Positions 1-45,165 of a stretch of 45,165 nt of DNA are shown one piece after another (within the stretch, counting starts at the first letter, position 1; every line of letters begins with the position of its first letter). The stretch spans positions 1 to 45,165 of the forward strand of contig JACSRP010000109.1 in the NCBI GenBank assembly GCA_014879665.1, read 5' to 3'. The DNA is from Anaerolineae bacterium. Its GTDB lineage: Bacteria > Chloroflexota > Anaerolineae > Aggregatilineales > Phototrophicaceae. The position numbers and the translations under genes are program-made. Under the pieces are notes generated by a model that was not told where the DNA came from, ran no database searches, and saw nothing but the letters and a program-made list of their open reading frames with translations.

Positions 1-66
1 CGATCAACTGGTCTACCTGTGAAGCTCAAGCCCTTGCTTTAGTTCCTTAGCTATCCGAAACTCAGG

Positions 67-3000
67 TTATCTTAACGGCAGCACTTCGCGGGGTTTTGCG
101 CCTTCCACAGGTGGGCCGACGATGCCTCGTTCTTCCAGCACATCCATCAGGCGCGCCGCACGGGTATAGCCGATACGGAAGCGGCGCTGCAACAGCGATA
201 CAGAGGCTTTATTCTGGCGGCGAACCAGATCTACTGCCTGTTCGTATAATTCATCATCGTCATTGCCAGACTCATCATCGTCATTATCATCATGTCCGAA
301 AACCGAATTACCCGTAGGCGATCGGTTATCCCACACGCCACCTGAGCCTGATGATTTCATTTTGCTGCCGTTGTCTTTGCCTTCTCTGGCGCTCATTTCG
401 TCCAGCGCAAACTGCGAAATTAACGGCTTACCCGCCTGTGCCATGTCAGCATCAGACATCTGATTGCGCCAGAAGCGGGTCATATTGTTGATTTCAGTAT
501 CGGAAACATACACGCCCTGCAAACGCACTGGCGCAGGCGCATCGCCGCTCATATAGAGCATATCGCCACGCCCCAACAGCCTTTCAGCACCGGGCTGATC
601 AAGGATAACGCGGCTGTCTACGCCGCCAGCCACCGCGAAGGCAATACGCGCCGGGAAGTTGGCTTTGATTAACCCCGTCACTACGTCCACTGAAGGGCGC
701 TGGGTGGCAATGACCAGATGGATGCCAGTAGCACGCGCCAGCGCCGCCAGACGAGTGATCACCTTTTCGGTTTCGTCCGGCGCTAACATCATCAGGTCAG
801 CCAATTCGTCAATGATGACCACAATATAGGGCATCACGGGGTCGCCAGAAGGCAGATGCTTGTTGTAATCCTCAATATTGCGGGCTGAAGCCAGCGCAAA
901 GCGACGATAACGCTCGTCCATCTCGCGCGTGACCCACTTCAAGACGCTAACAATGCGCTCTAACTCAACCACAACCGGCGCAACCAGATGCGGAATACCG
1001 TTATAACCGGTTAGTTCTACGCGCTTAGGGTCAACCATGATCAATTTGACGCGATCCGGGGAATTCCGCAGCAGAAGGCTGGCAATAATCGTGTTCACAC
1101 ATACGGATTTACCCGACCCGGTGGTGCCTGCAATCAGCAGGTGCGGCATCGAGGCGAGGTCAGCCGCGACTGGCGTACCGTCTACGCCCTGCCCCAAAGC
1201 AATGGCCAGCGGAGACTGGATTTTGCGAAACTCCGCAGACTCCATCACATCGCGCAGCTTAACCACCGCCGGTTTCTCGTTTGGCACTTCAATGCCCACA
1301 TAGCCCTTACCCGGCACCGGCGCTTCAATACGAATTGACTTCGCGCCAAGCGTAAGCTGCAAATCTTTGTCGAGCGCGGCAATTGCACTCACTTTCACCC
1401 GCGCCTTCTTGCCGCCGCGCCCTTCCACATAATCTGGCTCTACGCCAAACTGGGTGATCACGGGGCCGGTGCGAACTTCAACTACTCGACCCGGCGCGCC
1501 AAAGCTGGACAGAGTTTCCTCAATGGTTTTTGCGCGGCGAACTAGCGCCGTTTTATCTAATTCCTGATCCATCCCTGATGACAGCAGTTCTGCGATGACC
1601 GGAACGCGGAATTCTTTGCGCGTTTTCGATACCGTGCGCGGCGGTTCGGCGGCAGGCGCAGCAGCGGGTTTTGGAGGCGGCGCGGATGGCTGCGCCGGTG
1701 GTTGTGCCGAATGTGTAGACGCCGGTGGCGGTTGTTTATCGTCCGCCTGAGGGGTTGGATAAGGGCGCGGCGAACTGCCGGGCATTGGCCGACTGGTCGC
1801 CATTGTCCCATCAGGATCGCGAATGCCATCATCAGGCTTGCCAAATGCCGCAGATGGGGCGCGGCGTTCTGGCCCGGGCAGCACAACAGCAGGCGGACGC
1901 TCTAGAACAACTTCATCATCGGGCTGAATGGGCTTATTCACGGCAGCACCGACAGCGCCAGCAGCGACTACACCAGCGGCCTTGAATATATTCGTGCCGC
2001 CCTTCTCTTCAGTTTTATCTTTCGTTTGCCCGTCAGCCTGCGGCGCAGACGTGGATTCCGCGGCGGGTTTTTGTGATGTAGCGGCCTGCATGTTTCGTAA
2101 CGCCTGAAGCCGCGTTTGCAGATCAGGGATAGACTCTTCCTGTGAATTTATGGCCCCGGAAGAACTTTCTGAAGAGCGCGGCGCTGGCGTTAGTGCTGCT
2201 GGCTCATGATTATTAGCTGGAGGCACCAGAGATGGCCGGCTCGTTTCTGGAGGCGAACCAGTGATTTTAGGTTTCGCGGGCGGCAGCCTCGACCAATCAT
2301 CAGGTGTTTCGTTCTCTGCCGCGCCGCTAATCTCGTCTTCGTCATCCTCATCATACACATTTTGGGATCGGAACGGATTGCGCGAGGCGTCGGCTGCGGG
2401 GCGCACTGGCTGCATCGGCGTCGCTGGTCTATTACCCATTGACGCTGGCCCGCTGCCCGCTGATTTTTCATGAACCGCCGATTCGCCGGTCTTATTTTGA
2501 TCTGATGATGTCGCAGCAGGCGCGCTCTGCGCTGCTGGCTGACCATTTGAAAGCGCGCTGGCAGGCCGCAGCGGATCGCTTCCGGCAGGTGGCACAGGCA
2601 ATTTCGGCGATTCCGGTCTGGCTGAAGGATTCGATTGTACAGGCGAAAGCGGTGACTCCGGCTTAGCAAATGGGCGCTCCCCCGGTTGATTACCCGCCAC
2701 TAATGCAGGTGGACGTTCGCCCGGCGCTGCAGCAGATGGGCTGCGCGCCAGATCTCCTAAACGCGCAGGGGACGCTTCATGTGGCTTTTCTGGCGCAATT
2801 GGCGCAATTGGCGCATCTGCTGCAACGCTGCTGGCAGTAGGCGTATCCGGCTTATTCTCAGGTTTAGCAGGATCAGCGGACTTATCAACGGATTTTTCGC
2901 CGGTATCCGTCACGGGTTTGGCGTTACGGCTGAACAATCGCCCACCTATTCCACCAAAACGGCTATTTTCCGCTTTCGCCCCGTCATCATCTTTTGTCGC

Positions 3001-5220
3001 TGTCTCGCTGTCCGGCGTAAGCGCATCGGCGGTCACTTTGGCAGCAGCAACAGCCGCTCCCACCGTTACCGTTCCGAGGATCGGGGCGGCGCTGCGAATG
3101 CGCCCGAACAGCCCCGTTTTTGCTGGCTCTTCTTTAGCCGCGGCCTTTTCCGGGGCGGCGCTTACGCCTGAAGCAGATGCAGGCGCCGAGGCTGCCGCTC
3201 TCTCAGGCGGGCCAACGGTTACAAGTTCAGCGGCCTCCGCATTGATTGGCGTCTTGAAAGTACGTCCGCCCATCGTGATCGGAATACTGCGTTCTTCGGT
3301 CCTGCTCAAATCCATAGGCTGCTGCACAGTACCCGCGGGAAGCGCCGGAGAAGCCCCGGCAGCAGGCATTGGCAGGGCTTCTACTTCAGGGCGGCTGATA
3401 GTAACGTTACTTCCAGCGTTCGCCGTAACGGCGAGCGCCGCTACTTTTTCAGCCCGCTGCGCGCGGACTCGCACTGAACGGCGATGAAACGCATCACGCA
3501 TATTGCGCCAATTGCCGATCAGAATAGCGATGACTTCCTGCGCGCTGATGCTAAAGGTGATCATCAGCGCAATGAGCAGCACACCAACGAGCAGCACAAA
3601 GCCCGCCAGTTCGCTGAAATTACTGACCAACTGGTAATAAATTTCACCGCCAAAACGCCCGCCACCCCGCCCAAATTCTGACGATAAGGGAAGCAAGACG
3701 TTGCGCAGCGCCGCCATATAATCGGTGTAGGATTGGTTTTCGCCGGGCGGATAACTGAGCGCATCGAAAAACTGCATCGCTGCCAGAATGCATAGGAAAA
3801 GCAAGATCAGCCCGATGATACGTGTGATATCAACTGAAGGTGTTTCCTGCCCTACGCGCAGGGTGATCAACCAGATACCAATTGGAATCATGGCGATGGG
3901 TATGGCAACTGCCCCCCAGCCAAACAACCGTGAGACAAAACTGTTTACGTTATCAATCAGCGATCCCGGAGATGGCGATAAGCTGGCAAGCAGCATCACC
4001 CCGCCAATGAAGGCGATAGCCATGCCGATAATTTCAAGCGTCTTATCGGCGCCCAAACTTATCGGGCGAACTTCAATGGTACGGCCTTCACGCGCTGCGC
4101 GGGCATTCTTAGAAGTTTGCTTCTTTTGAGAGAAGGGCATCAACCCGCGGAAACGCCCGAGGACGCCGCCACCGCCGTCTGCCTTCTTTGTGCCGCCAGC
4201 TTTTGCAGGCGCTGAACTTCCGGGCTTTGTGCCCGTTCCTGAATAGCTGGACGACGAGCCTAAACCGCTTGAACCACCCGATCCACCACTGTTAAAAGGG
4301 CGATTGCTTGAGGAAGCACCACTGCCACCAAACGAACTGCTGCTGCTTCCGTACGGACTGCTTCCCGATGAAGGCGGTTTTGGCGCGGCTTTATTATCGG
4401 CTTTTTGACCGTCTTTCTTGCCGCCAAACAAGCCGCCAATTTTGCCCAGGGGGCCGCCACCGCCGCCTTTATCGTCTTTCTTAGCGGCAGGCTGGCCGGA
4501 TGCAGCGGGACGCGAACCGGAAGAGGATGCAGCAGCGTTCTTATCGCCACCCTTATTGAACAGACCACCAAGGCCGCCGCCCTTATTTTTATCATCAGGT
4601 TTGGCCGGAGCTTTATTATCGTCGCGCCCTAATCCAAAACCACCCTGTGAAGAGCGTGATCCTTCATCTTTCTTCGCCGGCGATGAAGCTGAGGAATGTG
4701 ATGAGGATGAAGATGCGCTGCTGCCACCGCCGCTAAATGGGGCGGGGCTACCGCCGGGCGTGGGTGGGCGCGCGCCTGTGGAATATGGTGCTGATCCTGA
4801 ACTAGAACTGCCTCCCGGCGCCGCCGGTCGCGATCCACCTGAAAATGGACTGCTGGAACTGCTAGAAGGCGCGCTGCCCTGCGGGCGTGTTGTTGAGCCG
4901 GGAGATGATGGGGCGTTAGGCGGCGTGGAAGAACCGGGACGCTGGAAGGGCTGCACGCCGCCCGCTGAAGGCGCGCTGCCCTGTGGGCGCGCTGCCGGAT
5001 TAGATGGCGGGGTATTAGGCGAGCGAATAGGACTGGGAACGCTGCCGCCAGGTGTAGGGGGACGTTGAGCGGGCGCGGGAATCCCCGCACCGCCTACACG
5101 GGCAGATGGCGCAGATGAAGATTTGGACTGAAAACGATCTTCATCGTCATCATCAAAACCCTCGAAGTCACCCTTGAACTCGTCATCCTGTTCTTCATCG
5201 TCAAAAGGACGTGATGACAT
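67..5220 (-). CDS. ftsK: FtsK/SpoIIIE-type DNA translocase, very large (1717 aa)
   Basis: Septum-located hexameric ATPase that pumps chromosomal DNA during division. Residues 1-370 are an acidic start followed by Ser/Gly/Pro-rich disorder. About four membrane helices follow between residues 390 and 590, then a long Pro/Ala/Ser-rich linker to about 1190. The motor follows: alpha domain, Walker A GTTGSGKS near residues 1366-1373, Walker B VVIIDELADL near 1468, and the ATQRPSVDV segment. After an acidic Asp-rich linker the C-terminus is a winged-helix gamma domain (LYEQAVDLV...RLMDVLEERG), which in this family reads KOPS-type DNA signals. The start ATG has an AAGGGG ribosome site about 6 nt upstream. 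Relatives are usually 750-1300 aa, so the extra length is unusual; it lies in the disordered parts, and no frameshift is seen. Function is assigned from the motor and gamma domains with high confidence. Confidence 0.97.
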   Translation of the reverse strand: MSSRPFDDEEQDDEFKGDFEGFDDDDEDRFQSKSSSAPSARVGGAGIPAPAQRPPTPGGSVPSPIRSPNTPPSNPAARPQGSAPSAGGVQPFQRPGSSTPPNAPSSPGSTTRPQGSAPSSSSSSPFSGGSRPAAPGGSSSSGSAPYSTGARPPTPGGSPAPFSGGGSSASSSSSHSSASSPAKKDEGSRSSQGGFGLGRDDNKAPAKPDDKNKGGGLGGLFNKGGDKNAAASSSGSRPAASGQPAAKKDDKGGGGGPLGKIGGLFGGKKDGQKADNKAAPKPPSSGSSPYGSSSSSFGGSGASSSNRPFNSGGSGGSSGLGSSSSYSGTGTKPGSSAPAKAGGTKKADGGGGVLGRFRGLMPFSQKKQTSKNARAAREGRTIEVRPISLGADKTLEIIGMAIAFIGGVMLLASLSPSPGSLIDNVNSFVSRLFGWGAVAIPIAMIPIGIWLITLRVGQETPSVDITRIIGLILLFLCILAAMQFFDALSYPPGENQSYTDYMAALRNVLLPLSSEFGRGGGRFGGEIYYQLVSNFSELAGFVLLVGVLLIALMITFSISAQEVIAILIGNWRNMRDAFHRRSVRVRAQRAEKVAALAVTANAGSNVTISRPEVEALPMPAAGASPALPAGTVQQPMDLSRTEERSIPITMGGRTFKTPINAEAAELVTVGPPERAAASAPASASGVSAAPEKAAAKEEPAKTGLFGRIRSAAPILGTVTVGAAVAAAKVTADALTPDSETATKDDDGAKAENSRFGGIGGRLFSRNAKPVTDTGEKSVDKSADPAKPENKPDTPTASSVAADAPIAPIAPEKPHEASPARLGDLARSPSAAAPGERPPALVAGNQPGERPFAKPESPLSPVQSNPSARPESPKLPVPPAGSDPLRPASALSNGQPAAQSAPAATSSDQNKTGESAVHEKSAGSGPASMGNRPATPMQPVRPAADASRNPFRSQNVYDEDDEDEISGAAENETPDDWSRLPPAKPKITGSPPETSRPSLVPPANNHEPAALTPAPRSSESSSGAINSQEESIPDLQTRLQALRNMQAATSQKPAAESTSAPQADGQTKDKTEEKGGTNIFKAAGVVAAGAVGAAVNKPIQPDDEVVLERPPAVVLPGPERRAPSAAFGKPDDGIRDPDGTMATSRPMPGSSPRPYPTPQADDKQPPPASTHSAQPPAQPSAPPPKPAAAPAAEPPRTVSKTRKEFRVPVIAELLSSGMDQELDKTALVRRAKTIEETLSSFGAPGRVVEVRTGPVITQFGVEPDYVEGRGGKKARVKVSAIAALDKDLQLTLGAKSIRIEAPVPGKGYVGIEVPNEKPAVVKLRDVMESAEFRKIQSPLAIALGQGVDGTPVAADLASMPHLLIAGTTGSGKSVCVNTIIASLLLRNSPDRVKLIMVDPKRVELTGYNGIPHLVAPVVVELERIVSVLKWVTREMDERYRRFALASARNIEDYNKHLPSGDPVMPYIVVIIDELADLMMLAPDETEKVITRLAALARATGIHLVIATQRPSVDVVTGLIKANFPARIAFAVAGGVDSRVILDQPGAERLLGRGDMLYMSGDAPAPVRLQGVYVSDTEINNMTRFWRNQMSDADMAQAGKPLISQFALDEMSAREGKDNGSKMKSSGSGGVWDNRSPTGNSVFGHDDNDDDESGNDDDELYEQAVDLVRRQNKASVSLLQRRFRIGYTRAARLMDVLEERGIVGPPVEGAKPREVLPLR

Positions 5221-5361
5221 TAGTTCCCCTTAATGCTGCTTAAACGGACAATCCATATCATAACATCATTTTACTCAGAATCGCATAAGAATAGCACAAA
5301 AGTTCTATTGATATTCGTAACAAAGAGTTAATCTGGTAGTGCAGGCCACAAATGGGGCGGC

Positions 5362-5367
5362 TATAAT
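5362..5367 (+). promoter_or_regulatory. -10 box (TATAAT) for the lipoprotein esterase; possibly leaderless
   Basis: A perfect TATAAT ends 7 nt before the first likely ATG at 5375. Transcription would therefore start within a base or two of the start codon and leave no ribosome-binding leader. No good -35 box is seen at 17-18 nt. Inference from spacing only. Confidence 0.5.
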
Positions 5368-5374
5368 CCGCGCT

Positions 5375-6382
5375 ATGATGACTAAACACGCCACTTCCAC
5401 TAAAGTCGCTCTCGCCTTATTGCTGCTATGCGCGCTGCTTACTGCATGCGATCCATTGGCGCCGTTTCCAACGCCAACGGCTGCGGTGATGATCGTCACG
5501 CCAGAGAATACCGCAACATTCACGCCAACTATCACGCCAATTCCTTCCGAAACGCCAACGCCTTCGCCGACGGATACCCCCGCGCCAACGTCAACGCCCG
5601 ATCCCTGCTTACAGGCGGGCGGCACAATTATTCCTTTTGATGAGTTTCACAGCGAAATTGCCGGGGAAAACCTACGCTACCGCGTGTACGTGCCGCCCTG
5701 CTATCTTGAATCTCAGAGACGCTTCCCATACGCAGTTTTACTACACGGGCTGCGACAGGATGAGACCGAATGGGAGACTATCGGCGTAATTCAAGCTCTG
5801 GAACAGGGGATACGTTTAGGCGCGGTTGGCCCGATGATTCTAGTGATGCCCTATACCGGGCGGATTGGCGCAGCAGACCAATTTTATCCCGATCCGTCGC
5901 TTGAGCAGGCGATTCTAGAAGAACTGCTCCCCGCGATTGAACGCGATTTCTGCACATGGAATGATCGCAATTATCGGGCGATTGGCGGCATTTCGCGGGG
6001 CGGTTTCTGGGCTTACTCGATTGCAATGCGCCACCCGGATGTATTTGGCCGCGCAGGGGGTCACAGCGCCGAACTGGCCGCGATCAATGCGCCAAATGCA
6101 GTCAGCCCATTAGCGTTAGCTAGCAACGATGCTTTCTTGCCGGACGTTGACCTGGAGATGTATCTGGATAATGCTTCGGCTGATCCAGCCGGCGAATCAT
6201 TGGAATTATTCTCAAGTCGCCTGGCCGCGCGTGGCATTTCACACGAATACACGATCTATCCAACCGGCGGTCACGACGAAGATTACTGGTCTTCACACAT
6301 TTCTGAATACGTCTCGTTCTATGGAGAAGGTTGGCCGCGAAGCTTCCCGGATTTACCAAGCTGCCTTGAACCCAGCCCATAA
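5375..6382 (+). CDS. secreted lipoprotein esterase (PF00756-like putative esterase)
   Basis: Probable extracellular alpha/beta-hydrolase ester hydrolase anchored as a lipoprotein; substrate unknown. The N-terminus has a hydrophobic signal ending in a lipobox (LLTAC). A Thr/Pro-rich stalk of about 45 residues follows, of the type common on Chloroflexota surface proteins. The catalytic domain shows the nucleophile elbow GISRGG (Ser about 207), a 'VLLHG' oxyanion-hole segment and a late His in GGHDEDYW. The open frame extends upstream to a GTG at 5339, but ATG 5375 begins directly before the positively charged signal peptide and fits the TATAAT box, so it was chosen; ATG 5378 is equally possible. 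The next gene starts 21 nt downstream on the same strand, suggesting cotranscription. It could equally be named feruloyl-esterase-like or esterase D-like. Confidence 0.8.
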   Translation: MMTKHATSTKVALALLLLCALLTACDPLAPFPTPTAAVMIVTPENTATFTPTITPIPSETPTPSPTDTPAPTSTPDPCLQAGGTIIPFDEFHSEIAGENLRYRVYVPPCYLESQRRFPYAVLLHGLRQDETEWETIGVIQALEQGIRLGAVGPMILVMPYTGRIGAADQFYPDPSLEQAILEELLPAIERDFCTWNDRNYRAIGGISRGGFWAYSIAMRHPDVFGRAGGHSAELAAINAPNAVSPLALASNDAFLPDVDLEMYLDNASADPAGESLELFSSRLAARGISHEYTIYPTGGHDEDYWSSHISEYVSFYGEGWPRSFPDLPSCLEPSP

Positions 6383-6403
6383 AGCGAGAGCCTAAGTTTC
6401 GCC

Positions 6404-7153
6404 ATGCCTACACCATTTACCCATCTGGCATACGCCCAGCGTTTGCTTACAGATGACGAATTACCAGAAAACGCCCGGCAATTGTTGCAAAGCCAGCGGC
6501 CGGCATTCCTGCTAGGCAGCATCGCTGCCGATGCACAAACGGTTCACCAGCTAAACCGTGAAATCACCCACTTCTACAACTATGATCAGCCGCTGGAAGT
6601 GCCACCATACCAGATTATGTTGAGGCAGTTTCCGGAACTTGCCCTACCCGTAACGCTTTCGCAGCGGGCGTTCATTGCAGGGTATGTATTTCACCTCAGC
6701 ATTGACGAAATCTGGTCTGTGGAGATGATTCATCCCTATTTTGTTATGCAGGAATGGGGGACAAAACTGGAACGATTCCTCGCGCTGCAACTGCTGCTGA
6801 TCACGATGGATGAGCGGGATCGAGAATCACTTTTGACGGTGACGATAGGGGAATTAACAGAGGCACAACCATCGCGATGGCTGCCATTCATAGCTGATGA
6901 TCTACTGGTAAAATGGCGAGACCTGATTACGCTTCAACTGCTGCCGGGCGGGCACAGTCAAACGCTAGAAATCGTTTGCGAACGCGCGCCAACTACCTTG
7001 CAACTGACACCGGGGCGACTGCGTGATATGCTCGATTCGCCGGTCACTATGGAGCAAAAATTAGAGTCGCATGTGCCGCAGAGCGCCGTATTAAGCATCG
7101 AAACGCAGATGTACCAACAGTCCCGCGAGCGCTTAATTGCGATGCTTGGTTAA
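6404..7153 (+). CDS. zinc-dependent phospholipase C-like protein (PF00882-like)
   Basis: 249 aa cytoplasmic-looking protein without a signal peptide. The N-terminal TPFTHLAYAQRLL, the GSIAADAQ segment with nearby THFYNYD, and the AFIAGYVFHLSIDEIW segment resemble the His/Asp metal-binding pattern of the bacterial 'zinc dependent phospholipase C' domain family, whose members in environmental bacteria are mostly uncharacterised. The substrate cannot be told from sequence. It follows the lipoprotein esterase by 21 nt, so a two-gene unit is plausible. It ends 7 nt from the convergent livF. The family call rests on motif pattern, not on an alignment. Confidence 0.55.
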   Translation: MPTPFTHLAYAQRLLTDDELPENARQLLQSQRPAFLLGSIAADAQTVHQLNREITHFYNYDQPLEVPPYQIMLRQFPELALPVTLSQRAFIAGYVFHLSIDEIWSVEMIHPYFVMQEWGTKLERFLALQLLLITMDERDRESLLTVTIGELTEAQPSRWLPFIADDLLVKWRDLITLQLLPGGHSQTLEIVCERAPTTLQLTPGRLRDMLDSPVTMEQKLESHVPQSAVLSIETQMYQQSRERLIAMLG

Positions 7154-7160
7154 GAACGAG

Positions 7161-7877
7161 CTACCCTAAATAGGCGCGCACAACCGATTCATCTTCGCGC
7201 ATTTCTGCCGCCGGACCTTCGCTCACGATTTGCCCGCGCTCAAGAACATAAGCGTAATCCGCAATTTGCAGCGCCTTCCGGGCATTTTGCTCGACCAGCA
7301 AAATGGGAATACCCTGCTCTTTAATCGACTCAATAATACGAAACACTTCGTTCACCAGCAGCGGCGCTAGCCCCATGCTCGGCTCATCCAGCATGAGCAG
7401 TTTGGGGCGTGCCATCATGGCCCTGCCAACGGCTAACATTTGCTGCTCACCGCCGCTTAGCAGCCCTGCATTCTGGGTGCGTCGTTCATTCAAGCGCCCA
7501 AAACGCTGAAAAATTACGTCAAGATCGGCATTAATTTGCGAATCATTACGCAGGGTAGCGCCCATCAGCAGGTTATCCATCACGCTCATGGTGGCGATGA
7601 CCTGCCGCCCCTCTGGCACCTGCACCAGACCAAGCGCGGTCACGCGATCTGCGCGCAGCCCGGCAATATTACGCCCGGCAAAAGTGATGCTGCCCTGTGT
7701 AGGCTTAATCAGGCCGCTCAACGTATTCAGGGTGGTACTTTTGCCAGCACCATTCGCCCCGATCAGGGCAACCACCTGCCCTTCATAGACATTGAAGGAT
7801 ATGCCGCGCAGCGCTTTAATGGCGCCATAGCCGCTATGTAAATTCTTGACCTCAAGCAGAGGCTGCTGTGCGGCCAT
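7161..7877 (-). CDS. livF: branched-chain amino acid ABC transporter ATP-binding protein LivF
   Basis: ATPase subunit of a LivFGHMK-type importer, peripheral at the inner membrane face. Visible motifs are Walker A GANGAGKST, Q-loop region VQVPEGRQ, signature LSGGEQQM, Walker B LLMLDEPSMGL and an H-loop-like VEQN, which is typical of LivF. The frame is open upstream to a TTG at 7910. ATG 7877 was chosen because GAGG lies 6 nt before it and the protein then starts MAAQQPLLEVKNLHSG, as expected for the family. Its first 26 nt overlap the end of livG, indicating translational coupling. No permease or binding protein gene is adjacent, so the transported substrate is inferred from the family and may differ (urea or amides are alternatives). 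Confidence 0.9.
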   Translation of the reverse strand: MAAQQPLLEVKNLHSGYGAIKALRGISFNVYEGQVVALIGANGAGKSTTLNTLSGLIKPTQGSITFAGRNIAGLRADRVTALGLVQVPEGRQVIATMSVMDNLLMGATLRNDSQINADLDVIFQRFGRLNERRTQNAGLLSGGEQQMLAVGRAMMARPKLLMLDEPSMGLAPLLVNEVFRIIESIKEQGIPILLVEQNARKALQIADYAYVLERGQIVSEGPAAEMREDESVVRAYLG

Positions 7878-8637
7878 GTTCATCCTCATCTTCGCCAAGG
7901 TAGGCTTCAATCACCAGGGGGTTCTGCTTGATCTCATCCGGCGTGCCATGCGCAATGATCTGGCCGAAATTCAGCACATAGATTTCGTCGCAAACCTGAT
8001 GAATGAGCGACATATCGTGTTCAATGACCAGCACGGTCAGCCCCCGATCCCGTTCGTGCAGTATTTGTTCGCCCAGCGCGCGGGTTTCAATCGGATTCAT
8101 GCCCGCTGTTGGCTCATCCAACAGCAGCAGCATAGGGTTCGTAGAAAGCGCGCGAGCCATCTCCAACCGGCGCTGATCGCCATAGGGAAGTGCTGAAGCG
8201 CGGCTATTTGCAAGGTTGCCTAGCGAAAAGCGCGCCAGCATCGCCATCGCACGTTCATGCATTGTGCGTTCTTCGAACCGGTATCGCCGGCTAAATACCA
8301 ACGAATCCAGAATACTAGACTTGCTGGTCGCATGCCCACCAATAAGCAAGTTTTCCAGTGCGGTCATTTCCCCAAATAGGCGAATGTTTTGATAGGTGCG
8401 AGCAATCCCTAGCCGGCTGATTCGATGCGGCGACGCGCTGGTAATATCGTGTGCCATGAAGGCGATACTGCCGGACGTGGGGTGATCCAGCCCGCTGATA
8501 TTGTTGATCATCGTGGTTTTGCCAGCGCCATTCGGGCCGATAAGCCCGACCACACGCCCGCGCGGGACAAGCATATTGACTTGAAGAAGCGCCTGAAGGC
8601 CGCCAAACTGACGGGAAACGTCTGTTAATTTAAGCAT
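7852..8637 (-). CDS. livG: branched-chain amino acid ABC transporter ATP-binding protein LivG
   Basis: Second ATPase of the Liv-type importer, 261 aa. It shows Walker A GPNGAGKTT, the LivG-typical RISRLGIARTYQNIRLF segment, a signature-loop region LPYGDQRRLEMARAL, Walker B LLLLDEPTAGMNP and H-loop VIEHDM. The LPYGDQRR loop in place of LSGGQ is normal for LivG. It is the first gene of the livG-livF pair. About 90 nt separate it from galT upstream, and no clear promoter or ribosome site is visible there, so the pair may be read through from galT or start from a weak local promoter. The livH, livM and livK genes are not in this window. Confidence 0.92.
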   Translation of the reverse strand: MLKLTDVSRQFGGLQALLQVNMLVPRGRVVGLIGPNGAGKTTMINNISGLDHPTSGSIAFMAHDITSASPHRISRLGIARTYQNIRLFGEMTALENLLIGGHATSKSSILDSLVFSRRYRFEERTMHERAMAMLARFSLGNLANSRASALPYGDQRRLEMARALSTNPMLLLLDEPTAGMNPIETRALGEQILHERDRGLTVLVIEHDMSLIHQVCDEIYVLNFGQIIAHGTPDEIKQNPLVIEAYLGEDEDEHGRTAASA

Positions 8638-8726
8638 TTAAGAATTCAGAAAAGTTGAACTGGAATCGGACATATTTCAACAATCACTTCCCTTGATACC
8701 CTAACACAATACATGCCCCACGAATT

Positions 8727-9800
8727 TTAGGTGATGCCGTTAGGCCGCTGCCGGTAATGCACAGCGGTCACATCACGCAGACGCACGGCGGCCTGTTCTG
8801 CGGTCAGATCGCGCTGTGCTTCAGCGAGCATTTCGTAGCCTACCATGAATTTACGCACCGTGGCCGAGCGCAGCAGCGGCGGGTAGAAGTGCGCGTGAAG
8901 CTGCCAGTGACGATGATCTTCGCTGATCAGATCGCCGGTAGGCGCGCCATGCCAGCCCATTGAGTAAGGAAATGACACTTCAAAGAGGTTATCGTAGCGC
9001 GTGGTCAACTGTTTAAGAATATCTGCCAGTTGATCGCGCTCGTCACCAGTCAATTCTGTCAAGCGCGATACAGGCCTCCGCGGCAGCAGCAGGGTTTCAA
9101 ACGGCCACACAGCCCAATAGGGCACTACCGCCAACCAATGATCGTTCATGACTATGAGGCGCGCGCCGTCGGTCATTTCTTGCGCCGCATAATCAACCAG
9201 CAGCGATTCACCGTGACGCTGAAAATAAGCGCGTTGATTGGCATCTTCTTTAGCTGGCAGCGTCGGCAAAAAATCACCGGCCCATATTTGACCATGCGGG
9301 TGCGGGTTGCTGGCACCCATCGCTGAGCCTTTATTCTCGAATATCTGTACCCAGCGGTAGGTTTCGCCCAGATCGTGAAGCTGCTCTGCCCACACGTTCA
9401 CGACATGGCGAATATCACCTGCATCCATTTCTGGCAGGGTGAGATCATGGCGCGGGGAGAAGCAGATAACGCGGCTGGTGCCGCGCACCGCCTGCGCCTG
9501 CATCAAGCTTCCTTCGCCAAAATTTCCAGCGGGGGTATCTGCCAGCAGCGCAGCAAAGTCGTTGGTAAAAACGAACGTCTCTGTATACTGCGGGTTATGC
9601 ATCCCGCCAGCCCGTTCATTACCGGGGCATAAATAACAGGCCGGATCGTGTTCAGTCCGGTTTTCAGGGGGCAGTTTTTCAATCTGCCCCTGCCATGGGC
9701 GCTTAGTGCGATGGGGTGAGACCAGAACCCATTCATCGAGCAGCGGGTTATAGCGGCGGTGTGGGTGGTCTGTGGGGTTAAAGCGAAAAGAATCAGTCAT
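8727..9800 (-). CDS. galT: galactose-1-phosphate uridylyltransferase
   Basis: Leloir pathway enzyme exchanging UMP between UDP-glucose and galactose-1-phosphate, cytoplasmic. The active-site motif NPHPHGQIW is present, with the histidine that carries the uridylyl group. An N-terminal [13 protein letters not shown] segment supplies the CxxC zinc ligands, and the opening [20 protein letters not shown] is classic for GalT. Length of 357 aa is normal. An AGGG lies 4 nt before the start. No galK, galE or galM is next to it, although a GH13 glucosidase and a sugar-type epimerase lie elsewhere in the window, so partner genes are presumably unlinked. Confidence 0.96.
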
Positions 9801-9935
9801 GCTACCCTGCGCGCGATCTATAAGTTGCTTTCCGAAAATAAGCAGTCTATTTCTCTATAATTTGCCTATCTATAATGCCACTATAGGCCACCAAAATGCG
9901 AAAATATGCATGTAGAATAGCTCCCCAAAATACCG

Positions 9936-10367
9936 TCACGGCAAGGGCGGCGGGTTTTCCACTTCCGATTGTTTCTTTTGATACCTGCTCAACCACTGAT
10001 GATACTGGTTTGCATGAGCGGCCATCGCCTGCTTGCCAATTTCGCTGAAGATCGCCTGCGACCACTCGCTGTCACGCTTGCGATATAAAGCAACCATCGC
10101 CAGCATGCCTAATCCATGAGTGATCAGAAATATGATGGCGATTTCCGAAAGCAGGGCTGTGAGTGCAGATTCCGGAAAAAAGCGCGCCAACAGCACGATG
10201 CCGCAGCCAACAAGCAATCGGATGAGCGAACCGCGTATTCGCCGTTTGAAGGCATGATCTACCGGCGCCTCGCCAAAGCAGATGTCTGCGTGTATAGACA
10301 GTATTCTAGTATAGGTATCCCCCAGAGCCAGCAAAACACCAACCGCTTCCGGCAGCCAATCGGGCAT
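9936..10367 (-). CDS. small membrane protein of unknown function
   Basis: 143 aa, not recognised. Two hydrophobic stretches are visible (LIRLLVGCGIVLLARFF and ALLSEIAIIFLITHGLGMLAMVALY), with a charged, Gln-rich C-terminal tail of about 45 residues that probably lies in the cytoplasm. The frame opens at 10415, but that start sits inside the terminator hairpin of the preceding gene. The ATG at 10367 (MPDWLPEAV...) has GAGG 6 nt upstream and was chosen. It lies downstream of the TPR/SH3b gene in the same direction, separated by the terminator, so it may have its own weak promoter or depend on read-through. Confidence 0.6.
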   Translation of the reverse strand: MPDWLPEAVGVLLALGDTYTRILSIHADICFGEAPVDHAFKRRIRGSLIRLLVGCGIVLLARFFPESALTALLSEIAIIFLITHGLGMLAMVALYRKRDSEWSQAIFSEIGKQAMAAHANQYHQWLSRYQKKQSEVENPPPLP

Positions 10368-10403
10368 CGTCGGCCTCAAAACCGGGCAAACTCGCAATCG
10401 CCC

Positions 10404-10426
10404 AAAAGGGCGCATTAGCCGCGCCC
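10404..10426 (-). terminator. intrinsic terminator of the TPR/SH3b gene
   Basis: On the minus strand a GGGCGC/GCGCCC stem of 6 bp with a 7-nt loop is followed by TTTT. It begins 17 nt after the stop codon of the upstream gene. Confidence 0.65.
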
Positions 10427-10442
10427 TGCCTTATTTAGATAA

Positions 10443-12737
10443 TCACTCGAAAGTCGGGCATGGTGTACTTTCCACAACATTATCGGATCGCGTCCAGCCG
10501 TTCACCTGTATGCCGTCTACGTCAAACACAATTCGGAACCATGTTGCATTCGTTCCCGATTCTTGAGCAATTTCTAACACGTCCGCCAGCCGTCCGGGCG
10601 GCAGTTCGCTAATCCGTGATGAATCTATCGCCGGGCGCGAACGTACAAATTTGTTTTCATCACTCAGGTTTACAACCGTACACAGTGAAACTGGCGTCGG
10701 GGTAATGGTGGGCGTATTGGTGGGTGTTGGCGTATCTGTCGCCGTTGGTGTGTCAGTGGGCGTATAACTGGGTGTAAAGGTATCGGTTGGCGTGAGCGTA
10801 TCGGTTGGCGTATAGGTTTCCGTCGGCAGCGGCGTATCGGTTGGCGTATTACTGGGTGTAAAGGTATCGCTCGGCGTGAAGGTGGCTGTCGGCGTGTCGG
10901 TTGGCGGGGGGAAAACAACCGGCTGCCAGACATCTCTGGTCAAAACGATAATCATCAGCAGAATGATGAATCCGGCGCCAACCGCGCCATAAAGCCGCAA
11001 GCGTGAGCGACGGCGCAACTCGGCAATCTGCGATTCGACCCGTGCAACCTCGGCGCGGCGGCCCAGAATGGCGAAGGGGTCTTCTTGCGCGGCTTCAACC
11101 AAGGCTTCGGCCTCATCAACGCTGCCATCCTCAAGCGCGTTCACGGCGCGCTCCACGATCCGCGCTAGTAAATCGCTGACCACTGTGCGATAGCGGCTGT
11201 CCTGCGAATAATCTCTAAGACCGGCCAGCATTGAACGCGCCTGTACCAGATCGCTATCATCGTTCTGGGCGATCAGCGTAGAAGCGCGTTCAATCACCTG
11301 ACGCACGCGCTGCAATTCACTGACCGTCGCACGCGCCTCGATCAGCATTTGCGAAATACCGGGATCGCCGGGATCGAGCTTATTGCCCTGTTCCAGCAAA
11401 GCCAGCGCATCGGTGGTCAGCGAAATGCGTTCTTCCACTGACGAGGCGCCCTTCGCGCGGGCCATCGCCGCGCCCGCCTGATCAGCAATCTGGGTTTTGA
11501 TCAGATTCAGACGATTATTGGCATCCGCCGTCGTTTGCGCCAATCGCTGGCTGTTTGGCAGTAACTGGCGCAAACGTGCCAGCGTGCCGAGTACGGTTTG
11601 CAGCGTCGTCACCTGATCGTTTAACGAACCAGATAACATGGTTAACTGCACGCTGGCATTTTCAGCATCTGCCTGAATACGCCGCGTCTTCTCAATACGA
11701 TCTTCAGCAGCCGGATCATTGGCAACGACGCGCAGCGCGCCTTCATATTTACGCAGCGCCTCCGCCCAATTATCAGAATTGAGCAGACGGTCGCCCTCAG
11801 AAATCATCTCACGCGCCAGCGACAGATCCTGAATTTCAAGCAGCGCCTGTTCGGCATCTTTCCAGCTTAAAATACCGGCGCGTTCTGCTAGATCGCGGGC
11901 TTCGCGGTAGAGGCGCTCGGCCTCATCATAATTACCGGCGCGCACCAGTGAATTAGCGCGGTTGTAAGAAACACGCGCATCAAAGGGGATGCGATGATCC
12001 GGCACTACACCGCGAATCAGGTTATCTTCGGCCTTCTGGCGATAGTCCAACGCGGTTGCATTCGTGGGCTGTACGCCAAGAATACGGTTCGAAAGGTCAA
12101 TAACGTTCTGATATTCGCCAGCGTAGTAAGCCTGCGTAATTTCCGAAGCCAGCGATTCAACATCATCCCCCAGCGGAATCTGTGCAGTCGTAGGCGGGGC
12201 TTTTCGCCCCTTCGATGCCGATTTCAATTCAGCAGCCGCGGTTGAAGAAGCATTGGTTTCGTGCGCGCCAGTCGCACGCTTTTCGACGCCTCCCGACGGC
12301 GGCGGCGGCAGACGGGGGACTCCATGGCGCACAAATAGATCATTCACTCGCTGCCGCGCCTGCGAATTTTTCGCGCCAGCTTCTTCAAGCATACCGATCA
12401 CTTCGCCGTCTCGTGGACTCAGCGCCAGCGCTTCGGTTAAAATATCAATGACTTCATCAACATCGTTTTCATCACTGGCTAGCTCAAGGCGGATACGCGC
12501 CTTACGCAGCAGCCCGCGCACAGAGGTCGTGCTAGGGACAGTGCCGCTGCCGCCGCCCAGTTTCACCACTTCAGCAAACAACGACTGCGCGTTGGTTTCC
12601 TGTGGCGTATTTTTGGCATCGGCTAGCAAGCCGCGTGCGGCTCGCTCCAGATCCGCTAATGCGCCGGCGTCTGGCTGCTCGCCTAGCGCATTCAGCTGGC
12701 GGCGTAAATCTTCGATTTGTCGTTGAAGATCGGGCAT
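10443..12737 (-). CDS. TPR/coiled-coil membrane protein with Thr/Pro stalk and outside SH3b domain
   Basis: 764 aa envelope-spanning protein of unknown precise role. The N-terminal 40 residues are predicted coiled coil ([17 protein letters not shown]). The rest of the first about 575 residues is helical and TPR-like, with repeated Ala/Leu pairs such as [20 protein letters not shown] single membrane helix lies near 580-603 ([18 protein letters not shown]). A stalk of about 70 residues of T-P-T-D-T units follows, then a C-terminal SH3b-like domain ([19 protein letters not shown]...WFRIVF...GWTRSDNV). SH3b domains usually bind cell wall or act extracellularly. The start ATG 12737 has GGAG 9 nt upstream; the frame runs further up to 12797 without a better site. 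It may link a cytoplasmic scaffold to the envelope. That function is inference. Confidence 0.8.
10685..10915 (-). repeat. tandem Thr/Pro codon repeat encoding the stalk
   Basis: About 230 bp of imperfect short repeats built on 'ggcgtatcggttggcgta'-like units. They encode TPTDT/TPSDT units of the outside stalk. Repeats of this kind can expand or contract by slippage. Confidence 0.85.
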
Positions 12738-12970
12738 GAAATCCCGCTCCGTTTTAAAATATGGCGTCTTCATGCGAACGTTAACGCATTTAATCAACCG
12801 TCACAAGTGCGGATTCCCTTCGCCAACACGCTGCCAACAGCTAAAAACCCGCCTGAAACACAGCTGGCCTTAAGCGGGTATCGGCATCTTATTGAGACGT
12901 GTTATCCTGATATGCGCTGATAAAATGCATATGCTTTACGTCAAGTATCAGGCTCAGGAAAACAGTATTC

Positions 12971-13861
12971 ATGCCAAATATTCATCGAATTGCACTACCG
13001 GTACGAAGCTATGAATGTGATTTTTACGGGCATGTGAATCAGGTGAACTACCTGCGCTACATGCAAGAAGCCGCCATTGGCGCTTCAGCGGCAGTTGGCT
13101 ATGAAGAGGCGCGCTACCGGCAGCTAGGCACTATCTGGTTTATTCGCGAGCTGGAAATCGAATATTTCAGCCCATTAAAGCTGGGCGATACCGTCCATAT
13201 TGCCACATGGGTCGGCGACTTTCGCCGTGTACGCAGCCGGCGCTTTTATGAAATGACGCGCACGTCCGATAACGCACCCGTCGCCAGAGCTAATGTGGAC
13301 TGGATCTATTTGGATCGTGAGACGGAAACACCTATACAAGTGCCAGAAGAGATGGCAGCGGCTTTCGTGCCGGATGATGCTGAAAGGGCGCAAACTGCGG
13401 CGCACCGCCCAAAATTTCCAGAAGCCCCGCCTATTCCAAATGGCGCTTTCACCATGAAACGGCGCGTAGAATGGCGGGATATTGATTCGGCGCAGCATGT
13501 GAATAACGCCAACTATCTGGCTTTCATGGAAGAATCGAGCGTTGAAGCGACGGCCGCACGCAACTGGCCGTTCCAGCGCATACAAAGCCGCGGCATTGGC
13601 ATCATGGCGCGCAAGCATCAAATCGAATATCGTTTGCAGGCAGCACTTGGTGAAGAATTAAAAGTGACCACCTACCTTGCAGAGCCACGCCGCAGCACCG
13701 TTACCCGTATTTACCTGATTCACCGCATCTCGGATAATGCGTTGATCGCCCAGTCACGCTCGCAGTTTATGTGTGTAAACCTTGAGCGCGGCACTTTAAT
13801 GCATTTTCCAGAAGATTTCGTCAGTGATTTTGCCGACAGCTTCGCTGAGAATTTGCCTTAA
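12971..13861 (+). CDS. double-hotdog acyl-ACP/acyl-CoA thioesterase
   Basis: Hydrolyses fatty acyl thioesters; likely a FatA/FatB-like acyl-ACP thioesterase in lipid metabolism, cytoplasmic. Two hotdog domains are visible. The first has ECDFYGHVNQVNYLRYMQEA and FSPLKLGDTVHIATWV. The second has WRDIDSAQHVNNANYLAFMEE. The HVN(Q/N)xNYL motif in both halves is the usual hotdog helix motif. Length of 296 aa fits a tandem-hotdog protein. AGGA lies about 11 nt before the ATG. AzlD starts 2 nt after its stop, implying one transcript. Chain-length preference cannot be read from the sequence. Confidence 0.85.
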   Translation: MPNIHRIALPVRSYECDFYGHVNQVNYLRYMQEAAIGASAAVGYEEARYRQLGTIWFIRELEIEYFSPLKLGDTVHIATWVGDFRRVRSRRFYEMTRTSDNAPVARANVDWIYLDRETETPIQVPEEMAAAFVPDDAERAQTAAHRPKFPEAPPIPNGAFTMKRRVEWRDIDSAQHVNNANYLAFMEESSVEATAARNWPFQRIQSRGIGIMARKHQIEYRLQAALGEELKVTTYLAEPRRSTVTRIYLIHRISDNALIAQSRSQFMCVNLERGTLMHFPEDFVSDFADSFAENLP

Positions 13862-13863
13862 CG

Positions 13864-14181
13864 ATGAATGAATTTGTGCTCGTTTTGGGCATGGCAGTCG
13901 TCACTTTTAGCGTCCGCTATCCGGTGATGGTGCTGGTCAGTAAAATACCGATGCCACAGTCAATCTTTAATGCGCTGCGCTATGTGCCACCTGCGGTGTT
14001 AGCCGCAATCGTGGTTCCAGCGGTGCTGATGCCGGAGGGAACAATTGAACTTTCGCTAAGCAATTCCTATCTAATAGCCGCAATTATATGTGTGGTCGTA
14101 GCATGGCGCACGAATAACCTTCTGCTGACCATCGTCCTTGGCATGGGCGCTATGCTAGGCTGGCGCGCACTGATCGGATAG
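13864..14181 (+). CDS. azlD: AzlD-family branched-chain amino acid export subunit
   Basis: 105 aa integral membrane protein with three to four helices. The pattern VVTFSVRYPVMVLVSKIPMP...FNALRYVPPAVLAAIVVPAVL is typical of AzlD (PF05437), the small partner of the AzlC permease in amino acid export. AzlC normally lies directly upstream, but here the upstream neighbour is a thioesterase and no azlC is seen in the window. The gene is packed 2 nt behind the thioesterase and 50 nt ahead of tmk. It is a solitary azlD, so its partner must be elsewhere or it acts alone. Confidence 0.85.
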   Translation: MNEFVLVLGMAVVTFSVRYPVMVLVSKIPMPQSIFNALRYVPPAVLAAIVVPAVLMPEGTIELSLSNSYLIAAIICVVVAWRTNNLLLTIVLGMGAMLGWRALIG

Positions 14182-14231
14182 CGACTTTTGCCCGCTTGCA
14201 ACTTCTATTGAATATCTGTGGAGTCAAATAA

Positions 14232-14897
14232 TTGAGCGTAGTGAATGAAGCGGCATTCTTTCTGGTCATTGAGGGTTTAGATGGCTCTGGAAAAAGTGAG
14301 GTATCCCGGCGGCTGGCGGCGCTGGTGCGCGAAGCTCTTGATGATCGTGTCCTGCTGACCTATGAACCGAACGATCCTTCGGCGGCGGGCGTTTTTATCC
14401 GCGATGTTCTAACGCATAAAACGCAAACCACCCCGCGGGCGCTGGCGTTGGCCTATGCGCTTAACCGCGCGGATCATACCTTCCGCGTGATTAATCCATT
14501 CTTAGATGAAGCAATTGATCAGAATCAAATGCAGCGCATTGTCATCTGTGATCGTTATTATCTCTCCTCACTGGTGTATCAATCGGTGCCGCCGCTCAAC
14601 ATGCAGGAAGTTTGGCAAATGAATGCTGATGCCCGTAAACCAGATTTAATCCTGTTCATGGACGCCAGCGCCGATACTTGTTATGCGCGGCAGGGGAAGC
14701 GGGGCGGAGAGCGCGAGCTTTTCGATAGCAATCTGGCTGTACGCCGTGGTCATTACACGCAGTCTATCGCTTTTTTACGCGCGCGAGACCACCAGATTGT
14801 TGAAGTTGACGCCGATCCAGATTTACCGAACGTACTCGGCAATGTTATTGCTGCGCTTAAAACACATGGCCCAAAGTGGTTAAGCGGCCTGCTATAA
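14232..14897 (+). CDS. tmk: thymidylate kinase
   Basis: Phosphorylates dTMP to dTDP in the cytoplasm, essential for DNA synthesis. Motifs seen are the P-loop IEGLDGSGKS, the DRYYLSSLVYQ segment (the family's DR(Y/W)xxSxxAYQ), and a lid-like RQGKRGGERELFD. Length of 221 aa is normal. The start is a TTG at 14232 with GGAG about 9 nt upstream; the in-frame GTG at 14241 would be 18 nt from that site and is less likely. The usual YEP motif appears as TYEPNDP. Adjacent azlD and thioesterase genes have no obvious link to nucleotide metabolism. Confidence 0.93.
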   Translation: MSVVNEAAFFLVIEGLDGSGKSEVSRRLAALVREALDDRVLLTYEPNDPSAAGVFIRDVLTHKTQTTPRALALAYALNRADHTFRVINPFLDEAIDQNQMQRIVICDRYYLSSLVYQSVPPLNMQEVWQMNADARKPDLILFMDASADTCYARQGKRGGERELFDSNLAVRRGHYTQSIAFLRARDHQIVEVDADPDLPNVLGNVIAALKTHGPKWLSGLL

Positions 14898-14922
14898 ACA
14901 GTACCATCGGGTCATTCGAAAT

Positions 14923-14948
14923 AAAAAGGGCGACATATGCTGTCGCCC
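14923..14948 (-). terminator. intrinsic terminator of the HEAT-repeat gene
   Basis: Perfect 8-bp stem GGGCGACA/TGTCGCCC with a 5-nt loop, followed on the minus strand by TTTTT. It serves the minus-strand gene ending at 14990. No T-run follows on the plus strand, so tmk has no proper terminator of its own here. Confidence 0.8.
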
Positions 14949-14989
14949 AAAGTAGATCGCGTAAAACCTAAATACTCAGCGGCGCGGTG

Positions 14990-16342
14990 CTAACTATTCT
15001 GCGCCATCGTTAATAGCTGCTCAGCTATTCCTAGCTTGCCCATCGCCAGATTAAGCTCGGCAATCTGACTATCGGCTAATGCCGTGAGGTTCCCAGTCTG
15101 GCAAGCGCCCCCAAAGAGCATCCAACTGGTTCGAATTGCAGTGAGTGCCTCGTTGATCAATCGCGCTGCTTCCGAAAGTTGCGGCACTGCCTGCGCCACG
15201 TCTGCTGGAAGTTCGTAATTAGATGGAATCTGTGCGGGTGTGCTGAGATCGTTACAACCCTGCGTTTGCCCGAATGCGCCAGCATCCGTCCAGTATTGCA
15301 AGATTAGGCTGCCTGCGCCCCGCGGCGCCGTCAGGGAATCACTCATTGCAAGCAGGTTTCGCAGTGCGGTATCGGGATCAACAATTACAATTTCACGGGT
15401 AGGGGGCGCTAAAGTTGGTGGCACAGTCGGCATCAGGGTGGCTTCTATCTGCGGCACAGTCGGCATCAGGGTGACTTCTATCTGCGCTGCTGGCGCTTCA
15501 GTGGTGCTGTCAGTTTCGGCGAGCGGATGCGCGCTTTCAGCCGCCCTCAAAATATCATCGGCAGCTGGCAGCGCCTGTACCGCTGGCACAATCATCCCGT
15601 ATACCGGGCCAACGCTCTGTGCATCCAGCGTTTCAGCGCCGTAGCAAGCCGCATCAAACCGCTGGCGCGCCTCCTGTTCGCGGCTGAGGATATCATTCAG
15701 CAAAGTGACCACCTGCGCCAGATCAGGGAATGCGCCAACGTTCACCTGTGAAAATGCGCCGGGCTGCAAGTCATTAAAATATGCTTGACAATCAAAGGCG
15801 CCGCCGCCAAGCACGGCTTGAAATTGTGATTGCAGCGTCGTCAAATTATCGCGAAGCTGGTTAAACATCGGGCGTATTTGCCCGGCTGCTGCCGCCTTCG
15901 CCGCATAATCTATAGGGCGCTCAATGGTGGGAACAACATTACTTAGCACGCCTGACGGCAGATAAGAATACAGGGCAAATAGCGCCACGCAGGACAGTGT
16001 TAAGGCTAGCGCTGTTTTCACCCAGCGGCCTATGCGCCTGCGCTGCCCGATTTTGCCCTCAATTTCAACTCTGGTAAGCAGCTTCGTGACCTTCTCTTCT
16101 TTACCAGCTTGAAGCGCAGCATCCACAGCCCGAAATTGGCCGAGCGCGTAAGCTGCTGCATCACGTACTCTGACATTTGAATCGTTCAGATAGACTGAAA
16201 TCAATTCATCAACGGCGCTATCTGCCGCCAATTCTCCCAGCATCGAGGCCGCATCCCGGCGGTCACGCCAGTTTGACGACGCAAGCATGTTAATCAATCG
16301 CTCGATCTGCTGCTGGCGTGCGGTAATTTCAGCTTGGCTCAT
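14990..16342 (-). CDS. HEAT-repeat single-pass membrane protein
   Basis: 450 aa, function unknown. Residues 1-75 contain HEAT-like repeats (RRDAASMLGELAADSAVDELI, then VRVRDAAAYALGQF), which usually bind partner proteins in the cytoplasm. A membrane helix lies at about 106-128 (TALALTLSCVALFALYSYL). The outside part of about 320 residues contains paired Cys residues and a Pro/Thr spacer with an 11-residue duplicated unit (LMPTVPQIEAT). GGAG lies about 9 nt before the ATG. It stands alone between two terminators. The general plan, inside repeat domain, one helix and outside domain, matches the TPR/SH3b protein in this window. Confidence 0.75.
   Translation of the reverse strand: MSQAEITARQQQIERLINMLASSNWRDRRDAASMLGELAADSAVDELISVYLNDSNVRVRDAAAYALGQFRAVDAALQAGKEEKVTKLLTRVEIEGKIGQRRRIGRWVKTALALTLSCVALFALYSYLPSGVLSNVVPTIERPIDYAAKAAAAGQIRPMFNQLRDNLTTLQSQFQAVLGGGAFDCQAYFNDLQPGAFSQVNVGAFPDLAQVVTLLNDILSREQEARQRFDAACYGAETLDAQSVGPVYGMIVPAVQALPAADDILRAAESAHPLAETDSTTEAPAAQIEVTLMPTVPQIEATLMPTVPPTLAPPTREIVIVDPDTALRNLLAMSDSLTAPRGAGSLILQYWTDAGAFGQTQGCNDLSTPAQIPSNYELPADVAQAVPQLSEAARLINEALTAIRTSWMLFGGACQTGNLTALADSQIAELNLAMGKLGIAEQLLTMAQNS
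15420..15485 (-). repeat. 33-bp tandem duplication inside the HEAT-repeat gene
   Basis: Two head-to-tail 33-bp units, 15420-15452 and 15453-15485, differ at a single base (g/a). They encode two copies of an 11-residue unit ending LMPTVP. Near identity suggests a recent in-frame duplication. Confidence 0.9.
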
Positions 16343-16402
16343 ACCTGATCGCTCCAGTGGTGTTTACATGTTCAAGCATAAACGACAATCTGCCTTAGAA
16401 TC

Positions 16403-16442
16403 AAAAATACAGGCGCATGACTTTTCACACGCCTGTATTTTT
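16403..16442 (-). terminator. intrinsic terminator after the cytochrome c gene
   Basis: A 13-bp perfect inverted repeat (AAAAATACAGGCG and its complement) with a 14-nt loop. The A/T ends give T-runs in both directions. It lies 20 nt past the stop of the oxidase/cytochrome operon and also shields the HEAT gene that follows. Confidence 0.85.
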
Positions 16443-16462
16443 AATCACCCAAGCCTGAACGC

Positions 16463-17410
16463 CTAGTTTCCAGAACGCAAATAGACGATTAACGCATCAA
16501 TTTGCTCATCGCTCAATGGCGGATGGCCACCGCGATACGGATGTACAAATGTGTTGATGGCAGCGACTGGAGGGACTGCGTTCGTTAATATGTCCCGAAT
16601 TTCGGCATCCGTCATATCGGTCTGTGCTAGTTCAACACGATCGGCATGGCAAGACGCGCAAGCCCACGTATAAGCTGAAGCGCCATCAATTTCAACATCC
16701 GAAAGCGACTGCGCCGGGTCAAATGGCGCAAGCACAACTTGACCACTTTCGCCACTAAAGGGCGGCACGGCTGCGGGATCAAGCGCATTTATCGGCGGCG
16801 GTTCAAACGGCCTTACCGTAGCTACCACCACGGGCACTCCACTTGTATTGCTGGTCGCAGCGCCATTAAGCGAACGAATATAGGCGACCACGTGGAATAG
16901 GTCTTCATCGGTCAACGAGGGATTGCCGCCGCGGGCGGGCATTGCCTGCCCGGTGGTGTTCTCCGGATCACTCGCTGAGCGCCCGACAATCATAAAATCA
17001 ACCAATTCGTCATCGCTCAAATTATCCACAAATTCGCTGTCAACCAATGGTTTGCCAAGCCCGGGCACTCCGGCACCGCGAATTCCATGGCAGGCAAAGC
17101 ACAGCCCTGCGTAAATGCGGTCACCAGCAGCGACCTGTTCCGCTGTATAGTCCGCTTGTGCTTCAATCACGGGTTCAGTCGTCGGTAAGGGTGGCGGTTG
17201 GCTTCCATATGTCGGGGTAGCCGCTAATACCACTTCAGTCGTGGCTTCAGCAGCCGGCGAGTCGTTGTCCAACCCGGCAGGGATGATCTGGCTGGAAAAG
17301 ATCGCCAATAACACACCCACAAAAAGTAGAAACAGAACAAGAATTGCGAGCGGATTCCCGTTATCATCCGGCTGTTTTTCAGATGACAAATGTGGGGGTT
17401 GTTGGGTCAT
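16463..17410 (-). CDS. membrane-anchored dihaem cytochrome c
   Basis: 315 aa electron carrier on the outer face of the membrane. An N-terminal helix (residues about 20-40) anchors it, followed by a Thr/Pro linker. Two class I cytochrome c domains follow: CFACH at 104-108 and CASCH at 251-255. Domain 1 has AMPARGGNPSLTDEDL, giving a normal His/Met haem. In domain 2 the place where a Met is expected before PPLSDEQIDALIVYLRS reads FVHPYRGGH, with no Met, so the sixth ligand may be His. AAGGGGG precedes the ATG. It starts 10 nt after the multicopper oxidase stop, so the two form an operon, and it likely hands electrons to or from that enzyme. This partnership is inference. Confidence 0.9.
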   Translation of the reverse strand: MTQQPPHLSSEKQPDDNGNPLAILVLFLLFVGVLLAIFSSQIIPAGLDNDSPAAEATTEVVLAATPTYGSQPPPLPTTEPVIEAQADYTAEQVAAGDRIYAGLCFACHGIRGAGVPGLGKPLVDSEFVDNLSDDELVDFMIVGRSASDPENTTGQAMPARGGNPSLTDEDLFHVVAYIRSLNGAATSNTSGVPVVVATVRPFEPPPINALDPAAVPPFSGESGQVVLAPFDPAQSLSDVEIDGASAYTWACASCHADRVELAQTDMTDAEIRDILTNAVPPVAAINTFVHPYRGGHPPLSDEQIDALIVYLRSGN

Positions 17411-17420
17411 GTATGCCCCC

Positions 17421-18440
17421 TTATTCCTGTACGACCAGCGCTGTCACCATACCAAACATGCCATTAGGCCCCTCGGCATGGGAGAGAATATGGCAGTGGA
17501 AGGCCCATGCGCCCGGCAAATCACAATCTACCAAAACATCGTAACGCTCACCCGGCGCAATATTGACCGTATCACACAGGTACGGGGCGGGCAGGTTGAA
17601 ACCATCTTTAGCAATCACCAGCTGCGGCAGACCGTGCAAGTGCATCGGGTGGATCATCAAGCCTTCGTTGAAATAGCGGATACGCACACGCTGCCCTAGC
17701 TGAGCCACAATCGGTTGAGTGTAGGGGAAACCCTTGCCATTAATGGTGAAACCAAGCGCGGAGTCGTTCAGCACGAAAACATATTCAGCATCAACCTGCG
17801 GTTCACGCGAAGCATCTGCCGGATCAATGATGAAGGCGCCTAACAGCCCCCGCGTCACCTGTTCTGCTGCGTTGTGGTGCGAGTGATACATGTGGGTGCC
17901 ATAGTTGATCAAATCAAATTCATATGTGAATTCCGTGCCGGGGGTGATCGGCGGCTGGGTAATGAATGGCACACCATCCATGTTATTGGGCAAGCGTAAG
18001 CCATGCCAGTGAACTGCGGTGCTTTGCGTCATTTCATTCCGGCAAATGATACGCACCCGGTCGCCTTCAGTTGCGCGCATAACCGGGCCGGGAACCAGCC
18101 CGTTGTAGAGCATGGCCGGAAACATCATGCCGCCACCGGTATCCCAGTCAGCTTCGGTACAGGTGAGCCGGAAAACCTTAACATCCCCATCCATTTCATA
18201 TTCAAGCGGCACGCCCCAGAAATCGGGATTGCTGCCAATGCCATTCAGGAAAATATCTATGCCCTCCTGATGGTGAGCATCCATCGCCACCCAATCACCC
18301 TGTTCAACCATCTGGGACATATCGTGGCCTTCCTGCGCGGCCACCTTTGCTGCTCCAGCGCCGACCCATGCCGCGCCCACGCCGCCTACAGCAGCCCCCG
18401 CTAACTTGAGAAACTGCCGGCGCATCATGATTTCATTCAT
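17421..18440 (-). CDS. Tat-exported two-domain multicopper oxidase
   Basis: 339 aa laccase-like oxidase reducing O2 to water while oxidising metal ions, phenols or a cytochrome; substrate unknown. A twin-arginine signal is visible (MRRQFLKLAGAAVGG). All four copper-binding motifs are present: HWHG at 144-147, HSHH at 186-189, HPMHLHG at 264-270 and HCHILSH at 315-321, followed by a Met (EGPNGMFGM) suitable as a type 1 ligand. The length allows only two cupredoxin domains, as in small laccases, with the type 1 site in domain 2. AAAGGA precedes the start. The cytochrome c gene follows by 10 nt. NirK nitrite reductase was considered but the full four-motif set favours a laccase-type trinuclear centre. 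Confidence 0.92.
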   Translation of the reverse strand: MNEIMMRRQFLKLAGAAVGGVGAAWVGAGAAKVAAQEGHDMSQMVEQGDWVAMDAHHQEGIDIFLNGIGSNPDFWGVPLEYEMDGDVKVFRLTCTEADWDTGGGMMFPAMLYNGLVPGPVMRATEGDRVRIICRNEMTQSTAVHWHGLRLPNNMDGVPFITQPPITPGTEFTYEFDLINYGTHMYHSHHNAAEQVTRGLLGAFIIDPADASREPQVDAEYVFVLNDSALGFTINGKGFPYTQPIVAQLGQRVRIRYFNEGLMIHPMHLHGLPQLVIAKDGFNLPAPYLCDTVNIAPGERYDVLVDCDLPGAWAFHCHILSHAEGPNGMFGMVTALVVQE

Positions 18441-18527
18441 AACAGAACAATCCTTTTAGCAACTAGATCAGGATAACATTTACCACTACAGTCAGGGCAG
18501 TGAACCCATGACTAATATCAAACTCGA

Positions 18528-18544
18528 CATAACATTGCGTTATG
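18528..18544. promoter_or_regulatory. inverted repeat upstream of the multicopper oxidase
   Basis: CATAAC-N5-GTTATG, perfect 6-bp arms, about 85 bp upstream of the oxidase start. It could be a repressor or activator site or part of a hairpin. There is no independent support. Confidence 0.3.
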
Positions 18545-18691
18545 GCCGGGCGGCAGCTTTGAGCCGCTCCTATTGAACAGGAATGGTTTTGCCCTACAAT
18601 TTTTCTCGCTCAAAACCCCTTACCACAACTGCTGTAATTATATTGGCACGCCCCAAAAATAACAGCGTGAAGCCGCCAATTATCAGTGATG

Positions 18692-19522
18692 TCATGTGAC
18701 AATGGTCACCCCGTCACCAACGTGAAGCGTTCCCATACCGCGATGGATCACATTTTGCCCAAAAATGAGTTTCCCCGCTTGATTGCGTCGAAATTTATTC
18801 AAGGTTGACAAAGGTTCATGGGGATCAATGACCTTTCCCAGAGAAGGCTCAACAGTTGTGATTACGCAGCGCCCGCATGGCTTGACTATATCGAAGCTGA
18901 TGCTGTTAATCTGCATATGCTTCCAATGATCTTCAGCCCATCCGCTGCTGCCCTCTACCACAATATTAGGGCGAAACCGGCGCATTTCCATTGGCTCCGT
19001 CCCGTTTTCCGCCATTCTTAGATTGAGATTTTCCAGTGACGCCGTGGTTGCCAGCAGCAACGGGAACCCATCCGTAAAGGTCGTGGTGGCGGGTGGATTC
19101 GCAAATTCCGGGGTTACAGCGCGCTTTTGTTCGGGCATTCGCACCAGTCTGATGTCTGTATCCAGAAAGCGGCTGAACCACGCGCTCACTTCCGGTGAAT
19201 AAACCGCACCAGTCACTGTGTCTTTCCAGATCACAACTTCTAGTTTATCGGCAGGCATCAGGCTGATGGGCAGCGTCAGATCTGGCTGTGAAGGTGCACG
19301 CACGACCAGATTACCATCTTCAAGCAGTGGTTGGATCAGCGCTAATTTAGGTATTTCACGCTGTGAAGTATAAAACCAGCGACCGCCTTCTTGATGAGCC
19401 AGCATCCATTCGCGATCATAGTCCGGCCCATGAACGCCTAGATTCATCTGTTCAAGCGCGATTCCCGCACAAGATTTGATGGGGTAGATATGCAGCGATG
19501 AAACCCAAATTGTATGATCCAC
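18692..19522 (-). CDS. MOSC domain protein (molybdenum cofactor sulfurase C-terminal-like)
   Basis: 276 aa cytoplasmic protein. The N-terminal beta-barrel part reads VSSLHIYPIKSCAGIALEQM and GPDYDREWMLAH. The C-terminal MOSC part contains MRRFRPNIVV, KPCGRCVITTVEPSLG and FGQNVIH, including the conserved Cys thought to bind the Mo cofactor. Relatives (YcbX, mARC-type) reduce N-hydroxylated compounds using Mo cofactor and an electron donor such as a flavodoxin or ferredoxin. A flavodoxin gene is divergently placed just upstream. The frame extends to 19597, but GTG 19522 has AAAGGA about 8 nt upstream and gives the usual length. Enzymatic activity is inferred only from the family. Confidence 0.85.
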   Translation of the reverse strand: MDHTIWVSSLHIYPIKSCAGIALEQMNLGVHGPDYDREWMLAHQEGGRWFYTSQREIPKLALIQPLLEDGNLVVRAPSQPDLTLPISLMPADKLEVVIWKDTVTGAVYSPEVSAWFSRFLDTDIRLVRMPEQKRAVTPEFANPPATTTFTDGFPLLLATTASLENLNLRMAENGTEPMEMRRFRPNIVVEGSSGWAEDHWKHMQINSISFDIVKPCGRCVITTVEPSLGKVIDPHEPLSTLNKFRRNQAGKLIFGQNVIHRGMGTLHVGDGVTIVT

Positions 19523-19601
19523 AGAAACAGTCCTTTTGTACGATTTTTCCACAATTAAGCATGGTTTTGAAAACGCCGTTCGATTTTCGCGGCGCACGAT
19601 T

Positions 19602-19607
19602 TATAAT
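19602..19607 (+). promoter_or_regulatory. -10 box of the flavodoxin gene
   Basis: Perfect TATAAT placed to start a transcript near 19614, about 39 nt before the flavodoxin ATG, which has GAGG 8 nt upstream. The -35 (TTCGAT) is weak. Confidence 0.5.
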
Positions 19608-19652
19608 TACACACGTTAAAATTCGCGTATAGGTTTTCAAGAGGTTTTCGAT

Positions 19653-20171
19653 ATGGCATCTATCGGCTTATTTTATGGCAGCAACACCGGAAATACCGAG
19701 AATGTTGCCTATATCCTCAAAGAAGAGTTCGACAAGATTTTGCCCGGTGCGGTTGATGTACACAACATTGGTCGTTCCACGCCAGAAGATATCCTGCGCT
19801 ACAACAATATCATCATCGGCATTCCTACATGGAATACAGGCGAGCTTCAAGACGACTGGGACGCATTCATGCCCAAGTTTAACAGTATGGACATGAATGG
19901 AAAGAAAGTTGCGCTGTTTGGTCTGGGCGATCAGAACGGCTACGGCTTCAATTTTCAGGATGCAGTCGGCATCGTTGCTGATAAAGTGATGGAGCGCGGC
20001 GCACAGGTTTGGGGATTGTGGCCCACTAGCGGTTACCAGTTTGAAGAGAGTAAGGCGCGGGAAGATGAATTCTTCCTTGGCTTAGCGGTTGATGAAGTGG
20101 GCCAAACTGAGATGACACGCGGCCGTATTCAGAACTGGGTTAAAGCCGTAAAGGCGGAATTCGGGCTGTAA
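19653..20171 (+). CDS. fldA: flavodoxin (long-chain)
   Basis: Small FMN-binding electron carrier of 172 aa, cytoplasmic. The phosphate loop GSNTGNTE at residues 9-16, the WNTGELQDDW segment and the GLGDQNGYG segment supply the FMN site. The 20-residue insertion near FNFQDAVGI/WPTSGYQFEESKA marks the long-chain class. GAGG lies 8 nt before the ATG. It is divergent from the MOSC gene and upstream of the SRP RNA. Flavodoxins often replace ferredoxin when iron is scarce, but no Fur-like box was recognised here. Confidence 0.95.
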   Translation: MASIGLFYGSNTGNTENVAYILKEEFDKILPGAVDVHNIGRSTPEDILRYNNIIIGIPTWNTGELQDDWDAFMPKFNSMDMNGKKVALFGLGDQNGYGFNFQDAVGIVADKVMERGAQVWGLWPTSGYQFEESKAREDEFFLGLAVDEVGQTEMTRGRIQNWVKAVKAEFGL

Positions 20172-20258
20172 ATCGCAGCTTCATCGAGCAGCACATCGCT
20201 GGTTTAGCCATCCGATCAAGCGGTGCGCTGATTCTGTGAAGCCGCGCTACTTTTTCCG

Positions 20259-20287
20259 TTGACATTCCCCCGTCATTTGATTACCAT
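20259..20287 (+). promoter_or_regulatory. SRP RNA promoter
   Basis: Consensus -35 TTGACA (20259-20264), 17-nt spacer, then -10 TACCAT (20282-20287). Transcription would start near 20294, about 9 nt before the closing stem of the RNA. Confidence 0.75.
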
Positions 20288-20302
20288 GATCGGGCTGAAC
20301 TG

Positions 20303-20444
20303 CCAGATTCTTGGCAGTCTGCTCAGGCCGGGTCCTACGCGGCAAGGCGTTCGAACCGTGTCAGGACCGGAAGGTAGCAGCACTAAGGATTTAACCTTGG
20401 GTGCCGTAGGCTAGCCCGGCTTGAGCAGACTGCTCATAATCTGG
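20303..20444 (+). ncRNA. ffs: signal recognition particle RNA, small bacterial type
   Basis: RNA core of the SRP that, with Ffh, targets membrane proteins. The universal apical segment GTCAGGACCGGAAGGTAGCAG begins near 20359. A continuous 16-bp stem pairs 20317-20332 with 20415-20430, including one G-U pair. Outside it, a symmetrical 7x7 internal loop leads to a second stem, CCAGATT (20303-20309) with AATCTGG (20438-20444), directly followed by TTTTTGTTTTT. The closing stem and T-run probably act as the terminator. At 114-142 nt it is longer than the usual 4.5S-type core of about 100 nt. A consensus promoter lies upstream. Confidence 0.95.
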
Positions 20445-20535
20445 TTTTTGTTTTTATACACAAAAAACACTTATGATTATGATTGGCATACTTCTGCTGC
20501 ATGCACGGTTCTGAGGTTTCGCCACCGCGCCACGC

Positions 20536-21636
20536 ATGACCAACACAGCGCCCACCCCACCCCCTGATCTGCCCCCCAACCGAGCATATAGCGCGCCGCG
20601 TGCATGGCTGCTTAGCGGCCTTGGTCTGGCGCTGCTAGGGGCGATCTTGATAGTCCTTTATGTAACCTCGCAAACGCGCACCGTTACACTAGCAATTGAT
20701 GGCGTCGCACAAAGCTTGCAAACCCGCGCGTTCACGGTTGGCGACTTGCTCAATCAGCAGAACATCACTCTGAATCCGGCAGATCGCGTCACGCCGCCTG
20801 TGGAAACCGGGTTGCAAGAGGGTGAGATCATCCGGATAGAGCGCGCGCATCCCATACTCATCCAAATTGACGATCTCAGCACAATTTTAGAAACGCCGCT
20901 GAACACGTCCGGCGAAATCCTGTTGAGTATGGGAGTTGACGTAAAGGACGGCGACAGAATTTTTGTCAACGGCAGCGAAATTGATTCGACCCATCTCATG
21001 GAACGCGGCGGTGAGCCTATCCGCCAAATTACGATTCAGAATACGCGGCCTTTTAGCGTCGTGATTGCATCGGCAGTCGGAGAAGCAGAAGAACGCATGG
21101 CACTGCAATCATCAGCAAGAACCGTTGGCGCAGCATTATACGAATCCGGTATTGAACTTTATCTCGCAGATGCTGTTACCCCGGAACTAGGAACATCGCT
21201 TGCGGCGGGGCTAGATGTTCACATTCAACGCGCCCTACCAATTACAATTACCGTTGACGGAAACAACGTGACAACGCGAGTTTTAGGGGGTACTACAGCC
21301 GATGCGCTTTCTGCCGCCAGCGTCATCTTAATGGGGCTGGATTACGTCATTCCTGACTTAACAACGCCGCTTGGGCCAGATACTGCTATCCGCGTCATCA
21401 GGGTGAAAGAAAATCTGATCACCGAAACGCAGCCTATTCCCTTTGAAACTATTTATCAAGATATTGCAGCTTCAGATGATGGCGACATACGGGTACTTCA
21501 AGAAGGGCATAATGGTATCGAGCAGGTTGTGACGAGAATAAGATTAGAGGATGGCGTAGAAATCAACCGCACCGTTATTCGCCAGATGCTGCTGGTTCCC
21601 CCGCAGCCACAAATTCTCGCCAGCGCGCCGCAATAG
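20536..21636 (+). CDS. membrane-anchored DUF348/G5-domain protein (YabE/RpfB-like without catalytic domain)
   Basis: 366 aa cell-surface protein. A membrane helix lies at 24-46 (WLLSGLGLALLGAILIVLY) with a short cytoplasmic Pro-rich head. Outside are two or three DUF348 ubiquitin-like modules (first: VTLAIDGVAQSLQTRAFTVG; later: ITITVDGNNVTTRVLGGTTA), each with the typical 'R/T-x-T-V-G-D-L-L' pattern. A C-terminal G5 domain follows (ITETQPIPFETIYQD...VLQEGHNGIEQVVTRIRL). In Firmicutes and Actinobacteria this arrangement ends in a 3D or lysozyme-like cell-wall hydrolase domain. Here the protein stops after G5, so it may bind peptidoglycan or a partner without cutting it. It lies just downstream of the SRP RNA and 45 nt before rdgB. 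Confidence 0.85.
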   Translation: MTNTAPTPPPDLPPNRAYSAPRAWLLSGLGLALLGAILIVLYVTSQTRTVTLAIDGVAQSLQTRAFTVGDLLNQQNITLNPADRVTPPVETGLQEGEIIRIERAHPILIQIDDLSTILETPLNTSGEILLSMGVDVKDGDRIFVNGSEIDSTHLMERGGEPIRQITIQNTRPFSVVIASAVGEAEERMALQSSARTVGAALYESGIELYLADAVTPELGTSLAAGLDVHIQRALPITITVDGNNVTTRVLGGTTADALSAASVILMGLDYVIPDLTTPLGPDTAIRVIRVKENLITETQPIPFETIYQDIAASDDGDIRVLQEGHNGIEQVVTRIRLEDGVEINRTVIRQMLLVPPQPQILASAPQ

Positions 21637-21681
21637 CAAGAACATACTCGCTTATCTATACCTGAAGGCTATTGAAACGAT

Positions 21682-22287
21682 ATGACAAAACTTTTAATTG
21701 GTACTAATAACGCTGGAAAGCGCCGAGAATATCTGGAGATATTGAACACGCTGCCGCTGGAAATCTTAACCCTCAAGCAAGCGGGTATCACCGTTGATCC
21801 TGATGAGCCTTATGAAACCTTTGAGGCGAATGCGATTCATAAGGCTCAGATATTCGCGCGCGAAAGCGGGCTGCCCACGTTGGCAGACGACTCCGGGCTG
21901 AGCATAGACGCGCTCAATGGGCGTCCGGGCGTATACTCAAGGCGTTATGCGGGGGAGAATGCCACCGACGATGACCGTATGAACGTCGTGCTGAGCGAAT
22001 TGGAAGGCATTGACGACGATCAGCGTGGAGCGCAGTTTGTATGCGTTTCGGTATTGGCGCTGCCGAACGGGGATACTGCCAGCGCCACCGGCATTGTACG
22101 GGGCAAAATTGCGCTTCAACCGGGTAAACGCACCAACGGTTTTGGCTATGATCCGATCTTTATTCCTGAAGGCTACGATGCAGTTTTTAGCGCACTGCCT
22201 CCTGAGGTCAAAAATACTATCAGCCATCGTGGGCGCGCCGCGCAAGCCCTGCTGCCGAACATTAAAAGACTGCTAGAAGTTGGATGA
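21682..22287 (+). CDS. rdgB: XTP/dITP diphosphatase (RdgB/HAM1)
   Basis: Removes dITP, ITP and XTP from the nucleotide pool, cytoplasmic. Motifs: LIGTNNAGKRREY at the start, DDSGLSIDALNGRPGVYSRRYAG, GFGYDPIFIPEGY and the SHRGRA end motif. Length of 201 aa is normal. A GAAGG lies further upstream than usual (about 14 nt). It converges on cysA with 24 nt between the stops and no recognisable terminator in that gap. Confidence 0.96.
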   Translation: MTKLLIGTNNAGKRREYLEILNTLPLEILTLKQAGITVDPDEPYETFEANAIHKAQIFARESGLPTLADDSGLSIDALNGRPGVYSRRYAGENATDDDRMNVVLSELEGIDDDQRGAQFVCVSVLALPNGDTASATGIVRGKIALQPGKRTNGFGYDPIFIPEGYDAVFSALPPEVKNTISHRGRAAQALLPNIKRLLEVG

Positions 22288-22311
22288 TGCAGCTATCTTG
22301 CACTGGTCATT

Positions 22312-23382
22312 TCATTTAACGCTTGAGGCCAGCAAATGATACTCTTTTAAACTGATCCACACTTCCTGCCCTACTGCTAAATCTAAATCACGAACATCGC
22401 TGGGGGTTAGCAGCGCCTGTAAGGTTTTGCCGCCTTCCCCCTGAAGGTGAAGCGTAACGCGCAGCGCAGGCCCGGCAAAGACAACGCTCTCTACGATCCC
22501 TTTACCAATGATACTACCCGGCGACTGTTCCTGCGTGCGTGAAAGTGCCACTTCTTCAGGGCGTGCCAGCACTTCTACCGGCTTGCCGCTGAATTGCTCG
22601 GTGTTCGCCGGCGCTGGAATTTTCACGCCGCCCAGATAGATATTGGTGCCGTTGCGATGCGCATCTAGCAAATTGGCAGTGCCTAGAAAAGTCGCGGTAA
22701 ACCGGTGCGTTGGATTACGATACAGTTGATCCGGCGCGCCGACTTCCAGTAATTCACCCTGATCGATGATGCCGATGCGATCCGCAATATCGAAGGCTTC
22801 TTCCTGATCATGCGTCACCAGAATGGCGGTCAGGCCAAGCCGCTGCTGAATGGCACGTAAATTCTGGCGCAGTTGAACGCGAATTTTCACATCCAGCGCA
22901 CCAAAAGGCTCGTCCAGCAGCAGAACATTAGGCTCGTAGGCCAGCGCGCGCGCCAATGCCACGCGCTGCTGCTGGCCACCTGAAAGCTGCCCCGGAAACC
23001 GATCTTCGTAGCCCTGCAGCTCGATCAATTCCAGAAGCTCACTCACCTTCTGTTCACGCTCTGGCCGCTTCACCTTGCGGATACTCAGGCCAAATTCGAT
23101 ATTCTGGGCAACGGTCATATGGCGGAACAGCGAATAGTTCTGGAACACGAAGCCAGTACCCCGCTGCTGAGGCGAAAGGCGGGTCACATCTATATCGTTC
23201 AGCAGAATTGTGCCGCCGTCCAGTTCAAGCAACCCGGCAATCAGGCGAAGCAGCGTGCTTTTGCCGCTGCCGCTAGCACCTAGCAGGACGAACAATTCGC
23301 CGGTGGCAATGCTAACCGATACATCCCGAACTATGGGGTTTGTATCGAACGATTTACTCACGTGAATCAGTTCAATCGACAT
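22312..23382 (-). CDS. cysA: sulfate/thiosulfate ABC transporter ATP-binding protein
   Basis: ATPase that powers sulfate import, peripheral membrane. Motifs: Walker A GASGSGKST, Q-loop FQNYSLFRHMT, signature LSGGQQQR, Walker B VLLLDEPFGALD, H-loop VTHDQ, and a C-terminal TOBE-like domain (VLARPEEVALSR). The start ATG 23382 has GAGG close upstream; the frame is open to 23400 but the shorter start opens MSIELIHVSKSF as expected. It begins 1 nt past the cysW stop. It is last in the cluster cysH-sbp-cysT-cysW-cysA. Substrate is assigned from the neighbours, since the ATPase alone resembles other CUT/MOI-type ATPases. Confidence 0.93.
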   Translation of the reverse strand: MSIELIHVSKSFDTNPIVRDVSVSIATGELFVLLGASGSGKSTLLRLIAGLLELDGGTILLNDIDVTRLSPQQRGTGFVFQNYSLFRHMTVAQNIEFGLSIRKVKRPEREQKVSELLELIELQGYEDRFPGQLSGGQQQRVALARALAYEPNVLLLDEPFGALDVKIRVQLRQNLRAIQQRLGLTAILVTHDQEEAFDIADRIGIIDQGELLEVGAPDQLYRNPTHRFTATFLGTANLLDAHRNGTNIYLGGVKIPAPANTEQFSGKPVEVLARPEEVALSRTQEQSPGSIIGKGIVESVVFAGPALRVTLHLQGEGGKTLQALLTPSDVRDLDLAVGQEVWISLKEYHLLASSVK

Positions 23383-23383
23383 A

Positions 23384-24193
23384 CTAACCTCGTGAAACAA
23401 CCATCCGGCGGCGCAGGAGATTCATCAGGAATAGAATCAGCAGCGAAACAAGGCATAATATCAGCGAGACAACATATGCGCCGGTGCTATTACGGTCGTT
23501 CATTGCACGGAAAACGAAGCTGGTCGCAGTTTCCGTGTAGCCTTCTATATTACCGCCAACCACTGCCACCGCCCCAAACTCACCCACCGCGCGGGCAAAA
23601 GTTAGCACAATGCCATACAGCAGTGCCGTCCATAATTCCGGTAAGATTACCCGTCGAAATGTTGCCCAGCGGCTTGCCCCAAGGGTGTAAGCCGCATATT
23701 CTGGCTCAAGGCTGAGCGCCCCTAATACCGGCTGAACTTCACGGGTGATGAAGGGTAAAGAGACGAAGGTTTTCGCCAGCAGAATACCCGGCAAGGCGAA
23801 CACAATCGGAAACAGCGGCGGCGCAAGCCAACCACCGCGCCCAAACAAAACAATCATAGCGTAACCGGCAATCACCGGTGAGAACACGAAGGGAATGTCG
23901 ATCAGCGTGTCGAACAACCCGCGCCCGCGAAATTTCTGGCGTACCAGCACCCATGCCGTGACCAACCCGAAAATGGTATTGATTAACACCGCGCCCAGTG
24001 CAAGCCCAATAGATACTTCAAAGGCATGAAGTACCGCTGGATCGGTCAGTGTTTCGATAATCGGATCGATGCCATCTTTGAACGCTCCATAGATAATGGC
24101 CACTAATGGGGCAGCAAACAGCACCACCGCATACAATACCGCGATGCCAATAAGCAATAGAGCTAGAGGCGAGCGCGGCTTAATTTCGCGCAT
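23384..24193 (-). CDS. cysW: sulfate ABC transporter permease CysW
   Basis: Inner-membrane permease of about six helices, 269 aa. The EAA-type coupling loop AAYTLGASRWATFRRVILPELW docks to CysA. Other family segments are IDIPFVFSPVIAGYAMIVLFG and FARAVGEFGAVAVVGGN. A strong GGAGG lies 4 nt before the ATG, inside the end of cysT, and the genes overlap by 14 nt, so they are translationally coupled. It forms the heterodimeric channel with CysT. Confidence 0.93.
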   Translation of the reverse strand: MREIKPRSPLALLLIGIAVLYAVVLFAAPLVAIIYGAFKDGIDPIIETLTDPAVLHAFEVSIGLALGAVLINTIFGLVTAWVLVRQKFRGRGLFDTLIDIPFVFSPVIAGYAMIVLFGRGGWLAPPLFPIVFALPGILLAKTFVSLPFITREVQPVLGALSLEPEYAAYTLGASRWATFRRVILPELWTALLYGIVLTFARAVGEFGAVAVVGGNIEGYTETATSFVFRAMNDRNSTGAYVVSLILCLVSLLILFLMNLLRRRMVVSRG

Positions 24194-25055
24194 GTCGCCT
24201 CCAATTCATCATATCAATGCCAATCGTTGCCGCAAAAGCGACCAACAGAAGCACCATTGATACGCTGCTGGCAGCCTGCATATTGCCCGCCTCGACCTGG
24301 GTGTATACATAAACCGTGCCGGTTTGCGAACGCATGGGGATGTTTCCAGCCACCACAATGATCGAGCCAAACTCGCCTAGCGAACGGGCAAAACTTAACA
24401 GCGCCCCGGTCACCATCGCTGGCCGAATGATCGGGAAAATTACCCTGCGAAAGGTCGTCCAGGGTGAAGCACCAATGGTCTGCGCAACGTCGGTCTGGTT
24501 GGAATCCATCTGCAAAAGCACCGGCTGAACAGCACGGATTACAAAAGGATAACCGACCAATAGCAAGGCGATAACGATGCCCGGCGTATCGAACAGTATC
24601 CGAACACCAAGTTCTTGCTGCAAAAACTTACCAACAATGGTTTGTGGCCCGTAAAGCAGCACCAGCATCACGCCGATCACCAGCGTAGGAATGGCAAATG
24701 GCAAATCTACGAGTGTATTGAAAAGCGTCTTGCCGGGAAACTTGTAACGCACCAATACGTACGCCGTAAGCGTTCCCATCACCGTATTGATCACCGTCAT
24801 AACCAGTGAAGTAGTCACGGATAGGGTCAAAGCACTAACGGCTTCAGGGCGAGAAATGCTCTGCCAGAAAACATCCAGCCCAAAGCGTAAGCCCTGTACG
24901 TTGACGACGAGAAGCGGGATCACGATGAAGACCGTGAGATAGCTGATCGCCATCAAACGCAGCCCCCACGCTCCAAACCCCGGCACGTAGGGGCGGCTGG
25001 AAGGGGGTTGTTCCCCTATATTGGATGAGCCATAAACCTGCGACTGCTCCGCCAT
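24180..25055 (-). CDS. cysT: sulfate ABC transporter permease CysT (CysU)
   Basis: Inner-membrane permease, 291 aa with about six helices and an unusually polar N-terminal 25 residues. Diagnostic parts are LVDLPFAIPTLVIGVMLVLLYG, the coupling loop VAQTIGASPWTTFRRVIFPIIRP and SFARSLGEFGSIIVVAGN. It starts 6 nt after the sbp stop, and its ribosome site (AGGGG) falls on the end of sbp. It pairs with CysW. Confidence 0.93.
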   Translation of the reverse strand: MAEQSQVYGSSNIGEQPPSSRPYVPGFGAWGLRLMAISYLTVFIVIPLLVVNVQGLRFGLDVFWQSISRPEAVSALTLSVTTSLVMTVINTVMGTLTAYVLVRYKFPGKTLFNTLVDLPFAIPTLVIGVMLVLLYGPQTIVGKFLQQELGVRILFDTPGIVIALLLVGYPFVIRAVQPVLLQMDSNQTDVAQTIGASPWTTFRRVIFPIIRPAMVTGALLSFARSLGEFGSIIVVAGNIPMRSQTGTVYVYTQVEAGNMQAASSVSMVLLLVAFAATIGIDMMNWRRHARN

Positions 25056-25061
25056 ATACAG

Positions 25062-26159
25062 TTATCGCCCCTGCACTTCAGCAATAATCTGCGTGAACAA
25101 ACCTGCCTCGCCAAATACCTGTGTGCGCGCCTGCGGCCAGCCACCAATATCTAGAGTGGTGAACTCATCGGTCACCGGCGGGAAGGCGATCAGCGGGTTA
25201 TGCTCGATAGAAGACGGTTCTGCGGCGGGTGTGGCCTCAGCAGCAGCCCCCGCGCCATTTTCAAAGATGCCAAGTTCAGCGCGAACGACCGGGTTGACCG
25301 GGCGGAAACCATGATTGGCAAAAACGCGCTGGGCATCTTCCGACCACAGGAAGTTGACGAAAGCTTCAGCCACTTCACGGGTGCCATGCGCATCTACGTA
25401 AGTATCAATAACAGCCACCGGATTTTCAATGCGGATGGTGGATTGCGGGTAGATCAATTCGTATTCACCGCCAGCTAACAAGCCCGCGTACACTTCGTTT
25501 TCGTAGGTCAGCGCAACATCGCCAATGCCACGCTCAAAGGTGAGGAAGCTTTCGCGACCATCACGATCCAGCACCGCAATATTAGTCGCCAACGCGCGCA
25601 AAAATTCCGCTGCGCCCTCTTCGCCTTCATATCCAGGCACAAAGCCACGCCAGGCAGCGCCGTATCCGCCGAGAATATTCCATTGCGCGCCGCCGCTGGT
25701 TGCAGGGTCGGGCGTGATCACTTCAACGCCATCCTGAATCACGTCCACCCAATCATTAATACCAAGCGGGTTACCGGGACGCACCGCAAACACCACCAGC
25801 GAGTCGGCAGCAATGCCACCAAATTCGTTAGCTTTCCAGTCTTCATTAACTAGACCGGCATCAACCAGACGGGTAATGTCTGGCTCACTGGAGAGTGCCG
25901 CGACATCAGCCTCAAGCCCGCCAGCAATAGCGCGAGACTGCGCGCCAGACGCCTGATAAGACTCTAGAATGTTCACCTGCTGGCCGGTTTCTGCCAGCCA
26001 GTATTGTTGAAATAAGGGGATGATTTCATCGTAGGCTTCGCGCGGAACGGCGTAACCAGCCAGCGTGAGGGTAATGGGCGGCGGGGTGTTCTGCGCGCTT
26101 GCAGGCAGCAGGGCTAACAAGCTTGCAACCAGAATTGCGATCACTGTAAAGTGCTTCAT
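25062..26159 (-). CDS. sbp: sulfate-binding protein of the ABC importer
   Basis: Extracytoplasmic solute-binding protein of 365 aa. A signal peptide (MKHFTVIAILVASLLALLPASAQ) precedes the mature part. Family features include LTLAGYAVPREAYDEIIPLFQQYW, LESYQASGAQSRAIAGGLEADVAALS, ITPDPATSGGAQWNILGGYGA and FLTFERGIGDVALTYENE, all typical of Sbp/CysP. The residues near the C-terminus (NGAGAAAEATPAAEPSS) form a low-complexity insert not usual for Sbp. ATG 26159 has AGGGA about 6 nt upstream and starts the signal peptide; the frame continues to 26273 but without one. It is likely a thiosulfate or sulfate binder. It heads the transport genes after a gap of 243 nt from cysH. Confidence 0.94.
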   Translation of the reverse strand: MKHFTVIAILVASLLALLPASAQNTPPPITLTLAGYAVPREAYDEIIPLFQQYWLAETGQQVNILESYQASGAQSRAIAGGLEADVAALSSEPDITRLVDAGLVNEDWKANEFGGIAADSLVVFAVRPGNPLGINDWVDVIQDGVEVITPDPATSGGAQWNILGGYGAAWRGFVPGYEGEEGAAEFLRALATNIAVLDRDGRESFLTFERGIGDVALTYENEVYAGLLAGGEYELIYPQSTIRIENPVAVIDTYVDAHGTREVAEAFVNFLWSEDAQRVFANHGFRPVNPVVRAELGIFENGAGAAAEATPAAEPSSIEHNPLIAFPPVTDEFTTLDIGGWPQARTQVFGEAGLFTQIIAEVQGR

Positions 26160-26352
26160 TTGTTCCCTTAGTTTGAAATGTGATAGGTCACGGTTAGATG
26201 GATTCGGGATCAACAATGTCTGCATTACAGCGACAATTATCGCTACAACAACACGAAGGCGATTCGCAGACACTCATATTCACGATCCACAACCCAACAT
26301 TCAACTTCCAGGACAAACTAAACCTTCCTTTCTCAAGGCTGATAAAGCACAT

Positions 26353-26372
26353 TGTGAACTGAATTGTTCACA
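26353..26372. promoter_or_regulatory. 20-bp palindrome between cysH and sbp
   Basis: Perfect TGTGAAC-N6-GTTCACA, 7-bp arms, lying 31 nt past the cysH stop and about 194 nt before sbp. No T-run follows on the minus strand, so it is more like a protein-binding site than a terminator. A related but shorter site lies upstream of cysH. The TGTGA half-sites are spaced 10, not 6, so it is not a standard Crp site. Confidence 0.4.
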
Positions 26373-26402
26373 TCAAAAAGGGCGATATGACCTAGACGGT
26401 CT

Positions 26403-27092
26403 TTACCGCGGAGTCTGCAAATGGATACCACATTCCGCTTTATTGGTGCCGCTCCAGCGCCCCGCGCGAAGGCCTTCATCTGGCGCGATGGCACGGGTGC
26501 AGGATTGGCAGCCGATGCTGGCATAATGCTGATCATGGAGAGGGTTATAGGGCAGCTGATGGGCACGTAGATAAGCCCACACCATCTCTTCAGTCCATGT
26601 TGCAAAAGGCGAAACCTTCACATTTTCATGGCGCAAATCCCATGAAACAATCGGGGTTGTGCGGCGGACTTCTGACTGATCGCGGCGCAGGCCGGTGATC
26701 CACGCGGCATAGCCGTTTAACGCCTCTTGAAGCGGTATCACCTTACGCAGATAGCAGCAAAGATCGGGATCGCGCAGCCATAAATCATCACCATAAATTT
26801 CTGCTTGCTGCGCCGGCGTTTGACCGGGACACACACGAATTAAATTCAGGTTCCATTCAGTGGTAATGTGATCCATAAGTGCATAGGTATCACTGAACAG
26901 CAGCCCGGTATCAATCGTCAGCACCGGCAGGTCTGGCACTATGTCGCGCAGCATATGCAGCGCCACAATCCCGGTCGGTTGAAAGCTGGTCACCATGGCG
27001 AGCTTCTTGCCAAAGGTTTCCCATGCCCACCCCAGAATTTCGACGGGTGATGCAGTTTCAAACCGCTGATTTAGGGTCTCTAAGTCCAGCAC
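26403..27092 (-). CDS. cysH: assimilatory adenylyl-sulfate (APS) reductase, iron-sulfur type
   Basis: Reduces APS (possibly PAPS) to sulfite using thioredoxin, cytoplasmic. The Cys pair CC at residues 112-113 and CQSC at 195-198 are the four ligands of the [4Fe-4S] cluster that marks APS-type reductases; PAPS-only enzymes lack them. The C-terminal ECGIH near residue 217 carries the catalytic Cys. SFQPTGIVALHML near the start fits the substrate loop. The frame opens with TTG 27104, but that codon is inside a GGAG ribosome site that is 6 nt before GTG 27092, so GTG is preferred. It is first in the sulfate cluster. No sulfate adenylyltransferase or sulfite reductase gene is in the window. Confidence 0.94.
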   Translation of the reverse strand: MLDLETLNQRFETASPVEILGWAWETFGKKLAMVTSFQPTGIVALHMLRDIVPDLPVLTIDTGLLFSDTYALMDHITTEWNLNLIRVCPGQTPAQQAEIYGDDLWLRDPDLCCYLRKVIPLQEALNGYAAWITGLRRDQSEVRRTTPIVSWDLRHENVKVSPFATWTEEMVWAYLRAHQLPYNPLHDQHYASIGCQSCTRAIAPDEGLRAGRWSGTNKAECGIHLQTPR

Positions 27093-27128
27093 GTTATACT
27101 CCAACTAGAAGCAAAACCCTACGGCAAC

Positions 27129-27157
27129 TGTTCGCAGCTTTCGTGAACATCATTCAC
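27129..27157. promoter_or_regulatory. inverted repeats upstream of cysH
   Basis: GTGAA-N5-TTCAC at 27143-27157, overlapping TGTTC-N11-GAACA at 27129-27149. They lie 37-65 bp before the cysH start and share the TGTGAA/TTCAC half-site with the palindrome before sbp, though spacing differs. Possible operator for a sulfur-responsive regulator; inference. Confidence 0.35.
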
Positions 27158-27180
27158 ACAAATGCTGTGGAAAAAGGCGA

Positions 27181-27570
27181 TTAGCCCGCTGCACCGGTCA
27201 TGATCGCTCGCAAGATAATAGCGGCCATCAGCGCGAATCCCCAGATATAGCTGCCCATCGCCGGGCGCTTTTTGGCCGTTGTTTCGACAAAAATGAAGAA
27301 TGGCAGCGCCAGCATCGCCCCCGCGCCATAGATCAAATGTACTTCATCATGAGGGCGGAATCCGAAGGCGTACATTGCCAGTCCGATAGCAGACTCCACG
27401 ATCATGAGCGCGGTAACAGCATATACACCCCGTCGGAAGGCGCGGGTTACATCGCCATGCCGAATTAGCCCGATGTATACAGCCAGTATAAGCATAATCA
27501 GCCCGACAATGAGCGCCGCCCGGCTGATCAAAAAATGCAGTTCTTTGAGGATAGGATAAAGTTCGTTCAT
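27181..27570 (-). CDS. four-helix membrane protein of unknown function
   Basis: 129 aa, not recognised. Four hydrophobic segments are visible: residues about 12-36, 48-70, 78-95 and 104-126. Histidines at 12, 38, 74 and 78 sit at or near helix ends, so haem or metal binding is conceivable but unproven. It lies 22 nt after the start of the glucosidase gene region on the same strand and 88 nt before cysH. It may belong to either unit. No SD sequence is obvious before its ATG. Confidence 0.65.
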   Translation of the reverse strand: MNELYPILKELHFLISRAALIVGLIMLILAVYIGLIRHGDVTRAFRRGVYAVTALMIVESAIGLAMYAFGFRPHDEVHLIYGAGAMLALPFFIFVETTAKKRPAMGSYIWGFALMAAIILRAIMTGAAG

Positions 27571-27592
27571 GGTTTAAGCATCACAGCAGACG

Positions 27593-29167
27593 TCATAGTT
27601 CAATAATCGCGCCTTCATAAGGTCGCAGTGTTAGATGATTCTGGACTGACTTGCCTTCGCGATCGAGCAGAGTCGTCAGCCGAATTTCGCCCATTATCTC
27701 TTGCGGTAGAGAAATAGATTTCATCTCTGCGGTGAAATTCAATAAAATGGCAAATGCGCTTTCTTCTGCGCGCCGCACATAGGCAAATACACCATCGCCA
27801 GCATCGAAAGAGCGATAGCCGCCTATGGTCAAAGCCGATATTGCAGAGCGCATCGCCAGCAAACGACGATACAGCGTAAGCGTAGAATCCGGGTCATCTT
27901 TCTCAGCTTCCACATTCAACGTGGCGACGTTACGCGCAACCGGCAGCCACGGCGCGCCGGTGGTGAAACCGGCCTTTTCATCGCCTTCCCAGTGAAAAGG
28001 CGTCCGGCAGGGGTCACGGCTAAGGCCAAGGTTGATGCCCTGCGGATCGCGGTATTGTTCTGGCGCTACTTCGCCATCGGTCATGCCCAGCTCTTCGCCC
28101 TGATAAATGAAGGCCGTGCCGCGCAGCGTGAGCAGCATCATCGCAGCCATACGGAAACCTTCGCCAAAGCGCGATGCCAGCCGCATCTGGTCATGATTAC
28201 CGAGCACGTAGTTCGTGCCGCCTTCCGGAAGCAGCGCATCGTATTCATCTACAAATCTGCGGATCACGCCGGCATCCCAGGTCAGCATCAGCGGTGCAAA
28301 ATTGAACGGCAGGTCAACTTCCGGGTGTTCTGTGCTGCCCGCATATGAGGCGATATAGCGGGGGTCGGTTGAATAATCAATCTCACCAACGCTCACCCGA
28401 TCATCAAACTCGCGGAAGACATCGCCCATTTCAGCCACCAACCGATGAATGCCTTCGGCTTTTTCGCTGTAAACACGCGCCAGCCGGTGGCTCGGGTTGT
28501 CGCCGGGCTTCCACGAATTAGAAGGTGGGTTATTTCGAAATTCAGGGTCTTTCATCAGGCGATCAACCGTATCAATGCGAAAGCCATCGAGGCCGCGCCG
28601 CAGCCAGAAGCGAATCTCGTCAAAGACTGCGGCTTTCACTTCAGGATTACGATAATTCAGTTCCGGCTGTTCCGGGGCAAAGTTATGCATGTAATACTGC
28701 CCGGTAGCTTCGTCCCATGTCCATGCCGCGCCGCCAAAATACGCCAACCAGTTATTCGGCGGGCTGCTATCAGGCTTCGCATCGCGCCAGATATACCAGT
28801 TACGTTTCGAGTTATTCCGACTGCTGCGAGACTCTAAAAACCATGGGTGCTGATTACTGGTGTGATTAGGCACCAGATCGAGGATGACCTTCAAGCCGCG
28901 ATGATGCGCGCCAGCTAACAGTTCGTCAAAATCGTCCAGCGTCCCGAACAGCGGATCAATATCCGTGTAATCCGATACGTCATAGCCAAAATCCACCATG
29001 GGCGATTTGAAGATTGGTGAAAGCCAGAGCGCATCTACGCCGAGCCAGACAAAATAGTCCAGTTTCTCGATGATACCGCGCAAATCGCCAATACCATCGC
29101 CATTTGAATCTTTGAAACTGCGGGGGTAAATCTGATAAAAGACGGCGGATTGCCACCACTGGCGCAT
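27593..29167 (-). CDS. GH13 alpha-glucosidase (oligo-1,6-glucosidase/trehalose-hydrolase group)
   Basis: Cytoplasmic hydrolase of short alpha-glucosides, 524 aa. The opening WWQSAVFYQIYPRSFKDSNG and the calcium/substrate region DLVPNHTS are typical. Catalytic residues: nucleophile Asp199 in GFRIDTVD, acid/base Glu262 in SVGEID, and Asp326 in LGNHDQ. The FIYQGEELGM segment fits the oligo-1,6-glucosidase subfamily. AAGGA lies 9 nt before the ATG. No sugar transporter is adjacent. It could act on isomaltose, maltose, sucrose or trehalose-like substrates; the sequence does not decide. Confidence 0.93.
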   Translation of the reverse strand: MRQWWQSAVFYQIYPRSFKDSNGDGIGDLRGIIEKLDYFVWLGVDALWLSPIFKSPMVDFGYDVSDYTDIDPLFGTLDDFDELLAGAHHRGLKVILDLVPNHTSNQHPWFLESRSSRNNSKRNWYIWRDAKPDSSPPNNWLAYFGGAAWTWDEATGQYYMHNFAPEQPELNYRNPEVKAAVFDEIRFWLRRGLDGFRIDTVDRLMKDPEFRNNPPSNSWKPGDNPSHRLARVYSEKAEGIHRLVAEMGDVFREFDDRVSVGEIDYSTDPRYIASYAGSTEHPEVDLPFNFAPLMLTWDAGVIRRFVDEYDALLPEGGTNYVLGNHDQMRLASRFGEGFRMAAMMLLTLRGTAFIYQGEELGMTDGEVAPEQYRDPQGINLGLSRDPCRTPFHWEGDEKAGFTTGAPWLPVARNVATLNVEAEKDDPDSTLTLYRRLLAMRSAISALTIGGYRSFDAGDGVFAYVRRAEESAFAILLNFTAEMKSISLPQEIMGEIRLTTLLDREGKSVQNHLTLRPYEGAIIEL

Positions 29168-29215
29168 GAACGCAAATCCTTAACCCGACATCTTAAAATG
29201 AGGGGTATGACAGGA

Positions 29216-29242
29216 ACCCCTTCCCTAGCTCAGAGAAGGGGT
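29216..29242 (-). terminator. stem-loop after the alpha/beta hydrolase gene
   Basis: ACCCCTTC/GAAGGGGT, 8 bp with an 11-nt loop, located 14 nt beyond the hydrolase stop. No T-run follows, so it may only slow polymerase or protect the 3' end. Confidence 0.4.
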
Positions 29243-29255
29243 CAAGAGATGAGCG

Positions 29256-30818
29256 CTATTCTACCATGCGAACCCGCGCCAGTACCCAGTCCACAATTGT
29301 GGGCAGGAAATCTGGCGTGAATTCGGTTCCCAGTGTCGCATATTCGGCCACTGCGCCGGTGACCGCTTCTTGAAACAGATGATTGGCATTCGGCAGAATC
29401 ACGATTTCAAAATCTTCGTTGCCTGCTTGTTCTAACGCGGCTTCCATCGCCGGGGCATTCTGGGAAGCAATCACCTGAACATCCTTCCCGCCAAACAGTC
29501 CGAGTACCGGGATAGTCACCCGCGCCCAATCCCCAGAGGCATCCCAGTTGAGAAGTTCCTGATACCATGGGTTTTCATAAGCAGACATAATCGCATTCAC
29601 AGCATCCTCAACCAGCGCCGCAGGGTCGCTGTACCCGGTCGCTGCCAACTCTTCAGGCGTCGAGGTTTCAGCCATCCATGTATACATTTCGCGCGCGTTT
29701 TGTTCGGCAGTTTCAAGATCGCCATCCGCAACAGCCGTCAATGTGCGCGAAACAAAATCACGAAAAGTTACCCCCTCTTCTTCGGTGATCTCGCCCTCTT
29801 CAGACGTACTGGTCACCATCGCGATGTTCTGCTCAATCAACAGGTCGAGGCCTACAACTGCCGGAGGCGCCATGCCGATCACAAATGCCAGATTGGGATT
29901 ATTAGCGCCCAGATAGGCAGCCGATAAACCGCCTTCACTGTGGCCGAGCAGTCCAATCTGTTCTGGATCAATCTCATCTCGCGTAAGCAGGTAATCCACA
30001 GCAGCAGAAGCATCGGCAACAAAATCAGCAATCAGCGCAGTATCGAAATCGCCCGTTGATTCCCCCACGCCGCGATCATCGTAGCGCAGCACCGCCACGC
30101 CAGCGCGGGTTAACGCATCCGCAATCAGGGCGAACGGCTTGATGGCGGCCGCCGGGGCAAGGTTTTCATCACGATTCTGTGGGCCACTACCGCTGACCAG
30201 CACGACAACCGGAAATGGCCCTCCGCCTTCTGGCAATGTCAGCGTCCCTGCCAGTACTACATCCTCTGCGCCACCGGGAAATGTGACATCTTCAGCGATA
30301 TACGGCAGCGGCACGGTGGGTTCAGCAGCTAACGGCATGATGGATTGCAGCACCGGCACAAATACGGATTCATGCAGCACGTCGTATCCATCTTCATTGG
30401 CTTGGAACAGGACGATGTACGAACGCCCGTCTTGATTAGCCAGCGCCAGATCCACGCGAATGACGCCTCCACCAATTGGAACATCCACCTGATAAACGTC
30501 CCACTGCATTCCATTCGCTTCAACCTGCTCGACGGATGAGGGCATTTCCGCAAGTCCAAGCTGAGGCAGCAGTGATAGGATCACCTGTTCCAAACTTGCC
30601 GGGGCGGCTTGAATCGCCAGCAATGTCACGTCAGTAGGCGACTCTCCGCGCATATACAGTCCATTACCCGCCGCCGTCCAACCTTCCGGCAGAACACCCT
30701 GAACTTCCATCAATGGGTCACTGAACGGCTCAAGCATGATCGTTTCCTGCGCGGCTGCGCTTACTGTCATTGTCAATACAAACAGGCAGCCCAAGATAAT
30801 TTCTGAGAGCTTACGCAT
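29256..30818 (-). CDS. secreted alpha/beta hydrolase (EstA/S9-like esterase)
   Basis: 520 aa exported enzyme. A signal peptide (MRKLSEIILGCLFVLTMTVSA) is followed by an N-terminal beta-rich region of about 170 residues and then the alpha/beta-hydrolase domain. Motifs: VVLVSGSGPQNRDENLAP (oxyanion hole), VLRYDDRGVGESTG, nucleophile elbow GLLGHSEGG, a late Asp in LFGGKDVQV and His in ILPNANHLFQEA. ATG 30818 has AGGAG about 9 nt upstream; the frame extends to 30902 but would bury the signal peptide. The substrate is unknown. It is between a membrane protein gene and the glucosidase on the same strand. Confidence 0.88.
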   Translation of the reverse strand: MRKLSEIILGCLFVLTMTVSAAAQETIMLEPFSDPLMEVQGVLPEGWTAAGNGLYMRGESPTDVTLLAIQAAPASLEQVILSLLPQLGLAEMPSSVEQVEANGMQWDVYQVDVPIGGGVIRVDLALANQDGRSYIVLFQANEDGYDVLHESVFVPVLQSIMPLAAEPTVPLPYIAEDVTFPGGAEDVVLAGTLTLPEGGGPFPVVVLVSGSGPQNRDENLAPAAAIKPFALIADALTRAGVAVLRYDDRGVGESTGDFDTALIADFVADASAAVDYLLTRDEIDPEQIGLLGHSEGGLSAAYLGANNPNLAFVIGMAPPAVVGLDLLIEQNIAMVTSTSEEGEITEEEGVTFRDFVSRTLTAVADGDLETAEQNAREMYTWMAETSTPEELAATGYSDPAALVEDAVNAIMSAYENPWYQELLNWDASGDWARVTIPVLGLFGGKDVQVIASQNAPAMEAALEQAGNEDFEIVILPNANHLFQEAVTGAVAEYATLGTEFTPDFLPTIVDWVLARVRMVE

Positions 30819-30965
30819 ACTTTTCTTCTCCTGAAAAGAATCGTGAGTGATCGATCTACATGCAGAATCTATATTGAGGGGTAGTCCATCTACATCCCCC
30901 AATTTCAGAGGCGCGGAGGTATACTGCCTTCGTGCCTATGGAACTGTAGAAGTGAGATTAAACGC

Positions 30966-31937
30966 CTAAAGGTCGAACTGATAGCCTGAGCCGCTAGCCG
31001 GAAGCGGAGGCTGCTGTTGAGGGCCAGCGCGGCGCTGTTGTACCGCATTCCAAAGCATGTTATACGCGCTTAAACTCATCATACCGGTGAATGAGGTTTC
31101 GGTACGGTTACGGCCCTTTTTTTGTGTTGCAGTGATGAAGATATCGTCATCAAGTTGCTCGGTGCTGCCACCGCAGCGAACCATACGCACCAATGACCCG
31201 CCAGAGGGAGGCGGCACCGCCAGAATTGCACCGGCAGTATAAAAATCTCCGGCCAGCAGCGCCTTCTTCAACGGCTCAACATCTTCAAAGTTGATAGCGC
31301 CGATCATCTGGAAATCGCCATCTTTTAGCCACTTGTTTCCATCTTCACAGAACGGTTTATGCGCACTTGAACGTGCCATCAATGCTGCGATAAGCAGGAT
31401 GGCTAAAATTTCTAACACCCAGTAGCCGTAAAGCATCTCGCGGTTTAACTCTACTCCTGACGAAGAGGTAGTGGCGCTTGTACGAGTAATTGTCATCCCT
31501 TGTTGCGCAAGGTACTCGGTAAATCCTAGGAACCCAACTTGCCCAATTTCTTCCTGTAGGAACGAATCAAGCAGCCGCTGGCCGCCCTGCACCTGTGAAA
31601 TTAAGCCGGGAACGTCTTTGATCGCCACGATCTGAGCGGCCGCTACCATCTCGCCCACATATTCAGCTGTTCGATACGTGCCATAAGAGATCGCGCCTAT
31701 TAACAGACCGATTAAAATAGCGACGAGGGAGTTACGAATTTTGCCCCATTTCACTGCCAGCGCCGCGAATGTTCCACACAAGAACGCCAGAATCAGTGGG
31801 GATAGCGGCACCAGATAGATAGTTTTAGAGATAAGATATGCGATGATCCCAAGAATTAATCCGACAATCACAATCATGATCAGTGCCAGAATAAACCCCG
31901 AAATTGAAACGCGTCCGCTTGGCGAATATTCTTTCAT
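30966..31937 (-). CDS. membrane protein of unknown function
   Basis: 323 aa, not recognised. Three N-terminal helices (residues about 13-38, 42-62, 68-87) and one near 170-190 (LEILAILLIAALMA) are visible. The loop before the fourth helix contains a Thr/Ser-rich stretch. The C-terminal region of about 120 residues is soluble, with a paired-Cys pattern, and ends in a Gln/Pro tail. AAAGGGCGAG lies before the ATG. It is 147 nt upstream of the secreted hydrolase and divergent from the hppA leader region. Confidence 0.7.
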   Translation of the reverse strand: MKEYSPSGRVSISGFILALIMIVIVGLILGIIAYLISKTIYLVPLSPLILAFLCGTFAALAVKWGKIRNSLVAILIGLLIGAISYGTYRTAEYVGEMVAAAQIVAIKDVPGLISQVQGGQRLLDSFLQEEIGQVGFLGFTEYLAQQGMTITRTSATTSSSGVELNREMLYGYWVLEILAILLIAALMARSSAHKPFCEDGNKWLKDGDFQMIGAINFEDVEPLKKALLAGDFYTAGAILAVPPPSGGSLVRMVRCGGSTEQLDDDIFITATQKKGRNRTETSFTGMMSLSAYNMLWNAVQQRRAGPQQQPPLPASGSGYQFDL

Positions 31938-31980
31938 TATTTCTCGCCCTTTGATTTTGAGATAAAAATTGAAGCAATGA

Positions 31981-32223
31981 ATCCCATTTTATGTAAATCT
32001 CAATATTTTGCGAGTGCGCGATTCCTCTGCTGACTTTGAGCCAGATACGGACATATTGACGATGCTGGCTCTGTATGACAAAATCTTCGGCGGTCTTGTA
32101 TAACTGAACCGCATCAAGAAGTTTCTGCTTTCAGGCAGCAGTACCGTTCAGGTAGAAACGGGTAAATGCGATGGATGTGGTCACACAATCAACAGATCGT
32201 TTATGGTTCTGTTTAAAGTGTGA
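31981..32223 (+). pseudogene. possible decayed small gene, or structured leader, before hppA
   Basis: The 363-nt gap before hppA holds no intact gene. One plus-strand frame reads 40 codons, a TAA at 32101, then 39 codons to TGA at 32221. The residues look protein-like: ADFEPDTDILTMLALYDKIF and, later, ETGKCDGCGHTINRS with a CxxCxH zinc-knuckle-like motif. No good start codon is seen in the second part. Short open stretches of this length arise easily by chance. The same bases can also fold as an RNA (see the terminator at 32181). Which is right cannot be decided by eye. Confidence 0.25.
32057..32085 (+). promoter_or_regulatory. possible promoter upstream of hppA
   Basis: TTGACG (32057-32062), 17 nt spacer and CAAAAT (32080-32085). 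The -10 is a poor match. If used it would give a leader of about 210 nt before hppA. Confidence 0.3.
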
Positions 32224-32232
32224 TTTTTTATT
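32180..32232 (+). terminator. terminator-like hairpin in the hppA upstream region
   Basis: Outer stem TCACAC/GTGTGA and inner stem AACAGA/TCTGTT, followed by TTTTTTATTATT. It lies 65 nt before the hppA ATG on the coding strand, so it could attenuate hppA or end a small RNA. Confidence 0.45.
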
Positions 32233-32300
32233 ATTGAGTAGACCCACCCGAACAAAATGCCGCCAAACGTTTCAGTTACTTTATATAAGGATGGTTTTAG

Positions 32301-34799
32301 ATGAGAGAGCTTAATTCAACCGAGCAAATCATGCTCTTCGTGGTGCTTGGCATCTCGATAGCCGGTTTGCTATATGCGTTCTATTTGGCGCGGCAGATTC
32401 TGGCCGAGCCAAAAGGTACGCCAAAGATGCAAGAAGTGTGGAATTACATCCGCACTGGCGCAAATGCCTATCTGCGCTCGCAGCTGCGCATTATTGCCGT
32501 ATTGATCGTCGTGCTGGTCGTTGTCCTTTTCTTCAGCGTCTACGTGATTAAACCCACGCCTTATGCAATTGAGCGTTTTTGTCCCGAATTAGCCACACAG
32601 ATTCGCGCGCAATTTGAGGAAGAAAACCCGATTGCTGAAGGCGCTACGCTGTCATTGGCAGAGTTGAATGCCCGCGTCTACGCTGAAGAAGCGCTGATTG
32701 TTCAACACGGCACGGAGGAATGCGAAAGCGCCCGCACGAATATCGCCTTCGGTCGTGCTGGCGCATTTGCGATGGGTGCTATTTTCTCCGCGCTTGTCGG
32801 TTTCGGCGGCATGAATATGGCGGTACAGGGCAATGTGCGCGTGGCTTCTGCCGCGATTGACCCGAAGCGCGGCTATGGGGATGCCCTTCGCATCGCTTAT
32901 CGTTCCGGCACTATCACCGGTATGTTGACGGACGGGCTAGGACTTCTAGGCGGCACGGTGATCTTCTTGATCTTCGGGATAGCCTCGCCAGATGCGCTGC
33001 TTGGCTTCGGTTTTGGCGGCACGCTGCTGGCGCTGTTCATGCGCGTAGGCGGCGGCATCTTCACCAAAGCGGCGGACGTTGGCGCCGACCTTGTCGGTAA
33101 AGTTGAAGCCGATCTGCCCGAAGACGATCCGCGTAACGCAGCCGTTATTGCTGATCTTGTGGGCGACAACGTCGGTGACTGCGCCGGTATGGCAGCAGAC
33201 ATTTTCGAGAGCTACGAGGTCACTATCGTTTCCGGATTGATCCTCGGCCTCGCGCTGGCAACCGTCACCCGCAGCCCGATTTTCATCGTCTTCCCGCTGG
33301 TGGTGCGCGGTATCGGCGTGCTCAGTTCTATCATCAGCACCTATCTGGTCAAATCCACTTCCGGCAAAGACGCGCTTTCCGCGATCTCGCGTGGCTTCTA
33401 CAGCGCGGCGGTGATCTCAATCGTGATGTTCGTCCTGCTGACCATCGGATACATGCGTGATCCGAATATCGCTAACGGCGGTGTGATCTGGCAGCCATTG
33501 GCCTCTGTCGTTGTTGGCATCATCCTGGCAATTGTGATCGAGAAGGTTACTGCCTACTTCACTGATACCGAACACTCACCGGTGAAGGATATCGCTAAGA
33601 ATACGCAAACTGGCCCGGCAACGACCATTCTTAGCGGCCTTTCCAGTGGTATGGAAAGCAGCACCTGGGGAATTATCGTGATCGCCGGAAGCATTCTAGC
33701 ATCAGTGGTGATTTTCACCGCCTTCCCCATTGTTGATAACAGCGGCATGCAAGTTGTTGATACTTTCACCGCTGTGCTCTACGGCGTGGCGATGACCGGT
33801 ATCGGTATGTTAACGCTGACCGGCAACAACGTGGCGATGGACGCCTTCGGCCCGATTTCGGATAACGCTCAAGGTATTGCTGAACTAGCTGGCGAAAGCA
33901 GCGGCGAAGGTGGCAAAATTCTGGAAAGCCTCGATGCCGTCGGCAATACAACTAAGGCCATCACCAAAGGCGTGGCGATTGGCAGCGCGGTGATTGCGGC
34001 AGTAGCGCTGTTCGGCTCATTCCTCACCGATACCCGAATAGTGCAGCTCGGTTTAGGGGTGCCGCTCAACGAAACGCTGTTTGCCACCGGCATTAATATC
34101 GCCGATCCGATCGTATTCATCGGCTTCCTTGTTGGCGGCGGTTTGATCTTCATGGTTAGCTCGCTGCTCATTCGCTCGGTCAATCGCGCAGCGTTCAAAA
34201 TGATCGGCGTGGTGCGCAGGCAGCTTCGCATTCCGGGAATCATGGAAGGCACCAAAACACCAGACTATGCTGAAGCCGTCAGCATCTCCACCCAGGCGGC
34301 GCAGCGTGAGCTGCTGCCTCTTGGCGTGATCGCCGTATTAACTCCGGTGATCATCGGCTTCACATTTGGTGTCGCGGCGCTGGGCGGCTTCAACGCCGGC
34401 ATCATCCTCGCCGGTCAGTTGATGGCCGTGTTCATGAGTAACGCTGGTGGTGCGTGGGACAACGCCAAGAAGTATATTGAAGAAGGGCATTACGGCGGCA
34501 AGCGCTCTGATGCACACAAAGCGGCGGTGGTTGGCGATACTGTCGGTGATCCTTTCAAAGATACGGCTGGTCCCGCGCTCAACCCGATGATCAAGGTGGT
34601 CAATCTGGTGTCGCTGCTGGTGGCCCCGGTCGTCGTGACCGTTCAACTGACAGGAACAAGCACGACGGACGTGATTAAAATTGTGGTCATGATCGTGCTG
34701 ACAGTCGTGGTCGTTGGCGCAATTGCGATGAGCAAGCGCCCGGATAAAGAAGTAGAAGAAATCACCGAAGCGGTGGCACATTCCGGCGCAGGTGATTAA
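32301..34799 (+). CDS. hppA: K+-independent H+-translocating membrane pyrophosphatase
   Basis: Integral membrane pump of about 16 helices that couples pyrophosphate hydrolysis to proton export. The signature region KAADVGADLVGKVEADLPE near residues 255-272 and GDNVGDCAGMAADIFESYE after it bind Mg-PPi; the C-terminal part has DNAKKYIEEGHYGGKRSDAH and VGDTVGDPFKDTAGPALNP. Residue 552 is Lys in GNTTKAITKG. In this family Lys there marks K+-independent, H+-only pumps, while Ala marks K+-dependent ones. 832 aa is slightly long because of an outside loop of about 60 residues with two Cys near residues 85-150. AAGGATGG lies 7 nt before the ATG. Confidence 0.97.
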   Translation: MRELNSTEQIMLFVVLGISIAGLLYAFYLARQILAEPKGTPKMQEVWNYIRTGANAYLRSQLRIIAVLIVVLVVVLFFSVYVIKPTPYAIERFCPELATQIRAQFEEENPIAEGATLSLAELNARVYAEEALIVQHGTEECESARTNIAFGRAGAFAMGAIFSALVGFGGMNMAVQGNVRVASAAIDPKRGYGDALRIAYRSGTITGMLTDGLGLLGGTVIFLIFGIASPDALLGFGFGGTLLALFMRVGGGIFTKAADVGADLVGKVEADLPEDDPRNAAVIADLVGDNVGDCAGMAADIFESYEVTIVSGLILGLALATVTRSPIFIVFPLVVRGIGVLSSIISTYLVKSTSGKDALSAISRGFYSAAVISIVMFVLLTIGYMRDPNIANGGVIWQPLASVVVGIILAIVIEKVTAYFTDTEHSPVKDIAKNTQTGPATTILSGLSSGMESSTWGIIVIAGSILASVVIFTAFPIVDNSGMQVVDTFTAVLYGVAMTGIGMLTLTGNNVAMDAFGPISDNAQGIAELAGESSGEGGKILESLDAVGNTTKAITKGVAIGSAVIAAVALFGSFLTDTRIVQLGLGVPLNETLFATGINIADPIVFIGFLVGGGLIFMVSSLLIRSVNRAAFKMIGVVRRQLRIPGIMEGTKTPDYAEAVSISTQAAQRELLPLGVIAVLTPVIIGFTFGVAALGGFNAGIILAGQLMAVFMSNAGGAWDNAKKYIEEGHYGGKRSDAHKAAVVGDTVGDPFKDTAGPALNPMIKVVNLVSLLVAPVVVTVQLTGTSTTDVIKIVVMIVLTVVVVGAIAMSKRPDKEVEEITEAVAHSGAGD

Positions 34800-34812
34800 A
34801 TATTTGCGTTAG

Positions 34813-34860
34813 GTAAATAAAAAGGGAGGCTGTGAAATCACAGCCTCCCTTTTTATTTAC
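34813..34860. terminator. bidirectional intrinsic terminator between hppA and the ABM gene
   Basis: Perfect 22-bp inverted repeat with a 4-nt loop, core GGGAGGCTGTG, ending in TTTTTATTTAC in both directions. It sits between the convergent stops at 34799 and 34889. Confidence 0.95.
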
Positions 34861-34888
34861 GTCGAGCAGCAGAACCCGGGCTGCACAC

Positions 34889-35200
34889 TCATTCAGACGG
34901 CGATGTGTGAGCATAGGCAAGTTCAAAATGCTCCACCACCGGTTTGTTCACATAAAAATGATGCAGCGCGGCGCGCCATCGTTCATAGGCTGGTGACTGC
35001 CGGAAATTCACCATATGCGCGTCAAGATTTACCCATTCCACTAGCAGCAGAAACCGCCCCGGCGTTTCCATGCAGCGCCGCAGTTCATGGCGAATATAAC
35101 CATCGGTTGCGGCGATAATCGGAGACGCCAGTCGGAAAGCTTCAAGAAATGTGTCTGCCTGCTCCGGCGCGACATCTAATACTACATGCTCTAAAATCAC
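34889..35200 (-). CDS. antibiotic biosynthesis monooxygenase (ABM) domain protein
   Basis: 103 aa cytoplasmic ferredoxin-like-fold protein. Pattern: ILEHVVLDVAPEQADTFLEAF, then RCMETPGRFLLLVEWVNLDAHMVNFRQSPAYERW. Relatives include YgiN-like quinol oxidases and IsdG-like haem-degrading proteins, most unknown. GTG 35200 has AAGGAAG about 7 nt upstream and gives the normal length; the frame is open to 35254. It follows the MocR-type regulator by 75 nt on the same strand and ends at a strong terminator. Confidence 0.8.
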   Translation of the reverse strand: MILEHVVLDVAPEQADTFLEAFRLASPIIAATDGYIRHELRRCMETPGRFLLLVEWVNLDAHMVNFRQSPAYERWRAALHHFYVNKPVVEHFELAYAHTSPSE

Positions 35201-35275
35201 CGCTCTTCCTTTCGTATGAAAAACCCACTTTAGCAGAATTTCGACTCGCAGCATTCACAATTCGCGAACACGACT

Positions 35276-36784
35276 TCACAACAGCGGCATTTTTTCGAGT
35301 TCTGCGTAATCGTAGGCCAATTCACGCCATGCCCGCCCGAGGCGTTTCATGCCTTCCTCGATTTCGGGGGCGCGGTGGGTGGCGTAGTTCAAGCGCATAC
35401 GATAGCTGCCGCCGCCATTGGTGAAAAACATGTTACCAATAGCGTAGGCAACGCCCATTTGAATTGCTGAGATATATAGTTCAGCGGCAGTCGGGCCGCT
35501 TTTCGGAAGTTCAACCCATAAATACAGCCCCCCCTGCGGCGTATTCCAGCGAGAACCCGGCGGCAGGTAACGCGAAGCGGCTTCAAGGGCAACATCACGG
35601 CGGCGGCGCAGTTCCCGATTATTGCGTTCCAACTGCTGGGCCAGCACGCCGCGCTCCAGCATCAAGTGAATCGCGCGCTGGTTCAGCGCAGGCGTAGACA
35701 CATCGGCGGCATGTTTCACACGCACTAACCGATCAAAATGAGTGCCATCTGAAATGAGATAGCCGATGCGCATTCCGGGCAGCAGGTTTTTTGTAAACGC
35801 GCCCGCGTGCAGCACCGTATTGCGCTCATCTAATGCCTTCAGCGGCGGAATCGCTTCGCCTTCAAAACGAAATTCATGATATACACCGTCTTCCAGCACA
35901 GGCACGTTATATTCAGTAGCCAGATTCAAGAGCTGGCGGCGGCGGTGCAGCGGCATCACCCGCCCCGTCGGGTTCTGGAAGGACGGCATCACGTAAATCA
36001 GGCGCGGCGAATGTTCCAAAATCGCGTTTTCCAGCATATCCAGACGGATGCCATCTTCATCCATCGGGATGCCTTGCAGGCGAATGCGCCTTGCCCGCGC
36101 CACATCAATAATACCTAGATAGGTGGGGTTTTCGGTGATTAATAGATCGCCTTCGCCCAGCAGCGCCTGCACTACCAGATCAATCGCCTGCTGCGATCCG
36201 CCCGTGATCAAAATTTGATCCGCAGAACAGCGAATCCCTAGCGCGCTGACGTAATCGCGCACCGTGACTCGCAGTGGGCCGAAACCTTCGGTCTGTTCAT
36301 ACATGAGCGCCTGCGCGCCATCTCGATCTAAAACGGTATTGATCGCATGGCGTAAATGCTGTGCTGGTAAAAATTCTGCGGGTGGCGCGCCGCTGCTAAA
36401 GTTGATCACACCGGGCTTGCGCGCCAACCTCATCATTTCTTGCAGCGATCTATCGGCGATCGGTTGAGATTCATTGTGATGATGCGCGCTTGGATGCCCT
36501 GCGCTGGGCGTTGGCATCGGCATAGATTCGCGTTCCCCAGCCACAAACGTACCGCGCCCGGCATGCGCGCTTAAATATCCTTCGGCGCGCAGTTCAGCAT
36601 ATGCGTTGACCACACTAATCCGACTGATGCCAAGCTGGCGCGCAAGATCGCGACTGGCGGGAAGCCGGGTGCCCGCAGAAAGCAAGCCACTTTCAATCTG
36701 GGCGCGTATATGACGAATGAGCTGGCGATAAATAGGCTCTTCGCTGTTACGATCCAGCGTAACCGAGAGTGACGTACTCAGCAT
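35276..36784 (-). CDS. MocR-type GntR regulator with aminotransferase domain
   Basis: 502 aa. The N-terminal winged helix (IYRQLIRHIRAQIESGLLSAGTRLPASRDLARQLGISRISV) is a GntR-type DNA reader. The C-terminal about 400 residues are a PLP-dependent aminotransferase fold; GGSQQAIDLVVQALLGEGD and the internal Lys in GAFTKNLLPGMRIGY are recognisable. Such proteins sense PLP or amino-acid-derived ligands (PdxR, GabR, TauR are examples). ATG 36784 has TAGGAG about 8 nt upstream; an upstream TTG was rejected. Target genes are not obvious. The ABM gene follows. A TGTC-N5-GACA element lies about 20 bp upstream, possible as its own operator. Confidence 0.93.
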   Translation of the reverse strand: MLSTSLSVTLDRNSEEPIYRQLIRHIRAQIESGLLSAGTRLPASRDLARQLGISRISVVNAYAELRAEGYLSAHAGRGTFVAGERESMPMPTPSAGHPSAHHHNESQPIADRSLQEMMRLARKPGVINFSSGAPPAEFLPAQHLRHAINTVLDRDGAQALMYEQTEGFGPLRVTVRDYVSALGIRCSADQILITGGSQQAIDLVVQALLGEGDLLITENPTYLGIIDVARARRIRLQGIPMDEDGIRLDMLENAILEHSPRLIYVMPSFQNPTGRVMPLHRRRQLLNLATEYNVPVLEDGVYHEFRFEGEAIPPLKALDERNTVLHAGAFTKNLLPGMRIGYLISDGTHFDRLVRVKHAADVSTPALNQRAIHLMLERGVLAQQLERNNRELRRRRDVALEAASRYLPPGSRWNTPQGGLYLWVELPKSGPTAAELYISAIQMGVAYAIGNMFFTNGGGSYRMRLNYATHRAPEIEEGMKRLGRAWRELAYDYAELEKMPLL

Positions 36785-36954
36785 GTTAGACTCTCCTACC
36801 AAGTTGTCTATATGACAGCATCCCCTTTCGGGGCTTAATATCTATAGAAACCTCTAAACGACTCGAAGAATTCGACTAATATACCATTGCAGTCCAAGCG
36901 ATACCAATTTCATTATCGCCAGAAAAATTGTGCCTTTTCATCCCATTCTAGAAA

Positions 36955-36984
36955 TAAAAAAGGACAGCGCGTTGGCCGTCCCTT
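36955..36984 (-). terminator. intrinsic terminator of the 146-aa gene
   Basis: On the minus strand GGACGGC/GCTGTCC (7 bp, one mismatch, 6-nt loop) is followed by TTTTTTATTTC. It begins 24 nt past the stop at 37008. Confidence 0.8.
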
Positions 36985-37007
36985 ATTAGCAGTTGATACT
37001 GCGCTGT

Positions 37008-37448
37008 TTACGGCCCGACCTCTACGTGTAAAACTTCAGTTAATACGACAGCCGCAACCTCAGTTGTGGCGCGCTTCACCTGCGGTTGGGAAGCAGTCGT
37101 AACAGGATCACCATCTTCATCGTTCACTTGCGTAAACAATGTGGCAAAGGTATCCAGCGCCAGTAGGTTATCAATCGTGTCTTCAATCGTCTCAACATTC
37201 AAATCGCTGACAATGACATGCGGAGTTTCCAGCGCAGCGTAGCGCACTGGCGGCATATCTGGAAGTGATTTGCTCACTTCATAGCTCAGATCCATTTGCC
37301 TGTTCAAATAGGAAGGAATTACGAAAACAGCCGTATAGAACGTCTTGTTTTCCATTTCGACAATGACATCACAGGCATCATAAGTGCCAGACTCGGTGTG
37401 TTTTTCGAGCCAGATACATTTGGGAATCAGCAGGGCTGCCGCGTTCAT
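37008..37448 (-). CDS. small protein of unknown function
   Basis: 146 aa, soluble, not recognised. It has acidic patches and Leu-rich helices (VETIEDTIDNLLALDTFATLF) toward the C-terminus and a beta-like middle part. Two Cys lie near residues 11 and 26. The start ATG has only a weak ribosome site. It is alone between a terminator and the divergent FHA gene, so it is monocistronic. Confidence 0.55.
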   Translation of the reverse strand: MNAAALLIPKCIWLEKHTESGTYDACDVIVEMENKTFYTAVFVIPSYLNRQMDLSYEVSKSLPDMPPVRYAALETPHVIVSDLNVETIEDTIDNLLALDTFATLFTQVNDEDGDPVTTASQPQVKRATTEVAAVVLTEVLHVEVGP

Positions 37449-37605
37449 AATCTGATCTTTCTACTCAACGGGGTGTTTCCGCGTAATCTGCGGAGAAATG
37501 ATGATCTAAGGATTATTTTGCAGAATAAGCCCAAATGAAAACCATGTCAATAAAGGTTGGTAATACCTTATTGATCACCCCGGGGCACTCGTTAATTTGC
37601 CTCAT

Positions 37606-37634
37606 TTGACACTAATCCTTACACTCCGTATACT
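37606..37634 (+). promoter_or_regulatory. sigma-70-type promoter of the FHA gene
   Basis: TTGACA (37606-37611), 17-nt spacer and TATACT (37629-37634). Transcription would start near 37641, 55 nt before the ATG. This is the best promoter in the window. Confidence 0.85.
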
Positions 37635-37695
37635 CACTTTTGAACTATAAATACCATCGCGGGATCTGTTCAATCGTCCGCCGAGGAGAATTGCC

Positions 37696-38571
37696 ATGAT
37701 TCAGGGGAACGACAGCTTCCGGCTGATCGTGCGTCGAGGCCCCCAACCGAACCAGTCGTATGAACTGAATAAAGATATCGTTACGCTGGGGCGGGACATT
37801 ACAAATGATATTGTGATTAACGATCCCGAGGTGAGCCGTCATCATTTGCGATTAACACGCGGTGCGGGCACCTTCGCCATTGAAGATCTTGGCTCTACGA
37901 ACGGTACCTTTATTAATGGACAGCGCCTCACCGGGCCACGCCCCCTTCGCCCCGGCGATATGGTCGGGTTGGGAGAAACGGTAACGCTGGCATACGAAGC
38001 AGCAGCATCGGCGATGACTGCGGCAGACGCACCGCCTGCCGGCACTATGTTGAATCCGGCGCAGCGTTCGCAGCCGATGCAGCCTTCACAGCCGGTCTCT
38101 CCGCAAAGTGCGCCGCCATCACAACCCTACGCACCTTCATCGCCCTATGCGCCACCGCAGGGCTATCCACCGGCGGCATCACAACCGGCGCAGCCGATGC
38201 AGCCTTCACAGCCTTATTCGCCGCAGGGTGCATCGCAGCAGTATCCGCCTTACAATCCCTCACAGCCTTATTCACCATCCACAGGCTATACCGGCGCTCA
38301 ACCTTCATCACCCTACGGCGCGCCATCGGCATCAATGCCTGCACAGGTGCCGCAGGGTACGGGTTATGGTGACTACGATCCCTATGCCATCCGCGAAGAG
38401 GGGCAAAATAATACCGCTCGCTTTGTCTTGATTGGCTGCGCACTGCTTTCGATTCTCTGCTGCTGCTCGACCATTGTTGGCGCAGTCGCAGTCGATCAGA
38501 TGTGCCTGTGGAATCGCCTACCGATTATCTATCCGATCTTGCAATCGCTAGGTTACGTCTCCATTTGCTGA
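37696..38571 (+). CDS. FHA-domain membrane protein with Pro/Gln-rich linker
   Basis: 291 aa. The N-terminal FHA domain (VTLGRDITNDIVINDPEVSRHHLRL...IEDLGSTNGTFINGQRL) binds phosphothreonine peptides and has the key GR, SRHH and NGTFING motifs. A 120-residue Pro/Gln/Ser-rich linker with repeats follows, then a Cys-rich hydrophobic helix near 238-262 (LIGCALLSILCCCSTIVGAVAV) and a short C-terminal tail. The FHA domain would lie in the cytoplasm, probably receiving signals from Ser/Thr kinases. AGGAG lies 8 nt before the ATG. No kinase gene is next to it. It has a strong promoter and its own terminator. Confidence 0.9.
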   Translation: MIQGNDSFRLIVRRGPQPNQSYELNKDIVTLGRDITNDIVINDPEVSRHHLRLTRGAGTFAIEDLGSTNGTFINGQRLTGPRPLRPGDMVGLGETVTLAYEAAASAMTAADAPPAGTMLNPAQRSQPMQPSQPVSPQSAPPSQPYAPSSPYAPPQGYPPAASQPAQPMQPSQPYSPQGASQQYPPYNPSQPYSPSTGYTGAQPSSPYGAPSASMPAQVPQGTGYGDYDPYAIREEGQNNTARFVLIGCALLSILCCCSTIVGAVAVDQMCLWNRLPIIYPILQSLGYVSIC

Positions 38572-38634
38572 GGCGTATCAGCGTATCGGTATCCACTGCC
38601 GTTATGACGCATCCTCTATCATTCGGCTAGTTTG

Positions 38635-38663
38635 CCGGGCGTGTCATCATCACGCCCGGTTTT
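38635..38663 (+). terminator. intrinsic terminator of the FHA gene
   Basis: CCGGGCGTG/CACGCCCGG, 9-bp stem, 7-nt loop, then TTTT. Confidence 0.8.
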
Positions 38664-38758
38664 CATAGAATTTTCAGGTCTTACGATGGCGAATGACCCG
38701 GCTATCACCGATACATGCGCAAATCATCTTATAGAAACCGTCAACCCTGCGCGACAGA

Positions 38759-40729
38759 TTGATTGTACTTACGACAATTGCAACCCTGCTCTTCGCCCCC
38801 TATACTTTTCTCGTTTATAACTTCAATTCTGGAAATATCATGCCCGTTGTCGTCATTTTCATCTTCGGCGCAGTCGTCATTGGCAGCGGAGCGATGCTGG
38901 CTCCAGCCTGGCCGACGAAACATCCACGTATCGGGCTGAATGCCGCCCTTGCGCTGGCGTTGGTCGTCGTCGGCGCGTTGTTCTGGGCGAATTTATTTGG
39001 CTGGAACACGTTAGTCATTGACTATCTCTTGTTTGCGTTGGTCACTAGCATCTTCCTGTTCGGCACACTCTCGTTCGGTCAAAAACGTGCCGAAAAGAAA
39101 GGTGAAGAACTGCTGGACAAGGATCAAGGATGGCCGGGGCCTGGCGACCTGCTCTTCTTTGCGCTGGTCACGGTTATCTTCGTCGCGCCGGCACTGATGC
39201 TGCCGGTACCGCTGGATACCGACGCGCAGGGTTTTGGCTATCTGGCGCTCATGGCTCGCGAAGGTGCGGGTTTCACCACACTTGCTCCTTTTCACCCCGA
39301 AATCAGCTATCTATATTCGCCGGGTTTCATCGGTATGGTCGCCTATATCAGCCAGCAGTTGGGGCAAGGCATGCACGATGTGCAGTTTGGCATTGCTGCC
39401 ATCATGGGCATCGTCATTGTTTTCCTCGCCTACGACTTTGGCGCTGAGCTTCAGGATAAGCGGTTGGGGCGAAGCATGGCCGTTGCCGCGCTTCTGGGTA
39501 CCGGACTATATACCGCCTTCATGGATTCGCATTTCACCACTTTGATGGCACTGGTTTTCACTTTTGCATTCTTCATTTATACATACCGCTATCTGCGCGA
39601 TGGCTATCCCGTAGATGCGCTTGGCGCCGGGCTAATGTTCGGTGCGACTGCCATCACCCATCCTGATACGATGATCATCCTGCTGCTTGGCTATACGCCG
39701 TGGCTGATCAGCATGTGGCTGGGGCAGCCGCGCCCGACGGTGAAGCGATGGCTGGTGCTGGCATTAGGAATCCCGCTGATCGGAGTTTTCTCAGTTTCGC
39801 CGTGGCTGTTCAGCATCCGCGATTTGTTAGGCTCAGAAATTGCCTCGCCATTTGAACGCAGCGCAAGTCACATTATCGTCATGATCGCCTACCACGGTAT
39901 CTTGATTGTGCCCGTCGCCATTATCGGGGCAATCACCGGGCTTAGCCGGCGCTCTCAAGCGGCGCTGCTAGCTGTAGGTTGGCTGCTGCTAGCCCTCGAC
40001 TTTGCCTCATTCGGCATCATAGAAACGCTATTTGGCTGGCTGTTAGGCCCGCTGCTGCGCTATGATTATCCATTCAGCATCGCATGGCACAGCCCGATCA
40101 TCCCCTATACCATTCTGGGCGGCATCGGGCTGCTCTGGCTGTACAATAAGTTCATCGCGCCTAGGCCAGCCTTGAAGCAGAATTTACGCAAAGCCGCTCC
40201 GGCAGTAATAGTTACGGCCATTGGCGTGATCATTGTGGCAATAATTGCGGCGCCAGCTTTTCCGAACCTAATGCGCGGAACAGTACAGTTTTACGGCGCA
40301 TTTTCCTCTGAGTCCGACGTTCAGGCAATGGAATGGCTGCGCGCCAATACACCTGAAGATGCGCGTATACTCAATTACTCACAGCCCCATGAAGCTGATT
40401 GGGCGCCTCTGATTAGCGAGCGAGATACCGTATATTATCGCCCACAGCCATTCTTTGTAGGGGATGAAGTTAGTCTTACTGAGCAGGAACGCCTGCGCGC
40501 ATTCTGGCGCGACCCGGCCAATCCAGAGAATGAAAGCTTGCTGCGTGAAGCTGGCATTCACTTTGTGCTGCTGCCGCAGGTGATCGGAAACCCGAATGCC
40601 TTTAGCAGCATGTGGCGCTGGCGAGAACCTTTTATTGAGACCGCGAGCAGCCAGATTGAAGACGCGCCCTATCTTACCGAAGTATTTGACGCGGAGGGTG
40701 CGCGGGTGTATCAATTAAACGACGGATAA
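38759..40729 (+). CDS. polytopic membrane protein, GT-C-like glycosyltransferase (putative)
   Basis: 656 aa with about ten or more helices and a soluble C-terminal domain of about 150 residues (SESDVQAMEWLRANTPEDARIL). The short first outside loop has DTDAQGFGYLALM, an acidic motif typical of GT-C family enzymes that use polyprenyl-linked sugars. The TPR-free C-terminal part resembles the outside domain of PMT/STT3-like proteins only loosely. The start is uncertain: TTG 38759 keeps a first helix but has no ribosome site, and ATG 38840 would drop that helix. It lies 12 nt ahead of the amidase gene, so they are likely cotranscribed. Substrate and exact family are unknown. Confidence 0.6.
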   Translation: MIVLTTIATLLFAPYTFLVYNFNSGNIMPVVVIFIFGAVVIGSGAMLAPAWPTKHPRIGLNAALALALVVVGALFWANLFGWNTLVIDYLLFALVTSIFLFGTLSFGQKRAEKKGEELLDKDQGWPGPGDLLFFALVTVIFVAPALMLPVPLDTDAQGFGYLALMAREGAGFTTLAPFHPEISYLYSPGFIGMVAYISQQLGQGMHDVQFGIAAIMGIVIVFLAYDFGAELQDKRLGRSMAVAALLGTGLYTAFMDSHFTTLMALVFTFAFFIYTYRYLRDGYPVDALGAGLMFGATAITHPDTMIILLLGYTPWLISMWLGQPRPTVKRWLVLALGIPLIGVFSVSPWLFSIRDLLGSEIASPFERSASHIIVMIAYHGILIVPVAIIGAITGLSRRSQAALLAVGWLLLALDFASFGIIETLFGWLLGPLLRYDYPFSIAWHSPIIPYTILGGIGLLWLYNKFIAPRPALKQNLRKAAPAVIVTAIGVIIVAIIAAPAFPNLMRGTVQFYGAFSSESDVQAMEWLRANTPEDARILNYSQPHEADWAPLISERDTVYYRPQPFFVGDEVSLTEQERLRAFWRDPANPENESLLREAGIHFVLLPQVIGNPNAFSSMWRWREPFIETASSQIEDAPYLTEVFDAEGARVYQLNDG

Positions 40730-40741
40730 TGCTTCTAACTC

Positions 40742-41839
40742 ATGCCAAACGATCCGCCCGGCGGCAGCGACGACAGCCGCGACCATTTAGAGAATAACGA
40801 TCCCGATTCATCACGCCCACCCGAAGGGGTGCCGGCGTCAGTTGAATTCATGGAGATGATGCGGCAGGCGGCCGCTCGCTTTAGGCCTGCCTCTACCCCT
40901 GATAATCCGGTTGAGGTACCGCTCACCCCTCCGCCCAAATTCGATTACTCATTTGACGAAGATGAGGATGAAGAATTTGAACTGGCGGATGAATATGAGG
41001 ATGATCTTCTCGATGATGAGGGGAAGGCGCAGCCCACCCCACGCCGTAAACGCCGCCGCAGGTCACGCACAATTGGCATTATTGCGGGTATCGTCCGAAC
41101 CATGATCATCATCGTGGTTGCCGCCGGGTTAACCGCGACCATCTTCACATGGTTCACGCCGAATGAATTTCTGACTACAGATGTACGCGAAAGTTTAAGC
41201 GTTGCCATTGCCACCGATTCGGCAAGTGCGCTGCCTACGGCCTTACCAACACCGAACTGGGCGCGGCGAATTGGCATCGTCTCAGGTCACCGCGGCCCGC
41301 AAAACGACCCTGGTGCGATCTGCCCGGATGGTTTGACCGAAGCTGAGATCAATTTCAATGTGGCACAGCAGGTCGTTCAGGGTTTACAGTCCCGCGGCTA
41401 TACCGTTGATCTGCTCGATGAGTTTGATCCCCGTCTGGACGGTTATCAGGCGACGGCGCTGGTCTCCATTCATTCTAATACCTGTCAAAGTTTCGGTGAG
41501 GTCGTCTCCGGTTTCCTCGTAGCATCGGCAGCGGCGCGCGCAGGTTCAGGCGGCACCGACGAGCAGTTGGTAGATTGTCTCGCCCAGCATTACGCTGTTG
41601 CTTCAGGCTTAGAACGGCGTACCGGTGTCACCGTAGATATGACCGATTACCACACTTTCCGCGAAATTAACCGCCAAACGACGGCGGCCATTATCGAGCT
41701 TGGCTTTATGCTGGCTGACCGAGACGTGCTGACCAGTAGACCTGATGCATTAGCCAACGGCATTACCGATGGCATCCTCTGTTATCTAGAGCCGGGCGTT
41801 ATTGAGCCAACAGTTGAAGGTATACCCGGCGACACCTAA
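40742..41839 (+). CDS. membrane-anchored N-acetylmuramoyl-L-alanine amidase
   Basis: 365 aa peptidoglycan amidase. An acidic, disordered cytoplasmic head of about 95 residues precedes a basic RRKRRRRSR stretch and one helix near 115-137 (IIAGIVRTMIIIVVAAGLTATIF). The outside domain is of the Amidase_3 type: IVSGHRG, LTEAEINFN, SIHSN and IIELGF supply the His, Glu, His and Glu residues of the zinc site. The long negatively charged cytoplasmic tail is unusual for this enzyme class. It is cotranscribed with the membrane protein upstream and the glutaredoxin downstream; 12 nt separate it from the former. Confidence 0.9.
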   Translation: MPNDPPGGSDDSRDHLENNDPDSSRPPEGVPASVEFMEMMRQAAARFRPASTPDNPVEVPLTPPPKFDYSFDEDEDEEFELADEYEDDLLDDEGKAQPTPRRKRRRRSRTIGIIAGIVRTMIIIVVAAGLTATIFTWFTPNEFLTTDVRESLSVAIATDSASALPTALPTPNWARRIGIVSGHRGPQNDPGAICPDGLTEAEINFNVAQQVVQGLQSRGYTVDLLDEFDPRLDGYQATALVSIHSNTCQSFGEVVSGFLVASAAARAGSGGTDEQLVDCLAQHYAVASGLERRTGVTVDMTDYHTFREINRQTTAAIIELGFMLADRDVLTSRPDALANGITDGILCYLEPGVIEPTVEGIPGDT

Positions 41840-41861
41840 TCAAGGGACGATTGATCGCTTT

Positions 41862-42206
41862 ATGAATTACGAATTGGTTTTCTACACCCGCACATCAGGC
41901 TGCCCATTTGTGACGCTGGCAAAGCGCGTTTTGAATGATTATGGCGTGAGCTATCACGAAATTTTCATTAATGATGACGATACTGCCCGCTCGCGCGTGC
42001 TGGAATGGACAGGCTTCCTTTCCGTCCCTACCATCGTAGTGGCTGAAGCTGGTGAAGTGCTGCCCATCACTATACCAGAACCGCTGCCTCGCGGCGCCAG
42101 CCCGCGCGGCATTGATCGGGGTTATATGATTACCGAACCGGGCAGCGAAGAACTGCTGTACTTTCTACTGCGCCACAAATTCATCGCAGAAATTGTGCGG
42201 GATTAA
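41862..42206 (+). CDS. monothiol glutaredoxin-like protein
   Basis: 114 aa cytoplasmic thioredoxin-fold protein. The active site is SGCPFV (Cys14 only, no second Cys), and SVPTIV gives the cis-Pro loop. A C-terminal extension of about 35 residues follows (EPLPRGASPRGIDRGYM...). Single-Cys glutaredoxins often handle iron-sulfur clusters or glutathionylated proteins. The frame opens at 41802 inside the amidase gene; ATG 41862 avoids that overlap and begins with the beta strand (YELVFYTRT), so it is preferred. Confidence 0.8.
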   Translation: MNYELVFYTRTSGCPFVTLAKRVLNDYGVSYHEIFINDDDTARSRVLEWTGFLSVPTIVVAEAGEVLPITIPEPLPRGASPRGIDRGYMITEPGSEELLYFLLRHKFIAEIVRD

Positions 42207-42263
42207 CTCTGCATCGTTAACCCTACAAAAGTAATTATTCTGCTGCTAAACTGAGGCACAATT

Positions 42264-42353
42264 GGAGGGGTCGCATAGTGGCCTAGTGCGCTCGCTTGGA
42301 AAGCGAGTAAGGGTGCAAGCCCTTCGCGGGTTCGAATCCCGCCTCCTCCGCCA
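42264..42353 (+). tRNA. tRNA-Ser (anticodon GGA), CCA encoded
   Basis: Cloverleaf: acceptor GGAGGGG/CTCCTCC with one G-T pair, anticodon stem CTCGC/GCGAG with loop TTGGAAA giving anticodon GGA, and T-arm GCGGG-TTCGAAT-CCCGC. A long variable arm (AAGGG-TGCAA-GCCCTT) marks class II tRNA, as expected for serine. Discriminator G is followed by an encoded CCA. It reads UCC/UCU codons. It is followed by a dedicated terminator. Confidence 0.98.
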
Positions 42354-42361
42354 TGATGCAG

Positions 42362-42398
42362 AACGGGCGCACCGATAATTAGTGCGCCCGTTTTTGTT
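42362..42398 (+). terminator. terminator of the tRNA-Ser gene
   Basis: ACGGGCGCAC/GTGCGCCCGT, 10-bp stem with a 9-nt loop, followed by TTTTT. Confidence 0.9.
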
Positions 42399-42438
42399 CT
42401 ACAATAGAAATAGATGCAGCATGGAGCAAGCCTAAACA

Positions 42439-42978
42439 GTGGAAAAGCTCCCGAACTATATTACCTTCAGCAGAATACCCCTTGCGCTAAGCCTATTTTT
42501 TACAACCCCATTAAACGCCGCCTTCTACTTGATTTACGGGCTTTGCGGGTTAAGCGATTTTCTAGACGGATTTATCGCTCGAAAAACGGGAACCACCAGC
42601 GAATTTGGCGCGAAGCTGGACTCTCTCGCAGACCTGATCATGATGGGCGTACTTCTGTTTATGCTGTACCCTGTGGTCAGTCCTTCAACAAACGTTATCG
42701 TCTGGATTATTGTCATTGCCGTGATCCGGCTCATCTCAGTGCTGACTATCTTCAAACGCTACAAAACCTTTGCCGTGCTCCACACATACGGCAATAAAAT
42801 CACCGGCATCCTTATATTTTTATTCCCCGTATTTCTACTTTTCCTGTCCCCCACACTGCTGCTTTATGGCGTTTGCCTTGTAGCCAGCATCTCAGCGGTT
42901 GAAGAATTACTGATTAACCTGACATCAAGCGAACTGCGTGTGAACCGGGGTAGCATCTTTGACTCATCGAAATTATAA
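42439..42978 (+). CDS. CDP-alcohol phosphatidyltransferase
   Basis: 179 aa integral membrane enzyme of phospholipid synthesis. The family signature is complete: DG-x2-AR-x8-G-x3-D-x3-D in LDGFIARKTGTTSEFGAKLD plus SLAD, near residues 42-65. Five to six helices are visible. It could make phosphatidylglycerol-phosphate, phosphatidylserine or another lipid; the motif does not tell. The start is a GTG at 42439; GGAG lies about 12 nt upstream. Codon use and AT content look lower in GC than neighbours such as the amidase, so lateral origin is possible but not shown. It converges on the next gene with only 9 nt between stops. Confidence 0.88.
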   Translation: MEKLPNYITFSRIPLALSLFFTTPLNAAFYLIYGLCGLSDFLDGFIARKTGTTSEFGAKLDSLADLIMMGVLLFMLYPVVSPSTNVIVWIIVIAVIRLISVLTIFKRYKTFAVLHTYGNKITGILIFLFPVFLLFLSPTLLLYGVCLVASISAVEELLINLTSSELRVNRGSIFDSSKL

Positions 42979-42987
42979 CCCTAGGGG

Positions 42988-43917
42988 CTAACCGGGAATA
43001 TTCAGCGGCGTGCAGTCAATATTCAGATATGGCGAAAAGTTCGGCCAGATAGAGGCATTATTTTCAAGCTGAAGGAATCGCCCATTTACGATGCCCAGCG
43101 AACCATCGGGAAGATATCCCATCACATAGCAGCCGTAAAACGTTACAAAGGTGTTATCAGTGTGCTGCCCGATCAACACTGCGGGTAAAAAGCCGTTCAA
43201 ATAGCTGTGACCGGCGCTCGCGCCTGTCTGCATATAGGCGCCCGTATAGACATCAATATAGTAAGTGTTGGCGTAGCCCGCCGCGAAAGAGTTTGCAACT
43301 GGGCGATAATCTACTGCCGGAGCGCCGTTAGGCCGCGGCCCCGGAAGTGGTTGCAGCCACATAGCATAGGCATCCGGATAATTACGCAGGTTGATATTGG
43401 CATAATACTGCTTGACGGCAACTTCTGCGTCGCTGGCCTGCTCAGGGGACGCATTAACAGGTTGCAAGTTGTAACAGCTTTGATTCAAGATCGAATTCAG
43501 CGTCACAAAATCAGGCTGATAGGTTGCAAACCGGGTGAAATGACCATCCTGAATACGCCAACCATTGTTGTAAACCATGTCGTAACAGCCATAGTATGCT
43601 CGCACTGAACCATTATCTTGATGGCTCACCAGAACACTGATCACTTTCCCGGCCTGTGTCGCGCTGGAAGATTCTAGAACGCCAAAATAAGGCAGAACAT
43701 ACTGGGTATTAGAGTAGCCGTTGACGAACTCGATGTAAGAGGAAGGCGGTGTATTCCATAAAGCGTAGGCTGACTGGTAATTTTGCAGGCTGATATAGTT
43801 GTAAAATGCCATCAGCGCGTTTTGAGGCGTGCTAAAACCACCGGGCACCTGTGCTTGCGCAGCCGCAGAGCTACCAATCGTCAACATCAGCACAACAATC
43901 AAAACTAGCTTCTTCAT
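42988..43917 (-). CDS. secreted protein with two internal repeats, unknown function
   Basis: 309 aa exported protein. The signal peptide reads MKKLVLIVVLMLTIGSSAAAQA. Two halves match: A(L/V)xxFYxYIxLxNYxxAYALW..., then GYxNTxY...G...VLVxxxDNxxVxxYYGCYxMVY, ending xxIxDGHF or GIVNGRF. Each half has a conserved YGCY Cys and resembles an NTF2-like or DUF4878-type fold, but this is only inferred. A third Cys pair lies at the end. AAAGGTG precedes the ATG by 5 nt. It is alone. Confidence 0.75.
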   Translation of the reverse strand: MKKLVLIVVLMLTIGSSAAAQAQVPGGFSTPQNALMAFYNYISLQNYQSAYALWNTPPSSYIEFVNGYSNTQYVLPYFGVLESSSATQAGKVISVLVSHQDNGSVRAYYGCYDMVYNNGWRIQDGHFTRFATYQPDFVTLNSILNQSCYNLQPVNASPEQASDAEVAVKQYYANINLRNYPDAYAMWLQPLPGPRPNGAPAVDYRPVANSFAAGYANTYYIDVYTGAYMQTGASAGHSYLNGFLPAVLIGQHTDNTFVTFYGCYVMGYLPDGSLGIVNGRFLQLENNASIWPNFSPYLNIDCTPLNIPG

Positions 43918-44021
43918 TTCACACCTTTCACCCTATGCATCAAACCGGTTCAATTCCCCGAACTATTACAAAGCGTAGCACAGTTCATAAGGCCTTAAAT
44001 CACCCTGTTGAACTACAGGCG

Positions 44022-44061
44022 CTAAATCAAAAGGCGGCCAGTTGGCCGCCTTTTGATTTAG
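44022..44061. terminator. perfect terminator hairpin overlapping the epimerase stop codon
   Basis: 18-bp perfect stem (core AAAAGGCGGCC) with a 4-nt loop. The TAA of the epimerase gene (44058-44060) lies within one arm. A T-rich arm suits termination for the minus-strand gene. Confidence 0.8.
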
Positions 44062-45104
44062 AAGAACACTTTGGCGATACTTAACGCGCCCTGATTCCAG
44101 GGAACGCGGTGCGAAACACCAGATTGGCCTTCAAAGCTGTGTAAGTTATCCAGATACCACTGGTAATTGCGGATCAAGGCGTCTTTATTGCTGTACTGCG
44201 GCTTATATCCCAGTTCGTGATCGGCCTTCTCAATCGAAACAAACGAGTCTTTGCCGGCAGTTTCGTATACCCACGCATACAGCGGCGAAAGATTTAGCTT
44301 TTCCAGTACTTTCAGCCCGAAGATCACCGGGCTGGCAGGGAACGGCATAATCTTCTTGTTGTATCCGGCGTAATCAAGCACCGCCTGATAATCTTCGCGC
44401 ATCGTAGTATATACTTTTGCGCCGATATTGAACGTTTGATTCGTAACCTTTTCATCCAACGTTGCGGTCAGGTAAATAGCGTCGCACAGATCTTCAACAT
44501 CCAATAATTGATACCGGTTATTGCCGCTTCCAATCATCGGGAAGCCGCGCCCATCCTTCGCCCAATCGTAAAACAAAGCAAATACACCCAGTCGTTCCGG
44601 GCCGATAAATGATTTGGGGCGAATAATCGGGACGATTAATCCCTTCTCGCGATATTCAATGCACACCTCTTCCGCCATGATCTTGGCCTTACCATACGGC
44701 CCAACCCCGACCAGCGCATCCGTCTCCAATAACGGATGGTGATCTGGCACGCCGTACACTGCGGTAGAAGAGACATGAATAACTCGCGAGGCTTTGTGCC
44801 GGAAAGCTGAATCCAGCACATTACGGGTGCCATCAATATCGGTGCTGAAAATATCTTCTTCGTTATACAGTGGCAGCGCCGCCGCTGTATGTATCACAAT
44901 ATCAACGCCTTGCATCGCAGCATCAACATCGGCACGATTGCGAATATCGCCAACAACTTCGGTAATTTGAGCGCGTTCAGGATATTCAAAAGGGGCTATA
45001 TCCAGAGATTTGACATGATGCCCGCGAGCCAGCAAATGGCGCACAAGGTTGATGCCAAGAAAGCCTGCCCCACCGGTAATTAGGTAAGTTTTTGTATCGC
45101 TCAT
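44058..45104 (-). CDS. NAD-dependent epimerase/dehydratase (extended SDR)
   Basis: 348 aa cytoplasmic Rossmann-fold enzyme. The dinucleotide site is TGGAGFLG near residues 9-16, the catalytic Tyr137-x3-Lys141 occurs in YGKAK, and the preceding Ser-rich loop is HVSSTAVYG. The family includes sugar-nucleotide 4-epimerases and 3-beta-hydroxysteroid-type dehydrogenases; LALLD-like details do not settle the substrate. Pair EVVGDIRN marks binding of NAD rather than NADP. ATG 45104 has GGAAG upstream; the frame opens at a TTG at 45143. It lies at the window edge with 61 nt upstream visible. Confidence 0.88.
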   Translation of the reverse strand: MSDTKTYLITGGAGFLGINLVRHLLARGHHVKSLDIAPFEYPERAQITEVVGDIRNRADVDAAMQGVDIVIHTAAALPLYNEEDIFSTDIDGTRNVLDSAFRHKASRVIHVSSTAVYGVPDHHPLLETDALVGVGPYGKAKIMAEEVCIEYREKGLIVPIIRPKSFIGPERLGVFALFYDWAKDGRGFPMIGSGNNRYQLLDVEDLCDAIYLTATLDEKVTNQTFNIGAKVYTTMREDYQAVLDYAGYNKKIMPFPASPVIFGLKVLEKLNLSPLYAWVYETAGKDSFVSIEKADHELGYKPQYSNKDALIRNYQWYLDNLHSFEGQSGVSHRVPWNQGALSIAKVFF

Positions 45105-45165
45105 GGTGTGATGACTTCCATCATTGCATAGAAAACACGGCAAGTGTAGTGTTCTATTCCTATGC

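Follow-up and report, generated by a model that had tools for sequence, protein, structure and literature searches.

In an Anaerolineae bacterium, a gene for a dihaem c-type cytochrome, in which a histidine is predicted to replace the distal methionine of the second haem, lies beside a gene encoding a two-domain multicopper oxidase (MCO) of type B. Both the partnership and the ligand swap are kept in many relatives, which, judging from sequence, points to a small dedicated electron chain. The Met-to-His change seems to be natural, to have happened once, and to have persisted in 32 genomes, with a constant redox partner alongside. Since most of these His-type proteins also carry a Met-type sister haem, they offer a natural test of the axial ligand's effect. 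The cytochrome is also a proposed electron donor for a type B two-domain MCO; what such enzymes do in the cell is described as poorly understood (PMC13151041).

Both genes are on the minus strand of the window, by which we mean the whole analysed stretch of 45,165 nucleotides. The MCO gene (17421..18440; 339 amino acids, as defined by open reading frame, Pfam and alignment) is followed by the cytochrome gene (16463..17410; 315 amino acids, defined by the same evidence and an AF2 model), and the gap from the MCO stop to the cytochrome start is 10 nucleotides (17411..17420). The spacing claimed in an earlier note on this DNA holds at these coordinates (18440-17421 and 17410-16463, both minus). 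Downstream of the pair is a gene for a HEAT-repeat protein (14990-16342), and upstream are genes for a MOSC-domain protein (18692-19597) and a long-chain flavodoxin (19653-20171); none of the three is among the shared neighbours in a rough clustering of 34 loci.

Pfam assigns the cytochrome to Cytochrome_CBB3 and Cytochrom_C. Its chain runs from a hydrophobic segment at residues 21-39 through a low-confidence linker, haem domain 1 and a second linker to haem domain 2. The hydrophobic segment (about residues 21-39; 17294..17350, minus strand) has a hydropathy of 3.1 over 19 residues and forms a helix at 20-39 in the AF2 model. Because it is the single such segment at the N-terminus and is probably a membrane anchor, the cytochrome would be tethered rather than free.

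Haem 1 is attached at CFACH (residues 104-108; 17087..17101, minus strand), and its distal ligand by alignment is Met157, within MPARGG (16940..16942, minus strand). Haem 2 is attached at CASCH (residues 251-255; 16646..16660, minus strand), and its predicted distal ligand is His290, within HPYRGG (16541..16543, minus strand), which falls in the alignment column of Met157. The two cysteines and the histidine of both attachment motifs, Met157 and His290 are all invariant in the 19 aligned dihaem orthologues. Domain 1 is thus a class I cytochrome c in every respect considered (C104, C107, H108 and M157 invariant in 19/19, a Pfam match and a c-type fold). Domain 2 belongs to the same class by its CxxCH and three-helix fold (Pfam Cytochrom_C, 1.4e-5; model), but departs from it in the sixth ligand, with His in the Met column in 33/33 distinct domains.

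That the second CxxCH (251-255) lacks a Met at the usual place, where the segment reads TFVHPYRGGHPPLSDEQ, had been noticed earlier and is borne out. Profile-profile alignment of 23 second-type against 19 first-type domains with hhalign places H290 on M157 (probability 99.7, E 5.7e-26), and a MAFFT alignment also puts the two residues in one column; H290 therefore occupies the ligand loop in which the earlier note had allowed that a Met might turn up. The 23 aligned His-type domains share just five invariant columns (C, C, H, H and D), with the Pro adjoining H290 nearly invariant, and domain 2 is more divergent than domain 1 (mean column identity 46% over 23 rows versus 68% over 19 rows). Because H290 is invariant in 19/19 dihaem orthologues and in 23/23 His-type domains, its retention goes beyond chance. 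Two other residues were rejected as ligands of haem 2: H296 is replaced by Tyr in 15 of the 23 rows and is His in the window only, and the Met of a TDM segment is not conserved among the same rows. Conservation of the histidine segment quoted earlier is consequently divided, extending to H290 and not to H296. Across the 23 aligned His-type domains, every Met, every Lys and every Cys beyond the haem-binding pair varies. The suggestion that a histidine is the sixth ligand of haem 2 is well supported at the sequence level, and we infer His/His ligation (H255/H290) in the folded protein.

Structure models are consistent with this assignment. The full cytochrome is modelled with moderate confidence (pLDDT 69.4), and domain 2 alone gives a compact class I fold (pLDDT 85.5); in both models the least confident part of domain 2 is the stretch just before H290. 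For domain 1, 4ax3 is the top fold match through its haem c domain (Z 11.0, 94 aligned residues, 2.6 A), tied with the next rows, which are class I cytochromes. For domain 2 the top match is the haem c domain of NirN, 6rte (Z 8.0, 67 aligned, 2.3 A), and the third, tied with other cytochromes c6, is an engineered Met58His cytochrome c6, 4h0k (Z 7.5, 65 aligned, 2.3 A). The aligned ranges of the 4h0k match end at 77 and 83, and His52 of the model, which is H290, and residue 58 of 4h0k are both 25 positions before the end. This count from the range ends, as distinct from a residue-level alignment, agrees with H290 and residue 58 having the same position.

Relatives of the His-type domain were collected at two taxonomic depths. 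Within the order, 154 genomes were searched with a His-type profile cut at E 1e-17, a threshold that may have missed His-type domains of lower similarity, whether or not an oxidase accompanies them; matches of either ligand type were found in 40 of the 154, and ten further loci were then read. A pooled alignment, reduced from 171 CxxCH windows to 109 rows by a profile cut-off and removal of near-duplicates, has 71 Met, 34 His, two Val, one Gln and one Ala in the ligand column. Five odd rows (one His, from locus L118, both Val, the Gln and the Ala) look misaligned, since a Met lies a few residues upstream. Thus 32 genomes of the order supply 33 distinct domains with His at the ligand position, and the other related domains have Met in that column in 71 of 76 cases. 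Loci such as L131, L132 and L134-L138 carry the same cytochromes as counted genomes and add nothing to these numbers.

A tree was built from 104 rows, leaving out the five apparently misaligned ones, and 97 columns. With the ligand column kept and the bootstrap not settled, the His rows form one clade on one side of a single branch (support 99/91), corresponding to one change. Because of this arrangement, the swap probably happened once. A wider search of 400 genomes of the phylum at E up to 0.001 gave matches in 235, and all 29 loci read besides the window have Met at the ligand position. A search for related loci from the cytochrome by itself gave 77 pattern matches, none of them confirmed.

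Orthologues of the MCO number 33 among 101 related genomes, one in each, at 58-100% identity, and the next matches are at 44-49%. Pfam matches to the protein are Cu-oxidase_3, Cu-oxidase_2 and Cu-oxidase, and its N-terminus carries the twin-arginine motif RRQFLK, in which R7 is kept in 33/33 orthologues and R8 in 32/33. The motif and the first two Pfam matches agree with the earlier description of a Tat-exported two-domain MCO, and export of both partners stands with the refinement that the cytochrome, given its N-terminal segment, is read as anchored. Ten copper histidines, Cys316 and Met331 are invariant in all 33 orthologues; their assignment to T1, T2 or T3 sites is one that we assume from known laccase motifs. 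The domain-2 copper motif HCHILSHAEGPNGMFGM (residues 315-331; 17448..17498, minus strand) has H315, C316, H317, H321 and M331 in 33/33 sequences and M328 in 29/33, and would supply the T1 ligands C316, H321 and, probably, M331. Together with H264, these T1 ligands are in the C-terminal domain in 33/33, and the His pairs of the trinuclear site (H144, H146, H186, H188, H267, H269, H315 and H317) are equally constant. The corresponding Cys position of domain 1 is Ser in 32 orthologues and Ala in one. Because the T1 ligands are in the C-terminal domain, the MCO is type B under the rule given in PMC13151041.

Among the matches listed, the solved sequences nearest the MCO are 2zwn and 3g5w, which carry HCH in domain 1 where the MCO has HSHH. 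Identity as NirK was rejected (NCBIfam Cu_nitrite_red, 49.4 bits versus a cut-off of 296.3), as was identity as a copper-resistance oxidase (NCBIfam copper_res_A, 181.2 bits versus 478.95). The best-scoring named relatives (L131-L138) are labelled Anaerolineae or Chloroflexi bacterium. In other genomes of the order, MCO relatives at 42-49% identity are fused behind a beta-propeller with YNCE and Cytochrom_D1 matches, in frames of 722-825 amino acids (L095:5590-7755, L096:5306-7780 and L100:6689-9154).

The earlier note had proposed pairing in related genomes as a check, and the pairing recurs: the MCO and the cytochrome share a locus in 30 of the 32 His-type genomes. In the remaining two (G027 and G519) the cytochrome is at a contig edge, so pairing cannot be judged there. 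Eight of the 30 genomes with the pair were added by the order search. Since the genes of the 30 pairs point in the same direction in five cases and diverge in 25, the partnership survives rearrangement.

Viewed from the MCO, a c-type cytochrome of some kind adjoins 30 of the 33 orthologues, and 22 of these cytochromes have a His-type domain. The neighbour is a Met plus His dihaem protein in 19/33, has His-type domains only in 3/33 (one each in G024 and G034, two in G047, cut by the contig end), and has a Met-type haem domain only in 4/33 (G006, G039, G044 and G088); in another 4/33 (G022, G066, G087 and G099) it is a different single-haem Met cytochrome. No cytochrome was seen near the MCO in 3/33 (G029, G036 and G092), of which two are within 200 bp of the downstream contig end. 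The pairing can do without either haem domain, and haem modules are interchangeable between genomes.

Several of these neighbours have unusual architectures. In G088, a Met-type haem domain beside the MCO is fused to three haem-less repeats and a SCO1/SenC domain (L093:1529-4153); the repeats retain an RGG core, contain no CxxCH and have a residue other than His or Met at the ligand place. On a contig of G092 without an oxidase, the repeats that follow a Met-type domain also have no CxxCH and no His or Met at that place, and the haem-less repeats of both genomes may descend from the Met type. The G047 cytochrome (L075:5161-5880), whose frame runs into the contig end, has two haem domains, both His-type, with no Met-type domain seen. 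The other single-haem cytochrome, which is found beside the MCO in four genomes (L082:9122-9841, L083:7322-8200, L086:8893-9690 and L087:6964-7902), is extended at its N-terminus and carries a Met-Pro step.

Clustering of neighbours as stop-to-stop ORFs over 34 loci, a rough procedure in which some cluster members are antisense ORFs, showed the clusters of the MCO and the cytochrome to be the frequent ones, followed by an ABC ATPase-like cluster at 10 loci. No other shared neighbour, including copper transport, stood out. Distant MCOs, among them those of Herpetosiphon, Gemmatimonadota and Thermomicrobiales, show no cytochrome matching the profile within 2.5 kb, in a test that used our own cytochrome profile and included some short loci. 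By that measure the MCO family can work without a cytochrome. CxxCH ORFs unmatched by the profile are present near three distant oxidases (L150, L151 and L165), and on a Sphaerobacter contig a second, distant copper-oxidase-type protein is just upstream of the MCO (L146:806-1936).

On balance, we favour a two-gene unit in which electrons pass through a bis-His and a Met/His haem to the type B MCO and thence to O2. The unit would operate on the outer face of the membrane, with the cytochrome tethered by one transmembrane helix and its two haem domains, each class I-type, attached through flexible linkers, the Met/His haem presumably at higher potential and the His/His haem (H255/H290) at lower. 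The MCO would take electrons at the T1 copper of domain 2 and pass them to the trinuclear cluster, where O2 would be reduced to water. The likeliest downhill flow would start from a reductant, for which a quinol-side donor, another cytochrome or an external donor are candidates. When a distal Met-to-His swap was made in the laboratory, the typical drop in potential was ~320 mV (PMC11791136), and a characterised type B two-domain MCO, a slow laccase, is reported to have a T1 potential of 537 mV (PMC13151041). Taken together, these values suggest that electrons should fall from the His/His haem to the Met/His haem, the T1 copper and O2.

We infer the low potential, a direct contact between cytochrome and oxidase, the direction of electron flow and the donor. 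By analogy, a lower potential of haem 2 would follow from the published swaps. However, a bis-His haem need not have a low potential: cytochrome c550, which has this ligation, has been reported in a high-potential form. A path from the pair to O2 is plausible because the MCO has every ligand of the trinuclear copper site. The T1 site of type B enzymes is reported to face a tunnel at the centre of a trimer (PMC13151041), a position that may hinder docking of a globular cytochrome. An extra path to O2 is not obviously needed, because COX1 is encoded by the bacterium itself and was found in 93 of the 101 genomes examined; at that frequency, its co-occurrence is uninformative as a clue to the role of the pair. 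More tentatively, and with doubt prevailing, the pair could be a multicopper-type terminal oxidase system that evolved once in the order, in which low-potential electrons pass through the His-switched dihaem cytochrome to a trimeric type B oxidase, so that electrons from the respiratory chain or an outside source would reach O2 without pumping and without a haem-copper enzyme.

It is rather unlikely, though worth serious attention, that electrons flow in reverse or independently, with the MCO acting as a laccase-like or metal oxidase (of phenols, Cu(I), Mn(II) or Fe(II)) with O2 as its own acceptor, and the cytochrome receiving electrons from, or protecting, the same substrate site. Copper-resistance and CueO profiles match the MCO below their cut-offs, and the type B enzyme with a T1 potential of 537 mV acts as a slow laccase (PMC13151041). 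Three of the 33 orthologues have no visible cytochrome, and the distant ones mostly have none by profile; yet a c-type cytochrome stands beside the other 30, and the pair is intact in 30/32 His-type genomes. A T1 site near 537 mV would, moreover, not readily reduce a bis-His haem, and the rough clustering of 34 loci revealed no common copper-transport neighbour.

Two further explanations concern haem 2 itself. The His-type haem might be catalytic or bind a ligand such as peroxide, O2 or NO, since His can leave a ferrous haem, and the MCO would then be an accessory. Unfolded bis-His cytochrome c is indeed reported to reduce O2 and H2O2 as one His leaves Fe(II) (PMC8398203), but domain 2 is modelled as a compact class I fold, unlike that unfolded protein, and a fixed ligand is suggested because H290 is invariant and the neighbouring Pro nearly so; we regard this explanation as improbable. 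We give very little credence to the proposal that H290 is kept for structure while haem 2 uses another residue or is five-coordinate. Ligation is predicted by alignment, and the stretch preceding H290 is the part in which both models are least confident, but H290 is exactly in the Met column and has no invariant Met, Lys or further Cys in domain 2 to compete with it.

Natural bis-His class I cytochromes and oxidase-cytochrome clusters are each already known, separately; in the open-licence literature, we found no description of a His-ligated dihaem cytochrome combined with a type B MCO. In cytochrome c550 (PsbV), the axial His is in a His-Pro step towards the C-terminus. The present cytochrome resembles PsbV in its class I fold, with the His here placed at the ligand position by alignment. 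PsbV is described as having an unusual bis-His ligation in a class I-like fold, and as an extrinsic photosystem II subunit with a hydrophobic C-terminal extension (PMC9603157). The cytochrome described here has no such extension, its chain ending 25 residues after H290, and it differs further in being anchored, in carrying a Met-type haem as well and in having a copper oxidase encoded next to it.

Among type B MCOs such as SLAC and CjMCO, the latter likewise has a Tat signal (PMC13151041), whereas the MCO described here is adjoined by a cytochrome gene. No SLAC was recognised among the best 60 matches of the MCO listed. The HCH motif in domain 1 of 2zwn and 3g5w makes them type C by the rule under which the present MCO is type B. 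The ncgABC-nirK cluster is similar to our pair in that a two-domain MCO (3g5w, which we take to be NcgA) is encoded with c-type cytochromes (presumably ncgB and ncgC), and differs in the type C copper layout of its MCO and in its nirK neighbour. In Nitrosomonas europaea this cluster is linked to nitrite tolerance (PMC6967387), and its gene order is given in PMC4940428. The three-domain haem-Cu nitrite reductases (4ax3 and 2zoo) also combine a two-domain copper enzyme with a haem domain of class I. Such reductases have a mononuclear type 2 copper. Their haem domain is fused and their copper enzyme reduces nitrite, whereas here the haems belong to a separate protein and the ligands of a trinuclear site are present.
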